This document shows positions 1-64,000 of a stretch of DNA of 64,000 bases, in pieces; position 1 is the stretch's first letter; every line of letters begins with the position of its first letter. The notes under the pieces are model-generated. The model made no database searches. It saw only the letters and a program-made list of their open reading frames with translations, and was not told where the DNA came from. The DNA is from Flavobacteriaceae bacterium (GTDB taxonomy: Bacteria; Bacteroidota; Bacteroidia; Flavobacteriales; Flavobacteriaceae), in contig JAURRA010000006.1 in NCBI GenBank assembly GCA_030835825.1, forward strand, positions 1 to 64,000, written 5' to 3'. Made by a program: the position numbers and the translations under genes.

Positions 1-14
1 ATGAACTTAAAATT

Positions 15-557
15 TTACCAAAGAATCCCTTGGAAATCGTTGGGGTTAAAAAGTGGTAATTCTCGGTCTTTCGGTGATAAAATCACCCCCTCAGTCTCAC
101 CCCAGTCAATATTTAAAATGGGGTCGTCAAATCGCAAACCTCTTTCCTGCTCTGGACGATAAGGGGCATCTATCTTATAATTCACCGTAGCGTTTTGGCT
201 TAATACTCTAAAACCGTGGGCGCAGCCTTTGGGCACTAATAATTGATATTTATGGTCACTATTCAAGGTGACTGAACAGAACTGTCCAAACGTAGGCGAG
301 TGATATCTCAAATCTACAACGATGTCTAAAATCTCACCTGATGTGACACGAATGAGCTTGGTTTGAGCAAAAGGAGGCATCTGAAAGTGCAAGCCTCTTA
401 AAACACCCTTTCTAGACTTAGACTCATTGTCTTGAATGAAAGTAGTTTCCGAAAAATCAGAAGATTTGAAACTTTCCATAAAATACCCTCTTTCGTCCGA
501 AAATACATGGGGTTTAATAATTTTAAGACCCGAAATAGTTGTTTCTATGATATTCAT
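15..557 (-). CDS. rfbC: dTDP-4-dehydrorhamnose 3,5-epimerase RfbC
   Basis: A 180-residue cupin-fold epimerase, the usual length for RfbC. It converts dTDP-4-keto-6-deoxyglucose to dTDP-4-keto-rhamnose in the cytoplasm, third step of dTDP-L-rhamnose synthesis. The sequence shows the substrate-site DERGYF motif (residues 21-26), the LRGLHFQ motif with the catalytic-base His57, and the PKGCAHGF barrel segment. Its start overlaps the rfbA stop by 4 nt, so it is translated as the last visible gene of a leftward rfbBAC unit. rfbD, expected next, would lie beyond the left edge of the window. Confidence 0.96.
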
Positions 558-1429
558 CGCTTAACTAATTGAAAAAGGTATTGCCCGTAATTGGTGCTTC
601 TTAGTGATTCCGCCAATTTCAAAATTTGGTTGGCATCAATGTAGCCATTTTTAAAGGCGATTTCTTCCAGACATGCTACTTTTAGGCCTTGACGATTTTC
701 GATAGCTTGAATATAGTTCGATGCCTCTAAAAGTGACTGGTGTGTGCCAGTATCAAGCCAAGCATAACCTTTCCCCATTATTTGAACATATAGATCGCCT
801 TTGTCGAGATACGCGGCGTTAACGGCCGTAATTTCTAATTCTCCTCTTGTCGAAGGTCTGATTTTTTTGGCCATATCAATCACACTATTGGGATAGAAAT
901 AAAGACCTGTCACAGCGTAATTGGATTGTGGCTCTGTGGGTTTCTCTTCGATATTAATGGCCTGTTGGTTTTTGTCAAAAGAAACAACGCCATAGCGCTG
1001 AGGGTCTGAAACCCAATAGCCAAATACAGTGGCCTCTTTGGAGGATTTAACCCTTTCTATTGCTGCTGTAGTCATTTCTTTCAATCCTTCGCCATGAAAA
1101 ATATTATCCCCCAAAACGAGACAAACATCATCGGAGCCAATGAAATCTTCACCTATCAAAAACGCCTGCGCTAGGCCGTCAGGGGAGTGCTGTTCTTTAA
1201 AAAAAAAGTTCACCCCTAAGCCAGATCCGTCACCCAACAATTTCTTGAAACTGGGCAAGTCATCAGGGGTGGAAATGATCAATATATCTCTAATACCAGC
1301 TTCGAGAAGTACAGCAATGGGATAGTAAATCATGGGTTTGTCGTGTATGGGCAGCAATTGCTTTGACACGCCTTTTGTTATGGGATATAGCCTGGTTCCC
1401 GACCCTCCAGCTAGTACAATGCCTTTCAT
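554..1429 (-). CDS. rfbA: glucose-1-phosphate thymidylyltransferase RfbA
   Basis: A 291-residue nucleotidyltransferase making dTDP-glucose from glucose-1-phosphate and dTTP, the first step of dTDP-rhamnose synthesis. The N-terminal GGSGTRL nucleotide-binding loop (8-14), the SKQLLP segment with Lys23, and the metal-binding GDN (107-109, Asp108) are all present, and full length matches the family. It overlaps rfbB upstream and rfbC downstream by 4 nt each, which indicates translational coupling inside one leftward operon. Confidence 0.97.
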
Positions 1430-2478
1430 GAGTTTTGATATTGATGTTTGTAATATTCAAGGTATGCTCCTGAAGTTACATTGTTGAGCCATGGCCCATT
1501 GTTCATGTACCAGTTGATCGTGCGCTCAATACCCTCTTCAAAAGTGAGACTTGGTTTCCAGTCCAGTTCTCGTTCTATTTTGTTGGCATCAATGGCGTAT
1601 CGCTTATCATGTCCGGGGCGGTCGGTCACAAATTGAATCAATTGTTCCGAATCGCCTTTTTTGCGCCCTAACTTGTCATCCATCGTGCGACATATGAGTT
1701 TAACCAAGTCAATGTTTTGCCATTCATTGTGGCCTCCAATATTGTAGGTTGACCCCTTTTTTCCATGATGAAACACCCGATCAATAGCCTCGGCATGATC
1801 GACAACGTACAGCCAGTCTCTGGTGTATTTGCCATCGCCGTAAATAGGCAAAGCCATATTATTTTGAATATTATTGATGCATAGGGGGATCAGTTTTTCT
1901 GGAAATTGATTGGGGCCATAATTGTTAGAGCAATTGGAAATCACATAGGGCAATCCATAGGTTTCTCCATAGGCTCTGACCAAATGGTCTGAACTGGCTT
2001 TGGAAGCAGAATAAGGGGAATTGGGATCGTAGGCGGTCTTTTCAGTAAATAGTCCTGTTGCTCCCAAACTGCCATAGACTTCATCCGTGCTAATATGATA
2101 GAAAAGTTTATTTTCCCATTGGTCTTGCCAAAGCGATTTAAATGCATTTAGCAAATTAACAGTGCCCAAGATGTTGGTTTTAACAAAGGCGAGGGGGTCA
2201 GCAATCGATCGGTCAACATGCGACTCAGCGGCCAAATGAATAACACTGTCAAAAGAAAATGATTTAAAAAGCCGTTCAATATAGTTAGGATCACAAATAT
2301 CCCCGTGTAAAAAAGTGTAGTTCGAAAAAGTTGAAATATCCGCAATATTGCCAAGATTTCCTGCGTAAGTCAGTTTGTCCAGATTAAAAATATGGTAATT
2401 GGGGTACTTTTGGACCATGAGTCTTACAACATGACCCCCAATAAAACCAGCCCCTCCAGTAATTAAAATATTTTTCAA
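1426..2478 (-). CDS. rfbB: dTDP-glucose 4,6-dehydratase RfbB
   Basis: A 350-residue extended short-chain dehydrogenase that removes water from dTDP-glucose to give the 4-keto-6-deoxy sugar. The NAD-binding GGAGFIGG motif lies at residues 8-15, the dehydratase STDEVYG motif at 130-136 (Thr131, Asp132, Glu133), and the catalytic Tyr156-x3-Lys160 pair follows. It sits 59 nt downstream of the WecA-type transferase and overlaps rfbA by 4 nt. Together these genes supply an activated deoxysugar for a surface polysaccharide or O-antigen. Confidence 0.97.
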
Positions 2479-2537
2479 ATCTAAAGTTTAGAATTACAAA
2501 TATCGCTTAATCAATCACAACCACAAAACCTTTAAAA

Positions 2538-3710
2538 TTAGGAGGCTTTCAGAACGTTTGGCTTTTTTTTGAAAGATTTGACACTTGCTTTAGAATTGAA
2601 TTTTGTTTTGTGGATTTTTACAGGCGTTAAAGCCAATCCCAAAGCAAGAGCTGCCATTACAAGGATGTGAGCGTGGATATTTAATCCAGAAGTCAGATAG
2701 GTTACGAGGACGAGAAAAAGGGTGTAGACTAGTATTAAACATGTTGCTTGAACATGCGTCAAGCCCAGATCAATCAGTTTGTGGTGAATGTGGTTTCTGT
2801 CGGGTAAAAAAGGACTTTTCTTTCTGAGAAGTCTAGAAATGATAACGCGCATGACATCAATTAAAGGATAAGCCAAAAGACCCAAGATATAAACTGGTCC
2901 ATGGTTGATGCTGCTCGAAGTTTCAAATAACGGACTCAATGTAAGAAACTGCAAAGTTTGGAAGGCAATGCAAAGGCCGACTACCATTGAGCCTGAGTCG
3001 CCTAAAAACAATTTTTTTGTTTTTGAAAAATTAGAAATTAGAAACCCTGCTAGGGCTCCAAAAAGCGAAAAATTGAACACCACCAGGTCAAATCTGCCTA
3101 TCCAGGCAAAATAAATTCCAAAAAATAGGCTGACTAAAATCCCTATACTTGAGGCCAGACCGTCAATGCCGTCAATAAGATTAAAAGAGTTGATAATTAG
3201 CAGGTAAACAAAAAAAGTAAAAGGAATTGCAATAGCCATTGGGAGTGTTTCAGTTCCAAAAATGCCGTAAAAGACATCGATATAGCCGTTGATTGGAATG
3301 ATAATAATGGCAATGCTGACCAATTGAAAGAGACATTTGAGACGTGCCTTCATGTCAATCAAATCATCCACAAGACCAGTATAAAAAATTAGGGTTAAAC
3401 CTGATATAAATGCCAAAACACTACCGGACTTATCAATAGTGTCATAAATCCCTTCAAAATTGTTGAAAACTAAAAGGGCAATAAAAACTGATGAAGTCAT
3501 GCAAGTGGCGAAGTAGAGTCCAACACCACCAAACTGAGGAACGGGCTTAGAATGACTACTCCGCGAATTGAGAGAGGCAAATAACCTTTTCGATATCCCA
3601 ATAAAGTGAATGATGCGATAAGCTTGTCGAGACGCAAAAAAACTAACAACAACGACTAACGTAATCAGCATATAAGGGTTTTGACTAAGTAAATAAATTA
3701 ACCGAACCAT
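2538..3710 (-). CDS. WecA/MraY-type undecaprenyl-phosphate sugar-1-phosphate transferase
   Basis: A 390-residue polytopic inner-membrane enzyme of glycosyltransferase family 4, with about ten or eleven hydrophobic segments. It should load a HexNAc-1-phosphate on undecaprenyl phosphate to start polysaccharide synthesis. Family signatures seen are the DD pair at 115-116, the NxxNLIDGIDGLA segment (174-186), GDSGS near 238-241 and the HIHH motif at 307-310. It is the first gene of the leftward operon with rfbB, rfbA and rfbC. The sugar cannot be read from the sequence. A WecA-like role fits the rhamnose context better than MraY, which normally sits in the dcw cluster. Confidence 0.9.
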   Translation of the reverse strand: MVRLIYLLSQNPYMLITLVVVVSFFASRQAYRIIHFIGISKRLFASLNSRSSHSKPVPQFGGVGLYFATCMTSSVFIALLVFNNFEGIYDTIDKSGSVLAFISGLTLIFYTGLVDDLIDMKARLKCLFQLVSIAIIIIPINGYIDVFYGIFGTETLPMAIAIPFTFFVYLLIINSFNLIDGIDGLASSIGILVSLFFGIYFAWIGRFDLVVFNFSLFGALAGFLISNFSKTKKLFLGDSGSMVVGLCIAFQTLQFLTLSPLFETSSSINHGPVYILGLLAYPLIDVMRVIISRLLRKKSPFLPDRNHIHHKLIDLGLTHVQATCLILVYTLFLVLVTYLTSGLNIHAHILVMAALALGLALTPVKIHKTKFNSKASVKSFKKKPNVLKAS

Positions 3711-3742
3711 TGCGCAAGTTAGTTTAGTAATTTGCGCCTCCT

Positions 3743-3750
3743 CAAAGGTA
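3743..3750 (-). promoter_or_regulatory. -7-like box upstream of the wecA-rfb operon
   Basis: On the minus strand this reads TACCTTTG, matching the Bacteroidota -7 consensus TAnnTTTG, and lies 33 nt before the transferase start codon. A -33 TTG at the usual 17-23 nt spacing is not evident, so this is a motif match only. Confidence 0.4.
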
Positions 3751-4321
3751 ATAATTTCTTTTAAAATAGATTCATTCCAAAGAGCTTTTCAAGTATCTGG
3801 TGTTAACAAAGCCCAGAGTCTTTTGACGCCATGATTTATAAAATCAGCTAGATGTTAACCTTAACACATAAATTGTGCCAATAATGACTAGGCCCTGTCG
3901 CCGATTGAAATTTATATTTTAATGGGAATGAATTGATTAGAATCGAAACAATTGAAATGCGGCGATCCGCTTCATATTTACTTTTTTCTGTTCTAATCTG
4001 AGCTACTGTCTCTATTGTTAAAAAGCGGTTCATCTGGCACATCGGGTGTTGCTAGCATATAATAGGTTAATGTAGCGGGCGAAATCCTGTTCGTGTGCCA
4101 TGAAGCCTGTATCCTTTGGCGATAAGCAGTAGATCAAGAAGTGGGTTAGTGCACTTGATATCAATGAAGTTCATCGAAATCATTTTATTTATTGAGGTAT
4201 GTAACGAAAATACATGAGTAAAAAAGTTTAGAGCGCATCTATATGCCGCAACTTACATTAACATGTTGGTTGTGGTTTTTTATGTTGTTCGAATTTTGAA
4301 AGTTTAACCCAGCTATTTTCC
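3751..4321. other. gene-poor AT-rich gap
   Basis: The divergent interval between the rfb operon and the photolyase cassette spans about 690 nt. The only ORF of note is 64 codons on the minus strand (3848-4042), with no recognisable domain and ordinary chance properties. No tRNA, repeat array or clear terminator was seen. It probably holds promoters for both flanking units and perhaps decayed coding sequence. Confidence 0.5.
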
Positions 4322-4329
4322 TATATTTA
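4296..4329 (+). promoter_or_regulatory. candidate promoter of the photolyase cassette
   Basis: A TTG at 4296-4298 is followed after 23 nt by TATATTTA at 4322-4329. This matches the Bacteroidota layout TTG-N17-23-TAnnTTTG except for the last base. It would start transcription near 4335, giving a leader of about 45-60 nt before the candidate starts at 4379 or 4397. Confidence 0.45.
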
Positions 4330-4396
4330 CAACAAAAGAGCTGAAAACAATTTTCTCACTTCTGATAAATATTTAACCATAGATTTTCCCACAAAC

Positions 4397-5470
4397 TTGT
4401 CGGCTATTGAGCGCAGAATTAAAGCAATTGACGCTTTGCGATATGCCTCTACCCGGAATTATGTTGACGGAGCAGTTACCTATTTAAGTCCGTATATTTC
4501 AAGAGGGGTTATTTCTACGAAACAAATTTTTCAACATCTATTGAGCTTAGAACTCCATTGGTCCGCTATTGAAAAATTGGTTCAAGAGCTCGCTTGGAGA
4601 GATTATTGGCAAGAAATTTGGACGGCAAAGGGCCATGCCATAAAAAGCGATTTAAAGCATATTCAAGCGCCCATATTTAACCATGCTGTACCCACTGCGA
4701 TTCTAGACGCTACAACTGGAATTGATGTTGTGGATCGCGCTATTATTGGACTCTACGATACTGGTTATATGCATAACCACATGCGCATGTACGTCGCGTC
4801 AATATGCTGTAATATGGCTAACTCACATTGGCTGCAGCCTGCCCAATGGATGTATTCCCATCTTTTAGACGGAGATTTGGCTAGTAATCATCTGAGTTGG
4901 CAATGGGTGGCTGGAGCCTTTTCAAATAAAAAGTATTATGCCAATCAAGATAATATCAACACTTTTTTTCGCAGTTCTCAAAAGGGGACCTTTCTTGATG
5001 TAGATTACAGTGAATTTGACCAATTTGAAGTACCAAATGATCTTGTGAAAACGACTCCGTTTATCTTAAAAACGATATTGCCAGCAGTTGAGAGACCCCC
5101 ATTAAATAGAAACCAAACTACTTTGATTTACAATTATTATAATCTAGATCCTCATTGGTATAAAGATCAAGATGTTCAAAGGGTTTTGTTGCTGGAGCCC
5201 TCCGTTTTTAGCGACAACCCAGTCGGTCAGAATGCCATTGATTTTGCATTGAAGCTTTCAGAGAATATTCCTGACATTAAAATTTTTGTCGGCGAATTCA
5301 TGGACTTGAAAAAAGAAATGAGCATTGATAAAATAATTTACAAAGAGCATCCTTTAAACTCACACTATTCAGGTCGGGAAGAATCTAGAGATAGTTTGAG
5401 CAGTGTTAAAGGCTATTATCCCTCGTTTTTTGCATTTTGGAAAAAGTGTAAAAAAGAGATAAAGTATTGA
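4397..5470 (+). CDS. photolyase/cryptochrome-like FAD-binding protein with apparently permuted domains
   Basis: From a TTG codon this gives 357 residues. Residues about 20-210 match the helical FAD-binding domain of class I photolyases: YLSPYISRGVIS (29-40), ELAWRDY (64-70), TGYMHNHMRM (122-131) and LLDGDLASN...WQW (156-170). No alpha/beta antenna domain precedes it. Instead residues about 240-345 look like one (strand-helix pattern TTLIYNYYNL, RVLLLEPSVF, IPDIKIFVGE, DKIIYKEHPL), so the domain order seems reversed. The frame stays open upstream to 4262 without ATG, GTG or TTG. Remembered homologues begin near the ATA at 4379 (IDFPTNLS). A flavin-dependent DNA repair or light-sensing role is likely but unproven. 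It is followed after 24 nt by the flavin-reductase-like gene. Confidence 0.85.
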   Translation: MSAIERRIKAIDALRYASTRNYVDGAVTYLSPYISRGVISTKQIFQHLLSLELHWSAIEKLVQELAWRDYWQEIWTAKGHAIKSDLKHIQAPIFNHAVPTAILDATTGIDVVDRAIIGLYDTGYMHNHMRMYVASICCNMANSHWLQPAQWMYSHLLDGDLASNHLSWQWVAGAFSNKKYYANQDNINTFFRSSQKGTFLDVDYSEFDQFEVPNDLVKTTPFILKTILPAVERPPLNRNQTTLIYNYYNLDPHWYKDQDVQRVLLLEPSVFSDNPVGQNAIDFALKLSENIPDIKIFVGEFMDLKKEMSIDKIIYKEHPLNSHYSGREESRDSLSSVKGYYPSFFAFWKKCKKEIKY

Positions 5471-5494
5471 ACAAACAATTGTTAAAGCCCTAGT

Positions 5495-6127
5495 ATGATT
5501 TTAAAAACAGAGGACTTAAAAAATCTCGATCGAATTTATAGATTAAATTTAATCAATTCAATATCTGGTATTAAGCCAGCAAATCTTATCGCGACCAAAT
5601 CCAGGTCAGGACAGGACAATGTCGCCATTTTTTCTTCCGTAGTCCATTTGGGTTCGAATCCGCCTCAGTTAGGTTTTGTGATGCGACCGCAAGTCGAGCC
5701 ATTTACAGACACTTACACCAATATTTTAGAAACGGGTTTTTATACCATTAACCATGTAACCGATGCTTTTGTAAAAAAAGCACACTATACATCGGCAAAA
5801 CTCAAAGCCGATGAATCTGAGTTTGACGTTATGGCAATCCAAAAACAGTATATCGAAGACTTTTTTGCCCCATTTGTTCGGTCAAGTCCTGTTAAGATTG
5901 GCATGAAGCATCTCGAGAGTATTTCTTTAACTAATGCCTGCATTTTTATCATTGGCGAAATCGTTCTTGTGGATGTGTTGGACACTTCCGTTGACAAAAA
6001 GGGTCAGTTGGATTTGAGTGCCCATAAAGGTGTTGGAATTTCAGGTTTAAACACCTATCACGGACTCCCTAAAATTGAAACCTTTCCTTACGTTCGAGAG
6101 AATGAAATACCAACTTTTGATGACTAA
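5495..6127 (+). CDS. flavin reductase-like FMN-binding protein
   Basis: A 210-residue cytosolic protein with the split-barrel flavin-binding fold of the flavin reductase / DIM6-NTAB family. The N-terminal half carries the typical pattern [20 protein letters not shown], then [19 protein letters not shown], where family members bind FMN. It probably reduces or carries flavin using NAD(P)H. Its place between two flavoprotein photolyase-like genes suggests it serves the same light or flavin process, possibly keeping FAD reduced; that link is inference. Its stop codon overlaps the start of the DUF2256 gene by 8 nt. Confidence 0.85.
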
Positions 6128-6257
6128 GTCACATTTGCCGACTAAAATATGCCCTGTGTGTCAGCGACCGTTTAGCTGGAGAAAAAAATGGGAGCGCGAT
6201 TGGGAGAATGTCAAATATTGCAGCAAAAAATGTATCAAAAACAAAGCACATGCGTAA
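6120..6257 (+). CDS. DUF2256 zinc-ribbon-like small protein
   Basis: A 45-residue protein starting at the ATG inside the motif ATGACTAA, where it overlaps the flavin reductase stop by 8 nt. A longer in-frame start at 6075 or 6105 exists, but DUF2256 members are usually 40-50 residues and start just before LPTKICPVC. The core [17 protein letters not shown] is followed by [11 protein letters not shown], giving two CxxC / CxxxC pairs likely to bind zinc. Function is unknown. From memory, DUF2256 genes often neighbour photolyase or cryptochrome genes, as here. It overlaps the following photolyase by 8 nt as well. Confidence 0.85.
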
Positions 6258-7728
6258 CGCGGTTAATTTGATTTTCCCCCATCAATTATTTTTGAATAGT
6301 CCACTGTTCAAAAATGATTTTGAGGTTTACCTCATCGAAGAGTACTTGTTTTTTAAACATTACCAATTTCACAAGCAAAAAATTGCTTTTCACCGCGCTT
6401 CGATGAAGTCATATCAGCAATTTTTGATAAGTCAAGGGTGCAAGGTTCATTACATTAGTGCAGACCATGTTTTGGCCGATATTAGAAATTTTCAACAAGA
6501 AATGATTTCAAAAGAAATCAAAGAGATACATGTTGTGGATCCAACTGATGAGTGGTTGCAAAACAGATTGAATGGTTTGAAACAATCGTGTGATCTTATC
6601 ACTTACCAAAACCCTCAGTTTTTTAACTCCATTAAGGACTTGAGTGTATTTTTCAGAAAAGACAAAAAATCGTTTTTTCAAACTTCATTTTACAAACAGC
6701 AACGACTCAAAAGGGGTATTTTGGTAGATGAGAACAATCAGCCTGACGGTGGCCAATGGACCTTTGATGTTGAAAACCGCAAAAAGTTTCCCAAAAACAA
6801 AATACCACCAACCATACACTTTCCTGAGCCTTCTGATTTCTGGGACGAAGCTGTCGCATATACAAAAACCCATTTCGGCGATAACCCCGGAGAACTGTCC
6901 AGTCAAAGAATTTACCCCATCGATCACCAAGAATCTTCCGAATGGTTAGAGCAATTTTTCACTTATCGGTTTTACGATTTTGGTGCCTACGAAGACGCCA
7001 TTGTAAAAGACCATGTCTTTTTAAATCACAGCATTCTGTCTCCTCTGATGAATGCCGGTTTAATTTTGCCCTGCGAAGTAATTGAGAAAACACTGCATTT
7101 TGCGGTGGAAGAAAAGATTCCCATCAATTCAACAGAAGGATTTGTTAGGCAAATTATTGGTTGGCGCGAATTCATTCGTGGCATGTATTGGTCTAAAGGC
7201 AATTTCTCTAGAACTCAAAATTACTGGAACTTTAAACGCAAGATTCCGCAATCTTTTTATACTGGGACCACAGGAATTGATCCTGTCGATGACGCTATAA
7301 AAAAGGTATTAAAAACGGGTTATTGCCACCATATTGAGAGGTTGATGGTTTTAGGCAATTTTATGTTTTTGTGTGAATTCGACCCCGATGAAGTTTATCG
7401 GTGGTTTATGGAATTGTTTATCGACGCTTATGATTGGGTCATGGTGCCCAATGTCTACGGTATGTCTCAATTTGCCGATGGCGGCACCTTTGCAACCAAG
7501 CCCTATATCGGTGGCTCGAATTATATAAAAAAAATGAGTGATTATTCCAAGGGAGCATGGGAGCCCATTTGGGACGGGCTGTTTTGGAGATTTATTCATA
7601 ATCAAGAAGGCTTCTTTCTTAAAAATCCTAGAACCTCAATGATGGTCCATTCTTTTCGTAAAATGTCTGACGAAAAGAAAAACGGTCACCTGGTCCAGGC
7701 AGAACAATTTTTAAAACAATTGGCTTAA
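6250..7728 (+). CDS. PhrB/CryB-like photolyase lacking the Fe-S cluster cysteines
   Basis: A 492-residue member of the prokaryotic (6-4) photolyase / CryB family (COG3046-like). The chosen ATG precedes NLIFPHQLF; a start at 6208 would only add residues overlapping DUF2256. Residues 5-110 form the alpha/beta antenna domain ([12 protein letters not shown] at 41-52), and 230-480 the FAD-binding domain ([18 protein letters not shown] at 297-314, [14 protein letters not shown] at 358-371, [12 protein letters not shown] at 401-412, ATKPYI at 415-420). In PhrB four cysteines hold a 4Fe-4S cluster; the aligned positions here are about Pro345, Ser433, Ala436 and Pro439, so no cluster is expected. Repair or photoreceptor function is likely; substrate is unknown. 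Confidence 0.9.
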
Positions 7729-7804
7729 TTCTGTTAGTCCCAGTTTGGCTATTTCTCTCAAAAAGGTTATTTTGTCAGATAATTATTGAAAAAAAATTAA
7801 AATT

Positions 7805-9409
7805 ATGAAGAAATTACTGATTCTCAGTGCTGTGATCCTAACTTCCTGTGGGGGGAATTCCTATTATGAAGGCGTGGCCATTCCGGTGAAATCGTCTAGT
7901 CGCGGTGACTACGGTTTTGTTAATTTAGACGGGGAGGTTATTGTTGATTTTCAGATAGATGAAAGACCGTCCATTATGGTCGAAAATTGGGCTTATTACA
8001 CCTTTGAAGATCAAATCGTTTATGTTAATTCGGCAGGTGATGAGACCTCAACGACCCATCAGGAATCCCTGTCTTTTAGTGAAGGGCATGCATTGGTGCG
8101 CCTAGAAAATGGCAAGTTGGGATTGTTGGACAAGACCTTAAGTTTAGTTCAAGTTCTAGAAGGTGTGGAAGAAGCGGGTTCACTTTCTGAGGGTCTGATT
8201 AAAATTCGCAACAATGATGGTTTGTGGGGTTTTCATAACTTGAAAAACCAGGAAGTTATCAAACCAATTTATTCGGAGGTTCAATCCTTTAGCGAAGGAA
8301 AGGCAGTGGTTGAGAAATACGACGAAGAGGCCGATATCACTAGAATAGGCGTGATTAATTCTCAAGGCGAGGAAGTGATTGCGTTAAGCTCTAAATATGA
8401 TGACATTGGACCGTTTCATGACGGATTGAGTGTTTTTGAACAAGACGACCAAATGGGTTATTTGGATGAGCAAGGGAATGAAGTTATTTCAAGCGATAAT
8501 TGGAAAAAGGCCCTCCCGTTCTCTGATGGCACCGCAACAGTCTTAGGTAATGATAATGAGTTTGGTCTGATTGACAAAAAGGGAGAATTCCTGATAAGAA
8601 CTCGAGAATCTTTCCCTATCAAGTTCTTCAACGATCTAGCTGTTTACAAAGGAACAAACAGGAAATTCGGCTATATGGATATCCAAAGACAACCAACAAC
8701 CAGAGCTGAGTTTGAAGACGTATTGCCATTTTTTAGAAGTGGTGCGTTTGCTAAAGATGGCGGCGAATGGATGTATATCGATAAAGAAGGCAATGATAAA
8801 ACAGCATTTAACGTTGGTATCAAATCCATGTATCACGAGGAATTTACCGAGTCGGTTTATACCAACAATACGGCCTTTGATCTTAATGAGACTTTGGAAA
8901 GTAGATTTATTGATATCGAGGGATTTTATGGAGACATCTTAGACCCATTCAGCGGTTTCCTCAACCAGTTTAAAGGCAACAATGTGGTTTCTGTTGAGGC
9001 TTTAGAAGGTCTGGCCGTCGATCAGGGTTCAGATATTAATGTCCTCCAAGACAATTCACTGTATTCTAGTCGTATTGACACCTATTCGATACTTAATGAG
9101 CACATGGCTTTCGACCAAAACATTAAGTTTTCTTTGCGCTTTTATTTGAGCGAACCGCCAGTGAAGATGCAGGACAGTGACAGGGCTTTGAATGCTAACG
9201 CCAAATTGAGATCTATTAGGGTCAATTTGAGGCTTCAAGAAAAAGGATATGGCAGGGGAAGAGAAATGCTAGGAAAGATTTACGATGCCATGAAAAAAAG
9301 TTTAGATACGGATGATTCGGATAAATTCGTCACTTCTGACGGTACCAAAATCTCTTTGTCTTCTGAATATTCCAATGTGTACATTGTTTTCGATTACCCT
9401 CAGGAGTAA
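7805..9409 (+). CDS. WG-repeat lipoprotein
   Basis: A 534-residue exported protein. The N-terminus is a lipoprotein signal ending LTSC (Cys15), so it should be anchored in the outer membrane or facing the periplasm. Residues about 35-335 hold tandem WG-type repeats, seen as recurring blocks such as YGFVNLDGEVI, WGFHNLKNQEVI, MGYLDEQGNEVI, FGLIDKKGEFLI and FGYMDIQ, each followed by FSEG/FSDG. The C-terminal 180 residues have no family I recognise. Function is unknown; WG repeats form beta-propeller-like or solenoid surfaces thought to mediate binding. It stands alone and is followed by a strong terminator. Confidence 0.85.
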   Translation: MKKLLILSAVILTSCGGNSYYEGVAIPVKSSSRGDYGFVNLDGEVIVDFQIDERPSIMVENWAYYTFEDQIVYVNSAGDETSTTHQESLSFSEGHALVRLENGKLGLLDKTLSLVQVLEGVEEAGSLSEGLIKIRNNDGLWGFHNLKNQEVIKPIYSEVQSFSEGKAVVEKYDEEADITRIGVINSQGEEVIALSSKYDDIGPFHDGLSVFEQDDQMGYLDEQGNEVISSDNWKKALPFSDGTATVLGNDNEFGLIDKKGEFLIRTRESFPIKFFNDLAVYKGTNRKFGYMDIQRQPTTRAEFEDVLPFFRSGAFAKDGGEWMYIDKEGNDKTAFNVGIKSMYHEEFTESVYTNNTAFDLNETLESRFIDIEGFYGDILDPFSGFLNQFKGNNVVSVEALEGLAVDQGSDINVLQDNSLYSSRIDTYSILNEHMAFDQNIKFSLRFYLSEPPVKMQDSDRALNANAKLRSIRVNLRLQEKGYGRGREMLGKIYDAMKKSLDTDDSDKFVTSDGTKISLSSEYSNVYIVFDYPQE

Positions 9410-9443
9410 ATGGCTTTAGATACAAATTAACACCATAAAAACG

Positions 9444-9475
9444 GCCCTGACTCAATTTCGAGTTGGGGCTTTTTT
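9444..9475 (+). terminator. intrinsic terminator after the WG-repeat gene
   Basis: GCCCTGACTC at 9444-9453 pairs with GAGTTGGGGC at 9460-9469 (one G-U) around a 6-nt loop, followed by six T residues. Confidence 0.85.
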
Positions 9476-9504
9476 GTAGTTTTAACCAAATACTCTAACG
9501 CACC

Positions 9505-9996
9505 ATGAAAAAGTTCCTTTCTATTCTATTTATTTTTTGTTTACAACTGACCTTGGCTCAGGAAGTATCTAACTATTACTTGATCCGTCATGCAGAGAAA
9601 GATCGCGCCGATTCGAATAATTCAAATCCTGGACTAACGGAAAAAGGGCATCAGCGTGCACTACACTGGGGCACTGTTTTTGAAAAAATTGAGCTCGACG
9701 CTATTTACACCACCAATTACCTCAGGACGATTCACACGGCCATGCCTACAGCTGACAATAAGGGGCTAGTGCTTCACTATTACGACCCGCGAAACTTGAA
9801 TTCTGCGGAATTTAAAGCCATTACAAAGGGAAAAAATATCTTGATCGTCGGTCATTCAAATACCACTCCTGAATTTGCTAATGCGATACTGGGAGAGGAA
9901 AAATTTGGACCAATGCCAGACCATGTTAACTCTTATTTATATGTAATTACCTGCATTGGTCAAAAAACAAGCGCGCATATTTTTACCATTGAATAG
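9505..9996 (+). CDS. exported histidine phosphatase family protein (SixA-like)
   Basis: A 163-residue protein with a signal peptide (MKKFLSILFIFCLQLTLAQ, cleavage near residue 19). The branch-1 histidine phosphatase core is present: YLIRHAEK with Arg28 and phospho-acceptor His29, LTEKGHQRA (44-52), and VGHSNTTPE with the second catalytic His117. It is small, as in SixA-type members, and should act in the periplasm or at the outer membrane. The substrate cannot be inferred. It stands alone between two exported proteins. Confidence 0.88.
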   Translation: MKKFLSILFIFCLQLTLAQEVSNYYLIRHAEKDRADSNNSNPGLTEKGHQRALHWGTVFEKIELDAIYTTNYLRTIHTAMPTADNKGLVLHYYDPRNLNSAEFKAITKGKNILIVGHSNTTPEFANAILGEEKFGPMPDHVNSYLYVITCIGQKTSAHIFTIE

Positions 9997-10094
9997 AGCA
10001 AGTCAAAAATTTGAGAAATGTAATTATTTGAATAAAAAGGATTTAATTCAAAAATTAAGACTAGATTGGCCGATTAATATTTAAACGAATTTTC

Positions 10095-11384
10095 ATGAAT
10101 AAAATTACTCTATTAACTTTTATAATTGGCTCTTTTGGTTTTGCTCAAAGTACAGTTGACTTTGAAGCTGGTGGTGCGGGTGCTGATTGGAATTGGATTG
10201 TCGACAATAACGGGTCAAATCCAGCCCTAGAGATCTTATCCAACCCAAACACTTCTGGGGTCAATACCTCAGCTACGGCGGCTAAATTTACTGCTACTAC
10301 AAATGGCGAACCATGGGCTCTTACTTATTCCGATAATATCGGGAGTTTTACCTTCACGGAGGACAACAGTATCGTAAAAATGATGGTGTTGAAAACAGTA
10401 GCGACTTCAGTAGCCATTAAATTTGAAGATTCAAACAACCAGTCTTCCTACAAACAAATAGAAGTAACTAACACAGTTACAAACGGAGATTGGGAAGAAT
10501 TGACTTTTGATTTTAGCACGGGCATAGGGGATACATACAATCGAATGGTTATCATTCCCGATTTTTTAGCCCGAACAGAAGATCATGTCGTTTTCTTTGA
10601 TCAAATTACATTTAATAGTGGAGGTATAGTTGATAATTATAATTTAGAGGATATCGACTTCGAAACTTCTGGTTTTGGCTCTGCTTGGGTCTGGACTACA
10701 GACAACAATGATTCTGACCCAGTGCTAGAGGTTGTGTCTAATCCAAATGCTTCTGGGGTGAATACCACAGCCACCAGTGCCAAATTTACTTCTCTCTCTG
10801 GAGGAGCTGCTTGGGCACTGACTTTTACAGATAATGTGGGAACATTCACCTTTACGGCGGAAAATAGTACTGTAACCATTATGGTACTCAAAACCGTTGT
10901 CTCTAATGTCGGACTTAAGTTTGAAGGCCCTAATCCCGATGGTTCCGCTGCAGTTATTTTCAAGGAAATATTGGTTCCCAATACTGTAATCAATGGTGAA
11001 TGGGAGCTTTTGTCATTTGACTTTAGTTCGGAAATTGGCAAAACCTATGATCGCTTGGTTGTTATTCCCGACTTTTTGGAAAGGACCCAAGATAATATCA
11101 ATTATTTTGATCAAATTTCTTTTGGAAATGGGACACTTGGCCTAGACAATGTCATAGCCGATGCCTTTACAATGTTTCCCAATCCTGCTAACGATGTGTT
11201 GAGTTTTTCTGGATTTTCTAATAACAGGTTGGATATTGCGATTCACAATATCCTTGGAAAACAAGTTCTTCAAAAATCAGATGTACAACGAGATGTTGAC
11301 ATATCTAGTTTATCACCAGGATTATATTTAGTCACGATGACTAGCGGTCAGAACGTCAGTACCAAAAAACTTTTGGTCAACTAA
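10095..11384 (+). CDS. secreted protein with two tandem carbohydrate-binding-like domains and a type IX sorting domain
   Basis: A 429-residue protein with a signal peptide ending near FGFAQ (residue 18). Residues 21-176 and 187-345 are two copies of one beta-rich domain, both with matching segments such as SNPNxSGVNTxAT, FTDN/YSDN, MVLKTV, and YDRLVVIPDFLERTQD versus YNRMVIIPDFLARTED. The pattern is like the galactose-binding or family 6-type carbohydrate-binding modules seen in flavobacterial surface proteins; that is inference. Residues 358-429 (FPNPANDVLS to KKLLVN) are a type A type IX secretion C-terminal sorting domain, so it should be exported to the surface or medium. No catalytic domain is present. 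Confidence 0.85.
   Translation: MNKITLLTFIIGSFGFAQSTVDFEAGGAGADWNWIVDNNGSNPALEILSNPNTSGVNTSATAAKFTATTNGEPWALTYSDNIGSFTFTEDNSIVKMMVLKTVATSVAIKFEDSNNQSSYKQIEVTNTVTNGDWEELTFDFSTGIGDTYNRMVIIPDFLARTEDHVVFFDQITFNSGGIVDNYNLEDIDFETSGFGSAWVWTTDNNDSDPVLEVVSNPNASGVNTTATSAKFTSLSGGAAWALTFTDNVGTFTFTAENSTVTIMVLKTVVSNVGLKFEGPNPDGSAAVIFKEILVPNTVINGEWELLSFDFSSEIGKTYDRLVVIPDFLERTQDNINYFDQISFGNGTLGLDNVIADAFTMFPNPANDVLSFSGFSNNRLDIAIHNILGKQVLQKSDVQRDVDISSLSPGLYLVTMTSGQNVSTKKLLVN
10155..11129 (+). repeat. intragenic tandem domain duplication
   Basis: Two copies of a domain of about 470 nt (10155-10622 and 10653-11129) encode the paired domains of the sorting-domain protein. Similarity is clear at DNA level too, for example the near-identical segments around 10252-10292 and 10750-10790. 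Confidence 0.75.
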
Positions 11385-11413
11385 GCGACCTTTAATAAGC
11401 TGAAAACACCATC

Positions 11414-11439
11414 AAGGGCCTCTTATGAGGTCCTTTTTG
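11414..11439 (+). terminator. intrinsic terminator after the sorting-domain gene
   Basis: AAGGGCCTC at 11414-11422 pairs fully (one G-U) with GAGGTCCTT at 11427-11435 across a 4-nt loop, and a T-run follows. Confidence 0.85.
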
Positions 11440-11511
11440 TTGCATTGAGTGACACCATTTTTATCTCAAATAAATTGGTCAAGGTCTATCAAACCAATGC
11501 GTTATATAATC

Positions 11512-11937
11512 TTAGAAATAGACTCTAAATAAAAAGTTAGTGGTCAGACCTAGAGATGCTCTCGAGAATTTATTGACATCATTAGTCGAGTTAATACGGT
11601 AAAAGTTGTTGATAGTATTGTGAGTATTAAAAATGTTCCAAACTGAAGCGCCAATCTCTGAGCGCATCGTGTGAGTTAATTTTATCTTATATAGACCAGA
11701 GACATCTGCTCTAAAATAGTCGGGCAATCGAATGTTGTTGGCACGGCCAAAATTAATCTCACCATTTAACACAGTGTTTCCATCTTTTGGTTCGGAGGAA
11801 GGTTTCCCTGTTCTAAAATTAAAGCCAGCTGACACATCGAAATTTTTATTTAAATAGGTAGCTCCAGTTGTAAATGAATGGGTGGTATCGAAATTACTAG
11901 GGAAATATATGTCTTCCAGATTTGGAAAATGTGTTTT
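11512..11937 (-). pseudogene. C-terminal remnant of a TonB-dependent receptor
   Basis: The minus strand encodes about 141 codons open from a TAA at 11938-11940 to the stop at 11512. The first ATG in frame lies at 11835, only 107 codons from the end. The sequence is the last part of an outer-membrane receptor barrel: YFRADVSGLYKI, RSEIGASVWNIFN, INNFYRINS and a terminal aromatic residue (LFRVYF), the usual ending of a beta-barrel. A complete receptor would need 600 or more further residues with plug domain and signal peptide, none of which are upstream. It is therefore a truncated, non-functional gene, probably left by a deletion or recombination next to tRNA-Leu. Confidence 0.82.
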
Positions 11938-12129
11938 TTAAAATATGCTAGCACTTTAAGATCAAAATATTTGAGAAACCTCAATTTAAAGATTTACAGC
12001 AAATAGGTTATATATACATTTCACAGCTAATCCTCAAAAAGGAAACCAACTTTTAAATTGATGTAGGGGGTGGTGTTTTGAGAATGATGGTTGGGATTTT
12101 TGGCGTTTTTTCTGGGCTAAGAGTAATTC

Positions 12130-12150
12130 ACCGTACAATAACCGTACAAA
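12130..12150. repeat. short direct repeat near tRNA-Leu
   Basis: The 9-mer ACCGTACAA occurs twice, at 12130-12138 and 12141-12149. It lies about 60 nt beyond the 3' end of the tRNA-Leu gene and between it and the receptor remnant. Such a position would suit an integrase core or arm site, but no integrase is present, so this reading is speculative. Confidence 0.4.
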
Positions 12151-12159
12151 TATATAAAA

Positions 12160-12200
12160 CACAAAACCTCAACTATTTGATTATAAACAGATTGAGGTTT
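12160..12200 (-). terminator. probable terminator of tRNA-Leu
   Basis: Read leftward, AAACCTCAA (12200-12192) pairs with TTGAGGTTT (12172-12164) around a 19-nt loop, followed by a T-rich run (TTGTGTTTTAT). It begins 8 nt past the tRNA 3' end. The loop is long, so strength is uncertain. Confidence 0.6.
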
Positions 12201-12207
12201 TTATTCG

Positions 12208-12289
12208 TACTCAAGGTGGGAATCGAACCCACACTCCCGAAAGAACTGGATTTTGAATCCAGCGCGTCTACCAATTCCGCCACTTGAGC
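12208..12289 (-). tRNA. tRNA-Leu (anticodon CAA)
   Basis: An 82-nt gene read on the minus strand. It starts GCTCAAG and ends CTTGAGT plus A73, giving a 7-bp acceptor stem with a G-U pair at the first position. The anticodon arm is CTGGA-TTCAAAA-TCCAG, so the anticodon is CAA and it reads UUG. A variable arm of class II size and the T-arm GTGGGTTCGATTCCCAC are present. The CCA end is not encoded. A 69-codon ORF on the other strand across it is an artefact. Confidence 0.95.
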
Positions 12290-12371
12290 ATTGAGGACTG
12301 CAAATGTAAAAAATATTCCCAAATACCAGATATTTCCACGACTCATTTCTAGGTCAAATTAATAATTTAAT

Positions 12372-12379
12372 TACATTTG
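12372..12379 (+). promoter_or_regulatory. -7-like box upstream of prs
   Basis: TACATTTG matches TAnnTTTG and ends 49 nt before the prs start. A -33 element is not obvious. Confidence 0.45.
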
Positions 12380-12428
12380 CACCTCAGTAAAAAGAGCTAA
12401 CTATCACGATTAGATTAATTTAGAATAA

Positions 12429-13370
12429 ATGACAACCCAAGCCAAGGATGTGAAAATATTCCCCTGCTCTCAAAGTGCCGAGCTAGCGGCCAGTATTGCA
12501 TCTGCTTTTGGCGCCCCACTTGGACAAGTCAATACCAGTACCTACAGCGATGGTGAATTTCAAACTTCCTTCGAGGAGTCTGTGCGAGGTGCCCGTGTTT
12601 TCTTGATTGGTTCTACCCACCCAGGCCCAAGAAACTTGATGGAATTGTTGTTGATGATTGATGCGGCCAAACGTGCTTCGGCAAGACATATCACTGCTGT
12701 AATGCCTTATTTTGGTTGGGCACGTCAAGACAGAAAAGATAAACCACGTGTTCCAATAGCGGCTAAATTGGTTGCCAAAATGCTCGAAACTGCTGGGGCT
12801 ACAAGAATCATTACAATGGATTTGCATGCCGATCAAATTCAAGGATTTTTTGAAAAACCAGTAGATCATTTATTCGCTTCAACCATTTTCTTACCCTACG
12901 TGCAGCGTTTAGGCCTTGGTAATTTAACCATTGCTTCACCCGACATGGGAGGTTCTAAGCGCGCTTATGCCTACTCGAAAGCCTTAGAGAGTGACGTGGT
13001 AATTTGTTACAAACAAAGAGAAAAGGCCAATCAAGTGACCTATATGGAACTGATTGGAGAAGTTACTGGTAAGAATGTGATTTTGGTAGATGATATGGTA
13101 GATACGGCAGGTACGCTGACCAAAGCTGCAGACTTGATGATGGAACGTGGTGCGCTAAGCGTGAGGGCCATTTGTACGCATCCTGTTCTTTCGGGAGATG
13201 CCTACGATCGCATTGAAAAATCTAAACTCCAAGAATTAATTGTTACTGATTCTATTCCTCTACGTCAGGAAAGTAAAAAAATTAAAGTATTGACCTGTGC
13301 CGATTTGTTCGCTGAAGTCATGTATAATGTACATCACAACGCATCGATCAGTTCAAAGTTCATCATGTAG
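12429..13370 (+). CDS. prs: ribose-phosphate pyrophosphokinase Prs
   Basis: A 313-residue cytosolic enzyme making PRPP from ribose-5-phosphate and ATP for nucleotide, histidine and tryptophan synthesis. Visible signatures are the flexible-loop region ARQDRKDKPRVPIAAK (98-113), the DLHADQIQGFF segment (131-141) and the PRPP-binding loop ILVDDMVDTAGTL (218-230). Length is normal. It is first of a pair with rplY 18 nt downstream, a common order in Bacteroidota, followed by a terminator. Confidence 0.97.
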   Translation: MTTQAKDVKIFPCSQSAELAASIASAFGAPLGQVNTSTYSDGEFQTSFEESVRGARVFLIGSTHPGPRNLMELLLMIDAAKRASARHITAVMPYFGWARQDRKDKPRVPIAAKLVAKMLETAGATRIITMDLHADQIQGFFEKPVDHLFASTIFLPYVQRLGLGNLTIASPDMGGSKRAYAYSKALESDVVICYKQREKANQVTYMELIGEVTGKNVILVDDMVDTAGTLTKAADLMMERGALSVRAICTHPVLSGDAYDRIEKSKLQELIVTDSIPLRQESKKIKVLTCADLFAEVMYNVHHNASISSKFIM

Positions 13371-13388
13371 TTTAACTTAAAAACAATT

Positions 13389-14033
13389 ATGAAATCAATT
13401 ACAATCAATGGATCGAAAAGAGAAAGCGTGGGCAAGAAAGCAACTCAAGCCTTACGTAATGCTGGAGCGGTACCTTGCGTGTTATACGGAGGAGACCAAC
13501 CAGTACATTTCTCAGCACCTGAGTTGGCTTTTTCAAAACTGGTTTATACGCCTAACGCGCATACAGTTGTAATTGCCCTTGACGACAATACTTCTTTTTC
13601 AGCGGTATTGCAAGACATTCAATTTCACCCGGTAACTGACAAAATTTTACACATCGACTTTTATCAATTGTTCGAGGATAAAATGGTAACAATGGATATT
13701 CCAGTTGTTATTGTAGGAAATTCTCCCGGTGTTAGAAATGGTGGAAATCTCCTACGCAATAAACGCAAATTGAGAATTAAAGCTCTCCCAGCTAAGTTGC
13801 CAGATTTTATCGAAGCAGATATTTCTAAACTCAAAATAGGAAGTAAACTTTATATCACTGAATTATTTTCTGAAGACTTTACTTTCTTGCATCCTGACAA
13901 TACAGTTGTTTGTCTTGTAAGACGATCAAGAGCCTCTATTAGTGTTGAGGATGAAGACGAAGACGCAGAAGGTGAAGAGGGAACTGAAGAAACAGGAGCA
14001 GACAGCGCTGTTGAAGAAACTTCAGCAGAATAA
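13389..14033 (+). CDS. rplY: 50S ribosomal protein L25 (CTC form)
   Basis: A 214-residue protein of the long L25/Ctc type that binds 5S rRNA. Residues 1-95 are the L25 domain ([27 protein letters not shown]), residues about 98-185 the CTC-type beta domain ([27 protein letters not shown]), and the last 30 residues are a low-complexity acidic tail rich in Glu and Asp. It is co-transcribed with prs and ends just before an intrinsic terminator. Confidence 0.95.
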
Positions 14034-14057
14034 GTTAATCTTGTTTATTGATATTAG

Positions 14058-14086
14058 AAAAGCATTCTTATTCGGAATGCTTTTTT
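14058..14086 (+). terminator. intrinsic terminator after rplY
   Basis: AAAAGCATTC at 14058-14067 pairs with GAATGCTTTT at 14075-14084 around a 7-nt loop and runs into T residues. The pth gene starts 12 nt later. Confidence 0.88.
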
Positions 14087-14097
14087 AATTTTACCAT

Positions 14098-14718
14098 ATG
14101 GCCTGGTTTAGTTTTTTAAAAAGAAAAATAAACACAACTGAAGAACCTCAGATGAAGAAATTTCTCATTGTTGGACTTGGCAATGTTGGCTTGGAATATG
14201 AAAATACCAGGCACAATATTGGTTTTTCTATTGTCGATGCCTTAGCCTCCAAATATGAAGTTTCTTTTCAACCAACTCGCTTTGGCGCCATGGCTCAAAT
14301 TAAAATTAAAGGCCGATTACTCATGTTGCTCAAACCAGATACCTTTATGAATCTCAGCGGAAAAGCCATTATGCATTGGGTGAAGGCGCAAAAAATTGTT
14401 CCAGAGCACTTGCTCATTCTTACAGATGACCTTCATTTGCCTTTTGGAAGTATTCGACTCCGAACTAAGGGCAGTCATGCTGGACATAACGGCTTAAAAA
14501 GTATAGAACAAGAATTAAATTCATCGGCTTATAATAGGCTGAGGTTTGGAATTGGAGCCCCATTTAATCCAAATCATCAAGTGGATTTTGTTTTAGGCAC
14601 TTGGTCTGAGGAGGAAGCATCTCAATTGCCAGAACGGTTGGGACAATGTGTTGCTTTGACTGAGGCCTTTGCTTTGCAAGGTGTTCAAAGGACAATGAAT
14701 CAATTTAACGGAAATTAA
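14098..14718 (+). CDS. pth: peptidyl-tRNA hydrolase Pth
   Basis: Releases peptide from prematurely dropped peptidyl-tRNA. The core starts KFLIVGLGNVG (21-31) and contains ENTRHNIGF with catalytic His39, the DTFMNLSG segment, and LTDDLHLPFGSIRLR plus GSHAGHNGL. The ATG at 14098 adds an 18-residue lysine-rich lead before the second Met (14152). I kept the long start because flavobacterial Pth proteins, as I recall them, commonly carry such an extension; the shorter form (188 residues) is the alternative. ribF follows after 10 nt. Confidence 0.95.
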   Translation: MAWFSFLKRKINTTEEPQMKKFLIVGLGNVGLEYENTRHNIGFSIVDALASKYEVSFQPTRFGAMAQIKIKGRLLMLLKPDTFMNLSGKAIMHWVKAQKIVPEHLLILTDDLHLPFGSIRLRTKGSHAGHNGLKSIEQELNSSAYNRLRFGIGAPFNPNHQVDFVLGTWSEEEASQLPERLGQCVALTEAFALQGVQRTMNQFNGN

Positions 14719-14728
14719 ATACTAACCA

Positions 14729-15652
14729 TTGATTGTATCGGATACTTTTGAAGTTTTAGATAATGTCCGATCGGCTGTTACCATAGGAACGTTTGATGGG
14801 GTGCATATTGGCCATCAGAAAATTATCAAGCATTTGGTGGCGAGGGCCCACTCTAAAGGATTAAAGTCTATTGTTCTTACTTTTTTCCCCCATCCACGGA
14901 TGGTACTTAGCAAGGAAAACGACATAGAGTTGCTCAATACTATTAAAGAGAAATCAAAATTGCTCGAGAATTTGGGAATTGATTATCTGATAGTACTGCC
15001 TTTCACAAAAGAGTTTTCCGTTCAATCGGCTCAAGAATTTGTCCAACACATACTTGTGGACGGGTTGCATGTCGCTCATTTAGTGGTAGGTTATGACCAT
15101 CGATTTGGAAAGAATCGAGAGGCTAATGTGGATGATTTAATAAAATTTGGTACTGAATTTGATTTTCAGGTGGAGCAAATTGAAGCGCAGGATATGGCTG
15201 AGGTTACCATCAGTTCCACCAAGATTCGAATCGCTTTAAAACAAGGAAAAGTGGCTTTAGCCGCGAAATACCTCGGGTATCACTACGCTTTTATGGGTAC
15301 GGTGATTCATGGTCAAGCACTTGGTCGACAAATGGGATTTCCTACTGCAAATCTTCATCCTGACAAACCGTACAAACTTATTCCTCATCGAGGAGTCTAT
15401 GCAGTTCGTGTGAAGTGGAACAATAATTTATACCCAGGAATGATGAACATTGGGATTAATCCAACAGTGTCTGATGACGGGATGAGCATTGAAGTCCATT
15501 TGTTTGATTTTAATGGAAACTTATATCACGAAGAAATTGAAGTTCAATGTATTGAACGACTCAGGGATGAGATTAAATTCAAGGATGTGGCGGCTTTAAA
15601 AAAGCAATTAATCGAGGACAAAAATTTAGCTTTAGCCATATTGAAGAAATAA
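14729..15652 (+). CDS. ribF: bifunctional riboflavin kinase / FAD synthetase RibF
   Basis: A 307-residue enzyme turning riboflavin into FMN and then FAD. The N-terminal nucleotidyltransferase carries GTFDGVHIGH (20-29) and the C-terminal flavokinase carries GQALGRQMGFPTANL (195-209). The start is TTG at 14729 followed by IVSDTFEVL; no ATG is available nearby upstream of the first motif, and the length fits the family. It sits in a pth-ribF-serS series. It supplies the FAD that the photolyase-like proteins in this window would need. Confidence 0.95.
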   Translation: MIVSDTFEVLDNVRSAVTIGTFDGVHIGHQKIIKHLVARAHSKGLKSIVLTFFPHPRMVLSKENDIELLNTIKEKSKLLENLGIDYLIVLPFTKEFSVQSAQEFVQHILVDGLHVAHLVVGYDHRFGKNREANVDDLIKFGTEFDFQVEQIEAQDMAEVTISSTKIRIALKQGKVALAAKYLGYHYAFMGTVIHGQALGRQMGFPTANLHPDKPYKLIPHRGVYAVRVKWNNNLYPGMMNIGINPTVSDDGMSIEVHLFDFNGNLYHEEIEVQCIERLRDEIKFKDVAALKKQLIEDKNLALAILKK

Positions 15653-15698
15653 TTGAAGAAAGTGCCTGATCTTAGCCCAGATTAAAAAACAGATTGTG

Positions 15699-15706
15699 TA
15701 ATTTTG
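15699..15706 (+). promoter_or_regulatory. -7-like box upstream of serS
   Basis: TAATTTTG matches TAnnTTTG and ends 16 nt before the serS ATG, implying a very short leader. No clear -33 TTG at standard spacing. Confidence 0.45.
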
Positions 15707-15722
15707 ACTAATAAGGAAAATA

Positions 15723-16994
15723 ATGTTAGAACTCAGTAAAATAAGGGATCACAAAATAAATATGGTTCGAGGACTCGAAAAGAGAAACCTTCAAGCTAGT
15801 GCTGACTTAGATGAGGTTCTGCGACTTGACGAAATGCGTAGAAAAACTCAATCGGATTTGGATAATTTACTTTCAGAATCAAATCGACTATCGAAAGAAA
15901 TTGGAGCCTTGTTTCAAGCTGGAAAACAGCAGGAGGCTAATGTCCTGAAAGCGCAAACAACACATCTTAAGGAGCAATCGAAAGTGTTGAGCGACAGTTT
16001 GGCTGAAACTGTTGACCAATTGAGTGACGCCTTATTGCAATTGCCCAATGTCCCTCATGAATCTGTAAAACCCGGTAATTCTGCAGATGACAATGAGGAA
16101 ATTTTTAAGGATGGTGATACGCCTGTTTTGCCTATTTCAGCGCTACCCCATTGGGAACTGGCTAGCAAATACAATTTGATTGATTTCGAATTGGGGAATA
16201 AAGTTACAGGTGCTGGTTTTCCCGTATACAAAGGTAAAGGAGCCAAACTACAACGTGCCCTGATTGGTTTCTTTCTTGATGAAAATACGGCGGCTGGCTA
16301 TCAGGAGGTTCAGGTGCCACATTTGGTCAACGCCGACTCGGCAATGGGAACAGGACAATTGCCCGATAAAGAAGGGCAAATGTACGAGGCTACTATTGAT
16401 CAATTGTATTTAATACCTACAGCCGAAGTGCCAATTACCAATTTGTTTAGAGATGTACTGCTCGATGAGGTAGAGCTTCCTCAAGCCTTGACGGGATACA
16501 CTCCTTGTTTTAGAAGGGAGGCAGGAAGTTATGGTGCCCATGTCCGTGGACTAAATAGACTGCATCAGTTTGACAAAGTGGAAATTGTCAGAGTAGAGAA
16601 ACCAGAAAATTCATATGCCGCTTTGGAGGGGATGGTGGATCACATAAAAGCTATTTTAACTAAACTGGAATTGCCATATCGCATTCTGCGACTTTGTGGT
16701 GGTGATATGGGATTCACATCGGCTCTAACATATGATTTTGAAGTCTACTCTGCAGCCCAGGGCAGATGGCTAGAAATCAGTTCGGTATCCAATTTTGAGA
16801 CCTTCCAATCCAATCGGCTAAAGCTTCGATTTAAAGATTCGGAAGGGAAAAACAGGTTAGCGCATACGCTGAATGGAAGTTCACTGGCGTTACCTCGTGT
16901 ACTGGCGGCCTTATTAGAGAATAACCAAACAGAGAAAGGGATCACAATACCACCTGCTTTAGTGTCTTACACAGGATTTTCAATCATTCAGTAG
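15723..16994 (+). CDS. serS: serine--tRNA ligase SerS
   Basis: A 423-residue class II aminoacyl-tRNA synthetase charging tRNA-Ser. Residues 1-105 form the long antiparallel coiled coil that grips the tRNA variable arm. The catalytic domain shows motif 2 (FRREAGSYG, then GLNRLHQFDKVE), the EISSVSNFETFQSNR segment, and motif 3 (LNGSSLALPRVLAALLEN). Full length and intact. Confidence 0.97.
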   Translation: MLELSKIRDHKINMVRGLEKRNLQASADLDEVLRLDEMRRKTQSDLDNLLSESNRLSKEIGALFQAGKQQEANVLKAQTTHLKEQSKVLSDSLAETVDQLSDALLQLPNVPHESVKPGNSADDNEEIFKDGDTPVLPISALPHWELASKYNLIDFELGNKVTGAGFPVYKGKGAKLQRALIGFFLDENTAAGYQEVQVPHLVNADSAMGTGQLPDKEGQMYEATIDQLYLIPTAEVPITNLFRDVLLDEVELPQALTGYTPCFRREAGSYGAHVRGLNRLHQFDKVEIVRVEKPENSYAALEGMVDHIKAILTKLELPYRILRLCGGDMGFTSALTYDFEVYSAAQGRWLEISSVSNFETFQSNRLKLRFKDSEGKNRLAHTLNGSSLALPRVLAALLENNQTEKGITIPPALVSYTGFSIIQ

Positions 16995-17089
16995 GGCATT
17001 AAGTTTCAATTGTTGTAATTTTCCGTTCGTGCTAGACATGACCACTAGTTAATACTGAGTAAGTCAAAAGATGAAAACGCTCAATTGAT

Positions 17090-18868
17090 ATGAAGACAAA
17101 AAGCTGTTTTTTGGGTTTGTTATTCATGAGCACCCTTTATGCTCAGCAAAAGGATTTGGCGCAAAATTATTTTGAGCAAGCCCAATATGGCAAGGCATTG
17201 TCGATTTATGAAAAATTATTTGAAGAAAACCCAACCAATTCTGGGTATCTGTTTCAAATGGTGGCCATCCATCAAGAATTAGAGCATTATCAGGATGCAG
17301 AAGATTTGCTGATGAAAGCTGTTGACCAACCCAATCCACAGTTTTTGGTTGAATTGGGTTACAATTACAGCTTGCAAAACGACTCGATTGCCGAGAAAAA
17401 ATACCTCGAGTTGGCTTTGGAAAAATTGTCCAAGAATCCCATTTATACAAACTATGTTGCCGATCGGTTTCGACAGCGAGGCTATTTAGACCGCGCGATT
17501 CAAGCCTTGGAGCAAACTATTCTTACACAACCTCAACCCAGTTTTTTGCTGCAACTCACGCGATTTTATGGTGAAAAGGGGGAGATAAGTAAGTTCTTCC
17601 AAAAGTATTTGGATTTAACAGTGATTAATCCGGTTTATGCTGGATACGCCAAAAGAGACTTTTCCAAATATATTGACAGTGATTCGGAAAGCCCCAATAA
17701 TCAATTGTTAAAATCTTTGCTGTTACAAAGATTACAAGAGTCTCCTAATTTGATCTGGAATGATTTTTTGAGTTGGTTGTTCATGCAGCAGAATGATTTT
17801 GCCGCTGCATTTATTCAAGAAAAAGCAATATATGTCCGTCAAGGGGCTACTCTGGATCCCATCTTTCAGTTGGCCCGTTTGTGTGAAGAAAATGATCAAC
17901 GGCCATTAGCAAAACGGATCTATACCTATCTCATAGATCAGCCAACTGAATTGACAACAAAACTCAGGGCAGAATTAGGTCTTGTTGCGTTAGAGGCTCA
18001 AATGGCAAAACCGACAGATTATCCTCAAATAGAACTCAGATATAATGAGCTTTTCGACATTTATGGACAAGGCTCAGTTACAGTTAGATTGGCATTGTCC
18101 TATGCTCAGTTTTTAATTGATTATCAATCCGACCCTGACAAGGCGATTAGTTTTCTCAGAAAACTCATGTCTTCAACTAATTTTCGAGATTATGACTGGG
18201 CTGAGATGAGATTGTTACTCGGTGATGCCTATGTGTTGAAAGAGCGCTTTAATGAGGCTTTAGTCGAGTTCTCGAAGGTTCAAATGGATATGAAAAACAG
18301 TACCATAGCACAACTAGCACGGTTTAAAATAGCTCAGACGAGTTACTATAAAGGGGACTTCCAATGGGCAGAATCACAATTGAAGGTATTGAAATCTTCG
18401 ACCTCTCAGAGGATAGCCAATGACGCCTTAGCCCTCAAATTACTAATCTCCGATCACACACAAGAAGACAGTCTGCACTTGGCACTTAAGCAATACGCTA
18501 AGGCCGATTTATTGCATATTCAAGGTTATCGTAAAGAAGCTATTTCATTGTTGGACACCATTTTAAAGACACACAAGACAGCAACTATTGTTCCTCAAGC
18601 ATTGATGACGCAGGCACAACTTTACTTTAAAGATAATAATCCCAGCACAGCACAAGAAAATTATTTAACGATACTCAAAGATTATCCCCATGGACTGCTG
18701 GCCGCCGAATCCTGTTACGAGTTAGCAAAACTCTATCAATATGAATTTAACGATTTAGAAAATACCATGAAATATTTTGAAAAAATCATTTTCGAATACC
18801 CTTCTAGTATCTTTTTTGTGGAAGCAAGGAGACGATTCCGTCAATTGAGAGGAGATAATTTAAATTGA
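17090..18868 (+). CDS. exported tetratricopeptide-repeat protein
   Basis: A 592-residue protein with a signal peptide (cleavage near YAQ, residue 19) followed by TPR helices from residue 22 almost to the end, for example DLAQNYFEQAQYGKALSIYEK, YLDRAIQALEQTI, WAEMRLLLGDAYVLKERFNEALVEF and NDLENTMKYFEKII. The first 480 residues are weakly conserved repeats; the last 130 include clearer ones. It should act in the periplasm as a scaffold, perhaps of outer-membrane complexes. It is followed after 3 nt by the DUF4286 gene, then rsmA, an arrangement I recall as common in flavobacteria. Confidence 0.85.
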   Translation: MKTKSCFLGLLFMSTLYAQQKDLAQNYFEQAQYGKALSIYEKLFEENPTNSGYLFQMVAIHQELEHYQDAEDLLMKAVDQPNPQFLVELGYNYSLQNDSIAEKKYLELALEKLSKNPIYTNYVADRFRQRGYLDRAIQALEQTILTQPQPSFLLQLTRFYGEKGEISKFFQKYLDLTVINPVYAGYAKRDFSKYIDSDSESPNNQLLKSLLLQRLQESPNLIWNDFLSWLFMQQNDFAAAFIQEKAIYVRQGATLDPIFQLARLCEENDQRPLAKRIYTYLIDQPTELTTKLRAELGLVALEAQMAKPTDYPQIELRYNELFDIYGQGSVTVRLALSYAQFLIDYQSDPDKAISFLRKLMSSTNFRDYDWAEMRLLLGDAYVLKERFNEALVEFSKVQMDMKNSTIAQLARFKIAQTSYYKGDFQWAESQLKVLKSSTSQRIANDALALKLLISDHTQEDSLHLALKQYAKADLLHIQGYRKEAISLLDTILKTHKTATIVPQALMTQAQLYFKDNNPSTAQENYLTILKDYPHGLLAAESCYELAKLYQYEFNDLENTMKYFEKIIFEYPSSIFFVEARRRFRQLRGDNLN

Positions 18869-18871
18869 AAA

Positions 18872-19180
18872 ATGATGTATATCTACAACGTAACCGTACA
18901 TATCGAAAAACAGGCCGAAGAGCAGTGGCTGGAATGGATTAGAGTTCATATACCACAGGTTTTAGCCACGCAAAAATTTCAAAAGGCCACCTTATCGAGA
19001 GTTTTAGCTCATGAAGAAGGTGGTGTTACATACGCTATTCAATACCAAGCGCGGTCAAGAGAGGATTTAAATGCTTACTATGAGGATCATGCCCCTGAAT
19101 TGAGAAAAGAAGGTGAGGCGATGTTCGGCACTGCTATGGTTGGTTTTCGTACAGAGCTTCAAATTCTAGAGGAATTCTAA
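18872..19180 (+). CDS. DUF4286 family protein
   Basis: A 102-residue cytosolic protein matching DUF4286, a small ferredoxin-like (dimeric alpha-beta barrel) family found beside rsmA in Bacteroidota. Typical segments are [27 protein letters not shown] and [20 protein letters not shown]. Function is unknown. Its stop overlaps the rsmA start (TAATG), and it lies 3 nt after the TPR gene. Confidence 0.85.
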
Positions 19181-19953
19181 TGACAGTAAAAGCTAAAAAA
19201 CACCTAGGTCAACATTTCTTAACTGACGAATCTATCGCTAGGGACATCGCCCATTTGCTGAAATGCTCTTCCTCAGATATAATATTAGAAATTGGACCGG
19301 GAACAGGCGTTTTAACTAAGTATTTAAGCGATTTTGATCCGCCATTGTATGTGGTTGAAATTGACACAGAGTCGGTGGCCTACTTGAAAACACATTATTT
19401 GTCATTGGCCGATAGAATCATTGAAAAGGATATTTTAAAGCTCGATTTGGAAGCTCTTTTTCCACGGCAGTCAATCAGTTTGACAGGTAATTATCCCTAC
19501 AATATTTCCACCCAAATTGTGTTTAAAATGTTAGAATACAAAAGCATGATACCCGAAATGGCGGGAATGTTTCAAAAAGAAGTTGCGCAGCGCATCTGTG
19601 CCCAGCCAGGAAGTAAAGTATACGGTATTCTATCGGTACTGACTCAAGCCTTTTATGATTGCTCCTATGAGTTTACCGTTCCACCTGATGTTTTCAATCC
19701 GCCTCCAAGGGTAGAATCGGGTGTGATCTATTTAAAGCGTAAGGAGAATTTCAGTTTAAGCTGCGATGAAGGCCTCTTTTTTAAAGTAGTCAAGACGGCC
19801 TTTCAACAGAGAAGAAAAACCTTGAGAAACAGTTTAAAAACTTTTCAATTGAGTGACAATTTGAAAGAAGATAGTATCTTTGACCGTCGGCCAGAACAGT
19901 TGGCTGTTCAAGAATTCATATCTCTCACTTTGCTTCTGCAAGGAGACACTTAA
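19180..19953 (+). CDS. rsmA: 16S rRNA adenine(1518/1519) dimethyltransferase RsmA (KsgA)
   Basis: A 257-residue SAM-dependent enzyme that dimethylates two adjacent adenines near the 16S rRNA 3' end. It shows [11 protein letters not shown] (6-16), the SAM-binding [11 protein letters not shown] (36-46) and the catalytic NYPYNIS motif (104-110). The C-terminal helical part includes [13 protein letters not shown]. It starts on the overlapping TAATG with DUF4286 and is followed 13 nt later by the mgtE start. Confidence 0.96.
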
Positions 19954-19966
19954 ATCCGAACCAATC

Positions 19967-21340
19967 ATGTTACGGAAAGAATATAATCGATTTCAGTTTA
20001 CGGAAAATCTTCGTAAAGAGGTTGTCAGCCTTATTGAATCTGGTGACGACGATGCGATACATCTTTATTTCGATGATACTCATCACGCCGATATAGCCGA
20101 AGTTTTAGGTGAGCTAAGCCTTGATCAGGCGACCTACATCATTCGTCTGCTTGACAGCGATACTACAGCCGAGGTTCTGATGGAGCTCGACGATGATGAT
20201 AGGGAAAAGATATTAGAAAATTTATCGGCTCAAGAAATCGCCGAAGAAATTGCAGAGTTGGATACCGATGATGCTGCTGATATTGTAGCCGAGCTATCTT
20301 TGGAGCGCCAGAGAAATGTGATGTCCAAAATTGAGGATTTGGAGCACAAAGCCGATATTCAGGAATTGTTGAAATACGATGAAAACTCGGCTGGATCATT
20401 GATGGCTAAGGAACTGGTGAAGGTCAATGAAAACTGGACTGTAACACAGTGTGTAAAAGAAATGCGTATTCAGGCCGAATTTGTTACCAGAGTGCATTCT
20501 ATTTATGTGATTGACGATAGCGACCGTTTGATTGGTCGATTGTCACTCAAAGATTTGTTGGTTGCAAAACCTAAGGATTCCATCAAATCGATTTTTATTC
20601 CTAAGGTCGATTTTGTGGAAGTATCTGACTCGGTTGAAGATGTGTCCAAACTTATGCAAAAATATGATTTGGAGGCTATTCCTGTAGTAGATGAAAAAAA
20701 GCGACTTCTAGGTAGAATCACCATTGACGATATTGTGGATGTGATCAAGGAGGAGGCAGAAAAAGATTATCAGTTAGCAGCAGGTATAACCCAAGAGGTA
20801 GAGGCCGATGACAATATCTTTGAGCTTGTTAAAGCGCGTTTGCCTTGGTTGATTTTAGGATTATTTGGTGGATTAGCTAGTGTACTGATATTACAAGATT
20901 TTGAAGAGGTGATGGTCTTACCTCAGGTTAAGAGTTTGTTTTTCTTTACCCCGCTTGTCGCTGCGATGGCAGGTAATGTAGGTGTTCAATCGAGTGCTAT
21001 TATTGTTCAAGGTTTGGCTAATGATGTTGTGAAGGGTAGTTTGATAAATCGCCTGTTGAAGGAAGTTGGGCTTAGTTTAATCAATGGTATTACTCTTGGC
21101 GCACTGGTGCTTGTATTTGGTGCCATATGGAATTTCGATTTTCTCTTTAGTCTTACCGTTGCTATTTCCATGGTCTGTGTTATTATTGTTGCTGCACTTA
21201 TTGGGACATTTGTCCCCATTCTATTGCACCGTAGAGGCATAGATCCGGCCATTGCGACGGGCCCATTTATCACAACAAGCAATGACATTTTTGGAATATT
21301 CTTATTCTTCATGATTGCCAAATTGATTCTTCAGTTCTGA
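19967..21340 (+). CDS. mgtE: magnesium transporter MgtE
   Basis: A 457-residue homodimeric Mg2+ channel. The start at MLRKEYNRF (19967) was chosen because the upstream in-frame ATG at 19880 lies inside rsmA. Residues about 10-130 form the Mg2+-sensing N domain of helical repeats (DADI, TAEVLMELDDDDREKIL), 130-260 hold two CBS domains, and 285-457 contain five membrane segments including FFTPLVAAMAGNVGVQSSAI, the pore-forming signature. Acidic residues at the N/CBS interface suggest the usual Mg2+-controlled gating. The next gene starts on the overlapping TGATG. Confidence 0.95.
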   Translation: MLRKEYNRFQFTENLRKEVVSLIESGDDDAIHLYFDDTHHADIAEVLGELSLDQATYIIRLLDSDTTAEVLMELDDDDREKILENLSAQEIAEEIAELDTDDAADIVAELSLERQRNVMSKIEDLEHKADIQELLKYDENSAGSLMAKELVKVNENWTVTQCVKEMRIQAEFVTRVHSIYVIDDSDRLIGRLSLKDLLVAKPKDSIKSIFIPKVDFVEVSDSVEDVSKLMQKYDLEAIPVVDEKKRLLGRITIDDIVDVIKEEAEKDYQLAAGITQEVEADDNIFELVKARLPWLILGLFGGLASVLILQDFEEVMVLPQVKSLFFFTPLVAAMAGNVGVQSSAIIVQGLANDVVKGSLINRLLKEVGLSLINGITLGALVLVFGAIWNFDFLFSLTVAISMVCVIIVAALIGTFVPILLHRRGIDPAIATGPFITTSNDIFGIFLFFMIAKLILQF

Positions 21341-22278
21341 TGAAAGTAATTCATTTGGATCATAATCATCCCGATCTTATCAATGGACTCAAGGAATTGG
21401 GATGGGAAAATATTGAAAACTATTCGGACGCAAAGGGGGTTATTGAACAATCTATCTCGGCATATGATGGGCTAGTAGTTCGCAGCCGATTTCCAATTGA
21501 TGCCTCATTTTTGAAAAAAGCTAAGAATTTAAAATTCATTGCTAGAGTAGGAGCGGGTATGGAAAATATTGACATCAATCAGGCGAAATCTCAAGGTATT
21601 CAACTTTTTTCAGCTCCAGAAGGTAACGCCACGGCAGTGGCTGAGCATGCCCTGGGGATGCTGCTTGCGCTCCTTAATAATTTGCCTCAAGCCAATCATC
21701 AAGTAAAATCTGGAGTTTGGGCACGAGAAGCCAATCGCGGTAATGAGGTTGCTGGCAAAACTATTGGTTTAATTGGTTATGGCCATATGGGGAAGTCCTT
21801 TGCCTCGGTTTTGAAAGGTTTAAATGTTGAGGTCATTTATCACGATATACTCAATAACATAGGTAATGATGACGCGTGCCAAGTGAGTTTGTCAGAATTA
21901 CAAGAGCGTGCAGACGTTGTCAGTTTACACACGCCTGAAACAGATCTTACGGTGGGCATGGTCAATTCAGTTTTTATAGAACAATTTACCAAACCTTTCT
22001 GGCTTATTAATACGGCACGCGGTAAGTCTGTAGTGACTGAGGATTTGGTTACAGCCTTAAAATCAGGAAAAATCAGAGGAGCAGCTCTGGATGTTCTGGA
22101 ATATGAAAAATCTTCCTTTGAAAATATGTTCCAAAACAAGGCACTTCCCGATGCATTTGTCTATTTAACCCAGTCCGATAAGGTTATCTTATCTCCCCAT
22201 GTTGCCGGCTGGACTGTGGAGAGTCATCAAAAATTGGCTCAGACACTTATCAATAAGATACGAAAGGTTTTCGTTTAA
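21340..22278 (+). CDS. NAD-dependent D-2-hydroxyacid dehydrogenase (phosphoglycerate dehydrogenase-like)
   Basis: A 312-residue two-domain dehydrogenase. The Rossmann loop GLIGYGHMG lies at 143-151 and the catalytic triad is Arg227 (NTARG), Glu256 (DVLEYE) and His287 (SPHVAGWT). It lacks the C-terminal ACT domain of many SerA proteins. It may be a short phosphoglycerate dehydrogenase or act on another 2-hydroxyacid; the sequence does not decide. Start overlaps the mgtE stop by 1 nt. Confidence 0.88.
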   Translation: MKVIHLDHNHPDLINGLKELGWENIENYSDAKGVIEQSISAYDGLVVRSRFPIDASFLKKAKNLKFIARVGAGMENIDINQAKSQGIQLFSAPEGNATAVAEHALGMLLALLNNLPQANHQVKSGVWAREANRGNEVAGKTIGLIGYGHMGKSFASVLKGLNVEVIYHDILNNIGNDDACQVSLSELQERADVVSLHTPETDLTVGMVNSVFIEQFTKPFWLINTARGKSVVTEDLVTALKSGKIRGAALDVLEYEKSSFENMFQNKALPDAFVYLTQSDKVILSPHVAGWTVESHQKLAQTLINKIRKVFV

Positions 22279-22306
22279 TTTTTTAAATTGAAATCAAATT
22301 AAAGTT

Positions 22307-22771
22307 ATGATTATGCAGTCTAAAGCAGCTTCTCCACAAGCCTATGTTAATGAATTGCCCGAAGATCGCCAAGTCATCATCTCAAAAATCCGTTACGTCA
22401 TTTTGACTAACCTGCCCAGAGGTTTTGAGGAAGTAATGAGCTATGGGATGATCGGTTACGTGGTTCCCCACAGTTTATATCCTTCTGGATATCATTGTTC
22501 TCCAGAACTTCCGTTGCCTTTTATGAACTTGGCATCACAGAAAAATTTTATAGCACTATACCATATGGGGATGTATGCTGACAAAAGTACCTTGGATTGG
22601 TTTGTCGGTGAGTACCCAAAGTATGGTAAGCGTAAATTAGATATGGGTAAATCGTGTGTTCGATTTAAATATATGGACGATATTCCTTATGATTTGATTG
22701 GTCAACTCACTTCAAAAATGACTCCCCAACAATGGATAGATCTCTATGAGTCTGCCTTTGTAAAAAAGTAG
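22307..22771 (+). CDS. DUF1801 domain-containing protein
   Basis: A 154-residue cytosolic protein of the DUF1801 / YdhG-like fold. Recognisable parts are YVNELPEDRQVIISKIRYVI near the N-terminus, EVMSYGMIGYVVPHSLYP, and LDMGKSCVRFKYMDDIPYDLIG toward the C-terminus. Function is unknown; the family is related to iron-chaperone-like CyaY folds. It ends 15 nt before the stop of the convergent OlsF-like gene. Confidence 0.85.
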   Translation: MIMQSKAASPQAYVNELPEDRQVIISKIRYVILTNLPRGFEEVMSYGMIGYVVPHSLYPSGYHCSPELPLPFMNLASQKNFIALYHMGMYADKSTLDWFVGEYPKYGKRKLDMGKSCVRFKYMDDIPYDLIGQLTSKMTPQQWIDLYESAFVKK

Positions 22772-22786
22772 GTGATTTCGGTTATT

Positions 22787-24640
22787 TTACTCAGGCGATT
22801 CGCTTTTTTTTTCATGAAACTTCAGTTCTAACTCAGCTTGAAATTCTTCAATAACCGGTCTTACTGTACTTTCTGGCAGGTCGGCAATTTTGATATACAT
22901 TAACCCATCAACGGAATTGTTGAAAAGAGGATCAACATTAAAAGCTAAGAGTTTTGCGTTTTGTTTGATGTATTTTTTTAATAAAACAGGAAGTCTTAGA
23001 TTACCAGGCTCAACCTCTTCAATGATTTTATCAAATTTGTTCAAATTATCTGCCGATGCGTCAAAGACAAATTCTTTGTCAGCATCTTTGAGTTTAACCT
23101 TAAATTCTTTTTTGGGTCTTACAAATTGAGCCAAATAGGGATCGTAATAGTGCGATCTCATGAATTCTATCATCAAAGACTTAGAAAAATTTGAAAATTG
23201 GTTGGAGATACTCACGCCTCCAATCAAATATTTGTGATCAGGGAATCTCAAGGTAGTATGAACGATGCCTTTCCAAAGTAAAAACAGAGGCATGGGCTTT
23301 TGTTGGTAGTCTTTGATAATGAAGGCCCGTCCCATTTCAATTGATTTGGAAAGCAAATCGTGGATTTCAGGTTCAAATCGGAATAAACTGTGTAGGTAAA
23401 AACCTTCTACACCTTTTTGCATATAGATGTCTCGGCCCAATCCCATACGATAAGCACCAGCAAGCACCTGAGCATCATCATCCCATAAAAACAAGTGATG
23501 GTAATAGGGGTCAAATTCATCCAGATCGAGAGCTTTATTTGTGCCTTCACCAATAGCTCTAAAGGTAATTTCTCTCAGCCTACCAATCTCCTGCAAAAGA
23601 TTGGGGATTTGATCAGCCGCTGCCAAAAACACCTCATAATTGCGGCTTTTTAGAAGTCTATCGTCAGTGGTTCTGAGAGACTCCACCTCCTGGATCATCG
23701 CATTAGAATCCGTGGGACCGGCAATTTTTTTTGGACTTTTGGGCAAGGGATTTCTCAGTGTGGATGAAATTTGGGTAATGATTTTTTCTTTCTCATTAAA
23801 GGCCTTGGAGAGTATATAGGTTTTGCTTCTTATGAAATCTGTGAATACCTCAAGGGTGTCATGCTCTTTCTGTTCATTCACAGTAATTGGTTTGCCAATC
23901 CTCACCTTTATTGTTCTGCGTTGTTGAGTAAACAATTCGGATGGTAATTTGGCTGTCCGAAGTTTATCGCTTATTCGTGATAACCAATAAAAAAGTCGGC
24001 TATTCTTGGCATGGAAATAAATGGGAACAATGGGTACTTCAGCTCTACGTGCCAGTTTCATAACTGCAATTTCCCACGGTTTATCAATCCTTAATTTACC
24101 GTCTTTATAAGTAGACACTTCTCCAGCAGGAAAAACACCTAATGGATGTCCGTCCTTCAAGTGCTGAAGTGCATGCTTGAATCCAATAACGCTAGACTTG
24201 ACCTCTTGATGATCTTCAAAAGGATTGACTGGCATAATATATGGTTCTAAAGGGGCGATGCGATGTAAGAGAAAGTTGGCAATAATCTTAAAATCTTCGC
24301 GCTGTTCAAGCATGAGTTTTAATAACAGAACCCCGTCGATACCACCTAAAGGATGATTAGAAACGGTTATGTAGGGCCCTTCCTTCGGTAATCTCTTCAA
24401 ATCTTCCTCTGGGATTTCAAAATGAATATTAAAAGCATCTAGTATACCATTTAAAAAATCCAAACCTTGTAGATGACTTTTTTTTCTGTAGATTTTATTG
24501 ATAGAAGATATTTTTAATATCCTTAAAATTAGCCATCCAAAAAAGGTGCCCATAAAGCCGTATTTTTCGGCTTTGATCATTTTGGCTACCTCCTTAGAAC
24601 TTACTATCGGCTGATTAAAAGTGTTAGTTTCTTGTAACAA
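22787..24640 (-). CDS. fused aminolipid acyltransferase, OlsF-like
   Basis: A 617-residue two-domain protein. Residues about 60-270 are a PlsC-type lysophospholipid acyltransferase domain with the catalytic SNHPLGGIDG segment (Asn95, His96) and the FPAGEVS motif (170-176). Residues about 335-520 resemble the OlsB/hemolysin-like N-acyltransferase domain (EIGRLREITFRAIGEGT, FDPYYHHLFLWDD, AGAYRMGLG). This order equals OlsF, a bifunctional enzyme known to make ornithine or related aminolipids in Flavobacterium and Serratia. It should work at the inner membrane. Whether the amino acid is ornithine or glycine cannot be read. It overlaps aspartate kinase by 17 nt. Confidence 0.88.
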   Translation of the reverse strand: MLQETNTFNQPIVSSKEVAKMIKAEKYGFMGTFFGWLILRILKISSINKIYRKKSHLQGLDFLNGILDAFNIHFEIPEEDLKRLPKEGPYITVSNHPLGGIDGVLLLKLMLEQREDFKIIANFLLHRIAPLEPYIMPVNPFEDHQEVKSSVIGFKHALQHLKDGHPLGVFPAGEVSTYKDGKLRIDKPWEIAVMKLARRAEVPIVPIYFHAKNSRLFYWLSRISDKLRTAKLPSELFTQQRRTIKVRIGKPITVNEQKEHDTLEVFTDFIRSKTYILSKAFNEKEKIITQISSTLRNPLPKSPKKIAGPTDSNAMIQEVESLRTTDDRLLKSRNYEVFLAAADQIPNLLQEIGRLREITFRAIGEGTNKALDLDEFDPYYHHLFLWDDDAQVLAGAYRMGLGRDIYMQKGVEGFYLHSLFRFEPEIHDLLSKSIEMGRAFIIKDYQQKPMPLFLLWKGIVHTTLRFPDHKYLIGGVSISNQFSNFSKSLMIEFMRSHYYDPYLAQFVRPKKEFKVKLKDADKEFVFDASADNLNKFDKIIEEVEPGNLRLPVLLKKYIKQNAKLLAFNVDPLFNNSVDGLMYIKIADLPESTVRPVIEEFQAELELKFHEKKSESPE

Positions 24641-25877
24641 ATTGTAGGCGTTTATCGGTTATTTGCTTGACTAATATTTCTGTTCCCTGAGCAATAAAAT
24701 CAGGCTGATCGGTTTGAGGGTTTAGGACTGTGAATAGATTGACGTCATCCACAATACTCACGTCATATTTCGCTCGCAATTCATGAAGCATCGCTTCTTT
24801 ATGACCGAAGGGATCTGAAAAACAGATCGACATGCTAATTGCCGAATTTTGCGTGAGTCGAATTTTCATTTGATGGGATTGCAATAGGGCTGCAATTTTC
24901 TTAAACTGTTTTTCAACAATATACGACAGATCGAGAGTGCTTAAGGTGATAAATATTTGGTGCTTTAGTAACATATAGCAACAAATAGTACTGGGCATGA
25001 ATTTGTTTTTTCTTATACAAGTCCCAGGTGCGACTGCATCGTTAAACGATCGTACAAAAAGCGGTATTTCTTTTTGATAAAGGGGTTGCAAAGTCTTAGG
25101 GTGAATCACTGTTGCGCCATAGTAAGCTTGCTCGATGGCTTCATTATAAGACATTTCTGGGATAAGCAGGGTTTGATCAAACAACTTAGGATCAGCGTTG
25201 AGAATTCCAGGCACATCTTTCCAAACTGTAACCGCTGACGCGTTGATGCAATAGCCAAAAATTGCGGCAGAATAATCGCTTCCTTCTCGACCCAAAGTGG
25301 TCGAAAAATTATTAGAATCACTACCAATAAAACCTTGCGTAATATAGAGTTGGTTTGGTTTTACGGCCTGAGTAATATGGCGTTGTGTTTTACTCAATTG
25401 GAGACTAGCCGTTCTATAGGTGTTGTTAGTCTTGATTAAATTCCGAGCGTCCAACCATTGGTTGTTTAAGCCGTTTTCTGTCAGAAAGTGGCTGATAATA
25501 GTGGTCGAAACCAACTCTCCATAGCCAACAACTTGATCGTAAACAAAATTGTAATTGGTCGATTTATTACTGTCAAGGAAACGCAGGACTTCATCAAAAA
25601 ATCCATTTACAGATTTGAAAACAGGATGCTGGTCATTGTCAAAAAGATCGAGTAGAATATTACTGTGAAATTTCCTAATCTCTTGAAATGAACTGCTGAC
25701 GGTCTTTCTGTCGTTAAAATAGCAGGCTACAACTTTCTCGAGGGCATTGGTGCTTTTATCCATGGCAGAAACCACTACCACGTTTGGAAGCTGCTTTTGT
25801 GCCTGCAATACATTGAGCAGATTCCTTACGGCTTCTGCGTCTTTGACCGAGGCTCCGCCAAACTTATATACTTCCAT
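24624..25877 (-). CDS. aspartate kinase
   Basis: A 417-residue monofunctional aspartokinase, phosphorylating aspartate to start the lysine, threonine, methionine and diaminopimelate pathways. It begins KFGGASVKD (5-13) and carries TTLGREGSDYSAA (about 193-205) of the amino-acid kinase fold. The C-terminal 130 residues should hold regulatory ACT domains, though they are weakly conserved. It lies between a GNAT gene (14-nt overlap) and the OlsF-like gene (17-nt overlap), a coupled leftward operon. Confidence 0.92.
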   Translation of the reverse strand: MEVYKFGGASVKDAEAVRNLLNVLQAQKQLPNVVVVSAMDKSTNALEKVVACYFNDRKTVSSSFQEIRKFHSNILLDLFDNDQHPVFKSVNGFFDEVLRFLDSNKSTNYNFVYDQVVGYGELVSTTIISHFLTENGLNNQWLDARNLIKTNNTYRTASLQLSKTQRHITQAVKPNQLYITQGFIGSDSNNFSTTLGREGSDYSAAIFGYCINASAVTVWKDVPGILNADPKLFDQTLLIPEMSYNEAIEQAYYGATVIHPKTLQPLYQKEIPLFVRSFNDAVAPGTCIRKNKFMPSTICCYMLLKHQIFITLSTLDLSYIVEKQFKKIAALLQSHQMKIRLTQNSAISMSICFSDPFGHKEAMLHELRAKYDVSIVDDVNLFTVLNPQTDQPDFIAQGTEILVKQITDKRLQFVTRN

Positions 25878-26355
25878 GTTGACTTTGAATAAACCGTTTT
25901 AATCCAGCTTCATCCATCTGGGTGAGATACCAATCTTTAAGGACTGTTGCACCTGACTTTTCATAAAAATCAATAGCATTTTTGTTCCAATCCAAAACAA
26001 CCCATTCTACTCTTCTAACCTTTTCTTTAGCTGCATATGCCATCACTAAAGTATATAAGGCATTACCGATACCCTTACCTCGTAGGTCGTTTTTCACAAT
26101 CAAGTCTTCGAGGTGTATGGTACGGCCTACCCATGTGGAGAATCTGAAATATACCAGTGCCATACCCAGGATTGTCCCATCTTTTTCGGCGACGAAACAT
26201 TTAAATGAAGGGTTTGTCCCGAAGCCTGCTTCTTCAAGTTCCTGAGCAGTAACCACTACTGCTTCGGGAGCTTTCTCGAATTCTGCCAATTCGCGAATCA
26301 AATCAAGGATGTCGGGAACATCCGATTTTGTAGCTTCTCTTGTTGTGAACTGCAT
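25864..26355 (-). CDS. GNAT family N-acetyltransferase
   Basis: A 163-residue acetyltransferase similar to the diamine or spermidine/spermine acetyltransferase group. The acetyl-CoA loop is DLRGKGIGNALYTLVM (about 91-106), after the HLEDLIVKND strand, and WNKNAIDFYEKSGA follows. Substrate is unknown. It is first gene of the operon leading into aspartate kinase and the OlsF-like enzyme, with a -7-like box 17 nt upstream. Confidence 0.88.
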   Translation of the reverse strand: MQFTTREATKSDVPDILDLIRELAEFEKAPEAVVVTAQELEEAGFGTNPSFKCFVAEKDGTILGMALVYFRFSTWVGRTIHLEDLIVKNDLRGKGIGNALYTLVMAYAAKEKVRRVEWVVLDWNKNAIDFYEKSGATVLKDWYLTQMDEAGLKRFIQSQHGSI

Positions 26356-26371
26356 AATGATATAATCTCTT

Positions 26372-26379
26372 CAAATATA
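26372..26379 (-). promoter_or_regulatory. -7-like box upstream of the GNAT operon
   Basis: Reads TATATTTG on the minus strand, an exact TAnnTTTG match, ending 17 nt before the GNAT start. Confidence 0.5.
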
Positions 26380-26462
26380 GTTTAAAGTTCCCTATGAATT
26401 GAAGTGGAATTGTTGTGTTGTGACTGTGATTTTTGTGATATTTGTATGAAATTCCTTTTATC

Positions 26463-27464
26463 ATGGCAAAAATCAATCAAACACTAGGAGAATTTATCAT
26501 TGAGCATCAAAGTTCTTTCAAATACTCATCTGGTGAGTTATCGCGATTGATCAATTCTATTAGACTTGCTGCCAAGGTGGTCAATTATGAGGTAAATAAA
26601 GCAGGTCTCGTCGATATTTTGGGAGAATTTGGCGATACCAATATACAGGGTGAAGCCCAACAAAAATTGGATGTTTATGCCCATGAAAAATTTGTTCAAA
26701 CCCTCACCAAGCGCAATATCGTCTGTGGTATTGCCAGCGAGGAGGAAGAAGACTTCATCAATATCAACAGCGTGGATACCAACAATCAAAACAAGTATGT
26801 TGTTCTGATTGATCCTCTTGATGGTTCATCCAATATAGATGTTAATGTTTCTGTAGGTACTATATTTTCAGTATATCGACGCGTAACACCGGTTGGTTCT
26901 CCAGTACTTTTGGAAGATTTTTTACAAAAGGGAAGCGAGCAGGTAGCTGCAGGTTATGTGATTTATGGGACTTCGACCATGTTGGTTTACACTACAGGAG
27001 ATGGCGTGAACGGTTTCACCCTCAATCCGGCAATAGGTACTTTCTATCTTTCTCATCCTGATATGACGTTTCCCAGTGACGGCAATATTTACTCCATCAA
27101 TGAAGGGAACTATGTGCATTTCCCTCAAGGGGTCAAAAACTATTTAAAATATTGCCAGAGGGAAGAAGGCAATCGACCTTATACCTCAAGATATATTGGT
27201 TCTTTAGTATCAGACGTCCATCGCAATATGATTAAGGGAGGTATTTATTTGTACCCTCAAACAGCACTGAACCCCAACGGAAAATTGAGGCTATTATATG
27301 AATGTAATCCTATGGCATTGATCACTGAACAAGCCGGTGGAAAGGCCAGTAATGGCAAAGAAAGAATATTAGATCTCTGCCCGTCATCGCTCCATCAAAG
27401 GGTTCCTTTTTATTGTGGGTCAAAAGAAATGGTAGAGGATTTAGAATCTTTTATGAAAGTCTAA
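26463..27464 (+). CDS. fbp: class I fructose-1,6-bisphosphatase
   Basis: A 333-residue gluconeogenic enzyme hydrolysing fructose-1,6-bisphosphate. The start at MAKINQTLG was chosen over an ATG 21 nt upstream because the family begins here. Visible motifs are the metal-binding ASEEEE segment (91-96), the phosphatase signature [10 protein letters not shown] (117-126) and a C-terminal [14 protein letters not shown] substrate segment. Its stop overlaps the convergent TerB-like gene by 4 nt. Confidence 0.95.
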
Positions 27465-27886
27465 TCGGCGCTCATAGCTTTGGCAAAACTTTCTGCGTCG
27501 GTCGATGACTGTGCCAATTTGAGAGCTTTTGGAACAAGATCTTCAATTTGATTGGGATGAAAACCCAACCCGATAGTGATTTTTTTCATCAAGCTCACCT
27601 CTTCCTCATCTTGAATTTGATCGGCATTCACCATTTGTGCTAATTCAAAAAGTCTCTCATATCTGGCTTCTAGAGATGCTGGAGGATTAATGGGGTGGCT
27701 ATTGTAATCCTTTAGGATTTCGGCGTATTGATTGGGTTCTACATTGAGGCGCTGAGCTAATCGATCTAAAAACGCTTTTTCTTCAGACGAGACAGTCCCA
27801 TCACCCATGGCAATGCGCACTATTGAGGCAAAATGATCTTGGTTTCGTTTTTGAAAACCTGAATCAAATAAATCAGAAATGGACAT
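27461..27886 (-). CDS. TerB-like protein
   Basis: A 141-residue cytosolic helical protein of the TerB / DjlA-N fold. The motif [28 protein letters not shown] (residues 22-49) is the typical acidic, metal-contacting helix pair, and a second half-repeat follows ([19 protein letters not shown]). Its role is unclear; many such stand-alone TerB domains are unrelated to tellurite. It has its own -7-like box and is divergent from mfd. Confidence 0.85.
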
Positions 27887-27905
27887 AGTTGTTTTTTAAG
27901 AAAGT

Positions 27906-27913
27906 CAAAGATA
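27906..27913 (-). promoter_or_regulatory. -7-like box upstream of the TerB-like gene
   Basis: Reads TATCTTTG on the minus strand (TAnnTTTG), 20 nt before the start codon. Confidence 0.45.
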
Positions 27914-27968
27914 CATCAATAGTCGTTTTTTCATATTGAAAAACCCAAAAAAATTGGATTCATCCGAC

Positions 27969-27976
27969 TATATTTG
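27969..27976 (+). promoter_or_regulatory. -7-like box overlapping the annotated mfd start
   Basis: TATATTTG is an exact TAnnTTTG match and includes the TTG at 27974-27976 that is the first possible mfd start. If it is a real -7 box, transcription would begin near 27983 and translation would have to start later, for example at TTG 27992. Confidence 0.45.
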
Positions 27977-30900
27977 TTCAAAAATTTTGCCTTGGGTCAA
28001 TCCCAAATATTAGAAGAGTTTGATCGGTCTTTGCCCTTGCAAAAGCTGCGCCATGCCGTACTTCAAAATGAAAAATCAATTGCAGTAACTGGTTTAGTTG
28101 GGTCCTCTGTTTCTATAGTAGCTGCCTCCGTTTTCAAGGCCATACAACGCCCGCTCTTATTCATTCTAAGCGATAAAGAAAAGGCGGCCTATCACCTTAA
28201 TGATTTAGAGCGACTTTTGCCAAATCATCAGGTCTTGTTTTTTCCCGCCAGTCATCGCAGACCTTACACGTTAGAGCAAACCGAAAACGCTAATGTTTTG
28301 ATGCGTTCAGAAGTGCTCAACACCCTGTCTAATTCCGACCGACCAACTTTGGTTGTTTCCTATCCAGACGCAGTGTTTGAAAAAGTTGTCACTCAAAAAA
28401 ACTTTGTTCAGCAAGCCCTTCAAATTTCGGTTGGCGAAAACATTACTTTGGATGATTTGAATCAAACGCTATTCGACATGCACTTCGACCGTGTTGATTT
28501 TGTTATTGAACCGGGTCAATTTTCGGTAAGAGGTGGCTTGGTAGATGTATTTTCATATTCACACGATGTGCCTCATCGTATCGAATTTTTTGGAAATGAG
28601 ATTGAGTCCATAAGGAGTTTTGACCTCGAAACCCAGCTTTCAATCCAAACAACAGCCACGTTTAAAATACTCCCAAACTTAGCACTTAAAAACTTGTCCA
28701 TAGAAAGAGAATCTCTAATCGCATTCTTAGGTCTTAATACAACTGTTGTTGTTGATAATTTGAGCTTGGTGGTCGATCGCATGAATGGCTTATGTGACAA
28801 GGCCGAAGTGCACTTCCAGCAAAGCAATGAAAACATCAAGTATTCAAAACCCGAACAGCTTTTTTACGATGGAGCTTCCCTGTTGGATGCTTTGGTAACA
28901 CGCCAGATGATCGCCTTGTCATCCTTATCCAAGGACAATTTTGACAAACAGATAGAAATCAACTTTACCACTAGTCCACAGCCTAGTTTTAATAAGCATT
29001 TCGATTTATTGTTTGACAATTTAAATACCCTTACGGAACAAGGATATGTGAATTATATCTGCTGTAATAGTAAGCAACAGGCCAAAAGATTTGTTGATAT
29101 TATGGAAAGTGCCGAGAACACAGCCCATTTCAAAACTATAGAATTGCCCTTGCACGAGGGATTTATAGACTTAGACACAAAAGTTGTTTGTTATACTGAT
29201 CATCAAATTTTTGAACGTTTTCAAAAATTTCATCTGAAGCACAATTTTGATAAGGTCGAGGCCATTTCTATGAAGGAACTAAATTCACTTCAAATAGGGG
29301 ATTACGTCACTCATATCGACCACGGGGTAGGGCGCTATGCGGGATTACAAAAAATTGAGGTAGAGGGTAAATTTCAAGAAGCTATTAAACTGATCTATGC
29401 AGAAAGGGACATTCTTTACTTGAGTATCCATGCTTTACATAAAATTGCAAAATTTAATGGAAAAGAGGGTACTGCGCCAAAGCTCTTTAAATTGGGGAGT
29501 AAGGCCTGGACGGCACTAAAACAAAAAACAAAGTCGCGGGTAAAGGAAATAGCCTTTAACTTAATTCAACTTTATGCAGAACGCAGATCGAAAAAAGGAT
29601 TTCAATTTGCCCCTGACAGTTATTTACAGCACGAATTAGAGGCTTCTTTTATCTATGAAGATACTCCAGATCAAATTACAGCCACTGCCGACGTCAAAGC
29701 CGATATGGAGAGTGATCGACCGATGGACCGACTGGTTTGTGGAGATGTTGGTTTTGGTAAAACGGAAGTAGCGATGAGAGCTGCTTTTAAGGCCGTTGAT
29801 AATGGAAAACAAGTCGCTGTTTTGGTTCCTACGACCATTTTAGCTTTTCAACATCACAGAACTTTTGTGGAACGTTTTTCTGAGTTACCTGTCACCGTTG
29901 ATTATCTGAATAGATTTAGAACAACTGCCGAACGGAAGGATGTGCTAGAGCGGTTGGAAAAGGGTAAAATCGATGTGGTTATTGGTACCCATCAGTTGAT
30001 TAATCCAAAAATTAAATTCAAGGATTTAGGCCTTCTGATTGTTGATGAAGAGCAAAAGTTTGGTGTTGCCGCCAAAGATAAATTGAAAACTTTAAAAACA
30101 GACGTCGATGTACTTACCTTAACAGCGACTCCAATACCTCGGACATTGCAATTTTCTTTGATGGCAGCCAGAGATTTATCCACTATCAATACTCCTCCCC
30201 CAAATCGTTATCCTATTGACAGTCAAGTTATCAGGTTTAGTGAGCCTTTGATTAGAGATGCTATCAGCTATGAAATACAACGCGGAGGACAGGTGTTCTT
30301 CGTCCACAATAGAATTGAGAATATTCAAGAAGTAGCAGGTATGATCCAACGACTCGTTCCTGACGCAAAAATAGGTGTTGGACATGGTCAATTGGACGGT
30401 AAAAAACTAGAAAGTCTGATGATCGATTTCATGAATGCTCGGTTTGATGTTTTGGTTAGTACAACTATTATTGAAAGTGGTCTAGACGTTCCAAATGCCA
30501 ATACAATGATTATCAACAATGCCAACAATTTTGGACTTAGTGACCTGCATCAGATGCGAGGTAGAGTAGGGCGCAGTAATAAAAAGGCTTTTTGTTATTT
30601 TGTTACGCCTGAGTATAGTGACATGACGGAGGATGCCCGAAAGAGAATTCAAGCTCTTGAACAAAATTCAGGGCTCGGCAGTGGCTTTAACATTGCCATG
30701 AAAGATCTTGAGATACGCGGTGCTGGTGATTTGTTAGGTGGTGAACAAAGTGGTTTTATTAATGATATTGGATTCGAAACATATCAAAAAATTCTGAACG
30801 AAGCCATAGAAGAATTGAAGCAAAAAGAGTTCTCTGAGCTCTATGATTCAAGTGCAAAAAAAGGCCCATATGTAAAAGAGGTCACCATAGATACAGACTT

Positions 30901-31351
30901 CGATTTGCGGTTACCTGAAACTTATATCAATGTTGTATCAGAGCGTTTAGATTTGTACTCCCAATTGAGCCAATTGAAAGATCAAGATAATTTAGAGCTG
31001 TTTAGGTCGGCGCTAGTGGACCGTTTTGGGCCCTTACCTATGCCTGCCAAAGACCTTTTGACCAGTGTTAAATTGAAATGGCTGGTAACAGATTTTGGAA
31101 TAGAAAGATTGGTAATGAAGAAGAACAAACTAATGGCTTACTTTATCAATGATCAGCAGAGTGAGTTTTTTCAAGGCGTTGATTTTGGTGCCATTTTGAG
31201 CTTTGCTCAAATGAACCCTAGCCGATGCAGACTCAAAGAAAAACAAACCAAACTAGGGCTCAGATTGCTATTGGCCTGTGAGTCTCTACAATCTGTTGAT
31301 GAGGTTTTTCAGTTATTCAAAGACATCGCTGACTCGCGACCTCAGAAATGA
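27974..31351 (+). CDS. mfd: transcription-repair coupling factor Mfd
   Basis: A protein of about 1,125 residues that removes RNA polymerase stalled at DNA lesions and recruits UvrA. In order it has the UvrB-like N-terminal region (VTGLVGSS, FFPASHRRPYTLEQ), the RNA polymerase-interacting domain (GDYVTHIDHGVGRYAGLQKI), the RecG-like translocase with Walker A GDVGFGKTEVAMRAAF near residue 590, DEEQ near 690, TLTATPIPRTLQF, and the C-terminal domain. Upstream to the stop at 27920 there is no ATG or GTG; TTG 27974 or TTG 27992 are the candidate starts. It overlaps convergent yraN by 10 nt. Confidence 0.96.
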   Translation: MFKNFALGQSQILEEFDRSLPLQKLRHAVLQNEKSIAVTGLVGSSVSIVAASVFKAIQRPLLFILSDKEKAAYHLNDLERLLPNHQVLFFPASHRRPYTLEQTENANVLMRSEVLNTLSNSDRPTLVVSYPDAVFEKVVTQKNFVQQALQISVGENITLDDLNQTLFDMHFDRVDFVIEPGQFSVRGGLVDVFSYSHDVPHRIEFFGNEIESIRSFDLETQLSIQTTATFKILPNLALKNLSIERESLIAFLGLNTTVVVDNLSLVVDRMNGLCDKAEVHFQQSNENIKYSKPEQLFYDGASLLDALVTRQMIALSSLSKDNFDKQIEINFTTSPQPSFNKHFDLLFDNLNTLTEQGYVNYICCNSKQQAKRFVDIMESAENTAHFKTIELPLHEGFIDLDTKVVCYTDHQIFERFQKFHLKHNFDKVEAISMKELNSLQIGDYVTHIDHGVGRYAGLQKIEVEGKFQEAIKLIYAERDILYLSIHALHKIAKFNGKEGTAPKLFKLGSKAWTALKQKTKSRVKEIAFNLIQLYAERRSKKGFQFAPDSYLQHELEASFIYEDTPDQITATADVKADMESDRPMDRLVCGDVGFGKTEVAMRAAFKAVDNGKQVAVLVPTTILAFQHHRTFVERFSELPVTVDYLNRFRTTAERKDVLERLEKGKIDVVIGTHQLINPKIKFKDLGLLIVDEEQKFGVAAKDKLKTLKTDVDVLTLTATPIPRTLQFSLMAARDLSTINTPPPNRYPIDSQVIRFSEPLIRDAISYEIQRGGQVFFVHNRIENIQEVAGMIQRLVPDAKIGVGHGQLDGKKLESLMIDFMNARFDVLVSTTIIESGLDVPNANTMIINNANNFGLSDLHQMRGRVGRSNKKAFCYFVTPEYSDMTEDARKRIQALEQNSGLGSGFNIAMKDLEIRGAGDLLGGEQSGFINDIGFETYQKILNEAIEELKQKEFSELYDSSAKKGPYVKEVTIDTDFDLRLPETYINVVSERLDLYSQLSQLKDQDNLELFRSALVDRFGPLPMPAKDLLTSVKLKWLVTDFGIERLVMKKNKLMAYFINDQQSEFFQGVDFGAILSFAQMNPSRCRLKEKQTKLGLRLLLACESLQSVDEVFQLFKDIADSRPQK

Positions 31352-31701
31352 TAAATAGCATCCTTAATATGCTCTAAATCAAGGCTGTTATTGTTTGAGA
31401 TGATGGCAATAATATCTAAACGTACTTCAACAGGGTTTGCCATGTCTTGGACATAATGGTCTAGAGCTGCCACCAAATTAGTAATCTGCTTTTTTTTAAT
31501 AAAATCTTGAGGATTACCAAAGTCTCTAGAGGACCTTGTTTTAACTTCAACCCCAACAATGGTTTGATCGATTTGGACAATTAAATCTACTTCAGCCTTT
31601 AGATATCTGTAGTTTCTAGCCAGGATTTGATAGCCTTGCTGGATAAGATATTTTGCGGTGATTGCTTCGCCTTTTTTTCCAAGATCATGGGGTGACTTCA
31701 T
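31342..31701 (-). CDS. YraN family protein (UPF0102)
   Basis: A 119-residue cytosolic protein with a restriction-endonuclease-like fold. It shows LGKKGEAITAKYLIQQGY, the core strand YLKAEVDLIVQ and GVEVKTRSS, which contain the Glu/Asp and E-x-K residues of the nuclease-like site. Real function is uncertain. Its start shares one nucleotide with the ldcA stop, so it is likely co-translated; its end overlaps mfd. Confidence 0.9.
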   Translation of the reverse strand: MKSPHDLGKKGEAITAKYLIQQGYQILARNYRYLKAEVDLIVQIDQTIVGVEVKTRSSRDFGNPQDFIKKKQITNLVAALDHYVQDMANPVEVRLDIIAIISNNNSLDLEHIKDAIYHF

Positions 31702-32717
31702 TAATACTCGTAGGTCAAAGTGCTGAAATTTTCGGTTACCTCTAAAGTGGCTGAGGTGCCAAAATAGAGAGCTCTATTGTCGCTTTCGTGCCCCGCAGGG
31801 AAGTTGAAGGCAATAGGAACCGCTGTGTTCCCTACGGCCTGTTTTATGATTTCTTCTAAAGTTAATCCAAAGTCAGGGGTGTTTGGTTTGATATTGGTAA
31901 AATCCCCTACCAGTACACCTGCACAATTTTTAAATACCCCAGCCCTTTTTAAACTTTGAATCATCCGGTCAACCTCATACATATATTCTCCTATTTCTTC
32001 CAGAAATACAATTTTACCAGAGAAATCCACTGCTGTATTTGAGCCAAGCATAGCGCCTAGTAAACTGAGATTGCCACCAACTAGGGGGGCTGTAACTTTA
32101 CCGAACTGGTTGTCGGCTTTTGCTTCAAATTTATAGGCTATTGTTTTTCCAAACAGAGCGTCATTTAAACTGCTAATGCTCAGTTGAATCTCTTTTGGGT
32201 CATTTTCAAAACTTACAGCCATCATACCGTGAATTGAGGCGAAATGCATTTGATGCATTTGAGAGTGAAAAGCTGTAATATCCGAATAACCAATGATCCA
32301 CTTGGGATGTTTTTTGAACTTTGTAAAATCCAGCTGATCCAAAATTCTCATGCTGCCGTAGCCTCCCCTAGCACACCAAATGGCTTTGATTGATGGATCG
32401 TCTAGTAGTTCTTGAAAGACTTCAAGTCGTACCTGATCCGAGCCAGCAAAGTGTCCTTCGGCTTCCAGAATGTTGGCACCAACCACCACGCTGAGGCCCC
32501 ACGACTGCAGGAGTTGAGTGGCTAAGTTGAGGGGTTCTGATTTTCCTGACAACTGACCTGCAGGTGCAACAATGGCGATAGTATCACCAGCAGTTAAAAA
32601 TGGAGGTTGGATATATTGGATTGCACTCATCGGTTGTAGAGATTGACTAAAACTGAGATTATTGTAGGTTGAAAACAAAAGACTTAGCGATATAATAATA
32701 AATGATTTCGGAGCCAT
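31701..32717 (-). CDS. LD-carboxypeptidase (peptidase family S66)
   Basis: A 338-residue serine peptidase that would cut the terminal D-alanine from muropeptide tetrapeptides. The nucleophile is Ser145 in IIGYSDITAF, followed by FLEEIGEYMYEVDRM (catalytic Glu) and NFPAGHESDN (catalytic His). The first about 25 residues look like a signal peptide (IIISLSLLF, cleavage near SFSQS), implying periplasmic location, whereas E. coli LdcA is cytoplasmic. A second Met at 32630 (MSAIQYIQPP) would give a form without the signal. It is followed by yraN with 1-nt overlap. Confidence 0.88.
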   Translation of the reverse strand: MAPKSFIIISLSLLFSTYNNLSFSQSLQPMSAIQYIQPPFLTAGDTIAIVAPAGQLSGKSEPLNLATQLLQSWGLSVVVGANILEAEGHFAGSDQVRLEVFQELLDDPSIKAIWCARGGYGSMRILDQLDFTKFKKHPKWIIGYSDITAFHSQMHQMHFASIHGMMAVSFENDPKEIQLSISSLNDALFGKTIAYKFEAKADNQFGKVTAPLVGGNLSLLGAMLGSNTAVDFSGKIVFLEEIGEYMYEVDRMIQSLKRAGVFKNCAGVLVGDFTNIKPNTPDFGLTLEEIIKQAVGNTAVPIAFNFPAGHESDNRALYFGTSATLEVTENFSTLTYEY

Positions 32718-32769
32718 GTTTGCGATTTGAGTAAAATTACATTTTTTTTCGAAATGGGATCTAATTGTC

Positions 32770-32777
32770 TAACTTTG
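32770..32777 (+). promoter_or_regulatory. -7-like box upstream of metG
   Basis: TAACTTTG matches TAnnTTTG and ends 17 nt before ATG 32795. It supports that ATG rather than a TTG at 32765, which would lie upstream of the predicted transcript. Confidence 0.45.
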
Positions 32778-32794
32778 ACCTTCATATTTTCGAG

Positions 32795-34855
32795 ATGCCA
32801 AAACGCTATACCGTTACTGCTGCCTTACCCTATACCAATGGGCCGATTCATATTGGCCATTTAGCTGGAGTTTATGTGCCATCTGACATTTTTGTGAGAT
32901 ACTTGCGACTCCGAGGTAGAGATGTAGTTTTCATTTGTGGTAGTGATGAGCATGGTGTACCTATTACAATTCGTGCAAAAAAAGAAGGCAAAACACCACA
33001 GGAGATCGTTGATTTTTTCCATGAAAATATCAGAAACAGTTTTCAGGAATTCGGAATTAGTTTTGACAACTACTCGAGAACATCGGATCCAATTCATCAT
33101 AGCACCGCTTCTGAGTTCTTTGCCAAACTCAACGCTAATCAAAAATTTGAAGAAACAGAGAGTGAACAACTTTTTGACCAAGAGGCCCAACAATTTTTGG
33201 CTGATCGATTTGTCATTGGAACTTGCCCCAAATGTGGACATACTGAAAGCTACGGCGATCAATGCGAACAATGTGGCACCAGTCATAATGCGACGGACTT
33301 ATTAAATCCCAAATCAGCATTAAGTGGTTCTAAGCCCATTGTTAAGTTGACCAAACACTGGTTTTTACCCTTAAATCAGTACACCGATTTTTTTAAAAAA
33401 TGGATTCTCAAAGACCACAAAATTGATTGGAAATCGAATGTTTATGGCCAATGTAAATCATGGATTGACGACGGTTTAAAGCCCAGAGCGGTAACTCGCG
33501 ATCTCGATTGGGGCGTTCCAGTCCCTGTACCAGGAGCCGCAGGAAAAGTCCTCTACGTTTGGTTTGACGCTCCGATTGGCTATATTTCTTCAACCAAAGA
33601 ATGGGCAGAAAGATTACAAAAAGATTGGCGACCTTATTGGCAAGACTCTGACACCGAACTCATTCATTTTATAGGCAAGGATAATATCGTTTTTCATTGC
33701 ATCATTTTTCCAGCAATGCTCAAGGCAGAGGGAAGTTATATTTTACCTACCAACGTTCCAGCCAATGAGTTTTTGAATTTGGAAGGCCAAAAACTGTCAA
33801 CATCCAAAAACTGGGCGGTTTGGTTGCCCGATTACCTCGTTGATTTCCCTAACCAACAAGATGTATTGCGTTATGTGCTTACGGCCAATGCACCCGAATC
33901 AAAGGATAATGATTTTACATGGAGTGACTTTCAGGCTAGAAACAACAATGAATTGGTGGCCATTTTTGGTAATTTCATCAATCGTGTAATCGTTTTAGTT
34001 AACAAATATTATGACAACGCGGTTCCTCAATATGACGTTCTATCGACAGAGGATCTGGAAATTTTAGAGACTATTAAAACATTTCCAGACATCATCGGTA
34101 AGGATATTGAGGCTTACAGATTCAGAGCGGCATCCCAGTCAATGATGAATTTAGCCAGACTAGGAAATAAATATTTGGCAGATGCTGAACCATGGAAAAT
34201 ATTCAAGACCGATCCACACCGTGTCCAAAATATCATGTTTGTGGCATTGCAAATCGCTAGTGCATTGGCCGTATTGGCTGAGCCTTTTTTGCCAAATACT
34301 TCCATGAAATTGAAAAACGCTTTAAATTTCAATGCATTGAAGCAAAAACCCAATTGGGAGAGCTTACATGCTGAGGCTATTACCATACCGCCAGAACATG
34401 AGTTGCACAATTCAGAGCTGTTGTTTTCAAAAATTGAAGACAGCCAAATTGAGTATCAACTGCAAAAATTAGAGCAGCGCAAAAAGGACAATCAGGCAGA
34501 ATCTAAAAAGATTTCAACTTTAAAGGAGCCAGTGCCTTTTGAAAGCTTCAAAGCCATGGATCTGAGAGTTGGAACAATTGTCGAGGCGCAAAAAATGCCG
34601 AAAGCCAATAAGCTGCTGGTACTCAAGGTTGATATTGGAAGTGAAGTCCGAACCATAGTTTCTGGGATAGCTGAACATTTTCAGCCTCATGAAGTCATTG
34701 GTAAGCAGGTTACTGTATTAATCAATTTGAAACCTCGACTACTGCGAGGAGTCGAAAGTCAGGGTATGATATTGATGACTGAAAACCAAGATGGGGCGCT
34801 GGTATTTGTCAATCCCGACAAACAAAATAGTCCAAATGGAGCCGAAATAGCATAG
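32795..34855 (+). CDS. metG: methionine--tRNA ligase MetG
   Basis: A 686-residue class I synthetase charging tRNA-Met. ATG 32795 begins [17 protein letters not shown]; an upstream TTG (32765) adds 10 residues of no family likeness. The HIGH motif is HIGH (19-22), the zinc knuckle [17 protein letters not shown] lies near 144-160, and the KMSKS-equivalent is KLSTSKNW near residue 332. The C-terminal about 110 residues form an EMAP/Trbp111-type tRNA-binding domain ([15 protein letters not shown]), which makes the enzyme dimeric in long forms. Confidence 0.96.
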
Positions 34856-34934
34856 AAAATACCTTTTAAGTTCAGAGAAATAATTTTGGCTCTAATTTTG
34901 TGAATTAAACAATTCAACCACAATTGTTTTTTTA

Positions 34935-34942
34935 TATATTTG
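34935..34942 (+). promoter_or_regulatory. -7-like box upstream of the small secreted protein gene
   Basis: TATATTTG, an exact TAnnTTTG match, 22 nt before the ATG at 34965. Confidence 0.5.
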
Positions 34943-34964
34943 AAAAGAACAAAATTTAATAAAC

Positions 34965-35321
34965 ATGAAAACTTCCTTTCTATCAACTGCAATTCTATTT
35001 TTTGCATTAATATGCTCTCAATTTTCTTCTGCTCAAACAGCCAAAGATATTTTGGAAGAGACTGTCAAAACAGAAATGCAGACCATTAATGAATTGGTTA
35101 AATTAAATGCCACTGAGCGCGCGTTTGTTCAACGTCATATTATGGCTAGAGAAAAGAATTACAGCGCCGCCGTTTACAACAAGGATTTGAACAAACCCGC
35201 TGTACAGAAAGCGAAAAGTAAAATTGATGCTGCATTTATGACAAGAATGGCTTCTTCATTAAGCGAGCAGCAATTATCAGATTTAAAACCTTATTTCATA
35301 GCCAAACAGTTGAACTTATAA
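34965..35321 (+). CDS. small secreted protein of unknown function
   Basis: A 118-residue product with a clear signal peptide ([20 protein letters not shown], cleavage near SSAQ, residue 24). The mature 94 residues are helical and charged, for example [20 protein letters not shown] and [21 protein letters not shown] do not recognise the family; the helical pattern resembles small periplasmic proteins of the Spy/LTXXQ style seen in Bacteroidota, but no LTxxQ motif is certain. It has its own promoter-like box and overlaps convergent hemL by 6 nt. Confidence 0.8.
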
Positions 35322-36608
35322 CGTTTTAGCAACTGCAGCGACCTGTTCCAAGGTAAAATTTATATCTGCGATGCTCAGAGCATCATTTAAAAACCAGCTT
35401 TCAAAGGCACTAGGTGGTAGATAAATGCCCCTATTTAATAATCCGTGAAAGAATAGTTTGAACCTGTCATTATTTCCTTTGGCAGCAGATTCAAAATCTG
35501 TAACTGCATCCTCGGTAAAATGAACTGAAAGCATGGATCCAAATCGGTTAATCTGATGTGCAAAGCCTTGATCGTTCAAAATGCCTCCAATACCCTTGTC
35601 CAATAGCGCCGCTTTGTGTTGTAGACGATTGAAAAGTTCTTTATCGCCTCGAATGGATTGAAGCATTGTTAGCCCGGCTGCCATAGCCAAGGGATTGCCA
35701 CTTAGCGTGCCGGCCTGATAGACTGGTCCCATGGGAGCTAACAGATCCATGATTTCTGTCCGTCCTGCAAAGGCTCCAACCGGCAAACCGCCACCAATAA
35801 CTTTTCCAAAGCAAACCAAATCGGCTCTAATGGCTAATACCTCTTGGGCTCCGCCTTCTGCTAATCTAAATCCAGTCATCACTTCATCGAAAACTAAAAG
35901 GATGCCATGGGAGTCACATAATTGTCTTAGTTTCTGCAAAAAGCCAAATGCAGGGGGGATACAGCCCATATTGCCAGCAACTGGTTCTATGATGATGGCT
36001 GCAATGCTATTAGGGTTGGCTGAAATAATTTCCTCAACATTTTGAATGTCATTATATCGTGCAAGAAGAGTATCTTGAGCTGTGCCTTGAGTAACGCCGG
36101 GACTATTGGGGCTTCCGAAAGTAACTGCTCCACTGCCCGCTTCAATCAGAAACGCATCGCTGTGACCGTGATAACAACCAGCAAATTTGATGATTTTATC
36201 TTTTCCAGTGTAGGCGCGTGCCAAACGAATAGCGCTCATACATGCTTCAGTACCTGAATTGACAAATCTTATTTTATCAATATTCGGCACCATATCAACC
36301 GCCATCTCTGCAATAGCCGTTTCTAGGGCAGTAGGCATGCCAAATGAGGTACCCATTTTAGCCTTATTAATAACAGCTTCTACAACTGGAGGATAGGCGT
36401 GTCCCAATAGCATCGGGCCCCACGAACTGATGAAATCTATGAACCGATTACCATCTTCATCATAAATATATGCCCCTTGAGCACTTTTAGCAAAAATGGG
36501 TGTTCCTCCGACAGATTTGAAGGCTCTGACAGGAGAATTAACCCCTCCTGGAATGACATTAGAGGCCATTTTAAATAGCTCACTACTTCTTTGGTAAAGC
36601 ATGCTCAA
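35316..36608 (-). CDS. hemL: glutamate-1-semialdehyde 2,1-aminomutase HemL
   Basis: A 430-residue PLP enzyme making 5-aminolevulinate, the entry step to heme by the C5 route. It shows the N-terminal [10 protein letters not shown] (21-30), the [16 protein letters not shown] segment (116-131), [12 protein letters not shown] (239-250) and the PLP-binding Lys269 in [11 protein letters not shown]. It is last of a leftward three-gene unit, overlapping the glucosaminidase gene by 4 nt. Confidence 0.96.
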
Positions 36609-37414
36609 TTATTGTTTTCAATGATAAGATCTTGACCGATGCTAATATTGTTATCTGTCAATTTGTTCAACTCTTTCAGTCGATCCACAGTTGTTCCATA
36701 GGATCTGGCGATGCTGTATAATGTATCTCCTTGGCGAACAAAATGAACTTTACGATCAGTTGAAGGTTTGTCTGCCATTGGATTTAACGGGCCAACACCG
36801 CCATCCAATTTGTATAGCTCGTAACGTTCAATAATGGAAATAAGTTTATCTGGATATTTGGGATCCGTAGCATACCCGGCTGCCTTAAGGCCATAAGCCC
36901 AACCTTTGTAATCTGTGAGATCTAATTTGAATAGCTTGGCGTATCTGGAACGACCACTAAGAAAAATAGAATGGTCTTCAAAAGAACCCGACGGGTCCTT
37001 ATATTTTCGAAAACATTCTTGCAATTCGTCGTCGTCATGGTAAATACGTTCACCTGTCCAATCATGACATTTGATGCCAAAATGATTGTTGGCATTGAGT
37101 GCAAGCGTACCATTGCCAGCACCAGATTCTAAAATGCCTTGTGCTATGGTTATGCTGGCAGGAATTTTATATCGGTTCATTTCTGTGATAGCAATGCCGC
37201 TATAAGTTTCAATATAGGCCAAAGTTCGTTCTGTAGCTGAAAGCTGTCGGGTGTTTTTAGGTTTTTCAGCTTCTCGAGGCTTGACAGTTTTGTTTTCGAC
37301 AGGGTTTTCAATCCTAGGTTTTGACTTATATTGATAAACTGATTTTTTTCTTGAGCCGCAACTACTCAATAAAAATAAGGATAGCAATAAAGGTATAAAG
37401 AACTGTTTGGTCAT
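36605..37414 (-). CDS. LysM-glucosaminidase lipoprotein
   Basis: A 269-residue cell-wall hydrolase. The signal ends LSSC (Cys19), giving a lipoprotein. Residues about 63-200 form a mannosyl-glycoprotein endo-beta-N-acetylglucosaminidase (FlgJ-type) domain, with [17 protein letters not shown] and the [11 protein letters not shown] segment; the Glu in ILESG is the likely acid. A LysM domain (about 224-266, [19 protein letters not shown]) binds peptidoglycan. It lies between hemL and the PLP-deaminase gene with 4-nt overlaps on both sides. Confidence 0.92.
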
Positions 37415-38340
37415 ATCAGTTGAGGTAAGTCTGTTTGTTTAAGTCTCCAATTCATTCCCGCGACACCTTGCAGTCCACCAGTATGAATTGCCAAAATGTT
37501 TGTTCCTTTTGGAAATACGCCTTGTTCGATTTGTCGCATCAAATGATACATCATTTTGCCTGTATATACGGGATCCAGGGGAATATTAAAGGAAGTTTTA
37601 AATCCATTGATAAATTCAATAAGACTTGGGTCAACCTTTCCATAACCTCCGCAATCTGCCTGAAATAAGTCCCAATTATTATGAGTTACAAATCTACAAA
37701 TTCCTCTCTTTAGATCAGGATCTTTTACCGATGAATAACCAACCACTCGTTGATGTGGTTTTGCGCTATTAATTAATCCTGCAAGGGTCCCCCCAGTTCC
37801 TACCGAACAACAAATCAAATCAAATGTTTGGTCTTTAGCAGAAAGTATTTCTTCACATCCTTTTACAGCTAAATCATTGGTTCCGCCTTCGGGAAGAAGC
37901 ATGAATTTGCCGAATATCGCCTTCAGGTCTTCCGAGAAATTAACATCCTCTTTATTTTTATAGTTGGAGCGACTAATATAGAACAGTTCCATTCCCATCT
38001 TTTTTGCGAATCTTAAAGTGGGATTATCCTGCTCGAAGAACTTAACTTCCTCTCCTCTAATAATCCCAATAGTTTTGAAGCCGTATCGATGACCACAGGC
38101 TGCAACGGCTGCTATATGGTTTGAAAATGCCCCTCCGAATGTCAGGATAGTTTGATGATGCTGCGCCCGCGCTTCCCTGATGTTGTAAAATAGTTTTCTG
38201 AATTTGTTTCCCGAGATTTCCGTATCTATTAGGTCATCTCTTTTGATGGAGAGCGAGACACCGAATTTGGGATCAATTGGAATTTTTTGATTTATGGTTT
38301 CTAGAGGCCGATTCATCAGTCGTAAAAATACGATTTTCAA
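37411..38340 (-). CDS. ACC deaminase / D-cysteine desulfhydrase-like PLP enzyme
   Basis: A 309-residue fold-type II PLP enzyme. The likely PLP-binding Lys46 sits in SGNKFRKL (43-50), the phosphate loop is CSVGTGGTLAG, and FGGAFSNHIAAVAA contains the catalytic SNH segment. Such proteins are often D-cysteine desulfhydrases or D-amino acid deaminases; true ACC deaminase activity is not assured. Start may be the second Met (38316, MNRPLETIN). First gene of the leftward unit with the glucosaminidase and hemL. Confidence 0.88.
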   Translation of the reverse strand: MKIVFLRLMNRPLETINQKIPIDPKFGVSLSIKRDDLIDTEISGNKFRKLFYNIREARAQHHQTILTFGGAFSNHIAAVAACGHRYGFKTIGIIRGEEVKFFEQDNPTLRFAKKMGMELFYISRSNYKNKEDVNFSEDLKAIFGKFMLLPEGGTNDLAVKGCEEILSAKDQTFDLICCSVGTGGTLAGLINSAKPHQRVVGYSSVKDPDLKRGICRFVTHNNWDLFQADCGGYGKVDPSLIEFINGFKTSFNIPLDPVYTGKMMYHLMRQIEQGVFPKGTNILAIHTGGLQGVAGMNWRLKQTDLPQLI

Positions 38341-38375
38341 TCGGTCTGCTCTCAGACAGCTCGAGGTGAATTGAT

Positions 38376-38383
38376 TATATTTG
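38376..38383 (+). promoter_or_regulatory. -7-like box immediately before the DUF5522 gene
   Basis: TATATTTG ends only 4 nt before the ATG at 38388. With a transcription start 5-7 nt past the box the mRNA would begin at or beside the AUG, implying a leaderless transcript. Confidence 0.5.
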
Positions 38384-38387
38384 TGAA

Positions 38388-38552
38388 ATGAATATTAAAA
38401 TAGATATTGAACCTGACGATTTCTACCTCACACCAGAAGGATACAGGTGCTTTACTGCTCAATATCATTTGAAACGAGGGTATTGCTGTGAAAGCAATTG
38501 TAGACATTGTCCTTACGGTTTCAATGCCAAAATAAATAATATAAATGAATAG
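38388..38552 (+). CDS. DUF5522 cysteine-rich small protein
   Basis: A 54-residue protein matching DUF5522. The core is YLTPEGYRCFTAQYHLKRGYCC, then ESNCRHCPYGF, with cysteines at 21, 33, 34, 38 and 41, so metal binding is likely. Function is unknown. Its stop overlaps the hutU start by 8 nt (ATGAATAG), so the two are probably co-translated. Confidence 0.85.
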   Translation: MNIKIDIEPDDFYLTPEGYRCFTAQYHLKRGYCCESNCRHCPYGFNAKINNINE

Positions 38553-40554
38553 TATCAACCCAACCTTAGCGTCTTTCCAATCAGAAATTAAGTCGGGCAT
38601 TCCGTCTATCCTTCCTCAACTTAAACCATATGATTCAAATGTAAATCATGCCCCAAAGCGGAAGTCTGTTTTGACAACAGAAGAAAAAAAGTTGGCCCTG
38701 CGCAATGCCCTGCGATATTTCTCAACGGAACATCACCCGGTTCTAATCAAAGAATTTTTAGACGAATTGAACAGCTATGGTCGCATTTATATGTACCGAT
38801 TTCGTCCAGATTATGCCATGTATGCACGGCCCATATCTGATTATCCCGCCCAATGCGAGGAGGCTGCTGCCATTATGCTGATGATTCAAAATAATCTTGA
38901 CCCCGCAGTAGCGCAGCATCCGCACGAGCTTATTACTTATGGAGGAAATGGTTCGGTGTTTCAAAATTGGGCTCAATATCTTTTGGTGATGCAATATCTA
39001 TCTGAAATGACGAAGGACCAAACTCTGGTGATGTATTCTGGCCACCCGATGGGCCTATTTCCATCTCATGCTGACGCTCCTAGGGTAGTGGTTGTTAACG
39101 GCATGACTATTCCAAACTACTCCCAGCCTGATGACTATGAAAGAGGTATTGCACTTGGTGTTACTCAATATGGTCAAATGACCGCAGGTAGTTTTATGTT
39201 TATAGGCCCGCAAGGTATTGTTCATGGCACTGCAATTACTGTTCTTAATGCATTTAGAAAGGTTGGACTATCACCCGCAGGAGAAATATTTCTCACTGCA
39301 GGTTTAGGCGGGATGAGTGGTGCCCAGCCCAAAGCCGGTAATATCGCAGGATGTATTACTATTTGTGCAGAGGTCAACCCAAAGGCGGTTAAAGTGAGGC
39401 ACCAGCAAGGATGGGTCGATGAGGTGATTTCTAATTTGGATGAATTAGTGAATCGAGTTCGAAAAGCACAAGGTCAAAAAGAAGTAATTTCTATTGCCTA
39501 TTTAGGAAATGTAGTTGACGTATGGGATAAGTTAGAGCAAGAGGATATTTTCGTAGCTATCGGCAGTGATCAAACCAGCCTGCACAACCCCTATGCCGGA
39601 GGATATTATCCTGTTGGTCTGAGTTTTGACCAAGCGAATGAATTAATGTCTTCTGATCCTGATGGCTTTCAAAAACTGGTTCAGGCCTCACTCAAAAAGC
39701 ATGTAAAGGCCGTGAATCAACACACTCAAAAAGGCACTTATTTTTTTGATTATGGAAATGCCTTTTTACTAGAAGCTTCAAGGGCTGGTGCTGAAATTAT
39801 GGCTCAAGACGGGATTCATTTCAGATACCCTAGCTATGTTCAGGATATCATGGGACCAATGTGTTTCGATTTTGGTTTTGGACCGTTCCGTTGGGTCTGC
39901 GCCTCTGGAAAGCAAGAGGATTTGAAAATGACTGACCAGATTGCTCTGGAGGTCATTGAGGGGCTATTACAAGATGCACCGGTCGAGATAGAACAACAAC
40001 TTCAGGATAACTTGACTTGGATCAAACAAGCTGATCAAAATCAATTGGTTGTAGGGTCCCAAGCGAGAATACTATACGCCGATTCTCAAGGACGGATAGA
40101 AATTGCAAAAGCCTTTAACGATGCCATAGCAGCAGGTAAAATTGGTCAAATCATTTTAGGTCGCGATCACCACGATGTATCAGGGACAGATTCTCCTTAT
40201 CGCGAAACTTCCAACATCTATGACGGTTCGCAATTTACATCTGATATGGCCATTCAAAATGTCATAGGTGATGCCTTTCGAGGGGCCACTTGGGTAAGTA
40301 TTCACAATGGCGGTGGAGTAGGCTGGGGTGAGGTCATCAACGGAGGTTTTGGCATGGTACTTGATGGCTCAAAAGAAGCAGAGCGAAAGTTGAAATCAAT
40401 GCTTTTTTGGGATGTTAACAATGGGATAGCTCGCAGGAATTGGGCGAGAAATGAAGGGGCTATTTTTGCTATTAAACGCGCTATGGCCATTGAAGAGAAG
40501 CTTAAAGTTACACTACCGAACTTGGTTGACGACGATTTGATCAATGCTATTTAA
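38545..40554 (+). CDS. hutU: urocanate hydratase HutU
   Basis: A 669-residue NAD-dependent enzyme, second step of histidine degradation (urocanate to imidazolone propionate). Strong family segments include MYRFRPDYAMYARP, ITYGGNGSVFQNWAQYLL, SGHPMGLFPSH, the NAD loop region AGLGGMSGAQPKAGN (about 251-265), and CFDFGFGPFRWVCASG. It is longer than the about 555-residue E. coli/Pseudomonas form but usual for Bacteroidota. No other hut genes are in the window. It overlaps DUF5522 by 8 nt and precedes a DUF4136 lipoprotein by 11 nt. Confidence 0.95.
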   Translation: MNSINPTLASFQSEIKSGIPSILPQLKPYDSNVNHAPKRKSVLTTEEKKLALRNALRYFSTEHHPVLIKEFLDELNSYGRIYMYRFRPDYAMYARPISDYPAQCEEAAAIMLMIQNNLDPAVAQHPHELITYGGNGSVFQNWAQYLLVMQYLSEMTKDQTLVMYSGHPMGLFPSHADAPRVVVVNGMTIPNYSQPDDYERGIALGVTQYGQMTAGSFMFIGPQGIVHGTAITVLNAFRKVGLSPAGEIFLTAGLGGMSGAQPKAGNIAGCITICAEVNPKAVKVRHQQGWVDEVISNLDELVNRVRKAQGQKEVISIAYLGNVVDVWDKLEQEDIFVAIGSDQTSLHNPYAGGYYPVGLSFDQANELMSSDPDGFQKLVQASLKKHVKAVNQHTQKGTYFFDYGNAFLLEASRAGAEIMAQDGIHFRYPSYVQDIMGPMCFDFGFGPFRWVCASGKQEDLKMTDQIALEVIEGLLQDAPVEIEQQLQDNLTWIKQADQNQLVVGSQARILYADSQGRIEIAKAFNDAIAAGKIGQIILGRDHHDVSGTDSPYRETSNIYDGSQFTSDMAIQNVIGDAFRGATWVSIHNGGGVGWGEVINGGFGMVLDGSKEAERKLKSMLFWDVNNGIARRNWARNEGAIFAIKRAMAIEEKLKVTLPNLVDDDLINAI

Positions 40555-40565
40555 AAACTTGAAAT

Positions 40566-41126
40566 ATGAAAAATTTAGTTTCTTTAGTCAAAACCTGTGG
40601 TCTTATCATGGTATTGTTATTGATACTGCAATCTTGTGGCTCAGTGCGTGTAGTGTCCGATTATGACACTTCTGTAGATTTTTCAAAGTACCATAGTTTT
40701 GCTTTTTTAAAAACAGGCATAGATAGAGCCAAAATCAATGACATTGATAAACGACGGATTATGAAGAATATAAAGTCGCAAATGTTAGCTAAAGGCTTTG
40801 TGGTTTCCGAGAACCCTGACTTGTTGGTCAGTATTTATACAAAATCAGTTGAAAATATTGATGTTGACGAAAATTATTTGGGCTATGGATTTGGATGGGG
40901 AGGTTGGAGTCCATGGTATTGGGGAGCCGGTGGGGCCTTCACTGTTTCTCGATCGACTAAAGGAGTGTTATATATTGATTTAATAGATGCCGAAAAGAAA
41001 GAATTGGTTTGGCAAGGTGTTGGATCAGGATACCTATCCTCTGATGTCGAAAGAAAAGAAGAACTTATCAAAGAGTTTGTAACTGCTATCATGGAGAAAT
41101 ATCCACCTAATCCTAATAACAAATAA
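40566..41126 (+). CDS. DUF4136 lipoprotein
   Basis: A 186-residue lipoprotein (signal ending LQSC, Cys24). Residues 27-180 fit DUF4136: VRVVSDYDTSVDFSKYHSFAFL at the start, then IMKNIKSQMLAKGF and NPDLLVSIYTKS, and a C-terminal WQGVGSGYL. An aromatic glycine stretch (YGFGWGGWSPWYWG) sits mid-protein, as often in this family. Role unknown; likely outer-membrane envelope protein. It follows hutU closely, but the functional link is unclear. Confidence 0.88.
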   Translation: MKNLVSLVKTCGLIMVLLLILQSCGSVRVVSDYDTSVDFSKYHSFAFLKTGIDRAKINDIDKRRIMKNIKSQMLAKGFVVSENPDLLVSIYTKSVENIDVDENYLGYGFGWGGWSPWYWGAGGAFTVSRSTKGVLYIDLIDAEKKELVWQGVGSGYLSSDVERKEELIKEFVTAIMEKYPPNPNNK

Positions 41127-41131
41127 GTTCT

Positions 41132-42226
41132 TTAGGACCTGACATCAAGTCGATCTCTGAGAGCGCTTCCTAGCACCATAAACGCCATGACCAGAGTCAT
41201 GATACACAAGCCTGGCACTACCGCCAAATAGGGTTTGCCCAAAGCAATATAGTTGTAGTGATCTTTGATCATACTACCCCAACTTGCACTCGGAGGCTGA
41301 GCTCCAATACCTAGAAAACTCAAACCACTTTCTATTAAAATAGCAGAAGCAAAATTGGCTGAAGCTATTACAATAACAGGTGACATTATGTTCGGTAAAA
41401 TATGCTTGGAAATAATCCTAAAATCTCTGAGACCAAGTGCTTTCACTGCAGTGATATAGGGCAAAGTTTTAACACTCATGATTTGACCTCTTACGACACG
41501 AGCCACCTCAACCCACATGGTTAATCCTACGGCGATAAAAACTTGCCAATAGCCTTTCCCTAATGCTAAAGTGATGGCAATGACCAATAGTAGGGTAGGA
41601 ATTGACCAGGTGACATTAATAATCCAACTGATTATTGCATCTGTTTTTCCGCCGAAATATCCTGCCAAGCTTCCCATAAAAACGCCTATGAGTAAGGAAA
41701 TTAAAACAGCAACTAAACCAATAGAGAAAGAAAGTCTGGTGCCAATTATAACTCTGCTCAATAGATCACGTCCGAAAGTGTCTGTGCCTAAAATAAACCG
41801 TTTATCAATTACTAAATTGTTGAGATCGATGTTGGCGTAGTCGTTTAAATCTACTACAATTGGCGTTCCTAAAACGCCATTAGGTTGATATGGATAATAA
41901 ACCAATTCATCAGAATTTAACTCAAAACCGTTAATTGGGATTTCTTTATTAGTAGGTTTTTCCCCTAAAAAAAAGTTCTGAAGCATCGGAGGTTGTTCTG
42001 CTTCTGGCAGGGGTAGTAGCAGCATTTTAACAGAGAACCCTGGTTTTTGGGAATGAATAGACAAATGCATCTGATTGGCATTTGAAGTCGAGTCAGGAGC
42101 TAGGGCATAGGCGAAAAGACTCACAATTGCCGCGCAAATGACGATCAACAGACTTACCATCCCCCAACGGTTAAGTCCAAAATATTTGGGCGGTGAAATA
42201 GGATCCAAATCGCCGCTTAATCCCAT
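41132..42226 (-). CDS. ABC transporter permease, OppC/DppC-like
   Basis: A 364-residue inner-membrane permease of the peptide/nickel uptake family. It has an N-terminal membrane segment (20-42), a long periplasmic stretch of about 100 residues, then LGTDTFGRDLLSRVIIGTR (about 145-163) and five further membrane segments. The EAA loop is VKALGLRDFRIISKHILPN. No partner permease, ATPase or binding protein is adjacent, so it is an orphan here. It shares one nucleotide with the end of prc and is probably co-transcribed with it. Confidence 0.88.
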   Translation of the reverse strand: MGLSGDLDPISPPKYFGLNRWGMVSLLIVICAAIVSLFAYALAPDSTSNANQMHLSIHSQKPGFSVKMLLLPLPEAEQPPMLQNFFLGEKPTNKEIPINGFELNSDELVYYPYQPNGVLGTPIVVDLNDYANIDLNNLVIDKRFILGTDTFGRDLLSRVIIGTRLSFSIGLVAVLISLLIGVFMGSLAGYFGGKTDAIISWIINVTWSIPTLLLVIAITLALGKGYWQVFIAVGLTMWVEVARVVRGQIMSVKTLPYITAVKALGLRDFRIISKHILPNIMSPVIVIASANFASAILIESGLSFLGIGAQPPSASWGSMIKDHYNYIALGKPYLAVVPGLCIMTLVMAFMVLGSALRDRLDVRS

Positions 42227-44343
42227 TAGTTCTTAATTGAGGTTAAGCTTTTTTTGTTAATGTTCTGACTCGTTCTTAGATCTGCGAGTACATTTAAGGC
42301 CTCTTCAACATATAAATCCTTTCTCAAGTTATTGTGCCATCTCGAGCGTTTTTCTTCTAAAATAGAATCTCGTGCTGTCAGTTCTAATTCATAGGGTAAG
42401 GAAGCAAATTCCAACTGGTTTTCATAATTCGATAACTGATCGAATCGCTGAATTTCAATTTCATTTTGATCGAGTTCTTTCTTGAATACTTGATAATTTA
42501 ATGGGGTAGTATTGTCATCTCTGCTGTTCTTTATCCATTTGGCATTTTCCTCTATTAATTGAAATAACGTATTATCTTCAATTCTTTTTTTACTATTCGA
42601 AACAACATAATCATAATCAAGTGCACCATCCCAAAGTGAATAATCGGCAGGGGTAATTTGATCCCATGGAAGAGGATTTTCCAAATCTCTTTCGCCAATA
42701 TCGATATAAGAATAACGATCTGGAATTACAATATCACTGTTAACTCCTTTCAGTTGTGTTGACCCGCCATTGATGCGATAAAATTTTTGAGTAGTAAAAG
42801 CAAGTGCTCCCAGATCGCCCAGATCGTTGTTACGCACCATTCGATTGAGGTCAAAAACATTTTGAACCGTTCCTTTGCCATACGTTTGCGGGCTGCCAAT
42901 GATGATGCCTCGTTTGTAGTCTTGAATAGCAGCTGCGAAAATTTCGGATGCCGACGCCGATAATTCATTTACCATTACGACCAAAGGACCATCCCACGTG
43001 ATACTCGCATCGTTGTCTTTCTTTTGTTCGGGTTTTGACCCAGTAGAACGCACTTGGACTACAGGACCTTTTTCAATGAACAGGCCAGTCATTTCTACCA
43101 CCGTTGGCAACGACCCACCGCCATTTCCACGGAGATCCATGATGATACCTTGAACGCCTTGGGCTTTGAGCCTTTCCAATTCTCTTTTGACATCAGTAGC
43201 GGCATTGCGCTCTTTAAAATTGTCAAAGTCAATATAAAATTTAGGCAAATTAATCAGGCCATAACGACCACCCTCTTTTTCAACTATGGAAGACTTGACA
43301 TAGACTTCTTCTAATTCTACGATATCCCGAGTGATTTCCAGATCAACAATATTTCCGTCTACCTTTTTCAGGGTCAAAATGACATTGGTGCCTTTTGGTC
43401 CTTTGATAAGTTTTACCGCCTCATCAATTCGCATGCCAACAATACTAACCGCTTCTTCTTGTTCCGATTGACGGACCTTCAAGATAATATCGCCTACTTC
43501 TAATTTGTTTTGTCTCCATGCTGGACCTCCCGATATGATTTCATAAACAGAAATGTTGTCCATTCTTTTCTGAAGCCGAGCTCCAATCCCTTCAAAATTG
43601 CCAGACATGTCAGTGTCAAATCTATCTTTAGTCTCTGGTGAGAGATAATAAGTGTGAGGATCAAACTCTTCAACAAGGGCATTGATATAGGTGTCGAACC
43701 AATCACGACGTTCTCTATCATCAATAAAATCAAACAACTCATCCATTGACTTCATTGTAGCTTCTCGTGCTTCAATCTCGAGCTCACTTTCCGACTTCTT
43801 GTTTTCGGCGGTTTCGTTGGCTTCAAGCAGGTTATGATAATTCAACATGCTAGAAAGCTTTAATTGCTGACGCCAGCGATTTTCCATTTCCCTGAGATTG
43901 TTACAATAATCTAAATTTTCAGAATTATCGGAATATTCTTCTTCGATACTAAAATCAAAGGGCTTGGATAAAATTTGTTTATAAAACAACTTGGCTTCAT
44001 CCAATCGCTTAGTCAACACTTCAACAGAGGAATTAAAAAAGTTTAGTTCATAAGCCCGCAATTCATCATCTAACTCATAGCGGTAAGCATTGAATATTTC
44101 AATGTCCGAAGCGTAAAAATATCGCTTATATGGATCAATTTGTTCAATATATCTATTGAAGACATGCTCAGAAAAATCGTCATCGAAATCTTTAGAATCG
44201 AGGTGACCCTCTTCAAGAACGTATGAGATCACTTGGAGTAACAGTTTGTCTTTATCAGGATTATCGAAAGTATTGGAAGTGATGTTACACGAGGCAAAGG
44301 CCAGTAACAAGGAAAGAAGCATAAGATTAATAGGTGTCTTCAT
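42226..44343 (-). CDS. prc: carboxy-terminal processing peptidase Prc (Tsp)
   Basis: A 705-residue periplasmic S41 protease degrading misfolded or tagged proteins and trimming envelope proteins. The signal ends AFASC (Cys19), so it is probably a lipoprotein. After an N-terminal helical region (30-230) come a PDZ domain (about 245-340, FEGIGARLQ and PAWRQNKLEVGDIILKV), the protease core with LSASASEIFAAAIQDYKRG (serine near 460) and TYGKGTVQ (lysine near 487), and a C-terminal DUF3340-like part. It leads the unit with the ABC permease. Confidence 0.93.
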   Translation of the reverse strand: MKTPINLMLLSLLLAFASCNITSNTFDNPDKDKLLLQVISYVLEEGHLDSKDFDDDFSEHVFNRYIEQIDPYKRYFYASDIEIFNAYRYELDDELRAYELNFFNSSVEVLTKRLDEAKLFYKQILSKPFDFSIEEEYSDNSENLDYCNNLREMENRWRQQLKLSSMLNYHNLLEANETAENKKSESELEIEAREATMKSMDELFDFIDDRERRDWFDTYINALVEEFDPHTYYLSPETKDRFDTDMSGNFEGIGARLQKRMDNISVYEIISGGPAWRQNKLEVGDIILKVRQSEQEEAVSIVGMRIDEAVKLIKGPKGTNVILTLKKVDGNIVDLEITRDIVELEEVYVKSSIVEKEGGRYGLINLPKFYIDFDNFKERNAATDVKRELERLKAQGVQGIIMDLRGNGGGSLPTVVEMTGLFIEKGPVVQVRSTGSKPEQKKDNDASITWDGPLVVMVNELSASASEIFAAAIQDYKRGIIIGSPQTYGKGTVQNVFDLNRMVRNNDLGDLGALAFTTQKFYRINGGSTQLKGVNSDIVIPDRYSYIDIGERDLENPLPWDQITPADYSLWDGALDYDYVVSNSKKRIEDNTLFQLIEENAKWIKNSRDDNTTPLNYQVFKKELDQNEIEIQRFDQLSNYENQLEFASLPYELELTARDSILEEKRSRWHNNLRKDLYVEEALNVLADLRTSQNINKKSLTSIKN

Positions 44344-44520
44344 AAAACGAGTGTCTAGGGTGCGAATGATTTTTTTTTACAGTTTAAACAAATGGTTTAT
44401 CAGTGATAAAATTAAATAAACAATGGCTCGAAATTAAATAAATAACTGTCCTCAAGCTCGACTGGCCTTAATAAACTTTTGTTAAAAGAACTAAGATACA
44501 AATCCGCCATCAATTTTCAC

Positions 44521-44528
44521 TATTTTTG
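44521..44528 (+). promoter_or_regulatory. -7-like box upstream of surE
   Basis: TATTTTTG matches TAnnTTTG, 18 nt before the surE ATG. Confidence 0.45.
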
Positions 44529-44546
44529 TTGTTCATCAAATAAGCA

Positions 44547-45317
44547 ATGTCAAAAACCCCTCTAATTTTAATTACCAACGACGACGGCATCACGGCCCCA
44601 GGCATCCGAGCTCTGATTAACTTCATGCGAGAATTAGGAGATGTGGTTGTAGTTGCTCCCGATAGCCCTCAAAGTGGTATGGGACATGCAATAACAGTAA
44701 ATAATACCTTGTATGTGAGAAAAGAAAAGGTTGATTCTGGTGAACAAAGAGAGTACAGCACATCAGGGACACCAGCCGACTGCGTTAAACTGGCCAAGCA
44801 CGAAATTTTAGACCGTACACCTGATCTTTGTGTTTCAGGAATTAACCATGGAAGTAACGCCTCAATCAATGTATTGTATTCGGGTACGATGAGTGCTGCC
44901 ATTGAAGCGAGTATTGAGGGGATTCCAGCCATAGGATTTTCATTGTGCGACTTCAGTTGGAATGCGGACTTTTCTGTTTTGGAGCCCTATGTGAAATTAA
45001 TTGCACGAAACGTGTTAGACCGCGGATTGCCGCTTGGTACCGCCCTTAATGTTAACTTCCCTGCTACAGAGATTAAGGGTGTCAAGGTATGTCGTCAAGC
45101 TAAAGCCAATTGGATCGAGAAATTTGATAAACGTCAAAGTCCCATGGGTCAAGATTATTATTGGTTGACGGGAGAGTTTAAGAATTTCGACCAAGGAGAG
45201 GATACAGATCAATGGGCCTTAGATCATGGTTATGTGTCTGTTGTACCCGTTCATTTTGACATGACTTCCTATGCTGCCTTGGCCCAATTAGACCATTTAA
45301 ACAGTCATAATGAATAA
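44547..45317 (+). CDS. surE: 5'/3'-nucleotidase SurE
   Basis: A 256-residue metal-dependent phosphatase acting on nucleoside monophosphates and short polyphosphate. The metal-binding ITNDDG (Asp12, Asp13) is at the N-terminus, PDSPQSGMGH supplies the Ser ligand, and SGTPADCVKL plus SGINHGSN complete the site. Its stop overlaps the next small membrane gene by 8 nt (ATGAATAA), and lpxB follows; this surE-x-lpxB order is usual in flavobacteria as I recall. Confidence 0.95.
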   Translation: MSKTPLILITNDDGITAPGIRALINFMRELGDVVVVAPDSPQSGMGHAITVNNTLYVRKEKVDSGEQREYSTSGTPADCVKLAKHEILDRTPDLCVSGINHGSNASINVLYSGTMSAAIEASIEGIPAIGFSLCDFSWNADFSVLEPYVKLIARNVLDRGLPLGTALNVNFPATEIKGVKVCRQAKANWIEKFDKRQSPMGQDYYWLTGEFKNFDQGEDTDQWALDHGYVSVVPVHFDMTSYAALAQLDHLNSHNE

Positions 45318-45588
45318 GTCGTTTTGGATTGGGTTTGTTTTAGGTGCTTTGGCCAATAGCCTTGGTGTGCTACTAGCAGCGTTTATCTTTGGAGGAGATT
45401 ACAATTTGACATTTACTTTGGGTAGGGCTATTGAGGATAATTTTATAGGAAAGCTTGTAAGCCTTGGTGCGGCTCTGAATTTGATACTTTTCTTTGTTTT
45501 TATTCGTAAAAGGATGGACGATCATGCTAAAGGAGTGCTATACTTGACTATTTTAGTAGCTTTAGGAACTTTCTTGTTAATATTGTAG
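45310..45588 (+). CDS. small integral membrane protein
   Basis: A 92-residue protein with three predicted membrane segments (5-28, 46-64 and 74-92) and short charged loops (RKRMDDHAKG). I recognise no family. The tight packing, 8 nt overlap with surE and 2 nt gap to lpxB, and the conserved-looking membrane pattern argue that it is real and belongs to the lipid A / envelope unit. Confidence 0.8.
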   Translation: MNKSFWIGFVLGALANSLGVLLAAFIFGGDYNLTFTLGRAIEDNFIGKLVSLGAALNLILFFVFIRKRMDDHAKGVLYLTILVALGTFLLIL

Positions 45589-45590
45589 TT

Positions 45591-46706
45591 ATGCGATATT
45601 ATCTGGTCGTTGGAGAAGCTTCGGGAGACTTACACGCCTCAAACTTGATGCGGGAGTTGTTAAAGAAAGATAGCAGTGCTACTTTTCGGTATTTTGGTGG
45701 CGACCAAATGCAAGAAGTTGGCGGAGATCTCGTAAAACATTATCGAGAACTTGCTTTTATGGGATTCTGGGAAGTCATTAAAAACCTCAGGACCATTTTG
45801 GGCAATTTATCCTTTTGCAAAAAGGATATACTTGATTTCAAACCAGACGTTGTCATTTTCGTAGATTATCCAGGATTTAATTTGAGGTTGGCCAAATGGG
45901 CTAAAACCAACGGCTTTAGGACTCACTATTATATTTCTCCACAGTTATGGGCATGGAAAGAAAGTAGGGTTAATATTGTCAAAAAATGGGTCGATAAAAT
46001 GTATGTTATCCTGCCATTTGAAAAAGATTTTTATGAAAAGAAGCATCAGTATCATGTAGATTTTGTCGGTCACCCGTTATTGGATGCTACCTCAAAGAAC
46101 AAAGGAATAGATTCGGATACGTTCAGGAGACGCTGGCAATTGGACGAAAGACCTATTATAGCCTTACTTCCTGGTAGTCGAGGCCAAGAAATTAAGAAAA
46201 TGCTGGCTACAATGACGGCCTTACATGCTTCTTATGAATCATATCAATTTGTTATAGCTGGCGCACCAAGTCAAAATAAAGATGTTTATGAATCCTATCT
46301 CAAGGAAGGGTCCGTTGTTTTGGTAGAAAATGCCACCTACGACCTGCTGAGTTTGTCCGATGCTGCCATGGTGACTTCGGGAACTGCTACTCTGGAGACA
46401 GCCTTGTTTAGAGTGCCTCAAGTCGTTTGCTACAAAAGCAGTAAATTTACATTTTGGATTGCACGCTTGTTGGTGAGGCATCTGAAATACATTTCCCTAG
46501 TGAACCTGGTATTAGACCGCGAAGTTGTAAAAGAATTGATTCAAGACGACTTCAATGTTCCTAATCTATCAAAACAGCTCAGCACTATACTTACCCCTGA
46601 ATCACAGTTGAGTTTTTCTAATAATTATGATGAATTGGCGGATAAGCTTGGTGGTCCAGGGGCAAGCGCTAAGACTGCCCAATTAATATGCGATTCTCTA
46701 AAGTAA
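45591..46706 (+). CDS. lpxB: lipid-A-disaccharide synthase LpxB
   Basis: A 371-residue glycosyltransferase (GT19) joining UDP-2,3-diacylglucosamine and lipid X during lipid A synthesis on the inner membrane face. It begins MRYYLVVGEASGDLHASNLM, then shows FMGFWEVIKN, VIFVDYPGFNLRLAKWAK, YYISPQLWAWKESR and LLPGSRGQEIKKM, all typical. The C-terminal TSGTATLETAL segment binds UDP. Full length. comEC starts 27 nt further on. Confidence 0.95.
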   Translation: MRYYLVVGEASGDLHASNLMRELLKKDSSATFRYFGGDQMQEVGGDLVKHYRELAFMGFWEVIKNLRTILGNLSFCKKDILDFKPDVVIFVDYPGFNLRLAKWAKTNGFRTHYYISPQLWAWKESRVNIVKKWVDKMYVILPFEKDFYEKKHQYHVDFVGHPLLDATSKNKGIDSDTFRRRWQLDERPIIALLPGSRGQEIKKMLATMTALHASYESYQFVIAGAPSQNKDVYESYLKEGSVVLVENATYDLLSLSDAAMVTSGTATLETALFRVPQVVCYKSSKFTFWIARLLVRHLKYISLVNLVLDREVVKELIQDDFNVPNLSKQLSTILTPESQLSFSNNYDELADKLGGPGASAKTAQLICDSLK

Positions 46707-46733
46707 TATAAACTTTGGGATCATTTTAGTAGA

Positions 46734-48752
46734 GTGCCTTTTTTCAATTTGACCATATTAAAATTATTATTCCTTTTAATTATAGGAATTCTGTTGGCAC
46801 CAATTGCATCTGTTGGACTTACTCAAAGTATTTGGCTGGTTAGTGGTTTCCTGTTTTTCAGTATTTTATGTCAATTATTCTGGAAGCTCACTTACTTCGC
46901 CGAGTTATCGGTAGGTTTACTCATCCTTTCTTTAGGAGTATCTCTGGCTACTGTTCATAATCATCAATTATACGATTCTCATTATACCCAGCTCATTCCA
47001 GTTCATGACATTCAAATTGACACCCTGATTTTGAGGGTAAATCAGGAGTTGAAACCAACTTTTTCGTCAAGATATATTGTCTCAATAGAACAGGCTGGTG
47101 CTGAAACTACATTTGGAAAAATACTGATGTATGCTCCAATTGGCGTTTGTTTTGAAGTCGATGACCGCCTGATGACTAAAGCGGATATCAAACCCATTTC
47201 TTCAGCCAAAAACCCCTTTCAGTTTGATTACCAATCTTACCTCGCACGTCGTAACATTTTTGGAAGTGTTACAGTAAATGACAGCTCTTATTTCTTTCTC
47301 ACCCCAGCAAAGACTATCGGGGGATGGGCTAATACCATTAGAAAACGTGTTTTCGATTGGATTGAACCATAGAAATTAAACGACAACTCTTGCGCCATTT
47401 TTGAGGCTTTGGTTCTCGGTCGTCGTCACTACATACCTCAAGAACTACAAGAATCTTTTGAAAGAGCCGGAGTGGTTCATATTTTGGCTATTTCTGGATT
47501 GTATATTGGCATCATTATGTTGTTTTTCAACTGGTTGCTTAAACCGCTTCATTTGCTGCCATATGGCCGGGTGATTAGCCTAGTTTTTACAATTTCCTTC
47601 TTGTGGTGTTTTGCACTCGTATCAGGTTTGTCCCCTTCTGTGACACGCGCCGTTGGTATGTTTACCTTGTTGGCCGTGAGTATGTCGGTGAACAGAAGGA
47701 CAAAATTGATCAATACCTTAATGGCGGCAGCTTTTTTGTCTCTCCTGATAGATCCATTTATGCTTTATGAGATTGGATTTCAATTAAGTTATATGTCTGT
47801 GCTTTCCATCATACTTTTTACCCCATTGATTCAACATTTTTGGAAAGCGAAACACCCGATATTGGCGCGGATTAGAGATGCTCTTACTGTTACAATGGCT
47901 GCTCAAATTGGAGTATTACCCTTATCACTTTTCTACTTTCATCAATTTCCAGGATTGTTTTTGCTAGCTAATTTTGTTTTGTTGCCCCTGGTTTTTGTTG
48001 TCTTGTTATGGTCTTTTGTATTGGTCATTCTCGGATCAATAGGTTTTTATCATCCTGTTTTTGGTAATTTTTACCAGTCACTAATCACGTTCTTAATTGG
48101 TTGGGTAGAAACTATTTCAAGTGCCGATCAATTCTATTTTAATTACATTTCTTTGAACTGGATAGAAGTTGTGGTCTGCTATCTGACCATTTTTATTTTA
48201 TTTCGGTTTTTTAGAAAACCTCGGGCACAAAGGCTCCAACATCTTTTGATTTGCATTATTGGCATGCTCTCTATTGGGGTTTATTATAGCTATCGAGCCC
48301 GAGAATCTGAATTCGTGATTTTTCAAAAAGGACAACATACTTTGATTGGCATTAAACATGGGTCTAGTGCCAAATTTTATCATGATCTGGAAGATGAAGT
48401 CGTTAAATCTGACCAAACTATTCGCGACTACCGCATAGGAACCAGATTGAAGTCTACCAGGTTTCAATTAAAAACAAAATTATTACAGTTCGATAATCAA
48501 TTGTGGTTGGTTTTAGATTCAACAGGGCTTCAACGGTCGCCTAGTTTTCCCATTCATGGCTTAGTACTCACTCAAAGCCCGCGCCTGAATTTGGATCGAT
48601 GGCTCGACAGTATAAAACCAAATATTGTTGTAGCCGATGGCAGTAATTACACTTCATATATCAATCGGTGGGAGGCAACGTGCAGCAAGAAAAACATCCA
48701 TTTTCATCGCACTGATAGTGATGGGGCTTATATAATTAGGGCCGATTATTAA
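46734..48752 (+). pseudogene. comEC/rec2 competence protein interrupted by an amber stop
   Basis: Two rightward ORFs (46734-47372 from GTG, and 47409-48752) lie in the same frame and are split only by TAG 47370-47372. Joined, they make about 672 residues: N-terminal membrane helices and an OB-like DUF4131 region, then the ComEC membrane domain (ALVLGRRHYIPQELQESF, VHILAISGLYIGIIM, GLSPSVTRAVGMFTLLAVS) and a short degenerate metallo-beta-lactamase-like tail. The bases right after TAG still read like ComEC (LNDNSCAIFEALVLG). ComEC transports single-stranded DNA during natural transformation. Either a recent nonsense mutation, a sequence error or read-through. Confidence 0.8.
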
Positions 48753-49297
48753 TTATTAAAGGTCGGTTTGAAATTGTCAGAATAAGCTTTAAACTGCTCT
48801 TGAGTAGTTAAGGATTTATAATCGTTACTATTGAATAGTTTCAGATACAATTCTAATTGTTGTGGGTTTCTATAGCCTACAATTGGAGTAATAAAATCTG
48901 CATTTTCGTCGAGAAATACCATGGTAGGATACCCAGTGACTCGGAAAAATGAACTCAATTGGTGTTGACTGTTCCGAGATTTTGCTCTATTTGAGTCGTA
49001 ATTGGGATTGGTGAACACATTGCCTTTGAAATTTACTGTTTCATTGCCTTCGGCGTTAAACTTAACAGCGTAGAAATGTTTGTTGATGTAGTTGATAACA
49101 TCGGAATTTCCAAATGTGTTTTTGTCCAACAATTTACATGGCCCACACCAAACGGTATACATATCCATGATTATTTTTTTGGGTTGTTTTTTTTGCAGTT
49201 CAACGGCTTTTTCTAGGCTGACCCAGTTGATCTCTTGTGCAATACAGGAAGAAGAGAACCACAGTAGTCCAATAAATAAAATCGATCGTAACATCAA
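48749..49297 (-). CDS. exported thioredoxin-like protein
   Basis: A 182-residue periplasmic or membrane-linked thioredoxin-fold protein. The signal region (residues 1-20, WFSSSCIAQE) could be a lipoprotein signal at Cys18 or a normal one. The redox motif VWCGPCKLL follows MDMY, and the cis-Pro segment is TGYPTMVFLDE. Close to DsbD-gamma / DUF255-like thioredoxins. Its 3' end overlaps that of comEC by 4 nt. Confidence 0.88.
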   Translation of the reverse strand: MMLRSILFIGLLWFSSSCIAQEINWVSLEKAVELQKKQPKKIIMDMYTVWCGPCKLLDKNTFGNSDVINYINKHFYAVKFNAEGNETVNFKGNVFTNPNYDSNRAKSRNSQHQLSSFFRVTGYPTMVFLDENADFITPIVGYRNPQQLELYLKLFNSNDYKSLTTQEQFKAYSDNFKPTFNN

Positions 49298-49318
49298 TAC
49301 AAAAATTTAAAAAGTTAA

Positions 49319-51064
49319 TTATCTCACGCCGTGCATTAATTTTTTAACTACTGGATAGAGCAAAACTGACAGCACTCCAAGTCCAACCGCAATTGCCGTT
49401 AATAGCCAAAAGAAATAACTCAAGCCTTCGGTTTTGGCAATTGCCTCTGACGACTCCCCAAATACGCCCGCTAATTTCATGCCGATTGCGACAGCCAGAT
49501 ACCAAATACCAAACATCATGGCAATCATTCGGCCAGGAACTAACTTACTGACATAGGATAGCGCTACTGGCGAAATACACAATTCCCCCATGGTATGGAA
49601 GAAATAGACTAGAATCAACCAAATCATACTAACTGAAGCAGTTTTGGCGCCAACGGGTATATCGGCAGAGCCAATAGCGACACAAGCCATTCCAATGCCT
49701 AAAAGTGTCATCCCGATAGCATATTTCATATTCGCATTTGGATTGTATTTGCTTTCCCACCACTTGGAGAATAGTGGTGCCATAGCGATAATGAATAAAG
49801 AATTCAAAACACCAAACCAAGATGCAGGGACTTCGGCAATTTCTTTTTGAAATTCCGTGTTGAGCATCCACACGGCAATCCCCCAAATGATAACAAAACT
49901 AGTTGCCAATATCAGGTTGGAAATGGCATATTTTTTAAAAGTTTTTTTGAATAATAAGGAGAGTACCCAAGTGATAATTCCAAGTGGAATAATGGTCATC
50001 ATCGAGTTTACAATTTTGAAAATAAAAGCCGAATTACCCTCCAAAACTCTTTGGGTGTAATCTCGAGCAAAAATAGTCAAAGAGCTTGGGGCCTGTTCGA
50101 ATATGGCCCAAAAGAAAATGGTCACAAACGCAAAGAAAATTACCGCCATCATGCGATCGCGAGTCACTTTGTCGTAGCGCGGAATTCTGAGTAGTAACAA
50201 TAGGATGAATAGTCCTAATGCCGTCAAAATGGCGGCGTTTGAACCGTCTAGACCAAAAAGTGAAAAGTCAAAAATATTATACGCTCCGCCAGATATTTTG
50301 GATACAGGGTCATTGAAAATCCAAGCCAATCCAAGAGCAGCAGAAAAAGCAATAATGATCAAATGCAAATTTGTAAATGGATTTAATTTGGCCTCTCCTT
50401 CAGAAGGGGCTTTGTCTTTATCGGCCTTTATCGGTTTGAGCCCAATGTCACCAAAGATATCTTGAGCTAGCCAAAATTGTAGTAGTCCAAAGAGCATAAA
50501 AATACCAGCTAGTCCAAAGCCCCAAGACCATCCAATGGTTTCTCCCAGATAACCACAAAGTAAAATACCTAAAAAAGCTCCCGCGTTTACGCCCATATAA
50601 AAAATGGTATATGCGCCGTCTTTTTTCTCGGGCTTGGCGACATACATTTCAGAAACGATAGAGGTCATATTGGGTTTAAAAAAACCACTACCAAAAACCA
50701 AAAGGGTTAAACCCAAATAAATAAAGAACTGCGATTCTAAGGCCATTGATGCGTGCCCGAGAGTCATCAAAAGTGCCCCCAGTAATACGGCATAGCGAAA
50801 GCCAATAACTTTATCGGCAAAATATCCCCCAAGTAAGGTGGATAAATATACCAATGAGGTGTAGGTGCCAAAAATGGCAAAGGCGTGTTCTCTTGGCCAA
50901 CCCCAGCCACCCTCTAATAGTGAAGCAGTAAAAAACATCACCAATAGAGCGCGCATGCCGTAGTAAGAAAATCGTTCCCACATTTCTGTGAAAAACAACA
51001 CAAACAATCCTGCAGGGTGCCCTAATACTTTATCCTTGAATAGACTTTCAATATTTGTACTCAT
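49319..51064 (-). CDS. POT family proton-coupled peptide transporter (copy 1)
   Basis: A 581-residue inner-membrane carrier with about 14 membrane segments that takes up di- and tripeptides with protons. The ExxERFxYY signature is EMWERFSYYGMRALLV (about 27-42), and the PTR2 segment FYMGVNAGAFLGILLCGYLGE follows the KPEKKDGAY loop. An insert of charged residues (KPIKADKDKAPSEGEAKL) precedes the central extra helices. It lies 5 nt after the paralogous copy 2, so the pair is a tandem duplication transcribed together. Confidence 0.93.
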   Translation of the reverse strand: MSTNIESLFKDKVLGHPAGLFVLFFTEMWERFSYYGMRALLVMFFTASLLEGGWGWPREHAFAIFGTYTSLVYLSTLLGGYFADKVIGFRYAVLLGALLMTLGHASMALESQFFIYLGLTLLVFGSGFFKPNMTSIVSEMYVAKPEKKDGAYTIFYMGVNAGAFLGILLCGYLGETIGWSWGFGLAGIFMLFGLLQFWLAQDIFGDIGLKPIKADKDKAPSEGEAKLNPFTNLHLIIIAFSAALGLAWIFNDPVSKISGGAYNIFDFSLFGLDGSNAAILTALGLFILLLLLRIPRYDKVTRDRMMAVIFFAFVTIFFWAIFEQAPSSLTIFARDYTQRVLEGNSAFIFKIVNSMMTIIPLGIITWVLSLLFKKTFKKYAISNLILATSFVIIWGIAVWMLNTEFQKEIAEVPASWFGVLNSLFIIAMAPLFSKWWESKYNPNANMKYAIGMTLLGIGMACVAIGSADIPVGAKTASVSMIWLILVYFFHTMGELCISPVALSYVSKLVPGRMIAMMFGIWYLAVAIGMKLAGVFGESSEAIAKTEGLSYFFWLLTAIAVGLGVLSVLLYPVVKKLMHGVR

Positions 51065-51069
51065 GTTAC

Positions 51070-52602
51070 TTAGGTGTTTAGTTCTCTGTCAACGCCATGC
51101 ATTAACTTTTTGATGAAAGGAGAGAGTGTCAAAAGGAATAACCCCACGCCGACTCCTGTATAAAATAAATAATTGAATAATTTCAAATAACTCTCTTTGG
51201 CTATGGCAAGGTCGGTAATTTCTCCTGCTGCCGTTTCTACGGAGGCAATATTGGCCAAAACAGAGGCAATAAATTCTGAACTAGCCGTGGCTAAAAACCA
51301 AACCCCCATCATAAATCCAACAATTTTATGCGGTGATAATTTGGTAACGGCCGACAATCCAACTGGGGAAAGACATAATTCGCCACAAGTATGCAGCAAA
51401 TAGGTTAGGACCATCCAAAACATGGCGACTTTGCCTAGGCCAGAAGTATTAATACCCATGACAAGGGCACCAAAACCTAATCCAACTAGCATAATAGCCA
51501 AGGAAAATTTTACTGCCGTATTGGGGTTGTATTTTCCAAGTTTTACCCACATCCATGCAAAGACTGGTGCTAAAAGAATAATGAAAAGGGCATTCAGGCT
51601 CAAAAAGGCACTAGCAGTAATGTCTCCACGATCTAGGATTCTATCGGCAAATAAATTCATTGAAGTGTAGGCTTGTTCAAAGAGTGCCCAAAATATTACA
51701 GTAAAAATGATTAAAATCGTTAAAGCGGCAAGCTGTTCTCGCGCAACTTTGTCCAGTTGGGTAATGGCGTAATAAAGGATATATAAAAACGAGGCGGCTC
51801 CGGCAACTATGAGCAAGTTTTGAACCACACTATGGCTCTGAACCATTTGCCAAATAACCACCGTTGAAAGAACGCTCAAGGTGTAAACCAGCCACTCATT
51901 TTTTACCCCAAATGTCTTCTTTTCTAAAAACTCTGGATTTGTGGACTCGCCTTTACCTTGAAGTGTTTTTTTACCCAGAATGAAGGTGATCAAACCGAAT
52001 AACATCCCAATCCCGGCAGCTCCAAATCCATAACTCCAGCCATAGGTCTCGCCCAGCCATCCGCAAAGCAGTGTGGCTATGAATGAGCCTAAATTGATGC
52101 CCATGTAAAAAATGGTGAATCCTGAATCTCTGCGTTTATCGCCAACAGTGTATAGCTCGCCAACCAATGACGAAATATTGGCTTTAAGAAAACCTACACC
52201 GACAATAATAAAGGCTAGTGAGAAATAGAAAGCTTGAAGAGCTAATTCATCTCGAGTGATTTCTCCAGTCAGTGAGGCTGTTGCTGCATTGCCTTCATAA
52301 GCCATGCCTAAGTGACCTAAAACCAATAATATGCCCCCAAGAACTATCGATTTTCTAAAGCCTAAATATCGATCAGCAATAAATCCACCAACGACAGGTA
52401 TGGCATATACCAAAGCAGCATAACTGCCGATAAGTAGATTGCCAGTGGTGTCTGAAAAAAGTAAATATTTAGTGAGATAAAAAATTAAAAGCGCTTTCAT
52501 TCCATAGAACGAAAAGCGCTCCCACATTTCAGTAAAAAAAAGAACAAATAATCCTGCGGGATGTCCAAAAATAGTTTTTTGAGAGAGAGAGGATTGAGAC
52601 AT
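51070..52602 (-). CDS. POT family proton-coupled peptide transporter (copy 2)
   Basis: A 510-residue paralogue of the neighbouring transporter, with the same start (FGHPAGLFVLFFTEMWERF, then SFYGMKALLI) and FYMGINLGSFIATLLCGWLGE. It lacks some of the extra central sequence of copy 1, so it is 71 residues shorter. It is 9 nt downstream of the DPP4-like peptidase and upstream of copy 1 on the same strand; the group could use peptides released outside. Confidence 0.93.
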   Translation of the reverse strand: MSQSSLSQKTIFGHPAGLFVLFFTEMWERFSFYGMKALLIFYLTKYLLFSDTTGNLLIGSYAALVYAIPVVGGFIADRYLGFRKSIVLGGILLVLGHLGMAYEGNAATASLTGEITRDELALQAFYFSLAFIIVGVGFLKANISSLVGELYTVGDKRRDSGFTIFYMGINLGSFIATLLCGWLGETYGWSYGFGAAGIGMLFGLITFILGKKTLQGKGESTNPEFLEKKTFGVKNEWLVYTLSVLSTVVIWQMVQSHSVVQNLLIVAGAASFLYILYYAITQLDKVAREQLAALTILIIFTVIFWALFEQAYTSMNLFADRILDRGDITASAFLSLNALFIILLAPVFAWMWVKLGKYNPNTAVKFSLAIMLVGLGFGALVMGINTSGLGKVAMFWMVLTYLLHTCGELCLSPVGLSAVTKLSPHKIVGFMMGVWFLATASSEFIASVLANIASVETAAGEITDLAIAKESYLKLFNYLFYTGVGVGLFLLTLSPFIKKLMHGVDRELNT

Positions 52603-52611
52603 AAGTGGGTT

Positions 52612-54783
52612 TTACAAATTCGATTTGATAAATTTAGTCAATTTAGTATAGAGGTGCAAACGAGTTTTACCTCCATAGATGCCATGATTAAAATCGGGAT
52701 AAATGGCCCAATCAAAAGGCTTATTCTCTGCAATTAAAGCCGCTGCCATTCTCGTAGAATTTTGCACATGAACGTTGTCGTCTCCCGAACCATGAACCAA
52801 TAATAATGACCCTTTTAACATTTCGGGATAATTGAGTGGAGAGTTGTTGTCATAGCCTCCGGGATTTTCCTGAGGTGTGCGTAAATAGCGTTCTGTATAA
52901 ATGGTATCATAGAAGCGCCAAGAAGTAACAGGCGCAACTGCAATGGCCATTTTGAAAACATCAGTTCCCTTCAATAGGCTGTTGGTGGATACATGACCGC
53001 CAAAGCTCCATCCCCATATTCCTATTCTGGAAGCGTCGATATATGCTCTTTGACCCAATTGTCGGGCTGCTTCGATTTGATCTTCCGTTTCCAGCTGAAC
53101 CAAATTCAAATAAGTAGCTTTCTTAAAGGCAGCTCCTTTGAATCCTGTTCCGATGCCGTCAATACACGCCACAATATATCCTTGCTGTGCCAGCATTTGA
53201 TGCCAATAGTCGTTGGATGAATTCCATTGATTAGATACATTTTGAGATCCAGGCCCCGAGTATTGGTGCATCAAAAGTGGATAAGATTTGGAGGAATCAA
53301 AATCTTTTGGTTTAATAATGTACATATTAACTTGGTGACCATTGACCTCCATGGTGCCAAATTCTTTGTCCGCCAAATTGTAGTCTTTTAATTTGTCCAA
53401 TAGACTCTCGTTATCGCGAATAGTTCTTATCACAGCTCCAGTTTTTGAGTCATTTAAAGTGAAAATAGGAGGTGTTTTGGCATCGGAAAATGTATTAATG
53501 AAATAGCTGAAGTCTGCACTGAATTTAGCATTATTGGTTCCTTCAGATTTAGTCAATAGTTGTTTGTTTTTTCCGTCCAGACTAATCCTGTAAACGGCCC
53601 TATTTATTGAGCCTGTTTCCGCCGATTGATAAAATAAGGTCTTACTTGCTGTATCAACGCCATAAAGCGCTGTTACGTCCCAGTTTCCGGAGGTGACCTG
53701 ATGAATTAATTTACCATTTTCGTTGTAATGATAAACATGATTGAAACCATCTTTTTCACTGGTCCAGATAAAACTGTTGTCCTGAAGAAAACTCAAATCA
53801 AAGGTGACGTCTACATAGGCGGCATCGGTTTCTGTAAGTACCAATTCCGCCGTCTTTGAAGAAGTGTCAATTAACCACAAGTCTAATTTATTTTGATGCC
53901 TGTTCATGTATTGAGCACTCAATTTGTTTTTATTCTGTGTCCATTGAATGCGTGGAATATAAAAATCCTCGTATGTTTGAGGCAGATTGACTTCTTCCGA
54001 AATATCATTTCCTAGGTGATAAATATGCAAAGAGACCAATGAATTGGCTTCCCCTGCTTTAGGGTATTTAAAAACTTGTTGTTTCGGATATAACGATTGG
54101 CCATAAATATCCATAGAAAATTCGGGCACCTGACTTTCATCAAATTTGATGTATCCAATTTGACTGCCATCAGCGTTCCATTCAAAGGCTCTCACAAAGG
54201 AAAACTCTTCTTCATAGACCCAATCCGTGATTCCATTGATAATGGCATTAGTTTGACCATCAAAGGTGATTTGTGTTGTAATTTTTGTCGAGAGGTCAAA
54301 GACAAACAAATTGTTGTTAAAACCATAGGCAACTTTTGTAGCGTCTGGTGAAAATGTGGGTTCTTGAATTTGATTTTCAGAGATTTGAATTAAATTCTTG
54401 CCTCCTACATCTACTACAAAATAAATGCCTTTCGAAGAGCGGCGGTATATTGGTTCTACCTCTGAGGCAAGTAAAAGTTTGGACTCATCAGGACTGAAAG
54501 TGTAGTTTGAGAATCTAGGTAGGTTTTGATTGTCACTAGTGCTGAGTACGGTTTCTGTTTTCTCATTGGTTTGATAATCGTAAACATCAACGCTAATGGA
54601 TCGATCGGTACGATTAAAATTGTATGTGGCGTATCTTTTACCGTCATTCATGGAGTGCAGTGAGGGTATGCCTCTTGTGCTGAAGGTCCCGTCCCAAATA
54701 GATTCAAGCGTAATGACTTTGTTTTGAGCACTCGCAAAGGCGGTGAGTAGAAAGAAAGAGAGGAAAAATGTTTTGACTTGCAT
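52612..54783 (-). CDS. DPP4-like S9 family prolyl oligopeptidase-type peptidase
   Basis: A 723-residue exported serine exopeptidase. The start at MQVKTFFLSFFLLTAFASAQ was taken because this is a perfect signal peptide; an ATG 45 nt upstream adds an unlikely lead. Residues about 40-470 form the beta-propeller (DPPIV_N) with the substrate-binding WVYEEE motif (near 190), and the C-terminal 250 residues the alpha/beta hydrolase: Ser in GWSFGGH (near 590), Asp in HGSGDDNVH (near 668), His in DFNHGIYG (near 698). It releases dipeptides, often X-Pro, which the two following POT transporters could import. Confidence 0.93.
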   Translation of the reverse strand: MQVKTFFLSFFLLTAFASAQNKVITLESIWDGTFSTRGIPSLHSMNDGKRYATYNFNRTDRSISVDVYDYQTNEKTETVLSTSDNQNLPRFSNYTFSPDESKLLLASEVEPIYRRSSKGIYFVVDVGGKNLIQISENQIQEPTFSPDATKVAYGFNNNLFVFDLSTKITTQITFDGQTNAIINGITDWVYEEEFSFVRAFEWNADGSQIGYIKFDESQVPEFSMDIYGQSLYPKQQVFKYPKAGEANSLVSLHIYHLGNDISEEVNLPQTYEDFYIPRIQWTQNKNKLSAQYMNRHQNKLDLWLIDTSSKTAELVLTETDAAYVDVTFDLSFLQDNSFIWTSEKDGFNHVYHYNENGKLIHQVTSGNWDVTALYGVDTASKTLFYQSAETGSINRAVYRISLDGKNKQLLTKSEGTNNAKFSADFSYFINTFSDAKTPPIFTLNDSKTGAVIRTIRDNESLLDKLKDYNLADKEFGTMEVNGHQVNMYIIKPKDFDSSKSYPLLMHQYSGPGSQNVSNQWNSSNDYWHQMLAQQGYIVACIDGIGTGFKGAAFKKATYLNLVQLETEDQIEAARQLGQRAYIDASRIGIWGWSFGGHVSTNSLLKGTDVFKMAIAVAPVTSWRFYDTIYTERYLRTPQENPGGYDNNSPLNYPEMLKGSLLLVHGSGDDNVHVQNSTRMAAALIAENKPFDWAIYPDFNHGIYGGKTRLHLYTKLTKFIKSNL

Positions 54784-54891
54784 AATATTGATAATAGGTG
54801 CTTCAATAATAAAGAAAAAAAAGGACAATTATAGAATTTGTACTTTGTTGGTTACCTAATTTATCAACGTTAAGATGTGTGACAAGAATAG

Positions 54892-54899
54892 TATCTTTG
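54892..54899 (+). promoter_or_regulatory. -7-like box upstream of HMG-CoA reductase
   Basis: TATCTTTG matches TAnnTTTG, 19 nt before the ATG at 54919. Confidence 0.45.
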
Positions 54900-54918
54900 T
54901 GTAATTCAATTTCTCAAA

Positions 54919-56241
54919 ATGTCAAAAGGAGTCAGTGGTTTTTCAAAGTGGACTAAATCAGAAAAAATTAGATGGATAGCGGAACAATACTTTGCCGACC
55001 CAAATGAAGGGATTTCCATAATTGAACGCTATTGGCATGCTGACACTACTGTGCAGCGACTGCACGACGAGTTCATTGAGAACACCATCACCAATTATTA
55101 TCTTCCTTTTGGAGTAGCGCCCAATTTTATGATCAATGGGCAATTGCTAACGATTCCTATGGCTATTGAGGAGAGTTCTGTCGTTGCTGCTGCCAGCAAA
55201 TCGGCTAAATTTTGGCTAGAACGGGGTGGATTTCAAACCGAGATATTGAAAACACTCAAATCTGGGCAGGTCCATTTCACTTATTCCGGAGACTTCCTTC
55301 ACCTCAAACAATACTTCGACTTCATTCAACCTGAATTGAAAAAGTCTATCGGAGCAATCACCTCAAGTATGGATAAGCGAGGAGGTGGTTTACAATCGAT
55401 TGAATTAATTGATAAAACAGAAAAGCTCGAGCATTACTATCAGCTTCATGCTACTTTTGACACCGTCGATGCTATGGGTGCTAATTTTATCAACTCGTGT
55501 TTGGAAAAGTTTGCCGCAGTATTTAAGGATTCTTGGACTACATTCAATCCATCCCAAGCAGAGAAATACCCCGTAGATGTGGTGATGAGCATCCTCTCGA
55601 ATTATGCGCCTGAATGCTTGGTTCGAGCCTCAGTGAGTTGTCCAGTGTCCAAATTAGAAGTCAAGGGTATGTCTGCACAAGAATTTGCCTCTAAATTTTG
55701 CCGTGCGGTACGGATTGCTGAAGTGGAGCCCTACAGGGCTGTTACCCACAATAAGGGCATCATGAATGGTGTTGACGCGGTTGTTTTGGCGACTGGCAAT
55801 GATTTTAGAGCTGTTGAGGCGGGGGTGCACGCCTATGCCTCAAGAAGTGGTCAATACAGTTCTTTGACCCATGCCAAAATTGAAAACGGACAATTTACTT
55901 TTTGGATGGATATTCCGCTGGCATTGGGAACAGTGGGCGGATTAACACAGTTACATCCTCTGGTGCGTCTGGCACTTGAAATGCTACAAAATCCTGATGC
56001 CAAACAATTGATGTCGATTACTGCTGTTGCCGGACTTGCTCAAAATTTCGGGGCTATAGGTTCTCTGGTCACGACAGGTATTCAGCAAGGCCATATGAAA
56101 ATGCATTTGCTCAATATTGCTAACCAACTAGGTGCTGACCAAAAAGAGAAAAAACAACTGGTAGAGCATTTTAAAACAGATGTTGTTACACCAAATGCCG
56201 TCAGATCAGTCCTTCAAAATATTAGAAATTTAGACCAATAA
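54919..56241 (+). CDS. class II hydroxymethylglutaryl-CoA reductase
   Basis: A 440-residue reductase interconverting HMG-CoA and mevalonate. It carries the class II signatures ENTITNYYLPFGVAPNFMING (catalytic Glu54), VDAMGANFIN (about 188-197) and, near the C-terminus, the catalytic His in QQGHMKMH (about 390). Here it most likely serves mevalonate biosynthesis of isoprenoids rather than mevalonate breakdown, since a GYDIA-type kinase follows on the overlapping TAATG. Divergent from the DPP4-like gene. Confidence 0.93.
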   Translation: MSKGVSGFSKWTKSEKIRWIAEQYFADPNEGISIIERYWHADTTVQRLHDEFIENTITNYYLPFGVAPNFMINGQLLTIPMAIEESSVVAAASKSAKFWLERGGFQTEILKTLKSGQVHFTYSGDFLHLKQYFDFIQPELKKSIGAITSSMDKRGGGLQSIELIDKTEKLEHYYQLHATFDTVDAMGANFINSCLEKFAAVFKDSWTTFNPSQAEKYPVDVVMSILSNYAPECLVRASVSCPVSKLEVKGMSAQEFASKFCRAVRIAEVEPYRAVTHNKGIMNGVDAVVLATGNDFRAVEAGVHAYASRSGQYSSLTHAKIENGQFTFWMDIPLALGTVGGLTQLHPLVRLALEMLQNPDAKQLMSITAVAGLAQNFGAIGSLVTTGIQQGHMKMHLLNIANQLGADQKEKKQLVEHFKTDVVTPNAVRSVLQNIRNLDQ

Positions 56242-57152
56242 TGGACGCCTTTTATAGTCATGGCAAATTACTACTCACCGGAGAATACCTTGTTTTAGAT
56301 GGAGCCTTGGCTTTGGCAGTGCCATGTAAATTGGGACAAAGTTTGACAGTTCGTTCTATTTCAGAAAAAATTATTGAGTGGAAAAGTACCACTCCGGATA
56401 ACAAATCTTGGTACGATTTCACCATCCATTTTGAGGACTTGTCTGCTGTCGCGCCATTGGACCAAACTAAGGATGATTACCATCTGCTTTCGGCGTTTAG
56501 GCATATTTACATGTTAAAACCTGAGCTCTTCAAATCCCATGGATTTCAAATGCTTTCACATCTCGAATTTCCTAAAGACTGGGGCTTAGGCTCCTCCTCA
56601 ACTTTGATTAATAATTTGGCGCAATGGGCTCAGGTCAATCCATTTGACTTGAATGACATGGTCTTTGGAGGTAGTGGTTATGACATTGCTTGCGCAAGTG
56701 CCCAAGGACCTGTGTTTTATCGCAGAACTAATTCCGAAATCACCATTCTGCCAGTACCATTTTTACCCACATTTCACGATCAAATTTGGTTTGTTCATTT
56801 GAATAAAAAGCAGAACAGTCGTGAAGCCATCAGTCGTTATAAGTTGAAAAAACCTATCGCTTTATCCAAAATAGAAGCAGTTGATGAAATTGCGCATCAA
56901 TTAAGCAGTTGTCAATCAATCGAGGATTTTTGTTTATTAATGGATCGACATGAATCCTTGATTTCTTCAATTTTGGAAATTCCAAAAATATCGGAGACCA
57001 TGTTTCCAGACTTTTCAGGCGCCATCAAAAGCTTAGGAGGATGGGGTGGCGATTACATTCTGGCCACAGGATCAAAAGCAGAAATCCACAATTATTTTAA
57101 ACCTAAAGGCTTTAGAACTATAAAGGCCTATCAGGATTTAATAAAAATCTGA
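56241..57152 (+). CDS. GYDIA family GHMP kinase (mevalonate-pathway kinase candidate)
   Basis: A 303-residue small-molecule kinase. It begins FYSHGKLLLTGEYLVLDG, has the ATP loop WGLGSSSTLI (about 113-122) and the family-defining GSGYDIACAS (about 144-153), and a C-terminal LGGWGGDYILATGS. GYDIA kinases sit beside HMG-CoA reductase in flavobacteria, so it likely phosphorylates mevalonate or phosphomevalonate; that is inferred from context. Its 3' end overlaps convergent ppiD-like by 15 nt. Confidence 0.9.
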   Translation: MDAFYSHGKLLLTGEYLVLDGALALAVPCKLGQSLTVRSISEKIIEWKSTTPDNKSWYDFTIHFEDLSAVAPLDQTKDDYHLLSAFRHIYMLKPELFKSHGFQMLSHLEFPKDWGLGSSSTLINNLAQWAQVNPFDLNDMVFGGSGYDIACASAQGPVFYRRTNSEITILPVPFLPTFHDQIWFVHLNKKQNSREAISRYKLKKPIALSKIEAVDEIAHQLSSCQSIEDFCLLMDRHESLISSILEIPKISETMFPDFSGAIKSLGGWGGDYILATGSKAEIHNYFKPKGFRTIKAYQDLIKI

Positions 57153-59291
57153 TCGATTGTCTTCAATATCCGCATTGGCTTTCAACGCATTGAAGGCCGC
57201 GGTATTAACATTTCCGATTCTCGCTTGACGTAATCTTGCAGCATATGACAGATAGGATTCAAGTGCTGGCGCAGCTGTTTTCTTAACCATTTCCAACAGA
57301 TATAATCCGTTTTCACCTTGAAGTAGGCCAGAGGTTTCTCCATCGTTTAAGGCGAAGGCTGCTCCAACAATCTTAGGCTCTCTACCCACACCAGACAAGG
57401 TAGGGTTGTTTTGACGAATATCATTTGCTGTTTTTACCACTTGACCTTCAGCTGAAGCCAAAGATTCCACAGTAGTAGCCTTAACCCGCTTACGGATAAG
57501 TTCAGCTTTTTTATTTTTTAAGATTTGACCTCTTGCTCTGACAATAGCTTTGTCAAGGGGCATCAATCCTTCGTCAGTAATTTCAGTAATTTGAGCGATG
57601 AGGTAACCACCTGTCGTAAGGTTGAAACGTCGCACACTACCCACCTTAACGTCTTTTTCGAAAGCCCATTTCACCACTGAGCGCTGAGCTCCAAATCCTG
57701 GAATATTTTCATCTAAAAGTCTTAAACCGCTTACTGGTCTAACGTTGTATGAATTATCCCTTGCAACTTGGTTGAAGTCTTGATTTTCTATGGCAATCTC
57801 GAATTTGGAAGTAGCATTGAATACTTCGTCGATAGTTGCTTCCGATGGCTCAATTGGAAGTGCCAAATTGGCCAATTTAATTAGTTTTTGACTACCGATT
57901 TGATCCAATATTTCAATGATATGATACCCAAAGTCTGTTCTAACAACGTCAATAGTACCTTTGGAATTGTCAAATGAAAAGTCCTTGAATTCTTGAGCCA
58001 TGCCAGCATTGTATGCAAACCAATCAATGACACCTTCTTTTTCATTACTAACCACATCTGATGAGAGTGACAATAAATCAATAAATTTCGAACGGTTATT
58101 TTTCACAACCCTCAAAATACTGTCTGCAGTAGATTTGGCTTCTGCATCTGTTTTAGTAACAGAGGCATCCGCACGCTGCCCTCCAACGAACGGAATCAAA
58201 ATGTGTCTAACCTTGACAGAATCTGGCTTTTGAGTAATATCAATCAGTTTAGTGGCGATATAATAATTGTCTTGTTTGTAAGGACCGTAGATCTCATTTT
58301 TGTCGAGATTATAAATACTATCCACCAGATTTAAAGGCAATTCTGACTTCGCTAAAAATTGATCATTATAGCCAAAGGCTGAGTTGGCAGAGAGAAAGCC
58401 TGCTATGTCTTTGGTGTTTTTAAATCCAGCAAGTGTGTCTTGGGTTTGAGTGATTTCGTTGAAAACAACGCGGTTTTCAAGAAGTCCAGATAGGTTAGCC
58501 TTTACTTGGTCTTCATCTGCTTGGGATGGTGTTTCTTCAAAAACCACAAATTGTAATCCTCGAGAGGCATCGACAGTATATTCTTTTTCGTGCTTATTGA
58601 TAAAATCTTTAACGTCTGCATTGGTAGGTTCGACCAAACTGTCCGCAATTGACGAAAATGGGATTTGAACAAATTTGATGTTAGCAGATTCATTTTCCAT
58701 CTGATGCGCCAACATGCCTTCATTTAGCGTGGCGAATAATCCAGACGCAACGAGATTAAAATATGTGGTCTGTAAAGCGCCTTGAGATAGATTTCTCTCA
58801 AATTGGGTCCACGCTTTGTAATCTATAGGTGAGCCTCCAAGAAAAGAAAATTCTGGTGATATCTGTTTCAAATTGGCAATAAAGCCATTTAACTTATTTT
58901 CGCTAAAAAAGCCATCTTCATCCAAAAACTCTTCGTAACCTCCGAGACTTTGCTCAATCAAATCGATCAATTGCTTTCTGCCAACAAGCATGTCGAGCGC
59001 TTCAGCTGTTGATTCAAAAATGGCAGCACGCAATTCTTGATCCCAAATGGCATTCATGACTTGAACCGAACTGCTATTGGGCCCCATCTGACGCTGTCTG
59101 TTCTCCACTTGTTGGGCAAAATCAACCTGAGAAATACTGATGCCGTTGATTTCTCCCACGACAGTCGCAGGACCACTGCCAAACATGGAGCTATTTTTGA
59201 AGAGATCAGTTAGAATGAAAGAGAATAAAGCCATGGCAATCACGATGATTAAAACCATTGAGCGTTGGCGGATTTTATTAAGTATGGCCAT
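57138..59291 (-). CDS. PpiD-like peptidyl-prolyl isomerase / SurA-N foldase
   Basis: A 717-residue inner-membrane anchored periplasmic chaperone. The N-terminal membrane helix spans about 12-31 (MVLIIVIAMALFSFILTDLF), followed by a SurA-N region (VDFAQQVENRQRQMG and onward), a central parvulin domain (about 360-470, VKVRHILIPFVGGQ), and a second degenerate parvulin-like part. It helps fold outer-membrane proteins. Part of the leftward envelope unit behind the hemolysin-type gene. Confidence 0.92.
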   Translation of the reverse strand: MAILNKIRQRSMVLIIVIAMALFSFILTDLFKNSSMFGSGPATVVGEINGISISQVDFAQQVENRQRQMGPNSSSVQVMNAIWDQELRAAIFESTAEALDMLVGRKQLIDLIEQSLGGYEEFLDEDGFFSENKLNGFIANLKQISPEFSFLGGSPIDYKAWTQFERNLSQGALQTTYFNLVASGLFATLNEGMLAHQMENESANIKFVQIPFSSIADSLVEPTNADVKDFINKHEKEYTVDASRGLQFVVFEETPSQADEDQVKANLSGLLENRVVFNEITQTQDTLAGFKNTKDIAGFLSANSAFGYNDQFLAKSELPLNLVDSIYNLDKNEIYGPYKQDNYYIATKLIDITQKPDSVKVRHILIPFVGGQRADASVTKTDAEAKSTADSILRVVKNNRSKFIDLLSLSSDVVSNEKEGVIDWFAYNAGMAQEFKDFSFDNSKGTIDVVRTDFGYHIIEILDQIGSQKLIKLANLALPIEPSEATIDEVFNATSKFEIAIENQDFNQVARDNSYNVRPVSGLRLLDENIPGFGAQRSVVKWAFEKDVKVGSVRRFNLTTGGYLIAQITEITDEGLMPLDKAIVRARGQILKNKKAELIRKRVKATTVESLASAEGQVVKTANDIRQNNPTLSGVGREPKIVGAAFALNDGETSGLLQGENGLYLLEMVKKTAAPALESYLSYAARLRQARIGNVNTAAFNALKANADIEDNRSDFY

Positions 59292-59384
59292 TTTTAAAGT
59301 ATCTTAAATAGTGGGCACGAATGTAGTATTTTCTTCTTAATTATAAAAGTGCTGTACTGCATTAGTTGCGAGGTTGAGAGCGAT

Positions 59385-60674
59385 TTATGAGTCTTCCGCT
59401 ATGGTAATGGTAATCAAATCTATTTTTGTGTTCGAAACTTCTAAAACGTCGATAACAAAACCATTGATTAAAACCTGAGTGTTTTTTTCTGGAATTCCCT
59501 CTACATGTTGAACAATCATGCCTCCCAAGGTCTCGTAGTTCTCATTTTCTGGCAGTTTTAATTCATATTGTTCGTTGATGTAATCAACGTCTAGTCGTGC
59601 TGAGAATTTAAACCTACCTTCTGATATTTTTTCTTCTATCAGGTCTGTGGAATCATGCTCATCTTCAATTTCACCAAATAATTCTTCAACAATATCCTCA
59701 ATTGTCATGATACCAGATGTTCCTCCGTATTCATCCAAAACAACTGCAATGCTTCGGCGCTTTTTAGTCAAGACATTCATGACATCTTTGATAAGCATGG
59801 TTTCTGGTACAAGTTCAACGGGTTTCAGTATTGACTTGATATTTGCGGGACGTTTAAAGAGATCGAATGAGTGCACATAACCAAGAATGTCATCCACAGT
59901 ATTATTGAATACTAAGATTTTAGAAAAGCCCGATTCGACAAACTTGTTGGTGAGTATATCGATACTTTCATGGACACTAATAGCCATTAACTCTGTCCGA
60001 GGGATCATAACTTCTCGTGACTTCACTTCCGAAAACTCCAAGGCATTTTGAAAAATTTGAATTTCTGTATCAATATCTTCTTTGGTTTCAGAAGCGTTTA
60101 ATTGCTCACTAATGTAATGACCTAAGTCCACCTTTGAAAAGGCCAATTGAATTTGATCGTCTGAAATTTTGAATATTTTTTTAAAAAACACATCTGATAT
60201 CCAAATCACAAAACTAGATATAGGTGCAAAAAGTTGGTAAAAGATAAAAGCGGGCAGTGCAAAGAACTTTAACAATTGGTTTGAATAAATTTGAAATACT
60301 ACTTTCGGCAAAAATTCTGCGGTAATTAAAATGAGTAAGGTGGAAAAAACGGTTTGGCTGACTAAGACGGCGTCTTCTAGGAGATAGGTTAATAATCTGT
60401 TTTCAGAGGGCAAAAAGGACTGAAACCAATTCATTAAAACATCACCCATTACAAATCCGTAAACGACCAAGGCCAGATTATTGCCAATGAGCATTGCGGC
60501 AATAAATTTGGAAGGTTTAGAAGTGAGTTTGGCTAGGATAGATGAAATCCAGCCACTTTGTCTTTTTTCAATTTCAATATGAATTCGGTTGGAAGAAATA
60601 AAGGCGATTTCCATTCCAGAAAAAAAAGCAGAAAGCAGAATTGAAATAAAAATAACAAAAAATGAGCTGGTCAT
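59385..60674 (-). CDS. hemolysin/CorC-type CNNM-like membrane protein
   Basis: A 429-residue protein with a DUF21/CNNM membrane domain (1-190, four hydrophobic segments, starting FFVIFISILLSAFFSGMEIAF), a CBS pair (about 210-335, SREVMIPRTELMAIS and VLDEYGGTSGIMTIEDIVEE), and a CorC/HlyC domain (about 345-425, RLDVDYINEQYEL). Such proteins help Mg2+ or Co2+ efflux and envelope homeostasis; related GldE acts in gliding, but the neighbours here (lptC, ppiD-like) do not show a gliding context. Confidence 0.92.
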   Translation of the reverse strand: MTSSFFVIFISILLSAFFSGMEIAFISSNRIHIEIEKRQSGWISSILAKLTSKPSKFIAAMLIGNNLALVVYGFVMGDVLMNWFQSFLPSENRLLTYLLEDAVLVSQTVFSTLLILITAEFLPKVVFQIYSNQLLKFFALPAFIFYQLFAPISSFVIWISDVFFKKIFKISDDQIQLAFSKVDLGHYISEQLNASETKEDIDTEIQIFQNALEFSEVKSREVMIPRTELMAISVHESIDILTNKFVESGFSKILVFNNTVDDILGYVHSFDLFKRPANIKSILKPVELVPETMLIKDVMNVLTKKRRSIAVVLDEYGGTSGIMTIEDIVEELFGEIEDEHDSTDLIEEKISEGRFKFSARLDVDYINEQYELKLPENENYETLGGMIVQHVEGIPEKNTQVLINGFVIDVLEVSNTKIDLITITIAEDS

Positions 60675-60676
60675 GT

Positions 60677-60868
60677 CTAGAGTTTGTTACGGTCTTCAAA
60701 TTTACCCCTAAAACGTTTTCTGAAGAAATACATAAAGACTGCAAGTCCAGCAAAAGCCAAAGACAAGTAGGCTCTGGTTCGGCTTACAGACCAATTTTCT
60801 ACCGCATCGTAAATAAAAAGAACTGCAAAAGCGAGGTAAGCGTATTGAAAAAATTTGAGAAGTTTCAT
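60677..60868 (-). CDS. small two-helix membrane protein
   Basis: A 63-residue protein with two hydrophobic stretches (5-22 and 33-48) and a basic tail (FFRKRFRGKFEDRNKL). It sits only 2 nt before the hemolysin-type gene and 25 nt after lptC, which supports a real gene of the operon. No family is recognised; I recall similar tiny genes at this position in flavobacteria. Confidence 0.75.
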   Translation of the reverse strand: MKLLKFFQYAYLAFAVLFIYDAVENWSVSRTRAYLSLAFAGLAVFMYFFRKRFRGKFEDRNKL

Positions 60869-60893
60869 CGATTCTTTTGTTTAAAAATAACTA

Positions 60894-61445
60894 TTATTCT
60901 TCAATTGATATGGTTCCGGTGACTTTTAAAACTCTTGCCCGTTCGAACGACCTGTCAGAATCAAACCCCTGACCACTGATTTTCTCATTTTCTGTTCTGA
61001 ATACAACGGGTAAGTCCGTAAAGATCCAACTGAGTCTTCTGTCGTAGTAGAGTTGTTCTGCAAATAAGGTGTCTTTGGTATGAGTTGTAACTATGACGTC
61101 GCCGCGTAAATCGATCAGATTGGTTGTGTTGTAAGCTATGCCATAATCAGCATAAATGTGATTTTCATTCTTTTGATCGTCAAAGACCACCATTTTTAGG
61201 CCAGCAGGAAATTCAAAAAATGGAACCGAGCGATTGGTATAATCCTTCATCAAGGGGCTAATAAGATGGGTAGTCAAGCGTCCCATTTCAGTTTGCTCAG
61301 TATCGATGTTAGTTGCTTCGGTCAAGGGTGCCCCGCTTTTCACGCCAATTTTTTGGACCTCATCAAAATTGCTTTGACAAGAAAAAAGCACTACCAGAAA
61401 TAGTCCAGCAATGCTTTTTTGTATTCTCAATAGTTCTGTAATCAT
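60894..61445 (-). CDS. lptC: LPS export protein LptC
   Basis: A 183-residue periplasmic protein linking the LptBFG exporter to LptA. The signal ends VLFSC (Cys23), giving a lipoprotein rather than the membrane helix of E. coli LptC. The OstA/LptC beta-jellyroll follows, seen in LISPLMKDYTNRSVPFFEFPAGLKM, HIYADYGIAYNTTNLIDLRGDVIV and LYYDRRLSWIFTD, typical of Bacteroidota LptC. Shares 1 nt with the end of the TPR gene. Confidence 0.9.
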   Translation of the reverse strand: MITELLRIQKSIAGLFLVVLFSCQSNFDEVQKIGVKSGAPLTEATNIDTEQTEMGRLTTHLISPLMKDYTNRSVPFFEFPAGLKMVVFDDQKNENHIYADYGIAYNTTNLIDLRGDVIVTTHTKDTLFAEQLYYDRRLSWIFTDLPVVFRTENEKISGQGFDSDRSFERARVLKVTGTISIEE

Positions 61446-62836
61446 TATAGGCTAGGGACAGTAACGCTGCTACCAATCCAACATCCGATTTTGATGACTT
61501 CGCCATCGCGTCCAGAACTGAATATTTCACTTCTTTGAGGCGCTTTGGCTTCGTAGTTTGCAGCCGTTTGAGATGCGGCACTTGACATATTGGAGTCAAC
61601 TCTTCCCGCTTTGCGCGCTTCTGCCGCCGCCAGCCAATAGACCGCACGTTTCGAGAAGTTGTCGTCTCCACAATCGTTAGCACTGCTGGCGTACATTTGA
61701 GCAATCGCAAGGTATGCTTTGCCCATAGATGGGTTAAATTGCAGCGCTTTGCGATAATAGGCTCGTGCATTTCCATAGCTTCTTTTACCTTTAAAATTGG
61801 TAGCTATTTTGAACAGGATTTTTGCTTTTGCATAGTCGTCCGTTTCCAACTCAACAGCCTGATTGTAGTAAACTAAGGCTTCAGAACTTGCGCCTTCTTT
61901 ATCCTTGAGGATACCTAAATAATAGGCTGTATCAGCGTTAGGTTCTAAGCTATTTTTCTGTTCAACGATTTGAATAAACAAAGGATCTTCAGTACAGCCT
62001 TTAGTGCCCATACGATTCATTGCACGTTGTAACCAAAGTCCGTCATTCTTATTGGCTTCATAATTTTTAGTGTATAGAGGGATGAGGTTGTCGCAATTGG
62101 CGCGATCACCCAAATCTTTGTCCATTCCCATTGAAATTTGGTCGTATCCTCTCAAATAGCTGTTGTAAGATCTTACCATTCGGGCTTCTTTAGAACTTAA
62201 CTCAACGGCTTCTGTATCATCTTGAGGCACATACTTGTTCACCAATTTGGTGTAACTTTTAACCTCTTCCTCAATCTTCTCTGAGATTTCATCGTAGATA
62301 GTGAATAAGTCTTCGGCAGATTTTTCTCCCGAATCATACATTCTAACGACTATCTTATAGAAGGTGTAAAGTGCCTTTGGATTAGTGAATGTTGCCGCAT
62401 CAGTCTTGTAAGCTTTGTTAAAAGCCTCGAAAATGGCATTGTCGCTAACGCCCAAGTCCTCGTTAAAGTCATACATGACCTGTGCCTTTTTGGACAATAT
62501 ATCGCCAATTTTAGTTTTAGACGCAAACAAATCTACACGCTGATCGTAAAGCCCCAGAAGATCTTCTAAAAAAGCTTTTTTTTCAGCCCCGCTACTGTTA
62601 TCAACTTTGTATTCGAGGATTTTCTCACCAGAAGTGTAAATCGAAAGATGATACTTGGGATTGCGTTCCCGCAGTGCTTCCCAAGGCTCGTAGGCTTCAG
62701 TGAAACTTTTTGATCTCACATAGGAGTCAAAATTGGATAAGTCATTTCTGTCTGCTTCTGGATTTGGCGCTTGTGGCTGAGCAAAACAACATGGCGCTAA
62801 CCATAAACTCAATAACATTGTAGCTAAAACTTTCAT
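61445..62836 (-). CDS. exported tetratricopeptide-repeat protein
   Basis: A 463-residue protein with a signal peptide (LSLWLAPCCFAQ, cleavage near residue 19). The N-terminal half is helical and acidic (KKAFLEDLLGLYDQRVDLFASK); clear TPR units appear in the second half, such as YYLGILKDKEGASSEALVYYNQA and ARAYYRKALQFNPSMGKAYLAIAQMY. Likely a periplasmic or outer-membrane scaffold. It is coupled to lptC and lies 15 nt after the barrel protein gene. Confidence 0.85.
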   Translation of the reverse strand: MKVLATMLLSLWLAPCCFAQPQAPNPEADRNDLSNFDSYVRSKSFTEAYEPWEALRERNPKYHLSIYTSGEKILEYKVDNSSGAEKKAFLEDLLGLYDQRVDLFASKTKIGDILSKKAQVMYDFNEDLGVSDNAIFEAFNKAYKTDAATFTNPKALYTFYKIVVRMYDSGEKSAEDLFTIYDEISEKIEEEVKSYTKLVNKYVPQDDTEAVELSSKEARMVRSYNSYLRGYDQISMGMDKDLGDRANCDNLIPLYTKNYEANKNDGLWLQRAMNRMGTKGCTEDPLFIQIVEQKNSLEPNADTAYYLGILKDKEGASSEALVYYNQAVELETDDYAKAKILFKIATNFKGKRSYGNARAYYRKALQFNPSMGKAYLAIAQMYASSANDCGDDNFSKRAVYWLAAAEARKAGRVDSNMSSAASQTAANYEAKAPQRSEIFSSGRDGEVIKIGCWIGSSVTVPSL

Positions 62837-62851
62837 GCTTCTAAACTTTAA

Positions 62852-64000
62852 TTAATTATATCTTCTTTTTACAAACCATCGATCATTCAATGACAATCCA
62901 ATTTGTAAATTCACAAATTTCTCTTCGATCAAATTATTATCTGTAGTCCCTCTTTTTCCAAATTCAACACCAATATTGGCATTTGAGAAAAATTGTCCAA
63001 CAGGTAATCCTAATCCAAAAGATATGCCAAACTCGTCAATAGCAGATCCATTGATGATCATTCCGGTACTTTCTTTATAAACGCCGGCACGATAGGTGAC
63101 CTTGCGGTAATATTTTCTAAAGCTATCGTATTTAGGAATATAATATCCACCTAAGCTAAAAGAGGTGGCGTCTTCATAGGATACATTATCGATCGAAATA
63201 AATGCATTAGAAAATTGGCTGGTTTGGGAAAAAGCCACTTCGGTTCCCACAAACCATTTTAGGGGACTGCCAATACCTAAACCTAGGGTTGTTCTTGATG
63301 GCAAGGTAAGTTTGGTTTCGGCCAACCCCAGTGCTTCTAAGTCTGCCGTAATCGTATTGACTACAACACTTTGGCCAGACGCTTGAAGTATTCTCAAGGT
63401 AGAATAAGACCTTTGGTTTTGAGAGGCCAATTTCGAGTTTTTTGAAAAAGTAGCTCCCGCGTAGAGACTGAGTTTTTCGTTTAATTTTTTATCATAGTGT
63501 AGGCCCAAAGTTAGGCTTGTCCCACTTAAGTCAGATCGGTTGTATTCTTGACTTTGATATTGCAACAGTTCTCCATCGTTGTCATAGTCATAAACGATGC
63601 CCTGATTAACGACATTTCCAAAGTTGTATTGAAACTCAATTCCTGCTTGAAGGGCGTCACTAAAACGATAGCCTAAACCCACAAACACTTTGTTCAAACC
63701 ACCTTCGCCGTTAAATCGTGAAGACAATGCTTGGTCTGTGTTCAGTGATTCTAAGTTGTAACCTACCGCTGTGTAAGGCATTAATCCAAATCCGAACCCT
63801 AGTTTTCCCGTAGGAAATCTCACGGCCAGATAGTCAAAACTCGTATTTTTCGCCTGCTCAGTAGAACTAGAGCTGTTCAAATCGGCGGTACTCCTGCTGC
63901 CCCCAACCGTGTAGGTTATGATTTGGCCTTCGTCTTGCAGTGCTGTGAATCTGTGACCAGCATATGTGGCGGGATTAGACAAATTGAAATGTATGCTATC
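62852..64000 (-). CDS. outer-membrane beta-barrel protein, N-terminus beyond the window
   Basis: The reading frame is open through the right edge; the TTG at 63982 is not a credible start because the coding pattern (DSIHFNLSNPATYAG) continues to base 64000. At least 382 residues are visible. Alternating strands of a porin-like barrel run throughout (SLTLGLHYDKKLNEKLSLYAGATFS, TTLGLGIGSPLKWFVGTEVAF, FGISFGLGLPVGQFFSNANIGVEFG) and the C-terminus ends WFVKRRYN. The NPA near the start resembles FadL-like family proteins. Function unknown; first visible gene of the leftward envelope unit. Confidence 0.82.
   Translation of the reverse strand, partial: DSIHFNLSNPATYAGHRFTALQDEGQIITYTVGGSRSTADLNSSSSTEQAKNTSFDYLAVRFPTGKLGFGFGLMPYTAVGYNLESLNTDQALSSRFNGEGGLNKVFVGLGYRFSDALQAGIEFQYNFGNVVNQGIVYDYDNDGELLQYQSQEYNRSDLSGTSLTLGLHYDKKLNEKLSLYAGATFSKNSKLASQNQRSYSTLRILQASGQSVVVNTITADLEALGLAETKLTLPSRTTLGLGIGSPLKWFVGTEVAFSQTSQFSNAFISIDNVSYEDATSFSLGGYYIPKYDSFRKYYRKVTYRAGVYKESTGMIINGSAIDEFGISFGLGLPVGQFFSNANIGVEFGKRGTTDNNLIEEKFVNLQIGLSLNDRWFVKRRYN

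Follow-up and report, generated by a model that had tools for sequence, protein, structure and literature searches.

A FAD-first photolyase of reverse domain order, probably CPD-specific, in the Bacteroidota

Can a photolyase carry its FAD domain first and its alpha/beta domain last, and what kind of enzyme would such a protein be? This question is raised by a gene at positions 4379–5470 (forward strand) of the stretch of Flavobacteriaceae DNA analysed here (64 000 nucleotides, hereafter the window). A sequence-only reading had placed a FAD-binding domain at the N-terminus of the encoded protein, had matched the C-terminal part by eye to the antenna lobe of the PhrB-like photolyase encoded downstream, and had proposed either a circular permutation or a domain swap. 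The location of this gene holds, with the precision that position 4379 is an in-frame ATA, the first TTG standing at 4397. The protein comprises approximately 363 residues from the ATA, or 357 from TTG 4397 to the stop at 5470 (residue numbers below count from the TTG), and Pfam, alignment, AlphaFold2, VIA-align and the active-site columns together describe it as a reverse-order, probably CPD-specific photolyase.

The FAD (catalytic) domain covers residues 1–219 (4397–5053, forward strand). Indeed, Pfam placed FAD_binding_7 (PF03441) at residues 62–183 (E = 3.5e-21) and found nothing else significant in the whole 357-residue protein. Conserved residues and structural alignment point to the same domain, as about the first 211–221 residues of the model fall on photolyase FAD lobes in VIA-align, with Z values up to 17.0. 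Since model residues 1–211 pair with residues 204–464 of the Escherichia coli photolyase 1dnp_A (Z 16.8, 211 residues, 2.7 Å), the N-terminal alpha/beta lobe is absent before the FAD domain. The placement of PF03441 and this structural alignment thus agree with the earlier claim of an N-terminal FAD domain lacking any preceding alpha/beta domain. By sequence, the closest solved relatives are class I photolyases, in an alignment limited to residues 16–176. In 13 of the 24 relatives listed, an in-frame stop lies five codons upstream of the start codon. VIA-align also recorded a resemblance between the photolyase FAD fold and a chain of a Trypanosoma brucei mitoribosome assembly intermediate (7pub_Ff, Z 15.5; 7pua_Ff, Z 14.5).

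The architecture is not restricted to the window. A scan of species genomes found relatives encoded in 213 of 274 pattern-matched stretches, and because the best 80 of these 213 match nearly the entire query, at 55–79% identity, the two-domain arrangement can be called conserved. The possibility of a pseudogene or truncated class I gene was ruled out by the same near-full-length match and by the strong conservation in the best 80 of the 213 relatives. Among these 80, 76 are labelled Bacteroidota or subgroups, the other four being metagenome-assembled genomes (MAGs) labelled Akkermansiaceae, Verrucomicrobiales, Verrucomicrobia and Gammaproteobacteria. Loci repeating others (L103-L106, L112, L144, L145 and L148) were left out. 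When 99 genomes of the phylum were searched with the C-terminal domain, 10 gave a match, the window's own included, in open frames of 367–417 amino acids, and no stand-alone C-domain was seen among them. In a phage collection, 10 records matched 41–45% of the query, in the FAD part only; Foldseek on the full protein against viral models gave two matches at E ≤ 0.001 (197 and 232 columns), one named Tetraselmis virus photolyase; and scans of viral contigs with the Deinococcus protein P0004 and alignment A1 found no relative.

The relatives also bear on where translation begins. The nearest in-frame stop upstream of TTG 4397 lies 46 codons away, and no ATG, GTG or TTG stands between the two. Relatives have ATA, ATG, GTG or TTG at one same codon, two codons ahead of a conserved FPT, and the window gene has ATA at this position (4379–4381, forward strand; M-D-F-P-T-N... 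if read as a start). ATA 4379 is thus possibly the real start, whereas TTG 4397, six codons further on, remains the alternative; the closest relative, L001, has the ATA and lacks the later TTG. Altogether, of 81 genes (the window's and the best 80 of the 213 relatives), 24 lack any ATG, GTG or TTG from the in-frame stop up to the conserved start. The homologous codon is ATA in 21 of them, ATT in two and GTA in one, and ten of the 24 meet their next ATG, GTG or TTG 42–124 codons downstream, within the FAD domain. Among the 21 ATA genes, 17 have an ATA that shares bases with the stop codon of the gene upstream (14 ATAG, 3 ATAA). On a quickly drawn tree, the ATA trait appears in scattered places (12 changes as drawn, of which well-supported branches force two), and it occurs in named strains (e.g. 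Cyclobacterium qasimii and Brumimicrobium glaciale) besides MAGs. Eleven further homologues (L085-L093, L099 and L100) include no ATA start, all having one of ATG, GTG and TTG ahead of the conserved block. A later start would be possible in the ATA genes of the window (its TTG), L001, L009, L024, L038, L040, L063 and L074, since each has a GTG, TTG or ATG no more than 13 codons past the position of the TTG. By contrast, the ATA genes of the cultured species Agaribacillus aureus (L026) and Hanstruepera ponticola (L051) have no later start close by. Fusion with an upstream DUF2805 gene by a minus-one frameshift was judged unlikely, both because that very codon can be ATG, GTG or TTG in relatives and because the window, L001, L011 and L026 have the ATA without an overlapping upstream gene. 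A search of the literature on AUA start codons returned nothing on ATA in these photolyase genes.

After the FAD domain, a linker (5054–5113, forward strand) runs from the last FAD-domain alignment to the first strand of the C-terminal domain, which occupies 5114–5467 (forward strand) and closes with a helix bearing SFFAFWKKCKKE. AlphaFold2, given the 50-sequence alignment A1 (A1 and A2 each comprise the window protein and 49 of the 80 loci), modelled the full protein with a pLDDT of 95.6 and a pTM of 0.92. The C-domain of the model has strands at 242–246, 261–266, 294–298, 313–316 and 327–329, and its helices include 278–288 and 344–354; across the 50 aligned sequences, its invariant columns are Y248, N249, D251, E267, K316, H318, P319, R331, S343–F345 and W348. 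Folded in isolation, the C-terminal 126 residues (232–357) reached a pLDDT of 93 and a pTM of 0.80. This isolated domain was aligned by VIA-align to Foldseek's 1000 highest chains, and ranks 1–9 were all photolyase or cryptochrome N-terminal domains, led by PhrB 6dd6 (Z 7.1, 94 residues, 2.4 Å, chain 2–131); 1owl gave Z 6.7 over 117 residues (4.1 Å, chain 3–164). Photolyases and cryptochromes filled 36 of the best 50 VIA-align rows, and 27 of these 36 were confined to the N-terminal domain. Computation thus shows a predicted photolyase alpha/beta lobe fold for the C-domain; structure prediction followed by structural search had been set beforehand as a test, and an unrelated C-terminal fold did not turn up.

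Nonetheless, the fold match alone is no proof, because all Z values lie below 8, where a score can stem from a shared arrangement, and because rows within 1 Z of each other count as tied, so that a HAD phosphatase (rank 10, Z 6.3) stands level with the best row. A universal stress protein follows at rank 12 (Z 6.1). The C-domain might accordingly be an unrelated Rossmann or HUP-like domain with no more than a resemblance to the photolyase lobe, and the protein a FAD domain fused to a new partner. Besides these close followers, this alternative can call on Foldseek, in which the best 50 of 946 matches to the isolated domain were unrelated proteins with no photolyase among them, none of the 50 reaching E ≤ 0.001 (lowest 0.063), and on Pfam, which had no match on the window's C-domain. 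Over the 50 aligned C-domains, Pfam reported no photolyase model and no family in more than two members, and a search of PDB sequences with the C-domain profile gave a single, unrelated match (E = 0.58). On the other hand, photolyases hold the first nine VIA-align ranks, and links in sequence lead to class I through the Deinococcus-type domain.

Reverse domain order is, indeed, already in print, and the window protein joins an existing reverse-order kind. The available part of one article (PMC13274461) gives NewPHLs/SPLs an inverted domain topology, after Emmerich 2020. The available text of another (PMC9426592) describes reverse order for cyanobacterial Phr4-7, with phr4 and phr5 adjacent in marine Synechococcus, phr6 fused in two Cyanobium strains, and Prochlorococcus Phr7 also devoid of FeS cysteines. 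A literature search under ‘circular permutation’ and related words gave nothing relevant, though the same idea has been published in other wording. Like the NewPHL/SPL proteins, which comprise alphaproteobacterial members and Prochlorococcus Phr7, the window protein has an N-terminal FAD domain, a smaller C-terminal domain and a CPD-type active site; a tryptophan pair, reported for the Dinoroseobacter NewPHL in the available part of PMC8948257, has its counterpart in W145/W168. NewPHL/SPL proteins are also characterised by CPD repair in single-stranded DNA; the residues of the window protein fit CPD repair. The C-domain motifs differ, with YNYYNLD, LEPSxF, KEHP and SFFAFWKKCKKE in Bacteroidota against TPYxPVGP and GFFxFKxxIP in NewPHL. 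Our further searches gave 9 matches in one case, of which 8 were read as new (4 NewPHL-type, 1 split FeS-type, 3 canonical class I), and 14 in another, of which 11 were new, all of NewPHL type.

The reverse-order FeS photolyases (Phr4+Phr5, Phr6, some SPL proteins and the Deinococcus type) likewise begin with the FAD domain and have the alpha/beta domain at the end or in the gene that follows, but carry four FeS cysteines that the window protein lacks. Plasmid matches led to such ‘FAD-binding domain-containing’ proteins, with the FAD domain first and about 150–200 residues after it, and our FeS-type set consists of the fused Deinococcus proteins P0004, P0007 and L140 and the split L141 and L111. 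In the latter two (L141:896-2187, Deinococcus sp. QL22; L111:971-2262, reverse strand, from a genome of the same phylum as that of L080), the halves are separate genes with overlaps ATGA and GTGA, the FAD gene with four cysteines coming first and a stand-alone alpha/beta gene second, which resembles the Synechococcus phr4/phr5 pair and the fused Cyanobium phr6 as given in the available part of PMC9426592. Two photolyases of canonical order serve for comparison. The class I CPD photolyase of the window's own genome (contig C10, L081/L121) shares the CPD residues, a homologous FAD domain and a related alpha/beta domain; in contrast to the reversed window protein with its histidine, it has the alpha/beta domain at the N-terminus and an arginine at the H128 position. 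The PhrB-like photolyase encoded downstream is of the type that supplies, with the N-terminal lobe of 6dd6, the best structural match of the window's C-domain; it differs in its canonical order and in its active site, with a histidine at the N127 position.

Profile comparison covered ten pairs of domains, with 20 reversed profiles (P 0.037 to 0.72) as controls and, for the pairs given with a shuffle count below, 150 column shuffles each; the PhrB alignment A3 held 49 of 50 rows and the canonical alignment canN 25 of 27, two failing the motif pattern. The class I N-terminal alpha/beta domain and the Deinococcus-type C-domain aligned over 133 columns (P 5.9e-7; 0/150 shuffles as good), and PF00875 matched two of the three fused Deinococcus C-domains (E = 7e-4 and 1e-3) and, of the two split domains, the stand-alone one of QL22 (E = 2.3e-4), each below the curated cut-off, with no match on L140, on the L111 domain or on that of the window. 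By these sequence comparisons, the Deinococcus-type C-terminal domain is clearly to be read as a class I antenna-type domain. It is linked in turn to the alphaproteobacterial, NewPHL-type C-domain (113 columns, P 4e-4, 0/150) and to that of the window family (62 columns, P 0.0034, 1/150), which also reached class I directly (65 columns, P 0.0069, 3/150); these window-family links are modest, two among the ten pairs. The NewPHL type against class I gave P 0.052, and direct comparison of the window family with the NewPHL type gave no significant link (P 0.38; in the other orientation, a score of 15.5 over 95 columns, with 8/150 shuffles as good).

As regards PhrB, the comparison of A2 with A3 recovered 26 columns (the RVLLLEPSVF stretch) in the very register that had been proposed by eye, yet without significance (P 0.019, probability 2.4%; P 0.046 for the window family in the series against PhrB, in which the NewPHL type gave 0.23 and the Deinococcus type 0.64), and class I and Deinococcus-type domains outscore PhrB against the window's C-domain by sequence. 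Thus, what is supported of the sequence-only reading is the FAD domain first and a photolyase-type alpha/beta domain last, whereas the pairing in sequence with PhrB is not significant. Weak scores were nevertheless to be expected, since the same test leaves even the accepted pair of class I and PhrB undetectable (P 0.09, 13/150 shuffles as good). The window's C-domain appears weakly tied to the photolyase lobe, better than that accepted pair and not beyond doubt. Given this benchmark, the route to class I via the Deinococcus-type domain and the structural ranks, we regard an unrelated C-domain as improbable. With the predicted strands and helices, VIA-align ranks 1–9 and the profile links in agreement on a C-terminal photolyase-type domain, the reverse order, FAD domain first and alpha/beta domain last, is confirmed for the protein encoded at 4379–5470.

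What this protein does was approached through its FAD domain. In the FAD alignment, E64, W67, N127, M131, W170, R130, D158 and N164 are present in 19/19 Bacteroidota-type rows. Both there and in an alignment to 1owl, E64, W67, N127, M131 and W170 stand at what we take to be the CPD-contact positions of class I enzymes, and N164 is presumably the asparagine near flavin N5. W145 and W168 are likewise kept in 19/19 rows, and the third tryptophan position holds valine in 12, isoleucine in six and tyrosine in one; the loss of this third tryptophan was read from a pairwise alignment to 1owl, in which W314 faces I93, because in the FAD alignment the class I rows are out of register at this column. 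Position 128 is histidine in 44 of 45 reverse-order rows and arginine in 27/27 class I/DASH rows, and the four FeS-cluster cysteines found in the five FeS-type proteins are absent from the window protein at those columns. PhrB rows differ at the E64, N127 and M131 columns in 10/10, and the DPRP domain of Pfam (PF04244) had no match in the window protein.

The active-site residues suggest that the protein is probably a CPD photolyase, its lesion specificity being predicted. Reduced FAD in the N-terminal domain would be excited by blue or UV-A light and would pass an electron to the cyclobutane pyrimidine dimer, which would then be split; photoreduction would proceed through a tryptophan pair rather than three tryptophans. 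The C-domain would pack onto the FAD domain and close it, like the N-terminal lobe of ordinary photolyases. A role for it as a lid without pigment seems somewhat likelier than one as an antenna, and a putative working antenna is a possibility that we hold with some reserve.

The gene neighbourhood was considered in turn. Downstream in the window, all on the forward strand, follow a flavin reductase-like gene (5495–6127; PF01613, E = 1.5e-13), a gene for a 45-residue DUF2256 protein (6120–6257; PF10013, E = 7e-22) and the PhrB-like photolyase of canonical order (6208–7728; PF04244, E = 2.6e-53 at residues 21–233, and PF03441, E = 1.3e-8 at 317–411). The DUF2256 gene begins before the reductase gene ends and runs past the first ATG in the PhrB open frame, for which ATG 6250 may be the true start. 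Of the best 80 of the 213 loci, 63 have DUF2256, 57 DUF2805/TIGR03643, 53 PhrB and 30 the flavin reductase, always on the photolyase's strand. The full row (DUF2805, photolyase, flavin reductase, DUF2256, PhrB) occurs in 18 of the 80, the same row without the reductase in 17, and DUF2805 with the photolyase alone in 10. Where at least 4.5 kb of downstream sequence is available (65 of the 80), DUF2256 is found in 52, PhrB in 46 and the reductase in 26; where at least 600 nucleotides are available upstream (78 of the 80), DUF2805 lies close upstream on the same strand in 56. The window is without this upstream DUF2805; in its own genome, a DUF2805/TIGR03643 gene (C10:95755-96015, L158) stands near the class I photolyase (C10:97649 onward, L121) instead. 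At one locus (L071:6252-7736), PhrB appears as two adjacent open frames, possibly through a frameshift or a split gene. A literature search for a photolyase with these operon partners found no paper. The PhrB of this gene row probably handles 6-4 lesions.

A photolyase-like sequence is by itself no proof of repair, and the window protein could in principle be a cryptochrome-like light receptor; the invariance of the CPD-contact residues in 19/19 rows and the proximity of PhrB in the 53 loci counted above make this highly improbable. Probable repair of CPDs is the reading retained here.

It remains to place this enzyme among the reverse-order photolyases. A tree of 82 FAD domains was built from 17 of the 50 A1 rows plus two from Persicobacter, 10 of the 50 PhrB rows and the other types, and includes no protein knowingly taken from Emmerich or Xu. 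Three reverse-order clades emerged, namely Bacteroidota (19 rows, 100/97), alphaproteobacterial (21 rows, 100/99) and FeS (5 rows, 97/93), so that the alphaproteobacterial NewPHL/SPL members stand apart from those of Bacteroidota. To judge by these FAD-domain sequences, reverse-order photolyases have a third clade in the Bacteroidota proteins, one devoid of FeS. The order of the three clades relative to class I is left unresolved, and the tree program warns of long branches; the 45 reverse-order rows are not one clade in the best tree, and a single clade is not rejected (p-AU 0.364). The H128 shared by nearly all reverse-order rows, against arginine in class I/DASH, favours a single origin. 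Altogether, the gene product is likely a CPD photolyase from the reverse-order (NewPHL/SPL) superclass, belonging to a separate Bacteroidota clade without an iron–sulphur cluster.

Two further readings concern this order. In a domain swap, a true homologue of the alpha/beta lobe would be docked elsewhere on the FAD domain; the changed domain order and a new linker of about 20 residues are in its favour. The pTM of the full model speaks for one confident arrangement, though not for which one, and we consider this reading unlikely. The other is that a single circular permutation, in a class I-like photolyase, gave rise to all reverse-order photolyases (the Bacteroidota clade, NewPHL and the FeS type, fused or split) and that these have kept a real antenna domain, which in some of them binds pigment, a scenario that we put forward tentatively and hold short of an even chance.

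The class I lobe recurs as the Deinococcus-type C-lobe and, weakly, as the Bacteroidota lobe, which argues that the lobe was moved rather than absent. SPL photolyases have been proposed, in the available parts of PMC9649867 and PMC9498864, as possible ancestors of photolyases and cryptochromes lacking the N-terminal alpha/beta lobe; if a single circular permutation is true, the photolyase family would, contrary to that proposal, not descend from an antenna-less ‘short’ class. The Bacteroidota clade is broad, often adjoins PhrB and includes cultured genera, and its ATA start across several genera would offer a naturally occurring case in which to study non-canonical initiation.
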